From the NCBI RefSeq assembly GCF_035083965.1, contig NC_089724.1, forward strand, positions 23,898,474 through 23,962,473: a stretch of DNA of 64,000 nt, read 5' to 3'. The position numbers and the translations under genes were made by a program. Below the pieces are notes generated by a model. It was not told the origin of the DNA and did not search any database. It saw only the letters and a program-made list of their open reading frames with translations. Numbering within the stretch: the stretch's first letter is position 1; every line of letters begins with the position of its first letter. This document shows positions 1-64,000 of this stretch, in pieces. The stretch comes from Branchiostoma lanceolatum (lineage: Eukaryota; Chordata; Leptocardii; Amphioxiformes; Branchiostomatidae).

Positions 1-2620
1 CATTGTGGAAAAATCCCACCCATGGAAAAAATCGCACCAATGAAAATATTGCACTAGGCCCCATTTGGCCGGTTCGACTTCGTTTGGCCATGCACTTACC
101 TAATCGGCAGCCAAGTGAAAGTGCCGATCAGGTAGTCGCCCTAGGCAATGGTGTCAATGGACTTGTCTAAGTACTTTAACCCCGCCAGGTTGTAGAAGCG
201 TCCATCTAATTACAGAATGACATTTGTAATATGAGGAGGTGTAGCTGACAGGTTTGGTCGTAAATTAATCCCGCCACCCACTGAATATGCTTGATGTGAC
301 GTCAAGGACATATTGACAACGCAGGGCTCAAAATACTCTTGTTTCTTTTACCCAGCAGTGTTGTAAGTTTTTATGGGAGAGAGTGAGAGTGAGTGAGTGT
401 TGTAAGTTGTCAGAAGATCTACATGTACTTGTAATTTGGAAAAGCCTTTTTGCAAACACCCAATCTGCCTTACACAATAATAGTGTACTACATGTGTTGG
501 CACACATACACTGTCATACAGTAGTACAAGTACATATTACCTTCAGAAAGAAGGTTATAAATGTTTTTGGTAGCGTTTGTATGCGCTTAAACAGCATACT
601 CAGTTCATAACTCAAGAAGCTATATTTGGTACAAGGTTACATCTTGTCCTATAGAAGAAAATATTAGATTTTGGGCCCCCTGGTAGTTTTCAATGATCCT
701 ACCAGAGAACTTCCAGTTTTGATATCTCCTGTTCTTGACAAAATATGGTCATGATTTGGGTGGTAGATAGCTCTTATGCATGGGAAGAAGTGACACAAGT
801 TTGGGGTATACTAGCAGCTCCCTTCGGAACTGCAGGGGCATTTTAGTTGCAGTATGTTACTCTATAAGCTTTTGGATTGACCATCATGAATGCGAACCTA
901 AAATGTGCAATCTAGAAAAGTTTTTTGCAGGTTGCGGTTAGGTTGTTTGGAGCCCTGTAAGTGAGTGCTATGCAAAAGGACATATCTGGAATATTGGGAG
1001 AATAAATAACTTAAATATTTATCTACTCTAGTCATTCATCAAAGCTCAAGTTTGTCCTTACAATCATTCAAGTGATACAGTAAGTCTAAATGTATATTGT
1101 CAGATAGCACTAGTACTGGTTGTGTACTGCTTGACTTGAAATCACACAGGCAACTAAGTACGGAGGGTTACAGATGGATTCGCTGACAGACCAAATACTT
1201 TAGTATCCAGGCCCATACCACTAGCATGTCAATCATTGTCAGACATATATATCAACCCCCCTCCTTACCCTGCCAGTCAACTGCAAGACATTACACCTAC
1301 ATCTACATCAGTGATATCCCCAAATAACCCCATCAGGGGCCAAGTGGGGGGAGGGGGGTGGAGTTGAGGTCCCGGGCTAGGGCGGGCTGGCCTCCAGCCT
1401 GGCACAGAACAACTCAACGGTGGGAGCCGTCACAACCGTGCCAGGCAGGGCATTCCACTGATGAATGGTTTGGGGAAATATGAGCATATGAACAAAGATA
1501 GTTAAAGCACTTAAAGTGTTGGAAGAAAATAATAAAATCTTTGTTTTTCACTGTCTTGTCCAATAAGCTTTAATAGACAATTTAGATTGATCATAAACTT
1601 TCAAAGCTTGAGGCGGTTTTGGCACTGTGCATACTGACACTGAGAACAGCTGACTGAGAACCTCACACCAACTTCCAGATTCTGCCTGCAACTCTGGTCA
1701 AGAGTGCTCTTTCTTATCTCTTCTAATTTTGCTGACATTGTTGTACTTTGTTTTATGATGTACACCCAACATATGAGCACCTTAATTTCTAGATTAGCTA
1801 CATCAGTCCCAAAAATGAATTTCCAGCCCTACGTTCATCTATTGTAAATTGTAACCATCTACATATAATTAAGGTCTCCAGCTCGTAGGGAGGTAGATGA
1901 ACCATTGTCATCATCACTGCATTAAGGTCAGACAAACCTCCATGTAGTGTAGAACAGAGATGATGTGATCAAGCCCATCCATGGGAAGGTCATTAAAGGT
2001 ACGTATTGTAGAATCGTCATCTTAAGGTACATATCATAATATCTATAATCTAACTGTTGAAAATCAAATCAAAACAAAGTCGCTGTTTATGGTCATACAT
2101 CTGATCATAAGTTGGATCTACCTTTTTACACTGCACAGCCATATTCACAGCGTATAAATGTGTCTTTGTTGTGACGTCTTGAAATATGAGCAATTCCCAC
2201 CACTACTAGTACTAGAGTTGTCAGCCGTTTTGTCTGTTACCGGTATGTTCTGCTGCCAGTGAGTTTTCGTTAGGCTATGAAAACAAGAGAACTTTACACG
2301 GCTTGCTTTCTAGGGGTATCTTCGCTGGATAGCTTTCAAAGAACATTTGCAGCTAGGTGTGTTAAAGTTTAAAAGTGTGCCAGGTTGCTAGGTGTATTAC
2401 TGTAATATAACCTGCTGCCGTTGAATTGCTTGCCTGTGGAGCTTGTTTGTTTGGCCAAGGGGCGGTTATATCGGCTATTTGGATAAAGAAGCTGGTGTGT
2501 TACGCTGAAGGGTGGTTATACCGGCTATACAGATACAGAAGCTGGTGTGTCACGCCGAAGGGCCGTTAAACTGGCTATACAGATAAATATAGTGAAGTGC
2601 ATGTGAAATTGAGATATTAC
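1..2620. other. CNNM intron sequence with dispersed repeats
   Basis: This stretch lies downstream (minus strand) of the CNNM first coding exon and should be its first intron. I found no continuation of the CNNM reading frame here; the expected next exon, coding for the rest of the CBS pair, is not visible. About 640-960 carries a divergent copy of the repeat family that recurs at 13-16, 31 and 54 kb, recognisable by the phrase ATTAGATTTTGGGCCCCC. A G-rich patch lies at 1345-1380, and a short imperfect tandem repeat (GCTGGTGTGTnACGC...GGTTATA) at about 2440-2580. No protein-coding gene is supported. Confidence 0.6.
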
Positions 2621-3941
2621 CTTTCCGAAACTCCTCCAACATCACATCTAGCGTGGTGTCCGCAAACGTCCACGTTAGCTGGTGGTTGTAGAACTTGATG
2701 ATGGTCTTCAGCGGCGTGCAGTCGTCCGGGTCCACGAACGCCAGGTCTTTCACGAACAGCAGGGCCGTAATGTTGTCACGCTCTCCCTCGTACACCGGGA
2801 TCCGCGTGAAGCCCTGCTTCATGATCATCGACATCGTGTCGAAGTCTAGGATGGCCTCCATGTCCAGCATGAAGCACTGTTCCGACGGCGTCATAATGTC
2901 CGTCACCGTTTTCTGGCGCAGCTCCAGTGCACCCGAGATGATGTTGATTTCGTGTTTCTCGATCTCCTGGAACTGGTGTTGCATCTTCATCAGCTCGAGG
3001 AGTTTCTCTCGGCTGTAGACCGTGCCGATTTCCTGCCCCAGAATCCAGTCCAGAAGCTTGCTGATGGGGTACGCCACCGGCAACGTCAGGAACATGAAGA
3101 ACTTGGTGATCCATATAGTTCTGGCGCCGACGGCCAGGCCGTGGCGGGAGCACACGGACTGGGGCACGATCTCGCCGAATATGACAATCCCCGCGGTCGC
3201 ACCTATAACAGCTATAAGCCCAGATGAGAGGTCATCAAGCAAAATAGTCAACGTGTTGTTTACCAACACGTTTCCCAGGAGCAAGGTACACAGTAACAAG
3301 TTGCCATGAACTCTCAAGGGGGCTATCTTTCGCGCGTATTCCCGCTCTTTTTCGCTCCCGACGTTTGCCACGATCTTTAACTCCGTGGGGTCCAGTGCCA
3401 TGAGGCCGAGGTTCAGGCCGCTGAACAGGCCGGACAGTGTCAGTAGAATGATGATGAAGATTACCTGTAACCACAGAGGGAGGAGGGTCGACTCCACTTC
3501 TTCCTCTTTAGTGGTCAGCTGAAGGGACGTCGCGTTCCCCTGGTAGAACCAAGGCTCTAACTCTTCGGACTTGACGCATAAGAAGTACACTTCACCTTGC
3601 TCGAGCAGCTTAACCGTGACGCTGACGAGACCCACGGTGTCGGAGAAGTCCTCGGGAAGGAGGGGGAAGGGCTCCGATTTCCGCCAGTCGTTGCACGGTG
3701 CTCCCTTCACGTCGGGTCTCTTGGCGAAGGACAGCCAAGTTGAGCGCGTCAGGTTCGACCCGAAAACTCGCAGCTTCGTGGAGAGTTCCGCCACCACCTG
3801 GGCCCTGCCGTCGACCGTGGTGGCCGTGGGGTCGACGGGGGCCAGGCCGATGACCTCTGGCTGAGCGAAAACCGCAGTCTGGACGCAGAAAAGGAGAATA
3901 AACAGGAACGTAGGCCGAAGCCCGCCTGTGCTTTCCACCAT
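2621..3941 (-). CDS. CNNM: CNNM-family Mg2+ transporter (ancient conserved domain protein/cyclin M), first coding exon, partial
   Basis: Gives the first 440 residues of a metal transporter CNNM (human CNNM1-4, basolateral or plasma-membrane Mg2+ transport). A hydrophobic signal sequence spans about 1-27. An extracellular segment with N-glycosylation sites (NLT 63, NAT 136) runs to about 155. The DUF21/CNNM transmembrane module is about 156-330, with [15 protein letters not shown] and [13 protein letters not shown], both typical of the family. The acidic helix and the start of the CBS pair follow (TVTDIMTP at 345-352, [10 protein letters not shown] at 377-386). The exon ends at a clean donor (AAAG|GTAATA) in phase 1 after LEEFRK, exactly where the family continues into the rest of the CBS domain, so the remaining exons lie beyond the left edge. 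An in-frame ATG 36 bases upstream exists; I chose the start at 3941 because the signal peptide begins there. The membership call is firm; which CNNM paralogue is not resolvable. Confidence 0.95.
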
Positions 3942-4568
3942 CTTTGAAAAACATAGACCCACGTGACCTTCACGCACGGTACGCTGGGTAGGAATAGTCC
4001 AACATTTTATACTTTAGGGAGATGTATGAAAATCTTAAACCATCGAATAGAATTTGAAGTCTCTTTCTGAGAGTAATATGTTTGAAAATCAGCAGGATAG
4101 CATATAAGTTGTTGATATATATTTTTATGAGTAATACTATGGGCAGAGTAAAAATAAATATGTCATAAAATGATATAGTTTCACCCCACTGAAGAATAAG
4201 ATATTCCTCGTCAATATAACTTGGTCTTTTTTTTTTTACCCCGCAGAGGTTTCGCAACCGCGGGAACTTTTGGAAGGGTAAGAAGAATATTTTTGGAATT
4301 TTAGGTGGATAAACAAGATTTTCGTCCTTGGGAATACGACGTTTGGTGTTTCTAGGCACCTGGTGTTCCTTGACTTCAAAACGAAAAGCTTGTGCAGTTT
4401 GTCGGTGTTTACCTGTTTAGGTGACACCCCGGACGTTGAACCCACTGAACTTTTAAAGTAAACAACAACATCAGGAGGCGTGTCGGTTTAAAGTGCTCAC
4501 ATTACATGCATGTGATCCGCACAGAGATCAGAGTCTTCTCGACATTTTGTAGTGTGTGGAGCTCCAAC
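3942..4568. promoter_or_regulatory. divergent intergenic region between CNNM and the small secreted-protein gene
   Basis: The two genes are transcribed away from each other, with 627 bases between the two start codons. The stretch must hold both 5' UTRs and both promoters unless distal promoters exist. It is AT-rich at 3990-4220, with a run of ten T followed by ACCCC at about 4228. No ORF in it has family resemblance. I see no confident core promoter element. Confidence 0.4.
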
Positions 4569-7500
4569 ATGAAGAAGGCTGTCGTTCTCCTGTGTGTGAC
4601 ACTGGCGGTGGTGTGGGGGTGCCAGCCCCCTGACTGTGATAGGAAGGACTGTGGCACATGTGGTAACATTGGCACTATTTTATAAAGGATGATTGACGGA
4701 TGTCAGGCTAATTAGATTATTAGAGGTGCTGGATGATGGGGGTTTAGATGCTTGGATTGCAATTGTTGTTTATAATGATCAAGTCGTAACGTTACATACC
4801 AGGTTTCAAGTACTGAAAAGCACATTTATAGCTGCATATCCGGACAGATTCTATATGATCCACTCACATCAGGACGGACCACTACTGTTTTTGATAAGTG
4901 CAGTGGGTTCTTTTACGTGGTCGAGGTGTGGCTCTCCTCAAACACAGGGCCTCCATTTTAGGTCCCATCCGAGGGACATCCCTAACCGAAGCTAGGTACC
5001 CATTTACACCTGAGTGAAGGGAGGAAAATCGTGTTAAGTACCTTTCCCAAGGGCACATCGTCAACAGGACAAATCAGGGGACTCCAGATTGGAACCCAGG
5101 ACCTCTCGGTTCTGGGCCAAACACCCGAGTGCCACTGCGCCACAACAACGCAATTGTCTTGTCTGGGTGTTGCACACTTGTTTCAAATTCTGTGGAGCCA
5201 GCGGCCTGGGTTTGCACCTGGGTCTGGCGGTATGCCTAAACACCTCACCCGACCTCATCCGACCTCACCCGACCTCATCCGAGTCTAAAATGCAGTGTAT
5301 ACGGGACAGGGACATTATTTGACGTTCTGGATACGTTGAATATGCAATTATGAATGCAAAACAAGCAGCAAACTCTAAGTATCTACCAGTTTTATAAGTT
5401 ACTCCGCTCGTTTTCAAGATAGAAGATTTCTGGCCGCCATATTGGATCATTCCACTGTTGGGATATACATGGGGAAGTTCTTCATATCTTTTTTATTTAT
5501 TTCTGTCCGACAGGACGTTAAAACGGTGGGTACTAATTACCCTTTCATCACAATCTACTCGTAATAACTGTATACAATAACTGTACACAGTAACTGTACA
5601 CAGTAACTGTACACAAAGTGTTTTTCAGCCTCGAATACACGCATGTAGTGTGTAGTCAATAGCGCCGGCCGTCTTGACCTCCCTTTACTTATAAAAACTG
5701 GAAAATACTTAGAGTTTGCTGCTTGTTTTGCATTCATAATTGCATATTCAATGTATCCAGAGCTTCAAATAATGTCCCTGTCCCGTATACACTGCATTTT
5801 AGACTCGGATGAGGTCGGGTGAGGTCGGATGAGGTCGGGTGAGGTGTTTAGGCATACCCCCTGGGTCTGGCACAACTGGAAAAGAGTTGCATCATCCTTT
5901 TGGATGGGGAAATGAAGCCGGCAGCCCCGTCTATAATGAAGTTTATGTCGTCAAGCCTGACTGCATGTAAAAGCACCCAACACACTTATCAAGAAGAGGG
6001 GTAACTCTGAGTGCTTGGTTGAAAACGCATGCAAAGTCGAGATCGCTGTACCGTTGCAAGAATAGCACTGAAATTAATACTCAAGGTCCTTATTTAGGGA
6101 TAATGGTCACATTTCATTTCAACAACACTTTACAATGTTATGACTTAATCATAACTGATGAAGAGGCCAAGAAGGTTTAATGATGTTTTCAGTACTGTTT
6201 GTGTGTGTGTTGACTCATCTTGTGATATAATCATGTTTCTTTCTTATTAATCTTAACTCCAGGAAATGCCTGCTGCTCTCTGTCCTTTCACTTGGGTAAG
6301 ACTCTTATGCTTTTGCAATGAGTATTTCATTTTGCAATGGAGAAAGGAAGAGGTGGTAATTGATGTGAAATTATGTATGTTGATTTATGATATTAGTTGA
6401 AGAGCTTTGTTTTAGAGCATCAGATATTGAAGTGAGGAATACTGTAAAGTCTAGTGGTTTTATTTCAAACTGGTAGGAGGCTCAGGGAAAAGGAGATTTT
6501 CTCAGTGTCCTGAATTTCATGGTATTACTGTGGTGGTGAGGTCACTTCAAAAAGAGAAAGCATATCACAGAGAAAGTATAAGCATTTGAAATATCAAGTT
6601 TTACATCAAGTGTTACAATAGATCTACTGTGCATCAGATTTGCATGCCTTTATTTTAGACATTCAAACATTTTATTATGATGTTTTAACTTTTTAGATGG
6701 AGTGACCAGTGAAACTGCCTACAACGCAATCATGATGAGCCTCAAGAATGGTGAGTACTCAGGCTGGAATTCTTCAGGCTAATTTGTGCTTCTGAAAGGT
6801 TTAATAAAAAGGCATGATATAGAGATTGGGATTTGGGACAATCATGAATTGTCCTAGGACAAATTGGAATCAAGATCTCTCCGAGGATAGATTGGAATTG
6901 GGATCTGTCCTATGACAATTGGCGATTCAAAGTAGATCGGGTTAGGGACTGTAGCAAAATTTGATCCAGTTACTTGAGTAACAATTTTTGGGGTATCTTA
7001 TTACCTGGATGTCTAACCTTCATCAACAGAGTTCTGTAGTTTACAGTTGAATGGTTGTACACGTGAACAAAGTTGTTGTTCCATCATGGACTGCTAGGTG
7101 GTGCTGATCACAGGTACCGCTTCAGTGGAGGTGATGATCTGAGGCCCTACAACGTTTCTGCATCCTTCATCCTCCAGGTACTCTGTACAGAAGTTTATAT
7201 GTTCAATTTGTCTGTTTGTTTGTGTTGGTGTGTGTCCATAGTTGTTTGAATACAGTACAGTGGCAGAATGTAATGGGTTTAGATGGTGTAACCGGAGACT
7301 GGATGTACAGATCGACCTGCAAGTCAAAGTGGCTTTCTGGCAGGAAGTGGTAGAACTAGTCATTTTACAGACATCCTAGGTTATGGGGTCAATGGAAGAG
7401 GCTACTACTTCACAGGGAGGTTTTTGTGTTTCGTCTGTATGTCTGTGTTTTCGCAGTTATTTTCCATGTACTCACTGTGGAGTGACAGGATATCAGTTTT

Positions 7501-9261
7501 TTTTCTAGAAAAATTGAATAAGAGGGAGCACACATAGACAAGGGAGAGAATTCTATGTATTTATGGAAGAATTGATTGCTGAGTGAAGGCTGTATGCTGG
7601 ATATTAAGCTAAAATCTGAATTCCACAAGGGGGTGCTGGGCTGAAACAACTGAGGGCGCGGCGCCCCTCTTTCCTGATTTAGATGAACCCCTGGGACATG
7701 ATCAATGAACATAAATAATGTCAATCAAAACCTTATTTGCATGACTGATGACAATCAAACAACACATACAAGAAATGCTGGAGACAGCCATGTCAAGCCA
7801 GCACACTGTGCCACCCATAATACTCTTTTTGAAAAGTGTGTTGGATAGAGCTGTGTAAGGTACACTGTACTGGTACAGTACCGGATACAATCAATTAGGT
7901 GAAAATACCTGAACCCTGGTGGACCAGTATTGGACAGTACTAATCAGGTCGATCAAGCCTGACTCAGGGGATGGCCACTTTGACAGATAGAATTAATATG
8001 AAACCCACATCTATACTAGTACTCCAGCACATAAAACACATTTGCAAGGCTAGATGATACCTAGCACATTTGAATATTATGTTGTTGCCAGTTCAAACAT
8101 GCTTTTGTCCTTATTGGAAATCTACAATTTTCTGAACAAGTAGTTCAGGTACAGGTTCAGGTCCGGACCTGTACCTAAACCCATGTACCTGTGCCTGTAC
8201 CTAAGATTTGTTTAGGTACACAGCTCTGTTGGATGCTTTTACATGCAGAGGTTTGACACCTGAAACTCCCCAGTATGTGGTATCATTGTCCCCTTTAAAG
8301 TCAGTTTCATCAACTGTAAACTTTTCCCCCATAGGGTGTGCACATGACTTTGGTGCACCACTACAACGACACCCTGAACTTTGTCCTGAAGGATGACATG
8401 AAGCCCTCCATCCACCCTCTGGGCGCAACGCTGGATGCCTTCTCCATCTCTCAGATCGCCGGAGCGTACTGCGACGACGGACAGAACTACAAGAACCTGG
8501 TGGGATTTGTGAAGGGCCTGAGTGAGTAATTAATATATGTCAGGATTGAGATCTGTCAGAATTGCTGATCCTGCCTATAGTCTCAGATCACGATCTGAGT
8601 CTCTGTCGACACAGATTCATTGCCATCATAATCTCAGCCAGTACATTCATTTGTTGATTCTAGAAAACCCCGATTGGAGTAAATTTTTGTGCATGTGGCT
8701 ATTCGCTTAAAAGATAATCAGAATATTGAATCAGATTCATTGGCGTCTTGTTAGCCATCTTTGTCAACTAAGACTCCGACCATGATCCCTACCCAAAAAA
8801 TTGGCAGTTCTTCCAGATCTCAATCTCTACCCTGACATTAAACATGTATGTACAATATGTAGATTTTAGTTTCAGTATAATAGCTCTGATGTGTCTTGGA
8901 CATTCTTATGAGGGATGACGTACTAAGAGTCAATGACTTTGAATGCATTAAAGACTAGAACTGCCAGGGAAGACCACTCAGAGGTGGACAGGTGGTCACT
9001 ATATCCACAGTTCTTCAATTCAGTCAATGGGGAAAATTATCTAGTATTAAGAACTACCAAAAAGTGGTCATATTGGCCAAGTGGTCACTTGTATGAGTTT
9101 GACTGTACCTTGCTTCCCCAGAAATGGCATGTCCCTTTACATGTATGTGTCCATTTAGAATATCTGAACCCACCACAGGCTGTAAAATTCCTGCCACATC
9201 CTTTCTTGCAGATATGAAATACACTGAGACTACGATGGCTGGATGTCCCAAGCCGACGTAG
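4569..9261 (+). CDS. small secreted Cys-containing protein of unknown family, six exons
   Basis: Exons, all with GT-AG borders and matching phases: 4569-4662, 6263-6295, 6697-6750, 7098-7177, 8335-8521, 9212-9261. They join to 165 codons plus TAG. The product opens with a clear signal peptide (MKKAVVLLCVTLAVVWGC), then a Cys-rich stretch (CQPPDCDRKDCGTCGNACC), then a globular region without membrane segments. Part of that region reads YRFSGGDDLRPYNVSASF, with an NVS glycosylation site, and the chain ends MAGCPKPT. AATAAA at 9421-9426, about 160 bases past the stop, is a plausible polyadenylation signal. The long exon has high-quality coding sequence. I do not recognise the family. A His- and Asp-rich stretch (HHYNDTLNF) is visible, but there is no known catalytic motif. 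Exons 2 and 3 are very short (33 and 54 bases), yet their phases fit, so the model is well constrained. Confidence 0.85.
4898..5140 (-). repeat. tRNA-derived SINE, reverse orientation
   Basis: On the minus strand this begins with a tRNA-like head containing a B-box-like GGGTTCCAATCTGG. Next comes the family tag GTGCCCTTGGGAAAGG, then CACTCAGGTGTAAATGGGTA and a region ending in GTAAAAGAACCCACTGCACT. The same order of blocks recurs at about 28.0, 51.4, 53.2, 59.7 and 62.4 kb. It sits in the first intron of the small secreted-protein gene. Confidence 0.7.
5196..6010 (+). repeat. dispersed repeat (GGAGCCAGCGGCC family), split by a foldback insertion
   Basis: The halves 5196-5228 and 5860-6010 match, in order, intact copies at about 31640-31920 and 63600-63870. 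Shared landmarks are GTGGAGCCAGCGGCC, GATGGGGA/GATGGTGA...AAGCC, GGCAGCCCCGT, and ACCCAACACACTTATC. The interruption at 5229-5859 is the foldback element listed next. Confidence 0.7.
5229..5858. mobile_element. non-autonomous foldback/MITE element with about 170-bp terminal inverted repeats
   Basis: The left arm starts GGTATGCCTAAACACC and the right arm ends with its exact reverse complement at 5858. The arms stay complementary for about 170 bases with few mismatches. They include a tandem CACCCGACCTCATCCGACCT block, ATGCAGTGTATACGGGACAG and TTGCATTCATAATTGCATAT. The 12-mer CCTGGGTCTGGC flanks the element at 5217-5228 and again at 5860-5871, a target-site duplication. The centre (5566-5617) is a short tandem of ACAGTAACTGTAC. 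No transposase ORF is present, so it must have moved with help in trans. A degraded relative lies at 22627-23135. Confidence 0.85.
8148..8222. repeat. low-complexity palindromic CAGGTAC/GTACCTG tract
   Basis: Alternating CAGGTACAGGTTCAGGTCC and its complement CCTGTACCTAAACCCATGTA form an imperfect self-complementary tract in the intron before the fifth exon of the small secreted-protein gene. Confidence 0.6.
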
Positions 9262-10157
9262 ACGAACAGACGATATGCCACCAACCAGGAAAAAAACCTT
9301 GCTGGGTTTCACATTCCCAGACAAGGCACATAATTATCTAAGGCTAAGTGCCTGTTAATTTTGCTAACTTGGAAAATAATCATGGTAAAACGAAGGAATT
9401 TGACATCATTTTGAGACACAAATAAATCTTGATCCCTGTTAGCTTAATCTTTGATACGACAGGTATCATGAGCCAGTTACTTTAAAATGTATGCACAGTA
9501 TTTCTTATACAGTAACCGTAGTATGTGAATGATTTCTAAAATTTCAAAAGAAAAGGTGTCTTCCTGTCATTATTACATTCTTCTAAGCAGTAGAATGCAT
9601 TGTTTTGTTGTTATTGTAAATTAATCTTGAATATGATTAGTTGGTGTCTCCTCCCCTCTAAAGCAGTCAGAATGATAAAATTCTTAATCAATGTGACAAA
9701 AAAGGTGAGATCCTTCCTCTAAGTGTTTTCAGTGACATAGCCACCATAGTTTCGTGATTTCTTATCCAGCACCAAGGACAGGAACACCAGTTTTGCCAAA
9801 GTGCAGAGCATCCATATGTATGTTTCTATCATATTCAGTCAATCCTACCACATGCAGTTATCTTAAGATATCATACTATAGTATAAAGTTGACACAAATG
9901 CCACAGCATAAAATGATATTTCTAGTCTAGCAGCCATCCTAGGTTTTACCAGCTGAGGGCTCCTGCACTACTCTAGTCATTTATCCTGCTTACAACAAGT
10001 GAACATAACCTCACTCCATATCTGCATTTCACGCAATGACATTGTCATCACCATTGTTTTGGAAGAAACTGAACGGGGCAATAGTAGACTGGATCACGTG
10101 ATACGAAATCAACATGTGGAAGATTCATGGTGGCGGACACTGTGCTAGCTGGAAGAT
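9262..10157. other. convergent 3' flank between the secreted-protein and glycosyltransferase genes
   Basis: The two neighbouring genes end towards each other across this 0.9 kb stretch. It is AT-rich with no supported ORF, consistent with two 3' UTRs back to back. Apart from the AATAAA at 9421, I see nothing specific. Confidence 0.5.
9421..9426 (+). terminator. probable polyadenylation signal AATAAA of the small secreted-protein gene
   Basis: A canonical AATAAA about 160 bases after the TAG stop at 9259-9261, in AT-rich sequence. This position is typical for a 3' UTR of this size. Confidence 0.5.
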
Positions 10158-13100
10158 TCAAGATGGCACACTCGGGTTGTCTGTCGCTGTTGACCTCCTG
10201 ACGGGGCTGTAGTACCACCCTGCAAGTGTGTCTGGGTGCACCCCAAGTTTGTAGGCCAACATCACACAAATGTTCCGAGCTGTCACCTGTATACATATAG
10301 AAAATGCTGCATTGTTAGCATGGTGACATATAAGAAGCGATTACTGAGAAAAGCCACAAAGTGTTTTTTTATCATGAACGTGACCTAATGTTAGCCTTGG
10401 CTGCATGTAGCCTCCTCTTGGCTTTATTAATTGTTCAGATTTCTGATTGTTCACCAGTACAGTCTATTAGAAACTCAGTGGACTGGAATCAGAACTGATA
10501 CTCCCCCTATGCAATTTGATGTGTTGACACAATCACTGCAATGTGTAGTCTGAGGATACAATTCTAAGTATCTGCTCTACCTGAAAATAACCGTGTTGCC
10601 TCCATTTCCGGTCGGATGTCAGCACAGGGTGGCCTTCTGCTATGGCCACGTGACCATGCTGTTTCATCAATGCCACCATCTTGACATCCTCCAACAGAAG
10701 GAATTCTGGGAAGCCTCCAACCTCTAGGAATTGTCTCTTTGTCATAAAGAATGCCTGATCTCCGTATGGAAGCTCTGTAATGGGTCACAAGTTCCTGATT
10801 TTTTAGAGAGAACATTTGCTTTTCTAGCTGATAGCATGACAATACTGTCGTCCAATAGTACTGGTACATGTAGATTCCATCGGTCATATTCCGGATAACT
10901 TAACAAATAATATAATGGGTAACGCATAGAAGCAAGCAGACATCACCATAACAACTTATATGTCTATGGCAGCCAAGAAAAAAAAAATATAATGACTTTT
11001 TAACTTTAGAATCCAGTCAAACGTGGTTACCATTAACTACAGATGTATCATTTTTAGAGTAGGTCAAGTGGTTAACAGCAAACAGCAAAACTATGGAACT
11101 CCTTTCCAGCCCACTGCTTTCCCCCGAATATAACCTACAAACATTCAAAACAAAGATACACCGCTATCTCTCACCATAGCTATATTAGTTCAAATAGTTC
11201 AATGCTTAGAAGTGTTCCCCTACGGCCTTGCATTGAGCGAGATAATTAGAAAAAAAACTATATAAGATCAAGTTTTGTGATATTTTCTTACCAAAGCGTG
11301 TTGATTTGAGGTTGGCATTCCACACCAAAAATCTCATCTGCAGTCGGAACCACCAGCTATCACTGCAGGAGCAAATGGAAATACACATGGGAAAAAAAGA
11401 AATTTCTAGCTTCTGTTCTTTCATACTGTTATTTATCCAGAAACGTACTAACTAATAAAGGTATCGTTAAATCACTTGTTGTAACTGGTGTAGGAACGAG
11501 GATATAGGATGTCAAAAACATTCATATTGATGCATCATATTAAGCATTTTTATTGATGCCTTAGGCTTAGGCCTTACTTTATATTATTGTTCTTATTTCG
11601 GCATTACTTCCGCAATCTAGCTTGAGGAGATGGCTATGAGAAAGCGTAGGTAGTCAGAAGACGATAGCAATTTCACCCAAAATTCAATCTTTGCTTTAAG
11701 CTAGTTCGGCAACCCTGGCGTGTACACGCTGAACCGATAAATGAATAGATAAGCACAAGGTTGACGTCAGTACCTGCTGATGCTTGATTCTTCAGCTGAT
11801 GCATCCTTCAGGCCGAATTGGAAGGCTCCCATCGACACTCCGGGCCTACAAAGAGTCCTGTGAGCAACACGTTGCCATGATGACGGCAGACGGGTGTCGG
11901 CATGCAGAAACAGCAAGTAGTCTCCTGATGCATGCTCGACACCGGTGTTCATCTGGACGGCTCTCCCTTAATTGTTGATTGATTGGCACATCAGAAATAA
12001 TCAAATTATAATGACCCCATTCGAAATGGAGTTACTGTAGCAAAGGGTCTAGACATATAATTACCGTAATAAGCCACTAATGTAATGAGTATGAAATTTC
12101 CTCCATGTATCACCAGTGAGAAGTAAGATTCCACATCAATAATGGAAATCAAGTTCTGATTCTCAAATGCCTCAAGTGGCTATAATGAAAGTATTGTCCG
12201 CTAAGACCACAGTGATGGCTTGTTCAACCCGGATGTTACCAGGTAAATTTGTAAAATTGTGTAACTATGTAATTTCACTCCCATAATTACCTTCGCGACG
12301 AATGGTTTCGTCGAGTAGGTTATTCGATGGTGCTTGTCTGTGTGTCTGTTAGTGAACAGAATAAGTCGAGAACGCCTGGATGGTTTGTTGTCGTAGTTGG
12401 TGTGTCGGTGTGTATGTGGCAAATCTCAAGATGATTAGATTTTGGGCGAAGTGTTTTGCATAATTAACGAGAAAAGTGTAAAAATGTGTTCAATTGTATG
12501 CTTTACTATGCGTTCTGGTTGCGACGTGTGGGCTGTATTGTTTCAGGGGATATTGATACGGGTAGATGGGGGGCAAAGTTGGTCATGAGGGGTCATGAGG
12601 GGTCATGAGGCAGGCAGGAAACGTCAGTCAATACTGCCAGGGACAAATTGGCTATCAGCCAGCTGTAGGGCAGATACAAGAGATAGACTTGCCCATATAG
12701 GCAGTAATGCTTTAAAGCACTAAAACAAGGGCTCAGAAAAGGATTCACCTTAATTGCAAGCCCCCAAAATTCTTATGCACCAGAAAGCCACATCTGTCTA
12801 CTTTAGAATCATGCAAAGAAAATAGACAGTTGACCAGCTCGTTCTCTCGTAACAGCTGACAGACGAAAACAATCGTCAACTTTGACCTACTCCCAGCCTG
12901 GAAGAGTCCACTCGGAGCATGTGAAACCAAACCACAAAGATATCTCCTTACACCAATTAAAAGACTGAAACATACAAATTTTGACCAAAGTTGGATATAC
13001 ACGGCCTTATATGAGTAAGAACAGTCATTAATGCAGTGCCACAGCATGGGAATACCGAGCATGTCTGTGTGTCTGTTAGTGAACACGATAAGTCGAGAAT

Positions 13101-16100
13101 TCTTGGAAGGATTGTCTTGGTATTTGGTATGTTGGTAGGTCTCGATGAAACCTGAAAATGATTAGATTTTGGGCCCCCTATCGGCTTGTTACGGTACTGC
13201 AGCGGAACTTCCTGTTATGATATCTCGTGTTGTGGACATGCTATGGAACTGATTTTTGAGTGGTAGATAGCTCGTTGGGCAGAGAGTAAGTGGTATAGGT
13301 TTGGGCCCCCTAGCAACTTTTTTGGAACTGCAGGGGTAGGTTTTGCTTCAGACTTTGAAAGGGAATAACTCAAGAAGGGCTTGATGGAAGGTCATGATTT
13401 TTTGCATGTACATAGCTTGAGCGATGATGTACATGATTGGATACTTATTATGCAAATCAGCAACTAATTTGCATAATTAATGAGGAAAGTTTATACATTC
13501 ATCAATTTCCATGATAGGACTCGCAAACATGTGACATATGTAACTGAGGAAGAGAGAAATATTAATAGATATCAGCTATGCAAATGAGAACCTCATTTAC
13601 ATAATTAATGAGAAAATAATATAACTCGAGATGGGCTTGATGGATGGTCATGATTTTTGGTATGTAGATAGCTTATGTGATGCTTTGTATGATTGGATGA
13701 TAATTATGCAAATCAGATTATAATTAATGAGGCAATTTTAAAAACCTGCTGTGTTCCATGATATGACTATTCAAATATGTGACATTTGTAACTGAGGAAG
13801 AGAGGAATGTCAATAGATAGAAATTATGCAAATGTAGGCCTAATTTGCATAATTCATGAGAAACTACTATCATTCCATACTAGTAAATAACGGCAATTTC
13901 ATACTTGTTGCATTTAGAAGTTGTGTGAATGTGAACACCATTGAATCAAATTATGCTAATAAGGAGCTTATTTGCATTATTGATGAAAAATGTTAGCATA
14001 ACCTTCTTTGTTAAGCTCATAATCATAACAAGGAGGTTTGGACAACTTATGTTATTTGGGTGAGGAGGATCAACTGGTATGATTTTTGATTGATGAAAAA
14101 CACTCCTAATACGTCAGTCATAAAGGTCAAAATCATTTCGCGAAGGTATGAGGTCGTAGAACTCTTGTTTTGAATGATTCTATAATCAGGAACTTCAATA
14201 GGATGATAGATTTTCTCCAGGGCCGTGAAGAATAGAGTGTGTCTTTAAAATCGGTTTCATATAATTGTATCCCCTTTGTTAGTTCATTCAAGACAATGTC
14301 TTTTAAGACATTCTTAACAAAGTGAAAATGATTACTGCTCAGAAGATTTTGTAATTAGGAAAAGCCTCAGGGCTGAGAAGATATGGCTGTATCTTGAATC
14401 GGTTCATTCACTGATGGTATATACTTAGTAGAAATGTAGTATATGAAGCAATGACTGGTCTTAGACAAATATATTACAACTAAATAGCATACAATGATCG
14501 CCATGCATCTTTTCTTTGATTTCTAACAACAATGGAGTGCACAGTGTGTATAGATTATATTCTACATTCTTATCGGTTAGGATTTAGTCATCGGTTTGAC
14601 ATGAGAAGTAGCTGTATTTTGTGGGGAAAATTGTTAAAGGAAGAGAAACAAGTTTTCAAATGTCATCATCAATTGTTCAAAAGTAGATCTATACGTACCA
14701 TGGTGTGAATGGAGATTTTTCTAATTAGACAATTAATTTGTAGTTTGCATGAACACAATTTGATAACGTTCCTTTGTTTATTTGATACAATTTCCATAAC
14801 GTTCGACTTTACAAAAACCTATGAAGTGCTCAATGTCCGGGCAACATTTTCAGATGTGTGGGAAATATAATAAAACTGATGATCGGTTAAAATACATGGT
14901 TTGAGGTCATTTATTTAATCGTATGACTGCTTGCTGATTGGTCAGTAAATGATATTTGGTCCAATCAGTTCACAGGATCGCTAGAGTGTTAAATGGTGTT
15001 ATTTCCAGTGGACAATTAAGTTGTTAAGGGTAATTTTGTGGACAAAGAATAATTACAGAAGATGAACCCATTCTCTGAGTCAGTAGCAGTGTCTGATATA
15101 CTCCAGGCGTTTTGACACGGTTGCCAGTCAAGAAAAACATATTTTTGTTTGCATTACGTATACTTTGCCATCTGACCACAGCTTGTCAAGGACCAAAGAT
15201 ACAAAAACGGAAGTCCTGCTGCAGTACCAAGCTTGGCCGTTGGGTTCACCACACCTGCTAAGTAAACGTACCAAATATCATCGCAATCCATCCAGAGGTT
15301 CTTAAGATATTCCGCCGTACACACACACACACACACAGAGACAGAGTGAAAACTATACCTCCGTAACTCTGTAAATAGAAATGAATTTTTTACAATCACA
15401 GACTACGCCCCATAATTTGGGGGTTCATTCAAGACAATGTCTTAACAATGTCTTAAAAAGGTGAAATCGATTACTGCTCAGAAGATTTTGTAGTTAGAAC
15501 AAGATTGGCAACATAAAAAGATGTTGCCATGGCGACGGTGGTCTCTGTTAACGTTTTCGTTTTTAGCCCACATTGAAATAAGGACCTTGCATAAGTGGCA
15601 TAAATCATATCAGTCGATCACCTTCTCTACCAAAATAACACAGGTTGTCCAATGAATGAAAATTTTGTTTTAAAGATATCATACCATTTCCTCTTAAATT
15701 ATGTAAATGAGGCCCTCTATGCAAGATTTGTGTCTAATAGTGGCCACATTTACTTAACTTCCAAATGGTGCAAAAATGAAATCCCCATCATTTACCACTA
15801 TGGATTTGAAGTATTTTGCTATCAATTATGCAAATTAAGTATCAATTTGCATAATTGATATCTATCGATATTCATCTCTTTCTCAGTTACATATGTCATG
15901 TGTTTGAGAGTCCTATAATAGAATGCAGCTGATTTATTAACTGTCCTCATTAATTATGCAAATCAGATATTGATTTGCATAATTGGCATATGATTATGTA
16001 AATCATCACTTAAGCTATCTACACACCAAAAATTATGATGATCTGTCATCCCCTTCTTGCGTTATTCTCTTTCTGAGTCCAAATAAGCTCCTGCAGTTCA

Positions 16101-19100
16101 AAAAAAAGCCGCTAGGGGGTCCAAATCTACAGGACATATTTTCCTAACAAAGAGCTATCCACCACTTAAAAAGCATGACTATAGCATGTTCAGAAGACGA
16201 GATTTGAAAAGTGAAAGTTCCCCTGCAGTACCATAGAAAGTTGCTAGGGGGCCCAAAATCCAATCATTACAAGGTCTCCCACAGACCTACCCACCTACAA
16301 AATATGAAGACAATACATCCAGGCATCCTTGAGTTATCATCCCATGGACTTTCACATTCCTGTACAATTCCTAGAATTCTTGCAATCTGCACACAATATA
16401 GTAAAAATTTGGCTCGCCCCTGAGGCGTCGCCAAAAAGCCTCAGGGCTGAGAAGATATGGCTGTATCTTGAATCGGTTCATTCACTGATGGTATATACTT
16501 AGTAGAAATGTAGTATATGAAGCAATTGACTGATCTTAGACAAATATATTACAACTAAATAGCATTCAATGATCGCCATACATGGTAGAAAGTCTAAAAC
16601 CCAAGAATGGAAGGGTTCTTTGCTACAGTATCCTCACAGCGCGGCAGTTACAAATGTACATAGAAAAGACGAAGTAAAGGCAGACAATCGCCTGACAGGT
16701 TCTTGATTAGCTAACCTCGAATCGCGGACTATGAGAGAGCCATGTGCATATGTCTGGGATTTTGGGTGATTTTTTTCTAGAATATTATCACTTTGGGACA
16801 TGAGGGATTTGCACTCAAGTGACCGAAAACTTTTATATACGTACTGAACATCAACAAGAAGTTACCAGGCAAATTTGAACTAGAAAAGGTCATTACAGTT
16901 TACAATGACAGGCCAGTGCACAGTATACACTTTAGGTTCTTTCAGGTTCGACCAACAAGTGTGGCAGCCTCTGTGACGCGTCGACGTAACGTGCAAACAC
17001 CATATTTTAAGAATTCGAAGGAACGTATCAAGTTATGTGTCAGCAGTGTACCGTCCTCCCCACACGCGCACGGTAAGTAAGGCCATGTTGATTTAAGATG
17101 GTGACAACCTCAGGGAACTAATGCGCGAGCGTGCGAAAAAAAATTGGTCTAAGTGGTCAGGAAGGTTGAACCAAATGACTAAACACACGGAGTATGGTAT
17201 GCCGAACATTAAAGTCTTCATTTTTGTTCTTTCACATTTTCTTCGACTTGAGAATTGACTTTGCCATTCTAGTAGTCATTAGTATCCATTTTCTGATTTT
17301 TTTTTGCAATTCACGGCATATATTTACTCATTTTGCATCTGCTTTGTAGGATTTACAGTAAGTTCAAAAATGTTTTGTGCGGAAATGGACAAAAACTATG
17401 CGCGCGCTGATGTCATCCATATAATCGAATCGACATGGCCTAATACTTGTGGCCTTATCCTCACCTGCATAGCACTGTCTATTGCCGATTTTACATTCTT
17501 CGCTTCGTTGAGAACAGGAATGATGACAGTCCAACTCGGAGCTAACAGTTCATGTCGACTGATGCCAGTCCTCAACTCGAATTCGTCAAGGTCATCTTTG
17601 GTGTCCTAGAAGGAACATTTATTTTTAATACATGTATATTCATTTAATCAGGCAAATTCTGTAGTTGATGGTGTCTCTAAATCACATTGTTTCCATTATG
17701 CAGTGCCACAGCAGCACTTACTTAAATTTTGCTGCAGAAGATCCAAAATATCTACAAACTTTGAGTCAAACGCTTTTATTTTTTGGCGATGCCTCCTGGT
17801 GGCGTGCCATGCAGGAAAGTCCACTCATTATTTTCAAAGCACTCACCACATCTTGTAGCCTGAAGGGCAACAGGTGACAGTGTATTCCCAGTTGTTCTGC
17901 CGCCTGTATCTGTTGTTGGAGCACACTGTTAGTTCCCCATGCAATCTCCTGAAATAGCTCATCTGGGAGAGAAAAAAAGGGGTCAAACTTTAACAGGTAC
18001 CAGTCAGGGTGTTACCGTTCACAAATTTAGATGCTTTTCAGTGAAATTTTGGGATTTTTTCACTCCCGATACTTTGTGGTCTAACCTGATGTATATGGCC
18101 AGGAAAATGACGAATCCGCCTCAATATACATGCACATTATAAATGCCAAGCCGGTATCCACAAGAAAGAAAAAGAGAAATTGACAAAAATGCATTTGGTC
18201 ATGCTGACACAACGTCATCATGATTTCACATAAGTAACTCTTCATTCAGAACAAACATTACAGATAACAATGAAGGAACGACAATCTATGGGGTGTTAAC
18301 ACCGTGACGTCACATTCGCCATGTTGGTTGTTTAAACCTGACAATTTGCATGTGTATAATGTCACAATGGCGTGACTGCAATGACACATACAAGTTCAGA
18401 TTTACTTGGCAACTTCTAAGTTTTAAAGCATTCAGCATGGCGAGCAAAACTTACGTCATAGTCACATGAATGGCAAACACCGGTACATGGCTGTCAAGTG
18501 TGGTGCAACGTTAGCAAACGTTAAGAAAATTATTACCTATATTATTCGTCCCTGTGTGTCGGTTCAGGCCGATGAGATAGTACCCACCATCCTTAGCAGG
18601 TCCAATGACGCAAGTGTTCTCTTCTTGGGTTGACTCCAATGTACTAAATGCCTCTTCCAAGACATCAGTAGTAAGGGCGGGTATATCGCTGCCAATCTGG
18701 TAGAAGTTCAGAACAATGACTTTAGAAACTGCACCACAGGTGTAATCTAATTATTTTCAGGTTTTACCAAAAATGCAAACGAGCTCCAAAATTTGTTTAA
18801 CATTTGAAGACATGCTGTTTACATTATTTGCTTATATTTGTTATATTCAACATATCTTTCGAATAGAAGACATCAAAATGGTCTAAAGCATGAGCATTTG
18901 AGAGTTTTTCGAAAGGACAAGAGCCCCGGGCTTTGAACAGCCTACGATGAATGTAACTGCACAGTATGGAGTAACATATTCAACGTACCAATACCACACT
19001 TTCAGTCCCGTCCATGAATGCATCATTGAAAGCATTTGCCATTTTGTGGCCAAGATCCTTTCCCTCCTGGATGCTCCACCAGAAATCCAGGTCTCTCCTA

Positions 19101-19940
19101 CGCCCTAACCAGTACCTCACATCGTCAGCGCTGCCTCCGACGTAGCGTACTTCAACAGAAACATCGCCTGGACGTCTCTTTTGGAGTTGTCCTGCTTCCC
19201 TCATTGCCTTGTTTGTCTTAACGGCAAAACAAATTGACACTTTGTTTCAAAGAAGCTTCTTAGTAACATTACAGGCAAATACGGTGCATTAGACTGCCCT
19301 CACAAGCTTGGAATCACGATCCAGTAAACGGATGAGCGGCCTAAATTGGAATATGACCTTCCTACCTGGCCGAAAGGATCTACTCTACTCTACTCTGATA
19401 TGTTAATTATTTCATAATTTGCATATTTCGTTAACGTCATAACGAAATTTGAACCATTTCTAAGTAATGAGCAGTATAGTGGTGTGGGGAAAACGGCCAG
19501 TAGGTTAGGGATTCTTTACTGTCACCCTGTCGTGTGGATGTCGGAACATAGGGCTACAACTTGGCTCGACTCCAGCAACGCAAGTAGCCTCCGTTGCAGG
19601 CTTTCTGGCCGACGCCGGCATTTATTTTCGGGGGGAGCACTGATTCGCGATTTTCAACATATCGGGCCAACGTCTTTTGCTGGAGAGATCTTAATTGTCT
19701 GCTGCGGCTACTGTCGTTTAACCAATAAGACGACAACTAACAAATACTCACCATGCAGAGTTGTGCCAGAGCGGCCCCCTTGTCACCAAGACCTGGTGTC
19801 AGTCTAGACTTGGTTTCGCCTGGTGACGGGTACCTCGTAAACACGATCAACCGGTGTCGTCTGCACCTCAATGGTCTCTTAACGTTCAAAATCGCGGCTA
19901 CAGTCGACGTAAAAGCTCCGATAGTGTATGGCGGCGCCAT
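10158..19940 (-). CDS. fused DUF2064 (TIGR04282-like) transferase and family 2 glycosyltransferase (TIGR04283-like)
   Basis: Exons on the minus strand: 19752-19940, 18989-19216, 18537-18696, 17847-17962, 17465-17605, [one not located], 11774-11966, 11292-11362, 10581-10774, 10158-10286. Residues about 29-231 form a DUF2064 domain: HRLIVFTRYPSPGETKSRL, DLGHKMANAF, LIGSDIPAL-like VVLIGSDIPALTTDV across an exon join, VIGPAKDGGYYLIGL, and LFQEIAWGTNSV. A short linker leads to a GT-A family 2 domain opening WTVIIPVLNEAKNV at about 256. The C-terminal exons encode RAVQMNTG, GDYLLFLHADTRLP, MGAFQFGL, LPYGDQAFF, EVGGFPE, LLEDVKMV, SDRKWRQHG and LAYKLGVHPDTLAGWYY. In bacteria these are separate neighbouring genes (rSAM/selenodomain-associated transferases 1 and 2, also called arsenosugar biosynthesis glycosyltransferases). 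All found joins match in phase except across 17464-11967, where about 35 residues holding the expected VVDGGS motif are missing. The substrate is unknown. Confidence 0.88.
12587..12610 (+). repeat. short tandem repeat, GGTCATGAGG x about 2.5-3
   Basis: Adjacent copies of GGGTCATGAG in intronic sequence. Confidence 0.6.
15318..15336 (+). repeat. (AC)n microsatellite
   Basis: A short run of alternating A and C inside the dispersed repeat copy of this intron. Confidence 0.7.
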
Positions 19941-21711
19941 TGCGGTCCTAACCTACAGTCAGCCTCCTCATTATATTTTTAGCTACATGCATACCGTGGT
20001 ATTTAAAACTTGAACCGGACCTAGGCCTGACCAGACACGTTGCATATTGATAGTTAAGCTATGGTCACATTAAACTCACGTCGTACCTACGATGGGGGTT
20101 TACATTTCTTCCGGCGTCATGACAGCGCCGTACGCCGTACGTTTGGGGAAAACCGGATGCAATAGTTAAGATAGTATAAAGTCGTGGTCACGTGTAACTG
20201 AGCAGGGGGATTGTGTAGGAGGGGGGCATTTCTCCCTCCACAGTGTGGTCTCAATTTGCATGAAAATTGGGCACTCTAAAGGGAATTATTGTTTCTGCAC
20301 CTGACCTATAAAGAAACATAATTCTGAACAGACCGTGACCTAACAAAGTGGCATGGTCTTCATGTCAGCTTAACGTATCTTCGTAAGTGTGTATAAGACT
20401 GTGTTTACGTATAAATGCACTTTTGTATAAGGATGATTTAATAAGTCGACAGACAACTCTCCAACCAACAATATCTTCTAGTCACCACCATTTATTAAAA
20501 GAAAAAAAGTAGAAATACAAATGTAATTCAATCTTGACATCAAAAATATTCAGGAATTTGGTTATACTATAGCAAATCAGAAAAGACACACACCCAATCA
20601 TCAGACTGTCTTCAATTCTGCCTGTAAGTTAACTTACAATACACCCATAGCTGTTTTAGTAACAGTGCAACACTGAAAAACTCTGTTGAGTAATCCTAGG
20701 GATAATGACCCAAACAAGCTTTTTTAAGGAAATGAAAGAAAAATTGTCAGTATCCAAAATTCCAAATAATACAAAGACAATTCAAGGATTCTTATGAGAC
20801 GAAAGCTGTTGTCAGAAAATTGAAATAACGATATAACTATAATTATATATATCAATCAAAGATAACTCTGCATTGTAAAGTATTTCCTTCTACCACAGCA
20901 AGAATCAAAACTCATTTAAAAGCTCACACCAGCTGTAGAATCATTGAAACTATAAATGTTGGACATTTGTATTTCAAAACAATTAACATAATATGGTCAA
21001 ACTATGTTACACAGTGTTTATGGAATGACCCTCAACTGTAAGAAGAAAAGACCACGCTCAATAATGAACAACAAACACCAATGGTAGTTTTGAAAGGAAG
21101 CCAATATGACTGATAGTCTGGATTGTATACTGATTTAAACACAGCAAAACATTTAATTTCTCTGCAATGTAAGGTAGACATCACAGTTGTGCACATTAGT
21201 CAAGGGTTGTGTGAGGGAAAACGAGGGAATAAAAATTAGTTCATTATTAACATTTAAGAATTTTGACTTTTCCTTGAAAATCGCTTTCCAATTTTGAAAG
21301 ACTTTTGTGGTAACATTAGGAGGAACAGGAAAGGTCGAAACTTTCCCAGGTTGGTCAAAATATGCTCTGCTACACGTTTAAGTTGGTGTAAGGGGACATT
21401 TGAACTCTTTGGTTGACCCTTCATTGAGCGCATGGATATCCCAGTACTTCAGGTTAATTTCAACTTTTTTGGGTGGCTATTAGGCCCTTGTTGTACGTTT
21501 AAGATTGGAAGGTTGGAAACTACTTTGAAATAAGTTACCAGTCTTTCTGTGCATTTGATAAAAGTTGAATGTGTATTTCAATGGGGACTCCTATCTGCTA
21601 TGTCTGCCCTGTATGTCTGCCCTGTACGTCTGCCCTGTACGTCTGCCCTGTAAGTCTGCCCTGTACGTCTGCCCTGTACGTCTGCCCTGTAAGTCTGCCC
21701 TGTAAGTCGGG
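19941..21711. other. 5' flank of the glycosyltransferase gene and 3' flank of the DDTDN-domain gene
   Basis: The stretch 19941-20250 precedes the glycosyltransferase start codon and contains CpG-bearing sequence and a GTACGCCGTAC palindrome near 20129; it probably holds the promoter. From about 20450 on, the DNA is AT-rich and fits a long 3' UTR of the minus-strand gene ending at 21712; TTTATT at about 20490 is a reversed polyadenylation signal candidate. No further gene is supported. Confidence 0.4.
21598..21708. repeat. 13-bp minisatellite, GTCTGCCCTGTAC, about 8 copies
   Basis: Eight near-perfect copies of GTCTGCCCTGTAC with variants ending TAA or TAT. The array begins four bases beyond the stop codon of the DDTDN-domain gene (minus strand), so it would be transcribed in the 3' UTR. 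Confidence 0.85.
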
Positions 21712-22477
21712 TTAGTTGAGTTTAATCCCCCAGGACATTCGACAGCCGCCCCCGCGATTGTCGGTGTCGTCGCGATAGTACGGTGTGTAGCTGTTGGCGC
21801 GGGCACACAGCTGACGGCTGACCCCACCCCCGCACTGGCCGCCGTCTCCGTCAGGGTACCAGTAGTAGCACAGGCTCAGGTCACGTGCCCAGGCCGGGGC
21901 GTTGTACGGAAGCTTCAGCCGCCACGACATGCGACACCCACCACCGCGCCCATCTAGGTGACAAATACAAATAATTCACCAACTCAAAATCTATTGGTTT
22001 AAAAACATACCTTTGTTGGTTGCTATGATAGCTTTATGGAGGATATTTCTAGCCAAATGAATTCTTTTTAAAGTTAATACTCCTGAAGCATACCTGAAAA
22101 AAAATTCATTTCAGTATACATGTAGTATTATAATGGCCTGCAAGATAACAGTTACTCAAGCAACTACATAGATTCTATTAACGTGTTTCAAGTATGGATT
22201 GAGTTTACAAAAAAAGGAATAACCGGACATGACAATCATCTATCTCATGAGTGCATGGAATTACATAACGCCACCATGTATATATAGAATATCAATATCA
22301 TCAGCATGTTTTGGATGGTAAAATGAAGACCTATTGAATACTGCAACAAACTATTAGGTCAGGAGTAGCACATACCAGTATCATCCCGGTAGTAGGTAGT
22401 CCACTGACCCACACTGTCCACCGTCCCCATCAGCGTACCACCGGTAGCACAGTTGCATATTTCGGAACCACGAGGAA
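21712..22477 (-). CDS. 3' end of a gene with tandem Cys-rich DDTDNRGGGC domains (family not recognised)
   Basis: The terminal exon 21712-21953 is clean: acceptor TAG|ATGGGC, 79 codons and TAA. It encodes the tail of one domain (RGGGCRMSWRLKLP) and then a full unit: DLSLCYYWYPDGDGGQCGGG, QLCARAN, YTPYYRDDTDNRGGGCRMSW. The upstream exon 22376-22477 ends YYRDDT plus one base (G|GTATG), so the join restores DDTD and extends the same domain upstream. However, in that exon the first half of the domain (WFRNMQLCYRWYADGDGGQC) lies in a different frame from WTTYYRDDT; relative to the terminal unit about 35 bases are missing between them. The frame joined to the terminal exon is open to the acceptor but is not conserved there. 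No start codon or signal peptide was located. This is the 3' part of a larger or damaged secreted repeat protein. Confidence 0.6.
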
Positions 22478-22626
22478 CTGCCGAAAAACAAGTAAGTTTG
22501 AATTAGGTCATAGAAGCAAAGCACAAACAAGCACCGATTGTTACTATGGCTGGTGAGAGCAGTCCTTTTGTTATGCGAGATGAGGTATTAGAACTTGCAC
22601 TGCCTTGGACTCAGGTGCGTGTACAC

Positions 22627-23135
22627 GATAGGGTATGCCTATTTAAAACACCTCACCCGACCTCATCCGACCTCATCCGAGTCTAAAATGCAGTGTATAC
22701 AAGACAGGGACATTATTTGACGTTCTGGATACGTTAAATATGCAATTATGAATGCAAAACAAGCAGAAAATTCCAAGTATTTTCCAGTTTTTTATAAGTT
22801 ACTCCGCTCTAACGGGTGCCGCGAAACCCCCATATGGTGCGTATTTGGGTTGAAAACAGTGGCGAAACCCCGCGGAAAATAGATCAACTTGGACTCGAAA
22901 AATCTCGTTTCTGATAAAAGTCTGATTCCTCTGAAGCACTGTAGGAGATTGGTGAACTTGTCACGAAACCGGAGACACGTTTATATGCTCGATCTGACCT
23001 ATTTTGACTACACTATTGACTCTTTCCGTGACCATGATACTCAAAACGGCGCCGCAGTATCGCCCTTCTATCTTGGAAACGAGCGGAGTAACTTACAAAA
23101 ACTGGTAAATACTTACGGTACACGATACCTGTGTG
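22627..23135. mobile_element. degraded copy of the 5229-5858 foldback element
   Basis: The left arm at 22627-22810 repeats the block sequence of the first copy: CACCTCACCCGACCTCATCC, ATGCAGTGTATACAAGACAG, AATTATGAATGCAAAAC, AAGTTACTCCGCTC. About 280 bases on, 23080-23135 reads ACGAGCGGAGTAACTTACAA, the reverse complement of the inner arm. The outer right end is not recognisable. It contains an open frame (22889-23188), but this shows no family features. Confidence 0.6.
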
Positions 23136-24256
23136 CCTGCGAAGCTGGTGTGTTACGCCGGATGGCGGTTTATATATGGCTTAGATAGAGGATCGCGGTG
23201 CCTCGCTCGAACACGTTAAAGGGAAAGGACTAGCAACGCTTACCCGTAAAAACAAACCCTGCTACATGTACATCTTGCTGAGCTATGTGTGCCACTTGGC
23301 ACTACAAGGTAAACAACAACATTTTGTATCAAACTGCCAACTACGTGGTAACTCTATGCGTTTTCTCATTGCTGCCGGTGACGCTTTCGCCGATTCTGTA
23401 TTCTGTTTGCTACCTCGGAATTGTTCTGAGAGCTTCTGATATCACAACGCCCATCCTGGCGCGATGAAAACTGGAGTGAACCGCTTTGTGTAATAGCCTC
23501 CATAGCAGGCTTCGTTACTGGGCTATTTTCTTTGACTTATCGTGTGGTAATGCTGTTTTCTGCTTGTATGATTACTAGATTACTATCTATCATTTTTTCA
23601 TTGCTAACGGACTTTTATTGCCACCGGGCTGGAGGACTGTAAGAAACCTGAAAACGGATATACATAATCAGAAAAAACTAGCCGCGCTGAAGCCTGCCTT
23701 TGAGGCTACCGTGCAGGACCATGACCTAAAGCAGTTCAGTCCGGTTCTCATCACACCATGGCCAGGTTGACTAGATAGAACTGGTTGGGACAGCCGAGGA
23801 TCGGTGACGTAATGTACAAACGCACAATAACAATAGGTGTGTTAGACCGGGTGTAGTAGTAGCCGAAACCGGATCCAACCGGCGAGGTAGCTAAGGTATA
23901 AATGTTGGGGGTGCATCTGACATTTTTCTACAACATAACTGCGACCATCAAGAAGAAAGAAGGGCTGTGCAATAGCGGACCTCAACGGTGGTGACTGTGG
24001 GGCCGTGCACGTGAACAGAGCGCACGGTCGGTATTCTTAGAAGATCTTTTGTTAGTAATTTCCAAGCAGATGTTGGGTCCTGCCCAGTGTTCTATGTGCT
24101 TTTAGAGACTTTTTATACATTATACCTAGTTGGTCGGCATTTCTTTCTATTTCTTTCTCTAGTCGGGAACGCTTTGGGAGCGGTAATGTCTACCCTGGGA
24201 GTCCAGGCACCGTAATCGGCGCGCCACGGATCACCGCACGCGCGCCCAAGCTTTCA
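23136..24256. other. unannotated intergenic sequence
   Basis: Short ORFs only, none with recognisable motifs or splice context. I see no RNA gene or clear repeat in it. Confidence 0.3.
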
Positions 24257-24401
24257 CGGCCCACCCTCCCGCTGCCCCCCGAAGACCGACCCCGCCCCAC
24301 TCTCCGCTGCAAACCCAAACGTATATCGGCTAGCGGAGCTTGGGTTTGCAGCGGAGAGTGGGGCGGGGTCGGTCTTCGGGGGGCAGCGGGAGGGTGGGCC
24401 G
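24257..24401. repeat. perfect inverted repeat, 62-bp GC-rich arms, 21-nt loop
   Basis: The left arm 24257-24318 and right arm 24340-24401 are exact reverse complements (outer end CGGCCCACCCTCCCGCTG, inner end GCAAACCCAA). The loop contains GTATATCGGCTAG. Arms are about 68 percent GC, well above the surroundings. Transcribed RNA would fold into a very stable hairpin. Confidence 0.9.
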
Positions 24402-24490
24402 AGAGGAACGTTAAAATCCTGGACAAAACTACCCCTCTCGATCGAAGCCTCTGCTTGGAGAATATTAGATTACGTCGCCACCGCTACTCT

Positions 24491-24651
24491 CCAAGCAGAG
24501 CATGGGTTTCGGTTGGTTTTTGACGTGTTTTTAGGCGTTTTTGTCGGGCTTTCTACTTTGTCATCTTTTTTTTATAGATGACAAAGTAGAAAGCCCGACA
24601 AAAACGCCTAAAAACACGTCAAAAACCAACCGAAACCCATGCTCTGCTTGG
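24491..24651. repeat. perfect inverted repeat, 76-bp arms, 9-nt loop
   Basis: The left arm 24491-24566 and right arm 24576-24651 are exact reverse complements (outer CCAAGCAGAGCATGGG, inner TTTGTCATCT); pairing continues outward with one mismatch to 24483/24659. The arm end CTCCAAGCAGAG (24487-24498) also occurs inverted at about 24450-24461 (CTCTGCTTGGAG), so the end sequence is present three times in 210 bases. Confidence 0.9.
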
Positions 24652-24718
24652 ACAGTAGCCATCGCACTAGGGCGGCTGGGAAAGTAGGGTGGCAAGCGGA
24701 AGAAGGGTGTAGCGGAAC

Positions 24719-25869
24719 CAGGGCTCTAGCCAGCGCCAGTTTTGCCGTAAATTTACGGAACTTTGCTGCGTGTTACGGAAAAAATTCAAGACCAATCCGT
24801 AAACCTTGACGGAAAAAGATCGGGAGAAAAGATATAGACAGGGCTTGAACTTTTGCAAAGATCTCCAGAAAAGAAGCGGAAGTTTGAAGCGAGGTCGATT
24901 CAGGCCATTTCTATTTTCCGCCGGCGGCAGGTGACAACCCCAAGGTGGCTTTATAGCTAGGTGACAAACGGAGGCGCGGAGGTTGCCAGTGGTTCGTGGG
25001 CCGAGAGAAAATCAGCATCGTGTGCCCCCCTCCCCACTTCTAGTGCCGGGCCGGTCGCATCGGGCTGACGTTTTTTCGGCTGTGTCCCCCGGTTCACCGC
25101 TAGTTATAGCCACACAAAAAAAAATCCGGTAGTTACCATGCTTTCCGTATTTTTTTGGTAAACATTGTTAAAGTTACACGCACTCTTCCCGCGAAAACTG
25201 GTGTTGATAGTTTTAGACCTCAGAATCAATATCATCTACCAATAACAGCGTTCGTTCACGCCGCGTCACGGAAAATCGACCAATGACATACAAGTCTCGC
25301 GGTTCACGAGAGGCGCGAATCCGCAAGGTTTGATCAGAAATTGATATTTTGTGCGAAGATGGGGCTTGAATCGACGAATTTTGATCAAATCAAGTGGAAG
25401 TTACCGGAGAAATCGACCATGGAAAACACGGAAGGAAAATATTGAACGTCTTTAGGGCGTTCTGTCCAAAGTAGGGTGTCTCATTTCCTACTATATTTAG
25501 TAAAGGGCGCAAACGGGACCGGTACGACGCGTCGACCGGTGTTAAAAATGTTTTATTTCTGCCGACTTGAATTCACGTGTATATTTGTCAAATAAATAAG
25601 AAAGTTTTGTGGTCCTAAATTTCATTTATTTGCCAATTGTATACAACGAAGGCCCAATTAATTTTTCACCCAAACTTGCCCCTCAAAATGCTGGAGATAG
25701 CGTTTCAGAGGGTCTAGATTTAAAAATTTCCCGGGGGGGAATACCCCCGGACCCCCCTAGAATTGTCGCGCCTACGGCGCGACGCCTCGCGCCTTCGGCG
25801 CTCGATATGTTAGGTTTGTACAAAATTTTAGGGCTTACGGGATAAAATTTCAGGCTGGCTAGAGCCCTG
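24719..25869. mobile_element. hAT-like non-autonomous DNA transposon
   Basis: The ends are CAGGGCTCTAGCCAGC and GGCTGGCTAGAGCCCTG, inverted repeats with the CAGGG terminus typical of hAT elements. The flanks are AGCGGAAC (24711-24718) and AGCGGAAG (25870-25877), an 8-base target duplication with one difference, as expected for hAT. The 1,151-base interior has no transposase ORF, so it is non-autonomous. Near its right end lies a GC-rich short palindrome pair (CGCGCCTACGGCGCG, GCGCCTTCGGCGC). Confidence 0.78.
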
Positions 25870-25877
25870 AGCGGAAG

Positions 25878-27752
25878 TATACATAGAGGTAGGAAGGCTG
25901 CCAGAAACGGTTCAATAAAGCAAACTGGGCCCGGTAAAAACCCATAAGCCGACCCCCGGTAGAGACTGGGACCAGGCTACTTTTAAAGGCGTAATTAGCC
26001 GTTTTAATGTCACATGTTAGCGTTGGTCATTGGGTCGCTCTTACTAAACTCAAAGCGTATTTGGTGTTTGAATTTAACGTAGTGCGTTAGAAGAAGAAGC
26101 AGCCATCATCAGTGCGTTAGGGACGTTTCTGAATTCATCGTAATGCGCTAAGAGCGCCAAGAATATGCCAGCGCGCTTTCTGTTTGTTGCAACCGGAAAT
26201 GATTTGACACGAAATTTATGGAACTTGCTTTCCGTCTGTTAAAGCAGCTTTGCATTTCAGTCATGTTTCCCAATAGCTACGTAATACCCTAAAGCAGTAA
26301 AGATATTTTCAATGCCCAAATACCTCTAGCTTTATAAACCATGTAATTCTTTGATCATATCATTACTATATTATAACGCGCAGCTGCTAATAATCCGCCG
26401 AAAGGCGGGCTTAGCAGTATCGTAGAAGAAGAAGACCGATTCCAATACCCTAATTATGTTGATTGACAGTCGGTGTTTGTTTTTTATTGCTCTCTATCAT
26501 GACCCTCCTATTGGTCAGCTTACACAATGACGTTTTAAATAAGAGGCTACTGCGCCTTATAAGAGTCCATATGGCGTAAACGCGCTGTCTCCAAATGCAC
26601 AAAGCAAAAAGCGTAAATAGATCGTGCATAATCCGATAGACTCCGAGGACTAGTCCTCTTGTTGTTAACACCTTGTTGTTCCTACTATCGCGCACACTTT
26701 ATAAGGTTATCCAACCACGGTAACACCGACTGTCGTATGTTCTGGAAATAGACCGATCTTGACTGTCCGTCACAATTATCAGCTCAGCCAATGATAGCGT
26801 GGCAATTAGCGGTTCGACCAATGAGAAAGGTACTGCATGGGTGCGTGTTTTTGTTGTTCATCTATTGAGACTCCCATGTCAGAGGCGATCTTAATGGTGT
26901 TGTAAATCCGCCGGTCCTGTTAAAGTGGCTAGCTATCTAGACCGGTTTTTCTGTGCTACTATGATAGGTGTTATGCCGAACATTGCGAAGCATCCAAGGT
27001 GCGCATACTAGATTCCGGTACATCTGTCTTCTGTCAATGTGACAAAGGTTTGTCGAGTTTCAAGCTGATTCGCGATTTTCAACTTATAGGCCAGGTTCTT
27101 GTGCAGGGAAGACGCGATATACAGCTCTCTAGAGGGTGCAGGCACGATACTCTCGGTATAAGAATCTGTCCCATACATGTATGTTGAAAATTCGGATTCA
27201 GCGCTCCTAGAAGGCTGCGAATGAGGCTAAACGTGCCGCGGATCCAGTGAGATAGGGGCTTTAGAGTAAGGCATAGGTCACTCAATGAACACGTCACACA
27301 TAGCCAGAAATCGAATTGGCTTGGTTCTGAGTTGATATGACGCTAATATAGACGCTAAGACACAAAATACCCAAATGTTACAACAGTTAGGCTTGAATGG
27401 AATTCGGGTGATCCTTACGCAAAACGACGTTGGCGTTGAAAAAAAATCTCCTACCGTGTCGTAGTCTGCGTTACTAAAACGTGCCTGGAAACTTAAACTT
27501 ATTTAGGGGATCATTCGTTGTATGGTCCTTTATGTCACATATTTGTCATATTAGCTGACGTCATTTACCATACACGGCCACGCCGATCGCGATTCAATGA
27601 TATGTTACGATGATAGCCAATACCTGTACGTATTTACTCATGTTATTTTCCTGTCTTCTTCAGGAGGTGAATAATCTCTGAAGGCTGACTGAGGTCATCA
27701 CATCACTCCTGTCCGTCCCCTTCTACCGCTGCCTGTCAATCACAGTGACGTC
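25878..27752. other. 5' flank and probable 5' UTR of the ATP-grasp-like gene
   Basis: No supported coding sequence. 26382-26416 holds a compact hairpin with a GAAA loop (TCCGCC-GAAA-GGCGGG inside TGCTAA/TTAGCA). A splice acceptor (CTTCTTCAG|GAGGTG) at about 27663 precedes the start codon exon, so an untranslated upstream exon is likely. Confidence 0.4.
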
Positions 27753-29874
27753 ATGGCCTACGTCATCCATCCCAGGGAGTCCCGCCCCTTCAGCTTTCTG
27801 CACCCGGCCATGGGCGGGGCCCAGACACACCCCACAGTCACCGCCTTCCTGCAACTCAACACAGAAGAGATCATAATCAGGTACTAGTATTCTAATGCGC
27901 TTTTTTTTTCTTTTCTATTAAACCTTAGCATTGAAAATCATCTTCTGTAAGTTGTTGTTTGCATCGCCACAACAGGTAACCAATAAGTGTGGTGGGTTCT
28001 TTAACGTGCTCAAGAAGTGGTTGTCCTCAAACATTGCAATTAATATTGGACCTCTGCTTCATGTCCCACCAGAGGACATGCCTAATCGAAGTAGGGTACT
28101 CGTTTCCACTGAGTCGGTGGGGAAATCGGTGGTATGAGTCCTTACCAAGGGCACAACATTGCTGACATCAGCGATTGTCCAATGGCGTTGGCTATATAGT
28201 AAATGCGAATGTGTCCTGGATGGCAATTGTACGTCGCTATGGTTATTGATTCAATGAATCTGCTTTGATTCCCGGCGAACGGACACGGACCATGAACCAG
28301 CTTTCGCCCTACTTTATGTTGTATGTTGTAGAAATTGTATATTGTTGTACCATAAATATGTAATGATATATGTTGATAGAGTTATTAGGACTCAAATGAC
28401 TGTGTATCTCTGTTATATTGTATCTGACCCTTACCCCTTCCCTCATGACCTCAATGAAAAGCGGCCTGCGTGCCGATTTGAGCTTATCATGAATAAACAA
28501 AGGTTCAAACAAATAGTGACACTGATCTGTAACTTTCCTTGTTCTTTCAGATACTGCAATGAGCACAAAGATGTCCAACCGGAAGCTCTGTGGAACGTAC
28601 TGACGTACAAACCTAAACACTTCCGGTGGGCCGGAGCTGACCTGTTCCCGGGTGTCACCGCGGCCGGGCGGCATGAGATGGTGGTCCTGGAGGTCAACTC
28701 GTGTCCGAGCGGACAGAAGTACATGCCGCACGGACAGGGGATGGACAGCAGCTACCACAAACTCATGGGCGAGACATTCCGCGACACAGTTTCCAGCAAG
28801 TGTGACCCTTCCCTTATCAACAAGCCCCTGGCCGTAGTGCAGGACAAGAACCCAATAGAAAATAACGGTTACGCCTCGGCGCTAGCAGATATCACTAAAG
28901 AGCCTGTGTACGTGGTGGAGACTTATCTGAACCGGCCCAAAGAGCAGAACATCCGCTGGACGGATGGAGTCCTGGAGGTGAGAGACGTGGAGGGTCAGTG
29001 GCACGCCATCAGAGCCGCATTCCGCTACGTCACACAGAAGCCGTGGACCCGCATCCCTCTCACCACCAAGACAGTCGTCTTTAATCCGATCGCCTGCTGT
29101 CTGTCTGGTGGAAGAAACAAGCTTGTAGCTGCCCTGGCATATGAAGCCTTTAACAAGCAGCAGGAAGGTACGGGGCTTCGCGTCCGGATTCCCCGTACGT
29201 TCATGCGCGTGACCAAAGCCCAGATACCGACTGTCGTCCAGGCGCTACACGGAAAAGCCGTCATCAAGATTCCCTATAGCAACTGCGGCCAAGGCGTCTA
29301 CACCGTAACGTCACAGAAGGAACTGGACAAACTGATGGCTCTGGACCTTGGGTACGAGAAGTTCATCGTCCAGGCCCTCATTGGACACAAGAACTGGTCC
29401 AGCTCCCAGTGGCACCACGCCTGCACCATTCCTGACGAGGAGGGCAGGGAGTACGTTTTCGACACTCGCATGATGGTCCATGCGACCCCTGACGGTTTCA
29501 GGCCGCTCTGCACCTTCAGCAGACGTGCACACCTGCCACTGCCAGAGACCTTGGACGGGACCAAAGACGCCTGGGAGTACCTCGGCACGAACTTGTCCAT
29601 CAAGGACACCATCGGAGCCTGGCAGTCGGATACGGAGAGGCTTCTGTCCGTGGACCGCGAACCCTTCGAGACGTTGGGGCTCAGTCTGGATGACTTGGTG
29701 GACGGCTTCGTTCAAACCGTCATGGCGGTCACCGCCATTGACAAGATGTGCTGCCGCCTCGTTCGACCGGATAACACGTTCGACTTCGAAGAATTCGCGG
29801 TGCTAGCGGACGACAGGAAGATCCTGGAAGAAATCTACGATCTGTCGGAAACATCCGATGAACCAATGTACTGA
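27753..29874 (+). CDS. ATP-grasp-like protein of unknown substrate, two coding exons
   Basis: Exon 1 is 27753-27880 and exon 2 is 28551-29874. The join (AG|A, Arg) is in frame and gives 483 residues ending DEPMY. Visible motifs are MVVLEVNSCPSGQKYMP (Glu90-x-Asn92), KAVIKIPYSNCGQGVYTV (Lys278, Lys282, Gly-rich loop to 291), FIVQALIGHKNW and YVFDTRMMVH (Asp347, Arg349). A Lys followed by a small-residue loop, and acidic/Asn metal-binding residues, are what an ATP-grasp ligase or kinase would show, but the E-x-N motif precedes the loop here, the reverse of the usual order. There is no signal peptide or membrane segment, so it is probably cytosolic. Nearly all of the protein lies in one 1.3 kb GC-rich exon, unlike the neighbouring genes. 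The upstream frame of exon 2 stays open into intron sequence; I prefer the spliced start because the donor and acceptor are strong. The family call is tentative; the gene itself is secure. Confidence 0.85.
27990..28160 (-). repeat. SINE fragment, reverse orientation, in the ATP-grasp-like gene's intron
   Basis: Contains the reversed family blocks GTGGGTTCTTTAACGTG, CCACCAGAGGACATGCCTAA, CGAAGTAGGGTA and CCTTACCAAGGGCACAACAT in the same order as the fuller copy at 4898-5140. Confidence 0.6.
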
Positions 29875-30253
29875 GACAGTAGCAACCGGAGACCAAAGAT
29901 CCGGTCCTTTATGATTATTGATTTAGGTTCCACATACGAGAATGACATGGTTCATCTGCATCTGTTTCATTCCATTTGTTATCATTTGAATTGTACAGAA
30001 TTAAGAAATATTTCTTAGAAGACAAAATGGAATGATGATATTGTCCATAGATCCACTGGTTGACTGCAAATTCCTGTTCGTTTTGAAAAGTAACTTATGT
30101 TCATTTTGAAATGTAACTTCTGTTCGCTTTGACAATTATTGGTGACTAGAGAAAACCTACCAACAAGTATGATGTGCTCTAGTGGATGATAGACAATTAA
30201 GACAATTACAAGAATAGACTATGATGCTGTACATGATAGATTAGTTATTTCAC

Positions 30254-30259
30254 AATAAA
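30254..30259 (+). terminator. probable polyadenylation signal AATAAA of the ATP-grasp-like gene
   Basis: AATAAA within CACAATAAATAG, 380 bases past the stop codon, is a candidate 3' end signal. Confidence 0.4.
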
Positions 30260-31639
30260 TAGTACACAGCTGGGAAAGGGTATGTTAAGAAGGTGCTCAT
30301 ATTATTGAAACGCGTAACTCTTAAATTCAGTGATATTCTTTTAACAAATTGGGAAGTTGCAATGGTCACAATGTCAAAATGATGCATTTTTTTATTTTGT
30401 TTATTTCTATTATCATGAGCTTATGTTATATCATGTACATACTGCTTTCTTTGCTTAGCAGCATTTGGGAAGTAGTATGGCAGTTTAACACACACCACTA
30501 CCAGTGGACTAGTCCTCTGCTGTAGTGACTTGCACAAAGTTGTGTGGCCCAAGGGCTTTGGAACCGGAGATGGGCGCCGCCTTATGCACCTTCTGTGCGG
30601 GAAGGACTTTAACTTAACCTTTAACTTATACTATGTAGTATCATATTGTATTTCGTTTATTTGTTGTTGTTTTTTTACTTTGTTTATCAAATGGTGCAAT
30701 TAAAGACAAGAGTTCTGCGACCTCATATCTCCATGAACAATTCTATTTATGCAAATGACTTACACATTTACATAATATATGCTTAATCATAAACACCTTT
30801 ATCTTACCATCTTTATCTTTATGTTGCAATATTGTCAGTCCTATAATTTTCCGATTTGATGAATTTCGGTGTTTTTGCATTAATTATGCAAATCAGGAAT
30901 TTATTTGCATAATCTGTTGATGATCCACTTTCCATAAACTACATGTTACATGTATTTGAGTCTTAAAATGGAAAACACTGCAAATAAAGATTTTCGTCAT
31001 TAGCTATGCAAATTAAGTCCTAATTAGCATAATCTGCACTTCATTATGTATATCTCTATCCAAGCTACCTAGTACATACTAAATATCATGGAAATCCGTT
31101 GTTCCTTTGTTCAGTTATTCTCCCTAGAAGATTTTCACAAATACGCCCTTGCAGTTCCAGAGAAAGCTGCTAGGGGGCCCAAACCTACACCATCTCTGTC
31201 TAAGCTACATGTACCTGTATACTAAATATCATGGAAATCCATCGTTCCTTTGTTCCGTTATTCTCCTTAGAAGATTTTTACAATACCGCCCCTGCAGTTC
31301 CAGAGCAAGCTGCTAGGGGGGCCAAACCCACACCATGTCTTTATTACACCACAAGCTATCTGCCAACAAAATATCAAGACCATAGCACGTCCAGGTCAAG
31401 AGATACAAAAATGGAATTTCTGCTGCAGTACCAAAGTCACATACCAGGGGGCCCAAAATCAACATTGAATATCAGCTTCACAACACCCGCCCACATACCA
31501 AATATCATCGTAATCCATCAAGAGGTTCTTGAGTTATGCTGACTTCAGTAGTCCGGAAACACAAACAGACAGACAAACAGACACACAGACACACCCAAAA
31601 CTATATCTCCATTTTTCATGCTGCTTGGCCATGTGAATC

Positions 31640-31920
31640 AAATTTCGTCGATCCATGGGGCGTGGAGTTTGATCCTAGCTTGCTCCAGCTTGGACATGTT
31701 GAAAGGGATTGCATTCGTCATTTCGGATGGTGACGTAAAGCCTGCAGCCCCATGTATGAGGGAGCTTCAGTGTATTAGCCTCATGCGTCAAACCTCTGCA
31801 TGCAATTGAACCCAACACACTTATCGAGAAGATAGGGGTGACCCGGTGTGCTTGGCTGAGTACATGAGCCCTAGCAAAGCAGCATTGCACTTTGTAACTA
31901 GCTATTAAAAAACGTCATGC
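31640..31920 (+). repeat. dispersed repeat, uninterrupted copy of the family at 5.2 and 63.6 kb
   Basis: Shares ACCCAACACACTTATCGAGA, GGGGTGACCCGGTGT, TGTATGAGGGAGCTTCAG, CAAACCTCTGCA and CGTCATGCTTTGTCCTCAG with the copy at 63600-63870. Confidence 0.7.
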
Positions 31921-32218
31921 TTTGTCCTCAGTTTGAGGTTCGGCCTTCAATTACCATATCAACAACCATGCAGGTCGATAAACATTGTATACTTCAGGGT
32001 AGAGACTTGCCATCTGGCAGTGTTCCAGCAATACAGACCATGTGTGAGTGAGCATGTGCATATTGTAACCATTTTTCATCATGGCATTTTCAGGTAGATT
32101 GTGAGATGTTTTACTGACATTATGCACGACACTGTTTGAAAGCAGAACTGAACCCGGGCTCCTTCCTAATCAGCATTAGTTAGTGCACTGTGCCATTTCA
32201 ACATTGCGATGAACTGAC

Positions 32219-32433
32219 CTGTAGCTAGATGAGATCCTCCAGCTCATCCGGCAGCCTCCTCCACGGTTGTCAGTGTCATCCCGTCGACGTTGGCGCAGAG
32301 GTGACGAGCAGCTCCCCCTCCGCACTGCCTGCCATCCCCGTCCGGGTACCAGCGGTAACACAGGCGGGTTGTGGACGTGAAGGCGGCGGGGGGACCGCTC
32401 GGCAGGTGACAGTTGTAGCCAGCAATTCCACAC
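32219..32433 (-). pseudogene. isolated DDTDNRGGGC-domain exon with an internal frame break
   Basis: Acceptor CAG|GTGTGG at 32433 and donor ACAG|GTCAG at 32219 bound an exon-like segment. One frame encodes CGIAGYNCHLPSG, RLCYRWYPDGDGRQCGGG and RHLCAN; another encodes RRDDTDNRGGGCRMSWRIS. The two halves match the first and second halves of the intact unit at 21712-21953, but about 19 bases are missing between them, so no single frame covers both. No partner exons were found. It may be a pseudogene, a real exon read only in the second frame (open throughout), or an assembly error. Confidence 0.5.
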
Positions 32434-33763
32434 CTGTAGTGACGTTGCAGTAATGTTTCCTTTACTAGGAATCAGGAGCGCAAAGTAGTTTCCCACAGGT
32501 GAGCACCCCCAGGGACTGTGTGTAAGGAATTTGAAGTGTGCATTATCTAACAGAGTGATCTGAAAGTTATCATACCACAGAGTATGCATAAGTAACTTTT
32601 CAAGTACAAAATGTCAGAGGTCTTGGACTGGCAAGTTATAATGTTGCTACTCGACTCCTAGTGTCTAGACTGGAAGAGGGCAGCTGAGTAACTTCTTGGG
32701 GCTCTCTGAGTTTCTTCTCAGGCCTGCACCCTTATATAATTTCATTGGTTTAGACCTTAGGTTGACAATGTGTGTATCAAATGAAACTCAAACGGACAAG
32801 CATAAAATTCTTTGCAAACCGATTTTTTTATTACATAAATAATTTTTACATCTTCAAAATTTACACCATGTACAGATTTGTGAGTTGCCATATTGTACAG
32901 CTTTAAGTGATCTTTTTTGTCATTTGTTTCAATTAAAAATCAAACTGAACAGAAATACACATAAACACCAAAGAACAAAGTTGACAAAAAAGTAGCTCGA
33001 ACTACAGTGATCATAACAACAAGCATATTATGTTCTGAACCTGTGCATAAGGTTAGGTCTGTTACTATAGTTATGACCATGCAAAATAGATATCTAATTT
33101 TACAATACCTTCCAAAAAGACCAATAGATAGATTATTATATATGATGTTAAATCTTCAAGAAAGTATTCAAATATCTATATAGTCAGGGGCATGTACACA
33201 TGCAAGACGGTATTTTAGTGGATGAATACATATATAATGTACAGTAGATGCCATACCTATGTTTTAGCATGACACCTTCCTTCTATCATTATATCTCGTA
33301 ACAAGTTCACCACCTGAACTTTAACCTCCGTAATATATTGCTCTTTTGACCTTCCAGAATCTCACTATCGAAGCATTATCTGGTAATATCCTGACCACAT
33401 GCACAACATGTAAATAATAAGTTGTTTGCCTAAAAAAAGGCATTCTCCTTCCAGAAAAAAGCAACCTTTTTCCTGCTATACAAGTTACAATACATCGTAT
33501 TTGGTGGCTCCGTTCATAAGCTCTTCCAAAGATTCCATAGAAATCAGTGGCTGCTATACATCTCTTAGCTGATTCTGGTGACAAAGTTCTCTCTAGTCTT
33601 AAAGATCATCTATTCAAAATATTTTCATCATAGAAAACATACCTTATATTTTCACTTCCAGCAAGGTAACATTTGCCATCCACTCCTTTCATTAGAATAT
33701 CCTTTCAGACTTCTTTGTTTCCAAAAATTTGTGTAGAAAAGTAAGTCCATGGAGTCTGTGTAT
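32434..33763. other. AT-rich intergenic sequence
   Basis: No ORF with family features. Several T-rich and TATAAT-like tracts and short AT repeats only. Confidence 0.35.
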
Positions 33764-36595
33764 AAGGGGGGATGATGGTATTGGCGCAGGCGCCTAGACC
33801 CTACGGTGAGAGAGCTCAAGAATAAACAGGGCATTAAAACATTGAAAGCCTTTCTTGGTGGGCTTTTTGGTGAACTCTTGGCAAGTCTGGGGTGGGTATG
33901 ACAGTTCAGACTTCATAATTTTAGAATATGTTGCCAAAAACGACCTTTCTTCATCTTTTTGTCTTCTGGACCCCCGGGAGATAGTGTGATGGTCGCGATC
34001 GGCCCTTATAAGGGAAATGGACTGACTCAAGTGCTCTCGCTCGGGGGTGTTTCCCCGGAGACTAGCCGTATAGAAGTTCTCGTAATTCTGATAGATGACA
34101 GTCTACAGAAGTGGTAAAAAATTGAGGGTAAGTTTTCTTGGTCAGGATCTTTGGTTCCTGAGATAATGACACCTAATTTCTGTCAACTTCCCCATAGGGA
34201 TGCATGTATTATTGGCCCAAATTGGAATGTCCTAATCCCCCCTGAAGGGAATCTGTAGAAGTGTAGGCAAGCCATTTCTGCTATTTCTATGGGGTTTTCA
34301 GTTCTAATCTGCTATCTAAGCAAGGGATAGGCTTATGTTGACTCATATTCATTCATGAATTGTCTCATTTTTAGGATTTTGGGCCTTTTTCCTTACTTTT
34401 TAACCCTGCAGCCAAACTCAGTCTCCTCAGGAATGGATCCTGTATACTAGGGGGTGAACTGTAGGTGTCTACCTGGCAGGGGGTAGGTGCTGGGGGGGGG
34501 GGGGGGTATGGCAGTAGGTGTCGGGTAATCGGGAGTGGTCCGGGACCTGGTAAACATTGTGTTTTGCCATCGTCAAGGTCATCTCTATGCCCTGGGCCTT
34601 GCATACACCTGTCCCGTGTGGTGGTCAGAGCCCATTAGATGGACTTTTTTCTGCTTTGACAGGTTGCAACGGGGAAATACAGGGTAGGACTATAGTTGGC
34701 AAAGCCCTTCTGTACTCAGGTGATCATAATTTGACTTAATTTTCTTCTCCTGTCAATTTTCCACCTAGTACCTATGAGTTTGCCATCATAACCCTATATA
34801 GCTGACACCTGTTGAGTGATCAGGTCCCAGGGGACTGGTTCTTGTCAGAGAACTTTAATACTCAGGATTTTAATTTACTACCCTACACTGCACTGTGTGA
34901 GATGATTGACAACTGTCAGCTTTGAACCTGATTTTCCTAGAAGGGGGGATGATGGTATTGGCGCAGGCGCCTAGACCCTACGGTGAGAGAGCTCAAGAAT
35001 AAACAGGGCATTAAAACATTGAAAGCCTTTCTTGGTGGGCTTTTTGGTGAACTCTTGGCAAGTCTGGGGTGGGTATGACAGTTCAGACTTCATAATTTTA
35101 GAATATGTTGCCAAAAACGACCTTTCTTCATCTTTTTGTCTTCTGGACCCCCGGGAGATAGTGTGATGGTCGCGATCGGCCCTTATAAGGGAAATGGACT
35201 GACTCAAGTGCTCTCGCTCGGGGGTGTTTCCCCGGAGACTAGCCGTATAGAAGTTCTCGTAATTCTGATAGATGACAGTCTACAGAAGTGGTAAAAAATT
35301 GAGGGTAAGTTTTCTTGGTCAGGATCTTTGGTTCCTGAGATAATGACACCTAATTTCTGTCAACTTCCCCATAGGGATGCATGTATTATTGGCCCAAATT
35401 GGAATGTCCTAATCCCCCCTGAAGGGAATCTGTAGAAGTGTAGGCAAGCCATTTCTGCTATTTCTATGGGGTTTTCAGTTCTAATCTGCTATCTAAGCAA
35501 GGGATAGGCTTATGTTGACTCATATTCATTCATGAATTGTCTCATTTTTAGGATTTTGGGCCTTTTTCCTTACTTTTTAACCCTGCAGCCAAACTCAGTC
35601 TCCTCAGGAATGGATCCTGTATACTAGGGGGTGAACTGTAGGTGTCTACCTGGCAGGGGGTAGGTGCTGGGGGGGGGGGGGGTATGGCAGTAGGTGTCGG
35701 GTAATCGGGAGTGGTCCGGGACCTGGTAAACATTGTGTTTTGCCATCGTCAAGGTCATCTCTATGCCCTGGGCCTTGCATACACCTGTCCCGTGTGGTGG
35801 TCAGAGCCCATTAGATGGACTTTTTTCTGCTTTGACAGGTTGCAACGGGGAAATACAGGGTAGGACTATAGTTGGCAAAGCCCTTCTGTACTCAGGTGAT
35901 CATAATTTGACTTAATTTTCTTCTCCTGTCAATTTTCCACCTAGTACCTATGAGTTTGCCATCATAACCCTATATAGCTGACACCTGTTGAGTGATCAGG
36001 TCCCAGGGGACTGGTTCTTGTCAGAGAACTTTAATACTCAGGATTTTAATTTACTACCCTACACTGCACTGTGTGAGATGATTGACAACTGTCAGCTTTG
36101 AACCTGATTTTCCTAGAAGGGGGGATGATGGTATTGGCGCAGGCGCCTAGACCCTACGGTGAGAGAGCTCAAGAATAAACAGGGCATTAAAACATTGAAA
36201 GCCTTTCTTGGTGGGCTTTTTGGTGAACTCTTGGCAAGTCTGGGGTGGGTATGACAGTTCAGACTTCATAATTTTAGAATATGTTGCCAAAAACGACCTT
36301 TCTTCATCTTTTTGTCTTCTGGACCCCCGGGAGATAGTGTGATGGTCGCGATCGGCCCTTATAAGGGAAATGGACTGACTCAAGTGCTCTCGCTCGGGGG
36401 TGTTTCCCCGGAGACTAGCCGTATAGAAGTTCTCGTAATTCTGATAGATGACAGTCTACAGAAGTGGTAAAAAATTGAGGGTAAGTTTTCTTGGTCAGGA
36501 TCTTTGGTTCCTGAGATAATGACACCTAATTTCTGTCAACTTCCCCATAGGGATGCATGTATTATTGGCCCAAATTGGAATGTCCTAATCCCCCC
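33764..36595. repeat. tandem array of a 1,176-bp unit, about 2.4 copies
   Basis: The unit starts AAGGGGGGATGATGGTATTG at 33764, 34941 and 36117, giving periods of 1177 and 1176. The one difference I can see between copies 1 and 2 is the length of a G tract (15 versus 14, at about 34492 and 35669). The third copy stops at 36595, after TCCTAATCCCCCC. A 78-codon minus-strand ORF recurs identically at 33794-34030, 34971-35207 and 36147-36383, but shows no recognisable domain. The near identity points to very recent duplication or an assembly artefact. No transposase or terminal inverted repeat is seen. Confidence 0.95.
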
Positions 36596-37294
36596 ATAAA
36601 CTGAGTATTGTCGTTTTAGGGTACTTCAAGGGATGATTGGGAATAGATAATACTTTCACCTGAATAGGCCATCATGAAGTCTACCTTCTTTCATTGGTAT
36701 TTCACCTCCTTTCCAACATGAAATAGGCTTTGAAAGTTTTTCCAGTAAAACCTTTAACTTGGTGACACTTGTATTGACCACCCATCTTTTCTCGTCGAAT
36801 TTTGGTCAGTAAATATACTTGAAATAGATACAACAATTTCTTTAAAATCATTCAGGTACATGAAAGATATTATGACAACCTTTGTAAGTAGAGACCAAAT
36901 GTAATGGAAGAATAAGTCCTGCACAACAGGTATGAATTGGACATAAATCAACTAGCATCAACTTTGTCAAATAACTGAATAAAGATGGAGGTTTTTCTTT
37001 CTTACAGTAGACTCAAGAGGCCCGCTCCATTATACCACTCCAAGAAAACACCTGTGAAAGATTGACTGTTCTTTGGTAATGCCTACTGTTTGACCCCCCC
37101 CCCCACAAGCAATATCACAAAGAAGTCCATTCCACAGGGATCTTTTCGATGTTTTCCACATGTGCAAACCCATTGTTTAAATAACTGATATGCTTCAGTG
37201 AATCCAGGCAGAACAGTTTGGAATGTCGGAGGGTAGAATATCTTCATGTCGTATCTTACATCTGAAAATTTGTGTCATGTCTTCATCATGATCA
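36596..37294. other. 3' flank of the WBP1L-like gene
   Basis: Mostly AT-rich sequence after the stop codon (minus strand), most likely 3' UTR. It includes a C tract at about 37096. No ORF with recognisable features. Confidence 0.4.
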
Positions 37295-40200
37295 TCATCT
37301 CCCTCCTGCGGGTCTGTTACAACTGTCTGCCACGGTGGTAGCCGAGGTATTCCCGTCGCTCACTGTAGACTGCATAGATTCCTGCGACGTGTCCGCAACA
37401 GCGCTGCGGTCTTGAGTCGAGGCCGTTGTAGACGTTGGACACGGAGCTGCCACGATTCCCGGCGCGGTACCGCCGTTATTAGCTGCCGAAGCGTTTGCAC
37501 AAGTCTCTACGTGATTGTTTGCACACACCGGAGGGTCGGGCGCGTCGCCGCACGCGCCGAGGAGAGGGGTGTCGTCGGGGATGCCAGCCTTCTCCTCGAC
37601 CGTGTCCACGATGCATGAGGAGGGCGAACTGTCCAGGATCGACGGCGTTCTGCAGTCCGAGAAAATGGACACCGGCGTTCTGGCATCCGGGGATCCTGTA
37701 GTAGGCGATAGTGGCAAGGGCCCCCTGAAGGAACAATGACAAAACAGAGTGAGCAATGCTGACTGCTGCAGAGTTGGTCACAAGATTGTCTTACACCAAG
37801 AAACCTTCTGAGACAAAATACAGTAAATTTGTTTTATATCTGTGGTAAGAAAATTTTGTGGTAGGAGTAGAAAGGCTGTTATTGCAATATGTTCTAGATT
37901 CATATATACTGTAGCAAAACAGTGTCATGATTGCATGGTAGATAGAGAGGCACCACGAAATTAAAGGTGCTGTAAACATTTCAAGACTTGCAGTATGTGA
38001 ATCTAAAGGAATGACAGGATAAACATTTCAAAAAGAAACAATCATAACCATTTGTCCTCCTTACCCAGTGTGAAGATTAGTTGTGACATGTTGTGTGCTG
38101 CCCCCCTCTATGGTGACAGTGACTTGTGCTGGTCTGATCTGTGAGACGGGTAGCTGTGGTCTGTCGGCTCGGTGGAGGGTGGGGGTGTAGCGGGGAGGGG
38201 GGCTGGTGTCCACCTGCTGTGTGATGGCCTCCTGGTACGATGGCAGCTTCAGAATGGCATCTACATCAGGGAGGAAACAGAGGAACAGGCATGTAAGAAT
38301 ATGGTTGATGCCAGGGACACATTTTTCGGTCAGGTAGTTTGTAGTAGTAGTAGTGGGAATGAGAAGATAAAAAAGACAACAAAAAAGATCAGGACAATAA
38401 TATGTGTAAATTTCTTGATATAAACTTTTCATTTCCAGGGTTGGGCCCAAATTTGGAAATGCTGACAGGTCGAGGAAGACATCAGCTTAGTTCTAGTAAA
38501 CTGCAGTTTGACACATAACCACTAGAGGGCTCTATTGAACAACTGCTCAAGACAGAACTGACAAACTAGTGCAATGCTAAATCTGCTCACTAGAGGGCAT
38601 CGGTACAAAAAAACAGTCCACTGCCTGAAGTATTCCTTTTCAGACTGACCAGCTATTATGGCTATGGGCCAGTGATTTGGTACCATGCCAGATTTGCAAG
38701 TGCATTTTCTCCAAATACGTATCAATTATCAGAACAGCTTTCCATACAACATCTTGCAAATCAGATAACTTTTCTCGTCATCTCTTTTTCCTGATAGAAG
38801 AAACACTGAATACATTGCAATTTGTTCTTTTAGTTTTAATTGCAATTTACTGTTTCTTTTTTATCAGCCATGTACTCAAAGAGTAAAAACTATACCTCCA
38901 TTTCTCATGGAGGTAAAGAGAGGATGTCTCACCGAGGTTGAGAGGTGGTGCGTGTAGGAGTGACGCCTGCTGTGCGATGAGCAGGTTGATTTCTCGCTGT
39001 CGTCTCTGCCGCTCCTGTCGCCGGCGCACTTTGTAGCGCTGGTAGATGCAGCAGCAGCACAGGACGATAATCAGGATCCAGATCAGCCAGAACCCTGCAA
39101 AACACAAAATACAACACGTCAAGATCCAGAACAGCCAAAACCATACAAAACATGATCATAATACAACATGTCAACACAGAATGATAATCAGGATCCAAAT
39201 CAGCCAGAAAGAAACCCTACAAAATACAACATGTTGGCTTGTTGTTCATAAAAAGGCACAGCATAATGCTATTTCTATGGCTGGTAGTGTCATTTCAGAA
39301 CTGATTGTTTGCTAAGGGATGTCTCCAAAAACTCTTGCACCTAGTACTGTAAATTGGGGCATCGTTAGTTACAGGTCAGCCATAATCAATGATTTAGCCA
39401 GTCTAAGTGTTCCTAGGGTAAGAAAAAGGATGTGATATAGATTTAATCAGCAGTAAAATACAACATATGGTTACATCAAGTCTAGAATCTGAAATTGGAT
39501 GAAGCTGCTGAACTTTTCCACCCCTGTAACTTAATTGGCTTTTACAGCTGAGCATCCCCAGGTCAACCTTGCCACAAAAACAAAACGATTAACCCTGTAA
39601 CGTTCTCACGTTCCATTTCTGGATAAATACTTTCTATCACAGTATCAGGTGATAAATTTCTAGTAAATGCTTTCTGTCATATGTTGTGCTTCCCTTGTTG
39701 GCAATATGTCATTTTGAATCTACCTTTGAACAAAAACAAAACAATTAAGGCTGTATCTTCCTCACGTTTCATTTCTGATAAATACATTTGTACTTTCTGT
39801 CTTGTGATAAATGTCTAGTAAATGCTTTCGATCATACGATGTACATGCTTCCCTTCTTGGCAATATATGTCATTTTTAATGTTCTGTTAAACAAACACAA
39901 TTGTATTAGGCTAAGCCATCTGCATTCACTACAGCAGTGGCAGCAAAGTTCAACCTTGATAACTGCACCCCGCCTACTGGGAACAGAGCTGCAGGCTCAA
40001 TGTCGCAATGGATCATGGTTAATCTGCCCAGTCTATAAATAGCAACAGGCCTGTGCTGGTTGCTAGGGGTTGTTGAGCTGTTGGCTGGCATGCGCACAAG
40101 CAGTCGTGTGGCAGCGTCCCAACTCAAGTCCAATATACTATTCATCTCTGGGATATCGATTGGACCGTAAGATGATTCTATTAGTAACATTTACTGAATT

Positions 40201-43200
40201 AATCTGCACATGTAGCTTCAAAACAAAAATAGATTTTAACATATTTGATATGATCTGCAGGAATTGTCAGTGTTTTTCTGGGGGAAGCAGGTTAGACAAC
40301 ATAATGTCATGTTGTCAGACTTAATTTGTGATTGATTGTGAGAATGGCCTAAATCAGTCATGGTTCCAAAACCAAACAGTACCAGTTAATTTCACATGCA
40401 TACCTCAACATACTTTTCCTTCATTTTTCAAATCATACATTACTGTCTCTTCTGAAAAAATAGAAAGTACCAAAAAAAAGAGGATTTACCACTTTTGTAA
40501 AAAAATCAATTTCACAACACAAAACCACTATACTCTTTGTTGTTGGTATAGCAAGGATTATAGTCATACCCCAGAAAGAGAAGCCTCTACTTCAGAAATT
40601 ATCTTATCATTGTCTTAAAACTCAAAAAGATGGGGAACCAGGCAGCACATTTTTTCCAAAATGTTCACACAACATCTTCTTTTTCCGTTAGTATATCACA
40701 GTGACCTTTATCTGAACCTCTCCTGATCCTGTGTCCTTTTGTTTGACAGATTTGCTGACTGGGGCGACTCCACTGGGCACAAAAACAAGTCTGGTGCTGC
40801 CAAGATTGACATGGCAAACAAGTCCCAGCTGACACAGTTTCACACACACCAACCCCCACCCAGCCCAGCCCATAGCAACTCCTGCTGTTTATAACAGACT
40901 TTTCAGCTTTTACCAAGCTCTGTTACTGTAGAATTAGGGAATGGTATTTGAAGCAGTTCTGCAGCAGCATGTCCTGCCATAGATGGCAAACTGTACACAC
41001 TTAACAGCCACAGAAAAACAACAAGCGAAACACATCTGCAACATCAGAATGCGAAATTCACAAATTGATCATGGCAGGAATCATTCGGTTGGTTGCACTA
41101 GCTTGCACTTAGTTCCACGCCATTTGATATAAGGATTTTTGTTATGATAAATACAGTTTCTCAAGCATGTTTGTTTTTCATTTTAATACTTTCACCCTTT
41201 GCATAATCTAGGTAATGATTAACTTGAATCAGCCCAGACATGCCCCAGGCCACAGCTGCTGCTGTTGACAAAAGGGGAGCCCCTGGCCAAAAACAAGTGA
41301 GGTAATGCCTCACGCCACTTCTGCTTTTGGGGGAGGGGAGGTTAGATTACCTTGCAAACTTTTTATTTGCATTTGTAAATATAAGTAGAGATGCATTGTA
41401 TGACAAGGAATAATATGACCCAGTAGTTTCTACATTGTCAGAAAACTGACCAGAAAACTGATAAAAAAAATCATACATGGCCAAAAAGAAATCACTAAAT
41501 AGTTGTCGAACATAACCAATGGTATTTTGATGGATAGCCTTGTTGACATGGCAACAAAAATATTCTCTTTCTGTCAGGACTGGATTGTACAATTTACTAC
41601 GAAGATAAACAAATGACTTTATTAATACAGGAGGCTGGAAAATTTCTTTTGCTTCCTCCTCATTTCAAGGTTTCCTTACAATTACCAATTCTGCTGAATT
41701 AGAAATGTCTCACATTCTTTTTCTTCTTTCATATGAAAAACAAAACAAGCTCCTTGTACCCATCCCCGGTTACAATGGAATAACCCTTTCTTGGACTAGA
41801 TTAGTCAGCGAAAACAGCAGGGAACCAAGTGCCTGAGGTCATTTGTGGTTTCACGGTTCTCAGCCCGATTAGCAACACAACATGGACCCCTGACAGTCTG
41901 ATTCAAAACAACCCAACATGTCCTCAGGCCAAAACAATTTGGTCATTTGGTTGTCATTAAGATAAACAATGGGAAACAAAAGAAGAAAACTGTAGTAGAT
42001 GCTAATCTGAAAACCAGCATGAAAACAAAAAGCTATGGCAGCTGTGTTTCGTCAGCGAACAACCAGGTCAGGCGTTATGAATCATTACTAGGTCTTCTGA
42101 ATAATTTAAGCTAATCAATTTGGGACTTGGCAGGCAGAAAATTTCTCAAAATTGCAAGTAAAATTTCCTACAAGTAACATACATCATACATGTACTACTG
42201 ATTGCCAAAAGATGCCAACAAGCATTTAAAGGATTTCACAATGATTCCTGACACCCAGGAGACTCCCTAAAGGGATTTTGACCCATAGAAATCAAATTAG
42301 GAAGGCAGTTGGCCAGAAAATTAATTTTGCTGATGATATTTAGACCAGGAGATCAGCAGCTTGAAAGTAAAAGTCATCATGATTTATGAGGGGCTCTTAT
42401 ACTTTAAGAATCAAAGGGCTGATCTGCCTAGTCAGCAGCTTTTTATACTGAAAAACAGAAAAATCTTAATCTACGAACAAAAGACTGAATTTGACAACAA
42501 AATGTGTACATGTGATTGTTGGCAAACAGAATATTGCCCATGAATTTCTCAACAGGTTGACCATGACTTACACATAATTCCCAGGGGCAAGTACACCACA
42601 AGTTCAATGGCAAGGACAGTTATGTCAGGGCTGTAACAGACTGAAAAGTCACTAGTTATTTTTTCTGTGCTACTTGTATGATGTGAAAGTATGTGTCAGA
42701 GATACTGTACATGTGTCCCCAGAGTCTGACAGATAGCAATGTCTGTATAATATTTCAGTACTAACATCAAGCCTATATTCTCTAATCTTGCATAATTTCA
42801 AATTCTTGGATCATTTTTCAAATAAAAGAATGCCTACTTGAAAGAAATCAATTTTGTCAGATACCATTTTGAATGGAACTGCTATTAGCTTGTGGATGAC
42901 TTGACTTCTTCTACATTGTATTTCCATCTATAAAAAATTCTCTGCAAGTTGAAGGCGGGTAGTTCCAGGTCTGATATATAACCTGTATCTTTATATCATG
43001 GTTTGTGCCTTGACAATGGAGCTTTTCAGTTTCTTGGAAAGTCCTATTCTCCACAATAAATTATGTTTTGTAGACGCCTGACAGGGCTTAACCCACAAAA
43101 CACCCAGTAAGTCAAGCACACATATTCTCCATTCTCAGTGCCCCACTGCGCCAATAATACTCTGGATTCATACAACATTCTCTGTTGTAAAACATGCATA

Positions 43201-46200
43201 CATATCTGCTGTAATCTGACACATGAGACATGTATACAGGCTCTCCACTCTAGATTACTGTAGATTAGAGACAATGCTCATAACTTATTGAAAATACACT
43301 GGACCAAGAAAAACAAAATTACACCAGAGTCTGAGAACATCCGAACTCCTTCCCAGAAGCATGTCACCATGATGGTGCCAGAATTGAAAGATTATCCTCC
43401 TGATTTAGTTGTTTTGGAACCTACAGTGCTTGAGAGGTCTGACTCATGTCCATGTATTGATTTTGGGGGGGGCTGTCTCTCATGTTGAAACTTTTGGCAA
43501 TGTATCAAGTGACAGTCCTGCGGATATACATCACCTAATCAGGCTAATGTACTGTTCGACATTAGATTCTATAGGGCGTATTCACGTGACGTCATCACCC
43601 CTGCCCTCCGTGGGCGGCCATGTTGGTGCTCACCCTGCAGCGAAGTTTCTCGGTGTCCGACGGTCTCTAAATTTCCAAGGAATGCGAAGTCGTCTGATCG
43701 CTGTTTTATTATATGCAAAGAGTCTCCAGCCTCACATCCTTTTCGCTACAGAAATCCAATTTCACCTACTGGAAATGACCCATTATCGACGAGCGAGGAG
43801 ATGTTTTCCCCAGCTGCCTACAAACATGGCCGCTAAACTGTTTACAGAGTACGCATAAAATCAGTTCACAGCATACAAGTGTTCCAAGGCCTGCAACCAC
43901 GTAGTACAGTGTCTTGAGTGTCGTGAAAATTTTTGTTGACAGGGAGTACGTTATGATCGGGAAAGTTCGACGTTGAAAGACCCCCCAGTTTACGAACGTA
44001 TCTCAAGCAACGGCTACACGGTGCTGCCACTGTGTTACACAACGGGCCTGTAATTTGCTTTTCGACCAGATACAAAGGTTTCCATACACTCACGTTGATT
44101 CTCAAACTTCAACTATTTACATCCGCTGTTCGTATGTCAGAAATCCACTTTTGTTTCAGTCGTTAGTCCCATGTTCCCTTCACCCGAGAAACGCCAAACC
44201 AATCTTACTGTTACCCGATCAGTGTGTGCTTTATCAGTCCCAATCAAACATCTGACCACGAGGCAAAACACCATGATTGTGAGACAAAACGTTTCGAAGG
44301 GAAATTGTGAATGGCGTAGAAAACATCTGCTATTTATACGGAGAGTTCCATAGGGCTCCACTATCAAGTGAGCACCAACATGGCCGCCAGTGCTCGTTGC
44401 TAGGGGGAGGGTCACGTGACTGAATACGCCCTATACACTCCATAATTGAATTGCAGAAAAAGCTGTCAACACACTTATGCTGCCGATTTTGTAAATGCCC
44501 AAGGTAATAGTGTTGTACAGAGATCATTCAGGTAAGCACAGGTATGTGTTTACCCAAAACAGTAACTGCCACTGGCAGTTACTGTTTTGGGTAAACACAT
44601 ACCTGTGCTTCAAGTTGACAATGAGCCTATCACATCTAGATTTAAATCAAAGTGTGCGACAAGACAACAATTTATACACAAACCATGCATAATTATTCCA
44701 TCATATGCAGCCAAAACAGTACCCTGAATCACTGACTAAAATATTGATTTCAATTCCAACCTAAACTGTAATTCACCAGAATATGCACTTTTGGTCCATA
44801 CATGCCAACAAAGCTCAACAAAACCATTCCATTGGTGTAGAAATGGTACCATTCAATTATCGATATTGTACATTTTCTTGCAGGCACCTTTGGCAAAAAA
44901 ACTGACATTGAATTTTATAATATATAGACACCTAAACTTGGAGGCAAAATAATAAACCACAAGATATCAACCCCCTGTCAGTACACATCTATAGTCCTCT
45001 GAAGCGAGAAAAGGGAGGAGCCACAAGGTAATGATGAGTATTGCCCCATTATTGGATGTCTTTGAACACTGATGATAATTGGATCAGACCTATCAACACT
45101 GAATCTCCCATCATCATTCACAACACTTTCAATCATCTTTACAATGGCCCCCTGCCTGCTTCTCTCACCACATCAATGACAACTATTCAGTTCTCTCACC
45201 CCTCAGAAACAGCTGACAAAATCCAGCTGTGGATCAAAACAACTAGGACCGGTACTGTACCATTCCTTTCATCAACAAAGGGGGTAGCTGACATGAATTT
45301 TTTTTATTAAAATAGATATCATTTACTTCAACTAAGCCAATATATCTCAAGATTGTAAGCTAGTTAAAAAAACAAAAGCTCCTCTAAATGTAAATCCCAG
45401 CAGTAAACATCCAACATGACAAGAGGTAGAGGAAGTACAAATTGTGTGGTAGGATCCCCTTTTTCTAAAATGGAAGATTCTTACAGCTGTATCAAAAACT
45501 ACATCTTGTTGCTAGGGATCTAGCCTTCCTTTGGTGCAAATAATGGATAAGTGGAGGGAGTTTGTCGGGTCAATGAACTGACCAAGACTAACAGTGGGTG
45601 GGAGATTTGTACTTTGGCCACCATAAACCTTTCACACTAGATGTTTTCATTTTGATTTAACTTTAGCTAAGTTTGAACTAATTGTTTTTCTGATCATGTA
45701 TATTCTTGCCAACAGAAGAGAGTAACCTTTGCTAGTTTGCATAGTTAAAAATGTCAGACTAGTTAACGAGGCTCGTTACCTTGTTTAACAAGGTATATGA
45801 TAATATTTGCACTTTAAAGGGTATTCTTTACATGTTGATAAAATCTTTGCAAATGTTGTTATTGGGAGCTCAGGCACTGAAGCTTGCAAGGCTTCAGAGA
45901 CTTGTGTGTTTCAAACACATCAATTACACAGGCCTGGCATTGACCCTGTATCTAGTTCAGTTTCCAACAGTCTTCTCCTTGACAGCTAGTCTCATAAAAA
46001 GAACCCTGTTTACCAGCATGCCCCCCTGGCAAGGTTTTCACCAATGCCTATAGAGTTTAGAATTAATAGAAAGGGGAAGGACACAGTAGCAGGGTAAAGT
46101 CCTTATGTTACAACAACATTCTGACATTGGGAAATTTTGAGGCCAAACATGTATCAAGCAACAAACTGAGAGTTCCCTGCAAACACTGAGCAGCAAAAAC

Positions 46201-49001
46201 TACATGCAAGGTCTCCGTTTTGAAACAAACTATTGAAAATTCCGCCCTACACCAGATGGTGCAAATCACCCATCTCTGTTTCAGTAGCCCTTGGGCCACA
46301 CGTTTGTGTGTAATCACTACAGCATGTGGCTAGTCCAATAGTAGTGGTGTGTACGTACTACCATACTCTTTCCCAAATTCTGAGCCCTGAGCAGAGAAAG
46401 CGGTATGTAACATTTTTGGTATGACTCTGACGCAGTGGGACTCAAACTCGTGACCTAGGCGAACACTCTTACTCAATTTGGCCATTGCAGCAGTTGCAAG
46501 ATACAGTAATTCATAATGTTCATATAGTGGTACTTACACCAAAGCTCATAGTAGTAGGTACAACAGCCTCCGTCCCCACAGCAGTGTCCTGTCTCACACC
46601 AGTACCCTTCCTTGTCCTGCTTCTTGCAGAACTCTCTTGCCTGGAGAAAACAACAGGTAAAAACTACAGTTAATAAATGCACCTTAATAAATCAAATTGA
46701 AACATCTGATCATCAGGGCACACCTGTTGACCAAGTGTTAGTGGTGTGACAATGGAAATACATGTAGTATTGTTAGCCTTATTCATCTCTTTTTTTTTCT
46801 TTTTTCAATACAATTGATTTTACATGGCTTGAGTGGAAGAGAAAAAGGGCTGTATATCAGTCAACTGCATTACATCAGGAATCAGATAGGTTTCAGGTAT
46901 TTTCACCATGACTTCACCTTACCTGAGGCAATTTGACTTGTTTTGCTAATGACTAATCGTGTTGGACATGCCCAGACTTGAGTCTGTTAAAACTTCTGCT
47001 TTTTTAATTCTTTACCTTTGAATTTGCAACTTGTTATCTTTTGTAGGAATTAAGTCACTCACAATTTTCTATCATCATTTCTGAAAAGTTTCTTTATTTT
47101 TTCCAAATACAAGTACATTGATTGTTAGGTTTTATAAAATTGAATTGATGCATGATGATACATGTATTTGCATCTGAGGGTACAAGAATGCATGCTTGTG
47201 GAACAAATCATCACAAACATATCCAACGAAAGTTATAGACATTGGAACGTTTGGTTACATAACTTGTGCTTGGCTGACTTGTTGTTGTGGTCATACACAT
47301 GCATGGGCACATGCCTATTAGGCAAAACTAGGTCACAACATGGTCGTGATTGTAGGCTAGCTTTACAATGCTACCCTTTCTTGGTCCAGCCATGTCAAAT
47401 GAAAACATATCCCTTTGCTCTAGAATTTTGCTATTTCTGTTGTGGTAATGCTATCGGTATGTTATATCATACTGGACGATCTTGACAACAAAACTTTTCT
47501 CTTTCCAAAGAGGAATGGTTTACAAAAAAACAGGTTGAAGCAAAGAACAAAGGAAATGCATCTCACTTGAGCCTAAAACTAAATAATAAAATGAGCAAAC
47601 TGCAATGAAATAAAAACATAACCTCCCACATTTTTAATACAAGAGTGAGAATGGATGCTAAATCACCAATCAATTTACCAATTGACAAATGAAAAGGACC
47701 CAAAATTACTGTTAGATTTAGAAAGAATTTGTAGGTGCTAAAATACAAATGCGCATGACAAATTTACAAGCAAAATACTTTTGTGTCAGTTGTCAATTTG
47801 ATACCGGTTTAAACTTGTTTCTCTGTGACTCATTCTTCCAGGGTGGGGAAAGTTCAGAGGTGAGAAAGTTACAAATTATAACTTCACGCAATACACGATT
47901 GATATTGCAATGTCTGGAGACCAACAAAAATATAGCAGATGTTGTTTCTCATATGCCTGACCTGACCTTGCTTCAAACAAACACAATTTTTTACGAGTAG
48001 CAATTATTTCATCAGCTCCACAGTTAAAATAGTTCATTTTTTCCCTTTCCAACCTTCACCCCTAGCCCCAGGCCAGGCGACTTTTCCTTAGTACCGCACC
48101 ATGCAGAGATGATGCAACCCCGGCCAACGCTGAAACCCAACACCTTTGTTGCTCAGAGGCAGAGCGACAAAAACAGGCACCAAAAATGCCAAAATAACAT
48201 CAAAAAGGCCAGTACAACCTAGCAAATTTAATCCAAAACAGTTTGCTTCATAAAAGAAATAGATAATCTCGTTAAGAATAGTGCGGTTTGATTGGTAGGG
48301 TGGGTGAAATTGACAGACGAACAAAGGGGTTCCCCATATTTAATGGCCCAACCGGTACAATCCGGATTATGTTGTTCAGATTATGAACGTGCCGCCGGTC
48401 ACATAGACACTGGCGTGCTTTGTGCGACAAAGGTATTAGTTTGATGTTCAGGATAATTATTAAAACCTAACATCAGGATGTCTTGAAACCAAAATCATTA
48501 CTACGGTTTGGTAAAGCTAGCTGTCAGTTGCTATACAGCCTATAGCCTGCATAAACGGTAAACAACAGATCGGTTACGCAATCACAGCAGAATATTCTGC
48601 CGAAGTCCATAGAAATGGTCAGAAAAGCGGAATAATTATTTTCTTAATGTAAATGTATGTAGTTTCACTGCCACAGGGTTTAAGAATTAGTTTTGTCACC
48701 GAGGATAAGTCCACACTTGAAATTTTCAAAGGAGAGGCTGGGTTGTTTACGGGTACACTAAGCTCAACTGCAGGGCGACCATTTAAATTTTGTTCCGTTG
48801 CAGGATCGAACCATATGAGACATACTTGTCATTTTGCGTTACGCCTTCACGAAATGGAAAATCTGCAAATTTCTAGGGCATGTCTATGAGAACAAAACGC
48901 AGTAGATGCATGTATGCACTTACCTGTCCGTGGTCTACAGCACCAAGAAGACCCATAGCTGCTAGGAAGATCACCTCTGCTCGCTCAAACAGTCCGGCCA
49001 T
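37295..49001 (-). CDS. WBP1L: WBP1/WBP1L (OPAL1)-like single-pass membrane protein with PPxY-type motifs
   Basis: Five coding exons with matching phases: 48924-49001, 46538-46640, 38933-39094, 38065-38260, 37295-37724; 322 residues. Exon 1 gives a weak N-terminal signal or anchor (MAGLFERAEVIFLAAMGLLG). Exon 2 holds the family's Cys-rich ectodomain (YWCETGHCCGDGGCCTYYYE). The exon 2/3 join gives LWWFWLIWILIIVLCCCC, the transmembrane segment, followed by a basic stretch (RYKVRRRQERQRRQREINLL) as in vertebrate WBP1L. Exon 4 carries LPSYQEAI and PPPRYTP, a PPxY motif able to bind WW domains such as those of Nedd4-type ubiquitin ligases. The last exon encodes a Ser/Thr/Pro-rich tail. Vertebrate WBP1L is known as a membrane adaptor that recruits Nedd4-family ligases and dampens CXCR4 signalling; applying this here is inference. 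Introns 1 and 2 are 2.3 and 7.4 kb. It is head to head with the SorCS-like gene. Confidence 0.9.
39061..39235. repeat. intronic duplications of the 5' edge of WBP1L exon 3
   Basis: The exon's first part and adjoining intron (GATAATCAGGATCCAGATCA, CAGCCAGAACC) recur at about 39120-39150 in short form and at 39180-39232 almost completely (GATAATCAGGATCCAAATCA, ACAAAATACAACATG). The last copy keeps an AG|GGTTTC acceptor-like junction on the minus strand. Confidence 0.7.
43572..44433. mobile_element. TA-flanked inverted-repeat element (MITE)
   Basis: Ends are TAGGGCGTATTCACGTGAC and GTCACGTGACTGAATACGCCCTA. A second inner block, GGCGGCCATGTTGGTGCTCAC, is mirrored at about 44366-44386. The flanking dinucleotide is TA on both sides (43570-43571, 44434-44435). 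The 862-base element has no transposase; an open frame at 43409-43858 crosses its left border and is not meaningful. It sits in WBP1L intron 2. Confidence 0.78.
44534..44610. repeat. perfect 77-bp palindrome, 38-bp arms and a 1-nt centre
   Basis: AAGCACAGGTATGTGTTTAC...AACTGCCA-C-TGGCAGTT...GTAAACACATACCTGTGCTT is exactly self-complementary. It lies 100 bases past the MITE in WBP1L intron 2. Confidence 0.95.
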
Positions 49002-50605
49002 CTTCTGGGCACAAGCCTGAGCTAGGGACCAGCTGGGACACGCCTTCGACATTTGAAAGCCAAAAATGACGTAAACAACTCCATATATGGGCAAGCGCAT
49101 GCTAATGAGTTCCAAATACGGTTAGATATATGCTAATCAGTTCCAAATATAGACGGGCTATGCTAATGATGCTCATATTTGGGGACAGCCGCCGCCCAGG
49201 TGATATCATGCGAAAAACCCCAACCAGTTTCTACTGGATTCAGAAATATGAATGAATAACCCCAGAAATATGTACCTTTTGTCGTTGGTCTACCTGTGGT
49301 TTACCACGTAACCCTCGCCACCCTTCATGAAATGTGCCCGATTTGAAATCACCCAACGTTTGCAATCCCCGTCAATATTGCAAGGCCTTGCGAAAGGGAT
49401 GCGCATTTTTTCTGAAGGACGTGTTCGTAATATTTAGCTACAGTTGTAATAGGTACTTACCGTTATAAGTAACCACTGAGGGGAACTCCCAAGGAATGCA
49501 CGTGTCGTACCAAGGCAGTCAGATTGTGCAATGTCAGCCCCGGAGGTCGGCGGTTACCTGTGCAAACAAAGGCCTTTGTCACACCTGTTAATATGCAAAT
49601 CACCATAGGGACGCAGGCGTCAACTTGGAGAGAGACGCCTGAAGAAACCAGACGTTATCCGTTGTTAAAATAAGGTGTACAGGATCAGGGTAATGCAATT
49701 TGGGCACGACTTTTCATTTAATAAAGGGTCTATTCACTATATTGTCACTTTTTGTGTGTGTGAAAGTTGAAAACTGATTTAAATTGCCATTTCCATTCTT
49801 ACTTTTCAATCTTCTTCTCGATGTCTGATTGCAGGGCTGGGGGTCCTGGCGTAACGTTATGTTTATTCATCTAACGTTATAGTATTTATCAATATTTAGT
49901 GTTTAATACATATCTCTATCTAGTACATGTATTTCGTACCTGTAACGTTTTATGCCCGATGTATGATGATGATATGCCCGATATACCAAGGAGATTGAAA
50001 AAAATCTAAATTTTAACTTGGTTATACTAAGTATGCTTGAGGCCGCCAATGGAACTTCACGTTCTGTCCATTATAAATACTTTTGCTATTTTGTTGCAAT
50101 TCAAATAAAGCCAAATGCATTCCCAACACCAGTGGTTCAAATTGCAAGGCCGGATATATAAGCCTAAATACAGTTGCCCTTCGATGCAGCAAGCATTACT
50201 TTACGCCAAAAAAGCAGTTACTCAAAAAACTGGATATGATTTTGGAAACGGTCAGACGTTTCAAGTAGCATTACTTTATTCTTTTATATCACTTCATATC
50301 AAAAGAATTGCAATCTACCCTGATTCAGAAATATCAAGGTGCGTTGATGACATCCCTCAGTCTTCTTCAGCGTTACTAGAATTGACAGACAGAACGAGTC
50401 AATACTAAATATACAGCACATGGGATGTAACTGGTATCTATCAAGGCTTCGTCGTTGCTGTGCTTGGTTGCGGACACGATCTTCCAATCAGAACGTCGTA
50501 TTTTGACCATCCCCCCTTCCCGCCCCCAATAACCGCGCCCTCTTTTAAAATCTCGTACAACACCTTCATTTCCCACAACATCTCGCGAGACGAAGTCCAT
50601 CCAAA
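49002..50605. promoter_or_regulatory. shared upstream region of the divergent WBP1L-like and SorCS-like genes
   Basis: The two start codons are 1.6 kb apart on opposite strands. Near the WBP1L side, 49081-49090 is CCATATATGG, a perfect CArG (SRF-type) box. 49097-49180 has three copies of a TATGCTAATnAGTTCCAAATA-like unit, POU/octamer-like. Further on, an ATGCAAAT octamer lies near 49594, and TAACGTTAT recurs at about 49853 and 49872. Function is inferred from motif resemblance and position only. Confidence 0.45.
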
Positions 50606-53600
50606 ATGGCGACTGCGGCGAAGTTGTTGGGCTGTGTTTTTGTTTTGATTCTTATTTTCAACCCTGTGTGGACTAAAATAACCTCTAGGAAGCAACTGCA
50701 TAGACCTCAAGTCGTTGAGAGGTCCACCACAGAAGACAGTGATCCTCTACATCTTCACAGATCGAAGAGAAGTATACATGTAGGTGGGATAAAAAGCACC
50801 AAATCGCGACTTGAAAGCAGTGTTTTCGTTCTGGGGACCAACAGAACAAACCACAACCAAGCGATTATCCACTGGTCGGGAGAAAACAGCGAGGTAAGGG
50901 TTCTAAACCTTTATGTAGGAAACATCGTTGGAGTATTCTAAGTGGGCTGATTGCTTTTCAGCAAGCACGATCGCTACAGCTAGCATATCTGACTTTGCTG
51001 GATACAAAAATAGAAAATTATGATCATAACGTTATGTTTACAAATGTTTATTGAATAATGTATATGGATGATTTTTCTGTGTTGTTAGTCTGTGCAATTT
51101 CATTGCGAAAAAAAGAAGATGGTGAATTATGGTTGATTATTGGCTCACTGTCATGATCACATGTGTGCACCCAGGCAATCTTTGTCCTGACCAGAAGAAT
51201 AGCCTATAACCAGTCGGTGATGGACAGCACGTTTTGGAGGTAAGTCTCATGTTGTAACATGTATTGTAGATTCAGTCAGAATAGCTGCACCGAAGGTTCA
51301 TGAGATGTTTCAGTTTTTCCTTGTAAGCAATTGTATAGCAAGACCCTTTTCGGGGCGTTGAATGGCCGAGTGACTAAGGCTGACGCACCAGATCTAGATC
51401 AAGAGGTCTCGGGTTTGATTCCTGGAGTTCCTAGCTAGACATTGTGTCCTTGGGAAAGGCACTGTACACGACTTTCCTCGTTGTACCCAGGTGTAAAAAG
51501 TGGGTACCTGACTTTGGTTGGGAACTAAAGGTGGAAGGAGAGGGGTGGGCTCCGGCCTCCAATACCGTGCCCTAGACATATGTTAACAAACCCCTTTAAG
51601 TTAAACCCCTACAGCCTCAAAGAATATGGGACCTTCACCTACTAGTACCTGCATAGACTTTTTGGCAGTATTGACGCCTGTCGTGATGAGTTTTAGGGTG
51701 GAGAAGTAATTGCAAAAACTGCAAATCTAAAATACCGCAGACTCACCGAATCACGACAAAAACCAAGTCAACAACAAATTTCAAAACATTAGGAAGCAGC
51801 CTTTTTCACACAAAACCATGTTAAAGTTTTTTAATGCTTAGTTACCTGTTAATATTGAAGCATATGTTTTAAGCAAGGTGGTTCAAGGAAGTAATTTCCT
51901 AAAGTTGCCATGGTTACGGTCTGGTTACACCTGTTTTACTTCTTGCCTCGATCCGGGAGTTGTCTTTTCTAGATTGTGCCTGAGGGTTATGCCAGAATGT
52001 AATTTACGGCATTGCAATTGGGTGCTATCCGGGTTCGTTTTACATCTGCTACCCATGATTGGAGTGGAGGATGATCATGATATCACTCTGTAATCATGTG
52101 AGGCCAAATTGTGGATGAAACCCATCAGTTAATAGACTGACATCTGGGCTCTGCAACAGAATGTACATAATGTACAGCATTGGTTTGAAGTTGAAGCCAT
52201 CCACCACAAAAAAGAACATCCAAAAATGCCCCAACACTCATCTGGCAGAAAATCTGGTGCTGTTTAATGATGGGGCAGATCTGAAGCGGCCAACTAACTC
52301 TAGTTCAAAACCATGAGATCCAGTGTGTGAGACTGATAGTAATATTGAGATAATGAAAGCTTTTTTAACTTAGCAAAGATGTTCACAGTTAGACTTCGTA
52401 CATGTACTGATGACTCCATTTTTCTCCAACCACAGATCAACTGACGATGGCCACCACTTTAACAATGAGACCAGCAAGTTTGCAGTGGGAACAGTGCTAT
52501 CTCACTACTATGTGTGTCCTATCAACAAGAACAAGGTAGGACTCTATCAAAATAGTAGTCTGAGTTAAGTAGTGATTCTTAAAGATACAGCTGCATATTT
52601 CAGATTTTTTTCTTGAGAAGTTGAGTAATAATACATGTAGAAGGTTCAGACACATTATTGAAATCTATGGCTCAGGCTTTATATCATAATAACAATTAAC
52701 ATACCTGTTATAGAATGTCCTACCATGCATCAGCTGTTCATGCTTGCAGATGATTGGTTGATTGCTTAATTGATTGAGTGATTGATTACTTAATTGATTG
52801 CTTAATTGATTGATTGCAGCTTTACATCGATATATCTTCCAGATTTTTGGTCATCTCTTTCTTATGTTTTTATCTGTAGCTAATAGCCATTGCCAATAAT
52901 AAGTCCCTATACTACACTGATGATGAAGGGGAAACGTACCATCTGGTCCAAAACCTGCCGTTCCAGCCTACTGATCTGACATTCCACCCCAGTCAGGATG
53001 ACTGGGTGTTAGGCTATGACTCCCATTCAAAGAAGGTAACAGATACTTGAAAAAAAAGGATGTGTGCAAGTTCTTTGTGCATGCTAGTGTTGTCAGTGTT
53101 AAAATGCAGCGACTGGACGAAAACAAGTTCTTTGATATAGGACGTTTTGACGTCATGTATAGGTTTGTTACATGTAAACATTTATCATGACCTTACGTGG
53201 CCAGGCGTCTTGGTTTCAATCCCTTGGAGGTCGAAAGGTGGTGACCTAGGGAAAGGCACCTGACACAAATTTCTTCACTCAAGTTAGAATGAATAACGTT
53301 ACATACTTACATAGGGACATTCTCTCAGAATACAGAAAAAACAGAAGTCTCTTTTTTGATACAGCTACATCTCAAGCACTTAAAACAACCCATCACAATT
53401 ATCGATGACAGTAGGGGTCTTTTCTAGTGTGACAGGATCAAATTAATTAGTTCTGTCTTTTTGCGTCTTGTATTTATGTTGTACTTATTGTACCCGTCTC
53501 TAGCTTTACATTTCTATGAACCTGGGACAACAGTGGAACACTCTTCACACACATGTAACAAAGGGACACTACTTCTGGTAAGAACCTAAAACTTCACTCT

Positions 53601-56600
53601 TCTTACAAAAGCATAATGACAGCAATCATACAGAGACTAGTTATTCTATGATCTTGCTATCACAGTACGATGTTTGTCACTTAATACTGTGCTTAAAGAT
53701 GCTTTGACAGTATACATATCTATATAGTATCTTTCTTGTTGAGCCACAGAAGATACTTTGTAAAAGTATCCTAACACGGGTACCCTGACATGTTCATGAA
53801 TTTCTTATCGACATGCACCCATTTGGAAATTGTAATGGTTGCCAAATGCTTAATTATAAAAATGTGTATGACCTAGTATATCTAGAGTATGAAATATGTT
53901 CTCTCCTCTTGCAAGGCTCCGTCCTTGATGTGTTGCCAAAAGCTTCATCTGATTATCTACATGTGTATATGATTTGTATCTCAAATTTCATTCCATGTTT
54001 CAGGGGTGTGAAAGGTGTTGACAAGGATGATCACCTGGTCCATATGGAGGTGTATGACAGCCATGCAGGTGAGATTTGCTATCTTACATTTTTGTCATGA
54101 GTCAGAGTTGCCATAGAATATAAAACAAGATAGATAAAACAGAAGTCCTGCTGCCGTACCATGGAAAGCCTCCAGGGGGCCCATAGTATAATTGTTTTTG
54201 TTATCTTGGAAACACTTTCCAACATACCAAATATCATTAAGAGCTATCCACAACTTCTCAAGTTATGCTGTTCACAAAGAAACACACACACACACACGCA
54301 CACACACACATGCACACTGAAAAATAAGAAAATTAAACCATCTTGTTGAAGGTAAAAATTTCACCATGATATCAAATTCAAAAGCCAATTACAGATTATG
54401 CGTTCTTCCTTTTTAGGTGGTTATCTGTATGTCAGCTGTCTCATTCCACACTGTTCTCACAAGAACGCCCACCGCACCCTGAGCACCATCGATAAGAACT
54501 CCTTACTGGTCCAGGACCAGTACATCTTTGTTGAGGTACACTTGCATGTACTTATGGTCTTTCCAGGGCTTATTTTTATCATACCACAATACAGTATTCT
54601 CAGCTTAGCATTCAGCACTTATGAGAAAGAGTAATACTTGTACTATGTTACTTGTTAGTTGAACATGCCACTACGAGTGAACTTAAGCCCCCGTTGTAGT
54701 GATTTCGCAAAGTTCTGTGGCCCAAGGGCTTAGGAAGGGAACCATTCAGGCACCATGTATGGTGTGGGAGGACTTTATCTTTTGAATTAGCAGTATTTTC
54801 TGCTTGTACATGAGCATGTTAAATTGTAACGGGAGTCGCCCAAACATAGGACGTTTTTTTACGCGCTCGAACTCACGGCGTTCCATTGCTGGTTGCCAGA
54901 GAATGGTCATGTTTTAATGAATGAATTTTGAACACATTCATCTAAAGAACATACATGACAAGAAATGTATTCATACTGTTCATGGGCCCTTCACGCTCCG
55001 AGTTACAAGCGGCAAACGCTGTGAGACGTTTTCACGAATGTACCTTCTGATTTAGTGCTACGCCAGATAGTGTGCCTAACTTAGTACGCTTTGGTAATTT
55101 TTCTCTCTTCGGAAGTTGGTGATGAAGTTAGGGAAATGTAAATAAGGCTTGAAGTCTGCTATATTCTAGCTTTCTTTTGACCGGAAAATTTTGACTGTGT
55201 GCACTTCTAACGTCATGTGAGAAGGGCTTTATCTAGCGCATCCCAGCTCATGTTTTCACGGGAAATAGGCTACCTCGCACTGTGCGCGCGGCCCGACGTA
55301 CATGTACGTCTTGCATGTGACCCGACTTACAAAATCATTACGAAAAAACGACACTGCTTACATCAACAATACTCCGTCTACTTATTGGGAAATATCTTCG
55401 CCATATCTGTATTCAGTTTCCTTTTCATAGACGGTACCAATCACATGTTAGAGCGTTACAAAGCTGTGCGTTGAATCGCAGTCCGCCACCATCGCGGCCC
55501 CAAAAAATGGCGGGAAAACAACGTTGCCAGACGGCAGCGATGTTTACGTTGTTTTCTTTGGTCGGTTTTCTTCTCAACAATCACTTAAAGACCTAATTTT
55601 TGTGTGTTTAATATGAAGTTATATTTCTTATGTGTATGATACATTGTAGTTGTATATCTGCTTGGCACAGGTACGGTCGTATATTTAGGTGTCGGGCCGT
55701 CTAGCTACGCAGTGACCCTCTACTCAGCGTTGCCATCATTATTGTCAAAATACTATTCTCGACAAAACAAGAAATGAATATGTACACATATGTTTTGAAT
55801 GCAAATAAAAATTATGTGCATGGACTTGGTTTATTTATCTTCCTTATGAGCATAGTCAGTGGACACAAACACGGCGTACTTATGCATAACAAGATCACTG
55901 AAAAATCCGTCCTAAGTTAGGGCGCATCATAAGTTAGGGTAACCCCCATTATATCTTTTTTTTAATGATTGTTTTGCATGCATGTATTTTTTAACGTCTT
56001 TCTTTTTTTTGTCTTTGCAGAAATCAGCAGTTGAGGTGACCATGTATGTGTCATGGAAGAGAGGAGACTTCCAGCTGGCAGTTCTGCCCAGGAATGTACG
56101 AGCTGAGGTAGGAGGATATCAGTGCTTGGGTTTTTTGTCAAATTGAATGCTGTAACCTAAGGTTTATCCAATTTTAACCATTCAAAAGAGACCTTTCTAG
56201 GCTAATCGCATACATGTAGTTACTTACATGTAATGTGTAAGATTTTTATCATTAGTCTTATTACGTTGCATTGTTATTGCTACAATATACAATGTACTCA
56301 TAACTGGTACTAATGTTTTACAAAAATGTATGTCACAGTTTTGTGTCCCACCAAGCTTTATATCAATATTTTCACGTCCCCTACTGTTATACAGTTCTAA
56401 AATCTAATTCAAAGATGGTGGTCCCTTAGATACTTTTCCTGTCTATAGCGACCACCTGTACACATAGACTATATTTTATCAGTCCCCTGAGTGGTCTTTT
56501 TGGGCAGGTTTGACTGTACCTTGACCATAAAACATCAATGTCCAATTCTTAACCACACCTATTATTGTTCCACTTTCTGTGGTAGGATTTCCACATCCTC

Positions 56601-59600
56601 AGTACAGATGAGGACCAGGTCTTCCTGGCGGCAAACCATCGTGACAACCTGACCAGCCTCTACCTGTCCGACACGACAGGCCTGTACTACGTACTCACAC
56701 TGGAGAATGTGGTGGCGCTGTCCCTTCCCAGCGGCTTTCTGGTGGATGTGCAGGAGGTAGGATAACTCTGGGCAAGGTTGTTGTGTTTTGCTGTGCTGTG
56801 TTGTGTTGTGTTGTGTTGCACTATGAGATACTGTGTTGTGCTGCGCTATGTTGTGCTGGGGGTGCTGTACTATGTTTCACTTTGTATGTTGTGCTGTGTC
56901 ATGTTGTGTTGTGTTATATCGTGAGGTGCTATGTAACAATTGCTGTCAGTGTGCTGTGTTGTGCTGTTCTATGCTATGTTGTGCTGTAACACGTTGTCCT
57001 GTGTTGTGCTGTGTTGTGCTGTGTTGTGCCATGCAGTGCTGTGCTTTGTTATGCAGTGTTGCGTTGTACATGTGTTGAAAAGTGGCCATGTAGCTGAACA
57101 AGATTTCGAAAGAAAATTATTAATAATGGCTTTGACTTGACTTGTATTGTGCTGTCTTGTGTTGTATCTATATGTATTACATCAATGAATATTTTAGACA
57201 ATAACAGTATTCTTCCATGTTTTTGCTTTTGCAAAGGTGAAAGGCCTGAAGGGAACGTTTGTGGCAAACCAACACACACCAAGGAGAAACCCTCGTACCC
57301 TCATCACATGGGACAAGGGTGGAGAGTGGAGCATGGTGCAGGCACCTGAAAAAGACATCCATGGACAGCTCTTCAACTGCACTTTGGTATGACATATATA
57401 TCTCAAAATAGAATAGAATAGACTAGTTTAGTATCCATTGTATTGTTTTTCCTGTTATCGTTGCCATACATTGTGCCATGTACAATTGTCGAGCAATAAA
57501 GTTCATCATTTTATATATATAATTAGAAAATCTGTAACAAAAGTATCAATTTCATGATGACGATTGTGTAACAGTTTACACCTAGCTAATCATGAAATTG
57601 ACAGTTGCAATTGATGTTGTTATAATCTTTGGTTCAGAGACACCAAACTTGCTCAAAATTCTAGTGCATTTCGCATTGAAATTTTTGTCTTTTTGGGTGC
57701 CGGTGGGTATGACATACTCAATAATACAACATGGTGTATTCTGTATCACCCTCGGCTCCAAACCTCCTATGGGTTGGATTAGCTGCCTGAACTTTGGCAG
57801 ATACAAAATATGAAAATTAATGTACCAAAGAAAACCATGTTGAAATGACATGATGTCATTTTTCCCTTTACACAGCCATCTTGTTCACTTCACTTGCACA
57901 TGGACTTCAGCAAAACCATCTACCATATCCCCTCCGTCATGTCCAGGCAGTCCTCTGTGGGTCTCGTTATGGCACAAGGTACAGACTGTGCAATTTTCTC
58001 TTTATTGGGATCACGTCTCCTCCCTTGTAAGGGAAAGGAAATACATGTACTGTAAGTGCTTTAAGTTTGCTGTGGTTTTGACGTTTTTGCGATTACCTCT
58101 TAACTGCAAACTTAGAACCACTGTGAAAATGTTTGTTCTGTCTTCTGCCTAACGACCTTGTTTCACTGAGAACTAAAACCACAGCAAACTTAAAACTACT
58201 GCACACATTCTACTTTTACCCTGCTGCAAAATTAAATCAATATGAACTTAAATGCATTTACAGCACAGTGTTATTTGAACATCATTCTATAATGTTTTGA
58301 TGCAGGACAATATTGGAAAACAGTTCTCATCAGAGTGCTCAGTAATATGGTTTGCATGGATGATCTTTCTAGTGTTTAACAATTTTATGCTACTAGCATA
58401 TGGTATGCCCTACCTGGCCTATACTGAAGCCATAGAGAGAATCTAAATGTATAAAATCCATCTAAATGTTGAAAACTTGCCAGCAGGTTACTGTTAAAAG
58501 GACTGCACAAACGAATGTGTTTCCAGCCTTACATTTTCTAGTCTGTACTTAACATTTTATTCAAACACATGTGACTGTTGTAGGTAATGTTGGGGATGAT
58601 TTGGATTCCATATCATCAGATGTGTACGTGTCCCACAATGGAGGACTGACTTGGGCTCAGGTAGGTCACCACATGGAATATCTACAGGTCATTCTGAAGG
58701 TGACAAATCATTTTCAAATACGATTTTAACTTGATTTGTCTGAAATTGAAAATCTAAGCATTCTTCAACTCAAACACATCAAACATGTAGGGGAAAGGCT
58801 TGTTGTCAAATTGTTTTTAAGAATTTTTTTGCAGGCCTCAAATTCATAACAAATGATACAACAAAGGTTTTAGCATTTATTCTGACACTTGAATGTCTTG
58901 AAATATGTATAATTGTAATTGTTTAAGTGTACAATACCTCTACACAGTATACTAACCCTTCAGAAATATCTAGGTGCACAATAATTGTGCACCCACATTC
59001 AAAAGTCAGGTGCACAGCTCCAAATTTAGGTGCACAAAAGTGCTTAATATGCACTGAGTATATTTCGAGCCCTGCCATTGGATATGATTTCCCTTTGTTT
59101 GGTGCAGGTGTTGGAGGATCGTTACTATGTTGTATTTACGGACCACGGTGGGGCCATTGTAGCAGTCAAACTGGAGTCTGGCAGGCCTACAGACACTTTG
59201 GAGTAAGCTATACCCACACTTCCTGCAATTTATTGGTACATACAGTAGCAGTTCTTTTTTTAAAATCATGTGCCATTAAGGATATACTCATATTCTTGGC
59301 ATGAATAGTTGAAGGAAGTCCTTGTGTTCTTAGTTGTGCCCTTTACTCAATGCAGTAGAAGTTACAAATTCATTGTTTGATACAAAAACCATCCTGACTT
59401 TCTCTCTTCTGAGGTTAGTACAATATTGTAATTGGGGTCTATTATAGGGTGCTTTTTTAAAAATTCTTACTTTGCCTGCCTGCTCCATAAATTTGATGCA
59501 AAAATCTTGAGAACCACACAACTGCATTGGTGTTGCCTTGTGCTGAGGAAAGATAAAGACTGTGTTGTTCCACAGGTACAGTTGTACCGAGGGCCAGAAG

Positions 59601-62600
59601 TGGGAGTCGTTCAAGTTCACGGACACCCCGCTCCTGATTGACGGGGTGCTGAACGAGCCAGGGGAGGCCACGCTCATCATCCTGTGAGTAATCGACTTGC
59701 AGGGCCTTGTGGCTGGGGTTGTAGACTTAGAATCTGAAGGTTCTGGGTACGAATCCCTAGCAGTACCCAATGTTGTGCCCTTGGGAAAGGCACTTAACAC
59801 CTATTTCCTCACTCCACTCAGGTGAAAATGAGTACCTAGCTTCGGTTAGGGACATCCTCTCAAATGGGATGCAGTTTTGAATATGTAGAACAATTTTAGT
59901 ATTGTATAATTATGGAGAAGAATATTATAATTATGTATTCTGTATTTTCATCGGAACTGTGTAAACATGAACATTGTTTGTAAAGATTAACTGAGTTTGT
60001 TTGTTGCCCCTAGGGTATTTGGTCACCTCCAGGCGGACTCCCGCTGGTATGTGGTCAGACTGGACTTTGGCTCTATCCTGACAGCCAAGTGTACCGACCA
60101 GGACTACACCACCTGGGTGCCCAGTGACCAGGTAGGATGACCACTTTGCTCTGACCTTACAGAAATCTTCAACAAGGCTTCAATTTTGACTTAACACAAA
60201 ATTTCTAGAGTGACATTTTCATTTCCTATTGGTCAAACATAGGTGCAGCTAATTAAGAAAAAAACACTAATCACTGCAAATTCAAATAATGATTTGGCCT
60301 GGGTACCATCCTCTATAGTTTCCGCTGGTTGTCCCTTTTTATTTGGTCACGGTTAAAAGAGAGAGACATGGCTATGAATAACAATTAACAATGTTTATCA
60401 TGTTTTAGATTTAAAGGTTTTGAATAAGTTTATCCTTTGTTAACTTTGTTAACCTGGCCCATTTTGATCATACTAGTTTTGGAAACCAATAGCAAACTCA
60501 ATGTTATACATGTACATATTAATCCCTGTTCACTGCAACAATCAAGATCAAAGTAGATTAATATTTTTTCCATTATGGGTTTTAAAGCAGCTGATAAAAT
60601 CGAGTCATGAAATGTTTTATGCTGTACAGATTGGACATTGGAAACATGTCTATTTTGTATTTCTACATAGCTGGGGAGACAGTGTTTGCTAGGTGAAAGG
60701 AAAGTATATGAGAGGAGGAAGATGGACTCAGAATGTTACAACGGAAGGAACTACGAGAGAGAAATCAACATGACCGTATGTCAGTGTACGCCCGAGGACT
60801 TTGAGTGGTAAGGGCAACAGTCAATTATTGTCAATCTCTCTGAAAACAGAGGTATTCTAAAGAGTTTGTATGTTTGTTTGTTTGTTTGTTTTGGTGTGTG
60901 TCTGCAGTTTTATGAATATTGAGGATCTAAAGCAAAAGTGGTAATATATACTTGGACAATTGTAAATGTGGTTAGGCTTGCTTTAATGATTTCCAAATAA
61001 TGTAGAGTGACTAAACAGGGAAAAGATGTACTAGTATACAGAAATACCACATTTTGATGGCCAATCTTATTGAAAATAAATTTGACTATGTTTTAGCACA
61101 TCAAAACCAAAGCAGCCACAGATGTCATAAAATGAAACTTTTGTTTCAGTGACTATGGTTTTCAGCGGTCCGGTGCAAACAGGACGGTGTGTACAGTTAC
61201 TGACTGGTTCGACCCAAACCAACCGCTAGGTGAATGTCCTGAGGGACACTTCTTCCTCAGGAGCTCTGGGTAGGTCCATACATGTTGTACATTTCCAGCT
61301 TATCGTAAGTAAATATTCTTGAGACTTTTTCATACCAAACCATCATACCAGGTCATACCAAAGACTTGAAAAATGGTACAGACAGCTTTCTCTGCTTAGC
61401 ACTCAGCGTTTTGTTTTTTTTCAAATGAGAAAGAGTATGGTAGTTGAACACTCTACACTACCAGAAATAGGCACTATCCCAATAGACCGAAAGGCATGTG
61501 AAGGATTCTAACTGTATTCAACTTTTGAATTATCAGGTATAGGAAGATTCCATCTGACAACTGTACAGGGGGTGTAACGGATCAGTACAAGCCCAGAGAG
61601 GTGCCGTGCCCACTGCAGAAGGCGGAGGGACTGCACCTGACAGCCGACGTGGGACCTGCAGCCCCCACACATACCAATGTAACATTCCACCTCACCCAGG
61701 ACAGGGTAAGTGCAGCTTATTCTTCCCCTGCTAGGGTAGTCTTTTTGGTCCACAGTTGCAAAAGGTATGGGTTTAGGTACATTGTAGAAGGGACAAAGTT
61801 AACTAGCATTTGAATGCAGTCGTTATATCTCTGTCGCACAGCAGGGAAAATGATTGACCGACGAGTCTGCAAGCTCTAAGTGACGTTTTCAGCAATATGC
61901 ATAGTGTTCTCTCAATCATAGCGAGATTTTTAGAGATCAGTCAATGTTCGCAAGTCTCTGAGTCCTGTCCAACGTGATGAGGTAGATTTTTAGGTGAAAA
62001 ACATGCTCGATTCTCTGGGGATTTTAAATTCGGTAGCCTTCTACCAATCAACAAATACGGCTGAAGCTTGTTAACTTTGTGACAGTAGGATGTTTATCAT
62101 AACAATTTTTCATTAATCTTTTACCTTCAGGGGTCTAAAGCGAGCACCGTCTACACCTGGGACTTTGGCGACGGTGTGGTGACCTCCCAGCCAGGTCTGA
62201 GGAACAGCTCCACTCAGGTGCACAGCTACGACACGGCGGGGACGTACGCGGTCTCCATGTCGGCCAACAACTCCGCAGGGTGCACCTCCACCACCATGTA
62301 CATCAAGGTCAATGGTAGGTACATTATTAGTGGGGTCCTGTGGGTGTTTGGCCTAGAACCCAGATGTCCTTGGTTCGAATCCTGTCATGCCACCGATCTT
62401 GTGCCCTTGGGAAAGGCATTGTACATGACGTTCCTCACTACACCCAGATAGTTTATTTTGCTGGACTCTGACATTTTTTTCAAGACCAAAAGCAGATGTC
62501 TGGTACATGTATTTTATAGCTCAGGTATACTCCCTTAACTCTGAGCCTACATGTACATGTAAGAGCATATTAAGTCTTGTGTCCAGAACAATTGAGTCAG

Positions 62601-64000
62601 CTAAATTGAGCAGTTCAGGCAAAATTAGTCCAATCTATTGAGTTGGCAAACAGTTTCATTTCTCCATAATTCTGAGCTCACCTGTTATATTTCTCTTCCG
62701 ACAGATAAGATCACCACCTTGAAGGCATGTGCACCCTCAGCTCTGTGTGTCAACAAACCCTGGAACTTCACTGTAACCCCATTGGCTGGGGATGGTCATG
62801 TGCCAACAATCAGTAACCAATCAGGACTCGGACTCATCCACTATGTGTGGGACTTTGATGATGAAGAGGTGAAAAGGGGTTTTCTCCTTCTGCTTTCATT
62901 TTTAGATTATGCCCATCCAATAACTGATTATGATAGGGAGAAAGAAAACAATTCATGATCATAGAATCATTTCATCGTATATTTGAATGAATGATTGAAC
63001 TTTATTGCACAACAACTGAACATGGCAAGCAACACCAACAGTAATTCTCAGAGACTAATCTACAGTGAGTGAGTGAGTGAGTGAGTGAGTGAGTGAGTGA
63101 GTGAGTGAGTGAGTGAGTGAGTGAGTGAGTGAGTGAGTGAGTACCTCGCATGGTAGGCATAGGCTGGAATATGATGTCCAGTGCATATCGTCCCATGTGT
63201 GATGCGAAATGGCGCTGAGGAAATCTTCCAATGACACCGGCTGTGTATGAGGTACACTTAATAGGTAAACTAAGTAACTAAAAGGAAATATATAAGTTGT
63301 AACAGCTGCAGCTCCAATTTTCGACAGCGGCCCGCTCTGCGCACTCGAAGTGCATTCTAAATATTGTATGGAAGCCTGTGTGATAATAGTAGAACCCCAT
63401 GTAATACGGTGAATTATCACTCGATGCGGAACACCTGTACTGAACGTTTTCGCGGCACAGGTATGACATAATATGAAAAACATCACATTGTATCCTTGGT
63501 CCTCCGATTAGGATATCTACTGCTAGATTGTTCTGACAGATCAGATCCCACTTTCTCTACCACCATATTGTAATCTCTAGCCTGACATATACTTACACCG
63601 TGGAGCCAGCGGCCCGAGTTCGCGCCCGTGCCTAGACACGACTGGAAAAGATGCGCATCGTCCTATCGGATGGGGACATAAAGCCGGCGGCCCCGTGTAT
63701 GAGGGAGCTTCAGGGCGCCAAACCTCTGCACGTAAAAGAACCCAACACACTTATCGAAAAGAGTAGGGGTGACCCGGTGTCCTTGGTCAAAAACACGCGA
63801 GCCGTAGCGAAGCCGCATTGCACTTCTAGTTAACGAAAAAACGTCATGCTTCATCCTCAGTCTGAGGTTCGACCGCTTTTACATACTGTGTGTACTGTAC
63901 AGGAGACAGACACCAAGACTCCCCTGCTGTCCTGGAGGCCGTCCATGCTGCACACGTACAGAGAGACTGGTGCATACAGCTGGACAGTGGAGGCCATCAA
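50606..64000 (+). CDS. SORCS: SorCS-like Vps10p-domain sorting receptor, N-terminal 21 exons, partial
   Basis: Exons: 50606-50893, 51175-51239, 52436-52535, 52880-53035, 53504-53577, 54004-54068, 54417-54535, 56021-56107, 56586-56756, 57237-57386, 57876-57978, 58584-58660, 59108-59202, 59576-59683, 60014-60131, 60671-60807, 61150-61269, 61537-61705, 62131-62314, 62705-62868, 63903-beyond 64000. All phases match; 882 codons to the edge. A signal peptide (1-23) precedes a propeptide ending at a furin-type RSKR (52-55). The propeller follows with repeated Asp-box-like motifs (STDDGHHF, YTDDEGETY, VSHNGGLTWAQ, CTEGQKWESF), CSLHLHMDF, and GVLNEPGEAT. The 10CC module spans about 575-700 (CQCTPEDFECDYGF, where the Cys is built across an exon join). 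PKD1 (YTWDFGDG, HSYDTAGTYAVS) is about 705-797, and PKD2 (HYVWDFDDEE, HTYRETGAYSWTVEAI) starts at about 798. Vps10p plus PKD domains indicates SorCS rather than sortilin or SORL1. The transmembrane segment and tail lie beyond the window. Confidence 0.95.
51353..51600 (+). repeat. tRNA-derived SINE, well preserved, in SorCS-like intron 2
   Basis: The head TGGCCGAGTGACTAAGG resembles a tRNA A box with flanks, and GGTTTGATTCC about 40 bases on resembles a B box; together they look like a tRNA-Leu/Ser-type promoter. The tail has the family blocks TGTCCTTGGGAAAGGCACTG and ACCCAGGTGTAAAAAGTGGG. It has no intact cloverleaf or acceptor stem, so it is not a functional tRNA gene. Confidence 0.75.
53195..53295 (+). 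repeat. SINE fragment in SorCS-like intron 4
   Basis: TTGGTTTCAATCCCTTGG (B-box-like) followed by CCTAGGGAAAGGCACCTGAC and a TTTCTTCACTCAAG tail match the family order. Confidence 0.5.
54140..54320 (-). repeat. dispersed GGGGGCCC repeat fragment with a (CA)n tail, intron 6
   Basis: GAAGTCCTGCTGCCGTACCA, CAGGGGGCCCA and AACATACCAAATATCAT match copies near 15.2 and 31.4 kb, ending in a CA microsatellite at about 54281-54311. Confidence 0.6.
56777..57075 (+). repeat. low-complexity TGTGTTGTGCTG tract in SorCS-like intron 9
   Basis: About 300 bases of imperfect TGTGCTGTGTTG/TGTTGTGC repeats. Open frames through it are Cys/Leu/Val-rich translations of the repeat, not genes. Confidence 0.85.
59690..59880 (+). 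repeat. SINE copy in SorCS-like intron 14
   Basis: B-box-like GGGTACGAATCCC, then TTGTGCCCTTGGGAAAGGCA, CTCACTCCACTCAGGTG and GTACCTAGCTTCGGTTAGGG, in the family order. Confidence 0.7.
62325..62455 (+). repeat. SINE copy, 5' part, in SorCS-like intron 19
   Basis: GGTTCGAATCCTG (B-box-like), TTGTGCCCTTGGGAAAGGCA, then TTCCTCACTACACCCAG, where it stops. Confidence 0.65.
63066..63141 (+). repeat. (GTGA)n microsatellite, about 19 copies
   Basis: An uninterrupted GTGA/GAGT repeat in SorCS-like intron 20. The Leu-Thr-His-Ser ORFs on the minus strand are its translation. Confidence 0.95.
63595..63875 (+). repeat. dispersed repeat (GGAGCCAGCGGCC family) in SorCS-like intron 20
   Basis: Begins GTGGAGCCAGCGGCCCGAG and runs through GATGGGGACATAAAGCCGGC, ACCCAACACACTTATCGAAA and GGGGTGACCCGGTGTCC. 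It ends 27 bases before the acceptor of the last visible exon. Confidence 0.7.

Follow-up and report, generated by a model that had tools for sequence, protein, structure and literature searches.

A spliced animal gene joining regions related to the bacterial TIGR04282 and TIGR04283 families

MTX-P-C50 is made by MtxS (Rv0539) and transferred by MtxT (Rv0541c), as stated in a figure legend of PMC8780516. Two bacterial families bear more directly on the gene described here. TIGR04282 (DUF2064, glyco_like_cofC) is a hypothetical equivalog of NCBIfam with a cut-off of 134 bits, and TIGR04283 (GT2, glyco_like_mftF) is an NCBIfam equivalog with a cut-off of 182 bits. TIGR04282 is labelled 'arsenosugar biosynthesis glycosyltransferase'; its sequence and fold relatives include nucleotidyltransferases, and its function is putative. 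Rv0540, which lies between Rv0539 and Rv0541c, is presumably a DUF2064 protein. No biochemical study of TIGR04282 or TIGR04283 reactions was found in the open-licence literature.

The DNA analysed (the window) was a stretch of 64,000 nucleotides from Branchiostoma lanceolatum. We favour, with moderate confidence, the reading that it carries a nuclear animal gene derived from an already fused bacterial TIGR04282-TIGR04283 gene, whose product probably activates and transfers a 5-modified pentose.

Gene model and domain assignment

Nine exons, numbered 1 to 5 and 7 to 10, were found on the minus strand between positions 10158 and 19940. Exon 1 (19752..19940) was defined by its reading frame (tblastn 3.8e-9) and encodes the ATG, a 29-residue leader and then LIVFTRYPSPGETKSRL. 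Together with exon 2 (18989..19216; tblastn 7.7e-10) it belongs to the nucleotidyltransferase half. Exon 3 (18537..18696; tblastn 1.1e-12) contains IGSDIPALT and VIGPAKDGGYYLIGL, and exon 4 (17847..17962; tblastn 4.5e-5) runs from ELFQEIAWGT through the end of the DUF2064-type domain. Exon 5 (17465..17605), detected by hmmsearch over all window frames (2.4e-5), encodes the linker and the strand with which the GT2 domain begins (WTVIIPVLNEAKNV). It is followed by a repeat-rich interval of 5.5 kb (11967..17464), in which the expected exon 6 was not found. Exon 7 (11774..11966; tblastn 1.9e-13) has a weak acceptor (caatcaatcaacaattaag) and contains RAVQMNTG and FLHADTRLP. Exon 8 (11292..11362), a 71 nt piece of the GT2 half lacking a tblastn match of its own, was placed by frame, splice sites and alignment. 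PYGDQAFF, LLLEDV and TSDRKWRQHG are located in exon 9 (10581..10774; tblastn 9e-13), and exon 10 (10158..10286; tblastn 9.2e-5) extends from ARNICVMLAYKLGVHPDTLAGWYY to the stop codon.

The coordinates given by an earlier note on this DNA coincided exactly with the start ATG at 19940 and the stop TGA at 10158, and the minus strand carries all five signatures that it quoted: one each in exons 1, 3 and 7 and two in exon 9. Seven GT-AG introns were placed in addition to the gap interval. Their phases are consistent, the exons are small, and no stop or frameshift occurs in the nine exons. The reading frames agree with the earlier proposal of one spliced gene, which had overlooked the absent GT2 exon. 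Leader residues 1-29 are basic and include no acidic residue; from this composition, a role as a mitochondrial leader was considered.

The N half scored 178.6 bits against TIGR04282 (E 1.1e-52), above the family cut-off and over all 189 positions, and it matched DUF2064 with an E-value of 1.7e-29. It also matched the sequence of 3cgx across residues 31-239 and, weakly, the CofC models. Exons 7-10 scored 149 bits against TIGR04283 (E 1.5e-43, positions 60-221 of 221). This value is under the cut-off and comes from exons 7-10 alone, without exons 5 and 6; exon 5 ended the other query, for which TIGR04283 was not reported. Both matches lie far beyond chance, and the kinship with the two families claimed previously was borne out by these scores. 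The second acidic motif of GT2 (FLHADT) and the PYGDQ/ED motifs are present in exons 7 and 9, whereas the first nucleotide-binding motif is absent as assembled.

Bacterial relatives and their gene neighbourhoods

Genome contigs were scanned with a fused query; of 496 confirmed loci the best 80 were kept, so the share of fused genes among them is biased upward. Both domains were found in one frame at 24 of these 80 loci, and in the same order as in the window at 23. The same-order fusions, among these best 80 of 496 loci, are spread over several bacterial phyla. The fusion is therefore not the animal's own, contrary to what the earlier note implied, and its formation by the animal was rejected. 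The note's statement that the two families are neighbouring genes in bacteria agrees with the loci L001, L002 and L006. In the window, exon order and phases give both domains from N to C terminus, as in the bacterial fused proteins.

A tree of 31 rows was computed for the N and C halves of both-domain loci, leaving out L023, L027, L030, L064, L073 and L080 (long branches) and L003, L072, L075, L078 and L083 (weak, partial or opposite-strand partners). The window protein fell in a group that also comprised 20 fused rows and 7 pairs; a split with support of 100/100 set this group apart from 3 separate-gene proteobacterial pairs. Its sister group was L018, L013 and L021, with support of 94/91 that is not decisive. 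The fused state required five changes and did not form one clade, which indicates more than one event of fusion or splitting. A tree of 69 rows from the N half only, in which the window protein joined a seven-row set with long branches (support 96), was judged unreliable. The highest identity to a bacterial tree row was 45% for both halves and 47% for the N half. No relative of the N half was found in viral contigs. The predicted structure of the L013 fused protein had a mean pLDDT of 91.5. Its first PDB match was 3cgx, a putative nucleotide-diphospho-sugar transferase; the next were mostly glycosyltransferases, and the 3-phosphoglycerate guanylyltransferase 7p97 appeared at rank 36.

Columns were called near-invariant when identity across 30 bacterial rows reached 90% or more. 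The window protein has the same residue in 73 of the 93 such columns and differs in 13; the other 7 fall inside the missing exon. Five of the 13 changes are non-conservative (G to K, L to A, C to I, T to Q, P to L).

The Acinetobacter portensis plasmid (L002) carries a cluster of ArsS, TIGR04283, TIGR04282, ArsM-like and MTAP genes. At L006 both families occur with MTAP and, by blastp, with ArsS and ArsM-like genes. L001 has MTAP, and ArsS was absent from the stretch examined there; with L025, MTAP lies beside or near both families at four loci. In L013, a near relative of the window protein, the fused gene, a PNP gene and ArsS stand in a row. Misses in this blastp search are weak evidence, since its queries were ten proteins and the loci were short. 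When single proteins from A. portensis, B. glumae, Roseomonas and Cupriavidus served as tblastn queries, the window gave no ArsS, ArsM or MTAP match (best E 0.25).

Candidate substrates and integrity of the gene

In the reading that we favour, a bacterial fused gene would have been acquired long ago and since divided by at least eight introns. Its N half would act as a CofC-like nucleotidyltransferase, making a nucleotide sugar from a 5-substituted 5-deoxypentose-1-phosphate. The sugar phosphate may come from an MTAP/PNP-type phosphorylase acting on a 5'-modified adenosine, and the GT2 half would transfer the sugar; the likely acceptor is a lipid or a glycerol-type alcohol. For many bacterial relatives a dimethylarsinoyl substituent, introduced via ArsM and ArsS, is probable. 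The bacterial neighbourhoods suggest adenosylation, phosphorolysis, nucleotide activation and transfer, in this order, and thus offer a testable order of steps for the reactions of both families.

The pentose may carry another substituent. Methylthioribose-1-phosphate, for example, is produced by host MTAP in any case, and could be converted to a methylthio-sugar conjugate, by analogy with MtxS and the methylthioxylose that caps mycobacterial lipoarabinomannan. The MTAP genes near both families are consistent with this, as is a sample from the phylum of G022, where ArsS above the cut-off is missing from 12 of the 14 genomes that carry TIGR04282. A precedent is the MtxS/MtxT pair (PMC8780516). 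However, the genomes of fused relatives contain ArsS above the cut-off more often than not (15/24, among the best 80 of 496 loci), and the L013 phosphorylase scores as a purine-nucleoside phosphorylase, not as MTAP. We consider a methylthio-sugar product conceivable, if on balance improbable.

It is possible that the animal enzyme uses arsenic. It would then act in arsenosugar or arsenosugar-lipid synthesis by activating and transferring the sugar. Methylation by host AS3MT would be followed by an ArsS-type radical SAM step (its own, a symbiont's or from diet), and the product, 5'-deoxy-5'-dimethylarsinoyl-adenosine, would be converted by a host phosphorylase to the sugar phosphate that the enzyme uses. 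ArsS exceeded the cut-off in 38 of 50 relative-bearing genomes drawn from the best 80 of 496 loci, compared with 1 of 14 controls, and L013 unites the fused gene with PNP and ArsS. Among 145 genomes in the class of G006, 93 had TIGR04283 and ArsS, 8 TIGR04283 only, 15 ArsS only and 29 neither (Fisher p 1e-12, uncorrected for kinship); this table was made by hand from best E-values, and its margins, 101 and 108 of 145, fit the tallies. On the other hand, four of the eight TIGR04283 genomes without ArsS carry TIGR04283 within an open frame 467-481 residues long, which may be a fused gene. ArsS was under the cut-off or absent in 9 of the 24 fused-gene genomes; L018, which belongs to the three rows nearest the window protein, comes from one of these. 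The genomes of the phylum of G022 also argue against an arsenic link, and by them the family name was ruled out as proof of an arsenic role; that sample, from another phylum, was scanned for TIGR04282 and the class for TIGR04283, so the two results are not the same test. The window itself gave no match to the partner genes in the tblastn search with single queries. A role in arsenosugar synthesis is doubtful for the animal enzyme. Slightly less probable still is the specific form in which its substrate is dimethylarsinoyl-ribose-1-phosphate and a lipid or glycerol acceptor receives the activated sugar; the animal's arsenosugars or arsenosugar lipids would then be partly host-made.

A different reading takes the locus as a decaying copy from which exon 6 is truly lost, so that only the nucleotidyltransferase half could work, or as a young pseudogene. 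The end of exon 5 is in phase 0 and the start of exon 7 in phase 1. Bridging them requires an exon of 3n+1 nucleotides, which was expected to encode about 35 residues with VDGGSxD. Exons 5 and 7 joined directly are out of frame and meet a stop after five codons. Neither a four-sequence nor a 60-sequence profile found exon 6 among the frames of 15 residues or more in the window, and tblastn of 25 both-domain bacterial frames against the window did not find it either. VDGGSxD, the first nucleotide-binding motif of GT2, was absent from the minus strand of the interval and from both strands of 9-21 kb, and exon enumeration with loose splice rules gave three exon 6 candidates, none with this motif. 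Since neither strand yielded exon 6, the GT2 domain encoded by the assembled window is incomplete. The weak exon 7 acceptor also fits decay. An alternative in-frame acceptor of exon 7 (SAMQ|MNTG) is available, but its use omits the core of the GT-A fold. The interval contains large repeats, which are compatible with true loss. Against decay stand the uninterrupted frames of the nine exons and the retained near-invariant residues, with 13 changed outside the gap. Given how well the remainder of the gene is conserved, dropout of exon 6 from the assembly in a repeat-rich intron is more likely than loss from the animal. We regard a decaying copy as rather unlikely.

That the assembly contains a contaminant or a bacterial insert here is highly improbable: the relatives found were all bacterial, from collections that were non-eukaryotic, but the introns refute it in practice, the splice phases are consistent, the best identities to bacterial rows are those given above, and the window also encodes CNNM and PKD domains, which are animal-type neighbours, in agreement with the earlier description of an animal gene.

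If the gene is a conserved animal copy of a bacterial fused gene, some animals retain bacterial machinery for making an unusual sugar conjugate. Such a copy would also provide a direct test of whether all animal arsenosugars derive from diet.

Comparison with known systems

The A. portensis cluster resembles the animal locus in that both families adjoin. It differs in having separate genes in the order TIGR04283-TIGR04282 and a more distant place in the tree, and its partners have no tblastn match in the window. Compared with the bacterial fused proteins (L013, L007, L016, L018 and L012), the window gene is spliced, has a basic leader and an insertion near the exon 7/8 junction, and lacks a detected VDGGSxD exon; the domain order and the near-invariant motifs are common to both. 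MtxS and MtxT (PMC8780516) represent a system in which a lipid-phosphate-linked 5-modified pentose is made by a transferase, and by analogy this may serve as a working model for the animal enzyme.

The spliced gene and its product

The gene placed at 10158..19940 by the earlier note was recovered on the minus strand with exactly these limits, from an ATG at 19940 to a TGA at 10158, and nine exons (1 to 5 and 7 to 10) were located. All seven introns between neighbouring placed exons, as well as the donor of exon 5 and the acceptor of exon 7, showed GT/AG ends, and phases were consistent from exon to exon except at the gap between exons 5 and 7, in agreement with the view that this is one spliced gene. 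Stop-free translation gave 278 residues for exons 1 to 5 and 194 residues for exons 7 to 10. Profile searches bore out the assignment of the N-terminal half, with TIGR04282 at 178.6 bits (cut-off 134) and DUF2064 at E 1.7e-29; exons 7 to 10 matched TIGR04283 at 149 bits over model positions 60-221, under the cut-off of 182. The host is, in our reading, an animal; the gene is a genuine animal gene, spliced and of bacterial descent. Its product is probably bifunctional, combining sugar activation and transfer.

Alignment of the window protein with 30 bacterial rows gave 93 columns with 90% or more identity between the bacterial sequences. At these columns the window protein had the same residue in 73 and a different one in 13, and the remaining 7 fell within the missing exon. 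Of the 13 substitutions, five were non-conservative (G→K, L→A, C→I, T→Q and P→L), and several others, including T→S, R→K and L→M, were conservative. The pattern looks like that of a gene under long constraint and is no measure of present function.

The predicted structure of the protein from L013, a bacterial locus with a fused gene, had a mean pLDDT of 91.5 and a pTM of 0.87. Its first PDB match was 3cgx (TM 0.79 by target length), followed mostly by glycosyltransferases, with the 3-phosphoglycerate guanylyltransferase 7p97 at rank 36. These matches suggest that the label glycosyltransferase may misname the reaction of TIGR04282. Listings of open-licence literature yielded no characterization of TIGR04282/DUF2064 or TIGR04283, or of an animal gene, and a term search of PMC13342648, a compendium of metazoan HGT, returned no arsen- word and no DUF2064 in its main text.

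Elsewhere in the window, domain searches detected an open frame for a CNNM-type metal transporter with an Ig-like N-terminal domain (2553-4013, minus strand) and a PKD domain, probably a piece of a larger gene (62089-62448, plus strand). No tRNA and no Rfam family above gathering score were found in the window. For an open frame of 538 residues at 28258-29871 (plus strand), the best PDB hit reached E 0.24, and searches of Pfam (E 0.01) and plasmids (E 1e-3) gave no match; 15 bacterial genomes likewise gave none, a negative that carries little weight. Its stretch KIPYSNCGQGVY is reminiscent of ATP-grasp proteins.

The interval between exons 5 and 7

In the bacterial relatives compared, about 35 residues separate the first GT2 strand (IIPxLNEA) from GRAxQMN, with VDGGSxD mid-way. 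In the window the first GT2 strand lies in exon 5 and the equivalent of GRAxQMN stands at the start of exon 7, 5.5 kb away. Because exon 5 has a phase 0 end and exon 7 a phase 1 start, an exon between them should be 3n+1 nucleotides long; direct joining of the two leads to a stop after five codons. On the L013 model the equivalent piece (residues about 230-264) takes in a core strand and the strand after it, with the DGGS turn and a helix in between. Exon 6 did not emerge from exon enumeration, from motif searching of both strands across 9-21 kb, from two profiles (built on 4 and 60 sequences) run against every window frame of 15 residues or more, or from tblastn with the 25 both-domain frames as queries.

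The window contains no N characters. We prefer loss of exon 6 in the assembly, because the rest of the gene has no other break; a real deletion is a possible, less favoured reading. The GT2 half can be called intact only once exon 6 is found. The interval itself is repeat-rich, with inverted arms of 56-237 nt within 12332-16583 (e.g. 13087-13323 and 16102-16338); in addition, 93 bases recur exactly, in direct orientation, at 14360 and 16434. The repeats of 12332-16583 are perhaps a mobile element.

Bacterial relatives and origin

A scan of genome contigs gave 496 confirmed loci, and the best 80 were used. Both domains lay in one frame in 24 of these 80, a share that is biased since the query itself is a fusion, and in none of six plasmid loci examined alongside; an extra short minus-strand frame at L009 matching both domains was left out of the locus count. 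The order was TIGR04282-TIGR04283 in 23 and reversed in L080. Among the best 80, fused loci belonged, going by record titles, to delta-type bacteria, Planctomycetota, Kiritimatiellota, Lentisphaerota, Verrucomicrobiota, Actinomycetota, Omnitrophota, Acidobacteriota (L080) and cyanobacteria. The window gene belongs to a fused kind that bacteria already have.

The tree of both halves comprised 31 rows, without L023, L027, L030, L064, L073 and L080 (long branches) and L003, L072, L075, L078 and L083 (weak, partial or opposite-strand partners). In it, one side of a 100/100 split held the window, 20 fused rows and 7 separate pairs, and the other held three proteobacterial pairs encoded on plasmids. 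The rows nearest to the window were L018, L013 and L021 (support 94/91). The N-only tree differed, placing the window elsewhere, among long branches. The fused label required five changes on the tree of both halves, which indicates that fusions or splits arose more than once. The highest identity of the window to a bacterial row was 45% over 335 columns for both halves and 47% for the N-terminal half. We infer that the gene was acquired long ago in an already fused form.

Bacterial neighbourhoods and a possible arsenic link

The order at bacterial locus L002 was the radical SAM protein ArsS (471.1 bits, cut-off 300), TVP38/oxidoreductase, DUF547, TIGR04283, TIGR04282, an arsenite-methyltransferase-like protein below its cut-offs, a phosphate transporter and the phosphorylase MTAP. 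L006 held ArsS and ArsM-like genes (blastp), TIGR04283, TIGR04282, MTAP, a second radical SAM protein and DUF547, and L001 held MTAP, TIGR04283 and TIGR04282, with no ArsS match within the stretch examined. At L013:6001-9460, the locus of one of the nearest fused relatives, three genes stand side by side: the fused gene, a purine-nucleoside phosphorylase (331.6 bits against a cut-off of 218) and ArsS (408.6 bits against 300). This compact set is a candidate for the late steps in arsenosugar synthesis. Single blastp queries of available locus DNA found no partner of these kinds in most of the best 80 of 496 loci. Other radical SAM proteins were near in L004 and L006. At L019:3718-7350 an ArsM-like frame, an Rv1681-like radical SAM frame and the fused gene follow in overlapping order (blastp), the Rv1681-like frame directly before the fused gene. 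ArsS was not over cut-off in that genome, and L019 perhaps represents a sister pathway with another adduct.

These neighbourhoods suggest a pathway. Arsenic would be adenosylated by a radical SAM enzyme, an activity described in PMC12159101; a phosphorylase would then swap adenine for phosphate, a CofC-like enzyme would form a nucleotide sugar, and the GT2 enzyme would pass its sugar on.

ArsS was searched in the genomes of 50 of the best 80 of 496 loci, including all 24 fused. It exceeded the cut-off in 38 of the 50 (15/24 fused, 23/26 others) against 1 of 14 controls; three of the nine fused-gene genomes lacking it (G001, G008 and G022) have partial or sub-threshold matches. In 145 genomes from the class of G006 (titled Phormidium tenue, genome of L012), TIGR04283 and ArsS were both over cut-off in 93, TIGR04283 only in 8, ArsS only in 15 and neither in 29 (Fisher p 1e-12, kinship uncorrected). 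Four of these eight TIGR04283-only genomes carry TIGR04283 within a 467-481-residue open frame, perhaps a fused gene without ArsS. In the same sample, 25 genomes, counted from the listing, carried TIGR04283 over cut-off at two places; usually one scored ~250-285 bits, often within an open frame of 430-555 residues that is perhaps fused, and the other ~195-220 bits; the two copies may be paralogues with different roles. Among 80 genomes from the phylum of G022 (titled Actinobacteria, genome of L028), 14 passed the TIGR04282 cut-off, and the 2 that passed the ArsS cut-off were among those 14; this sample probes TIGR04282 and the class sample TIGR04283, and the two are not directly comparable. 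These counts, with the other radical SAM neighbours at L004, L006 and L019, point to an asymmetric association, in which ArsS seems to accompany these transferases more than the transferases accompany ArsS.

An arsenic role of the window gene is possible but unproven. Host MTAP yields methylthioribose-1-phosphate, which makes that compound, in an animal, a natural candidate for an alternative substrate. A precedent for such non-arsenic use is methylthioxylose in mycobacterial LAM, the lipid-linked sugar of which is made by MtxS, as described in PMC8780516.
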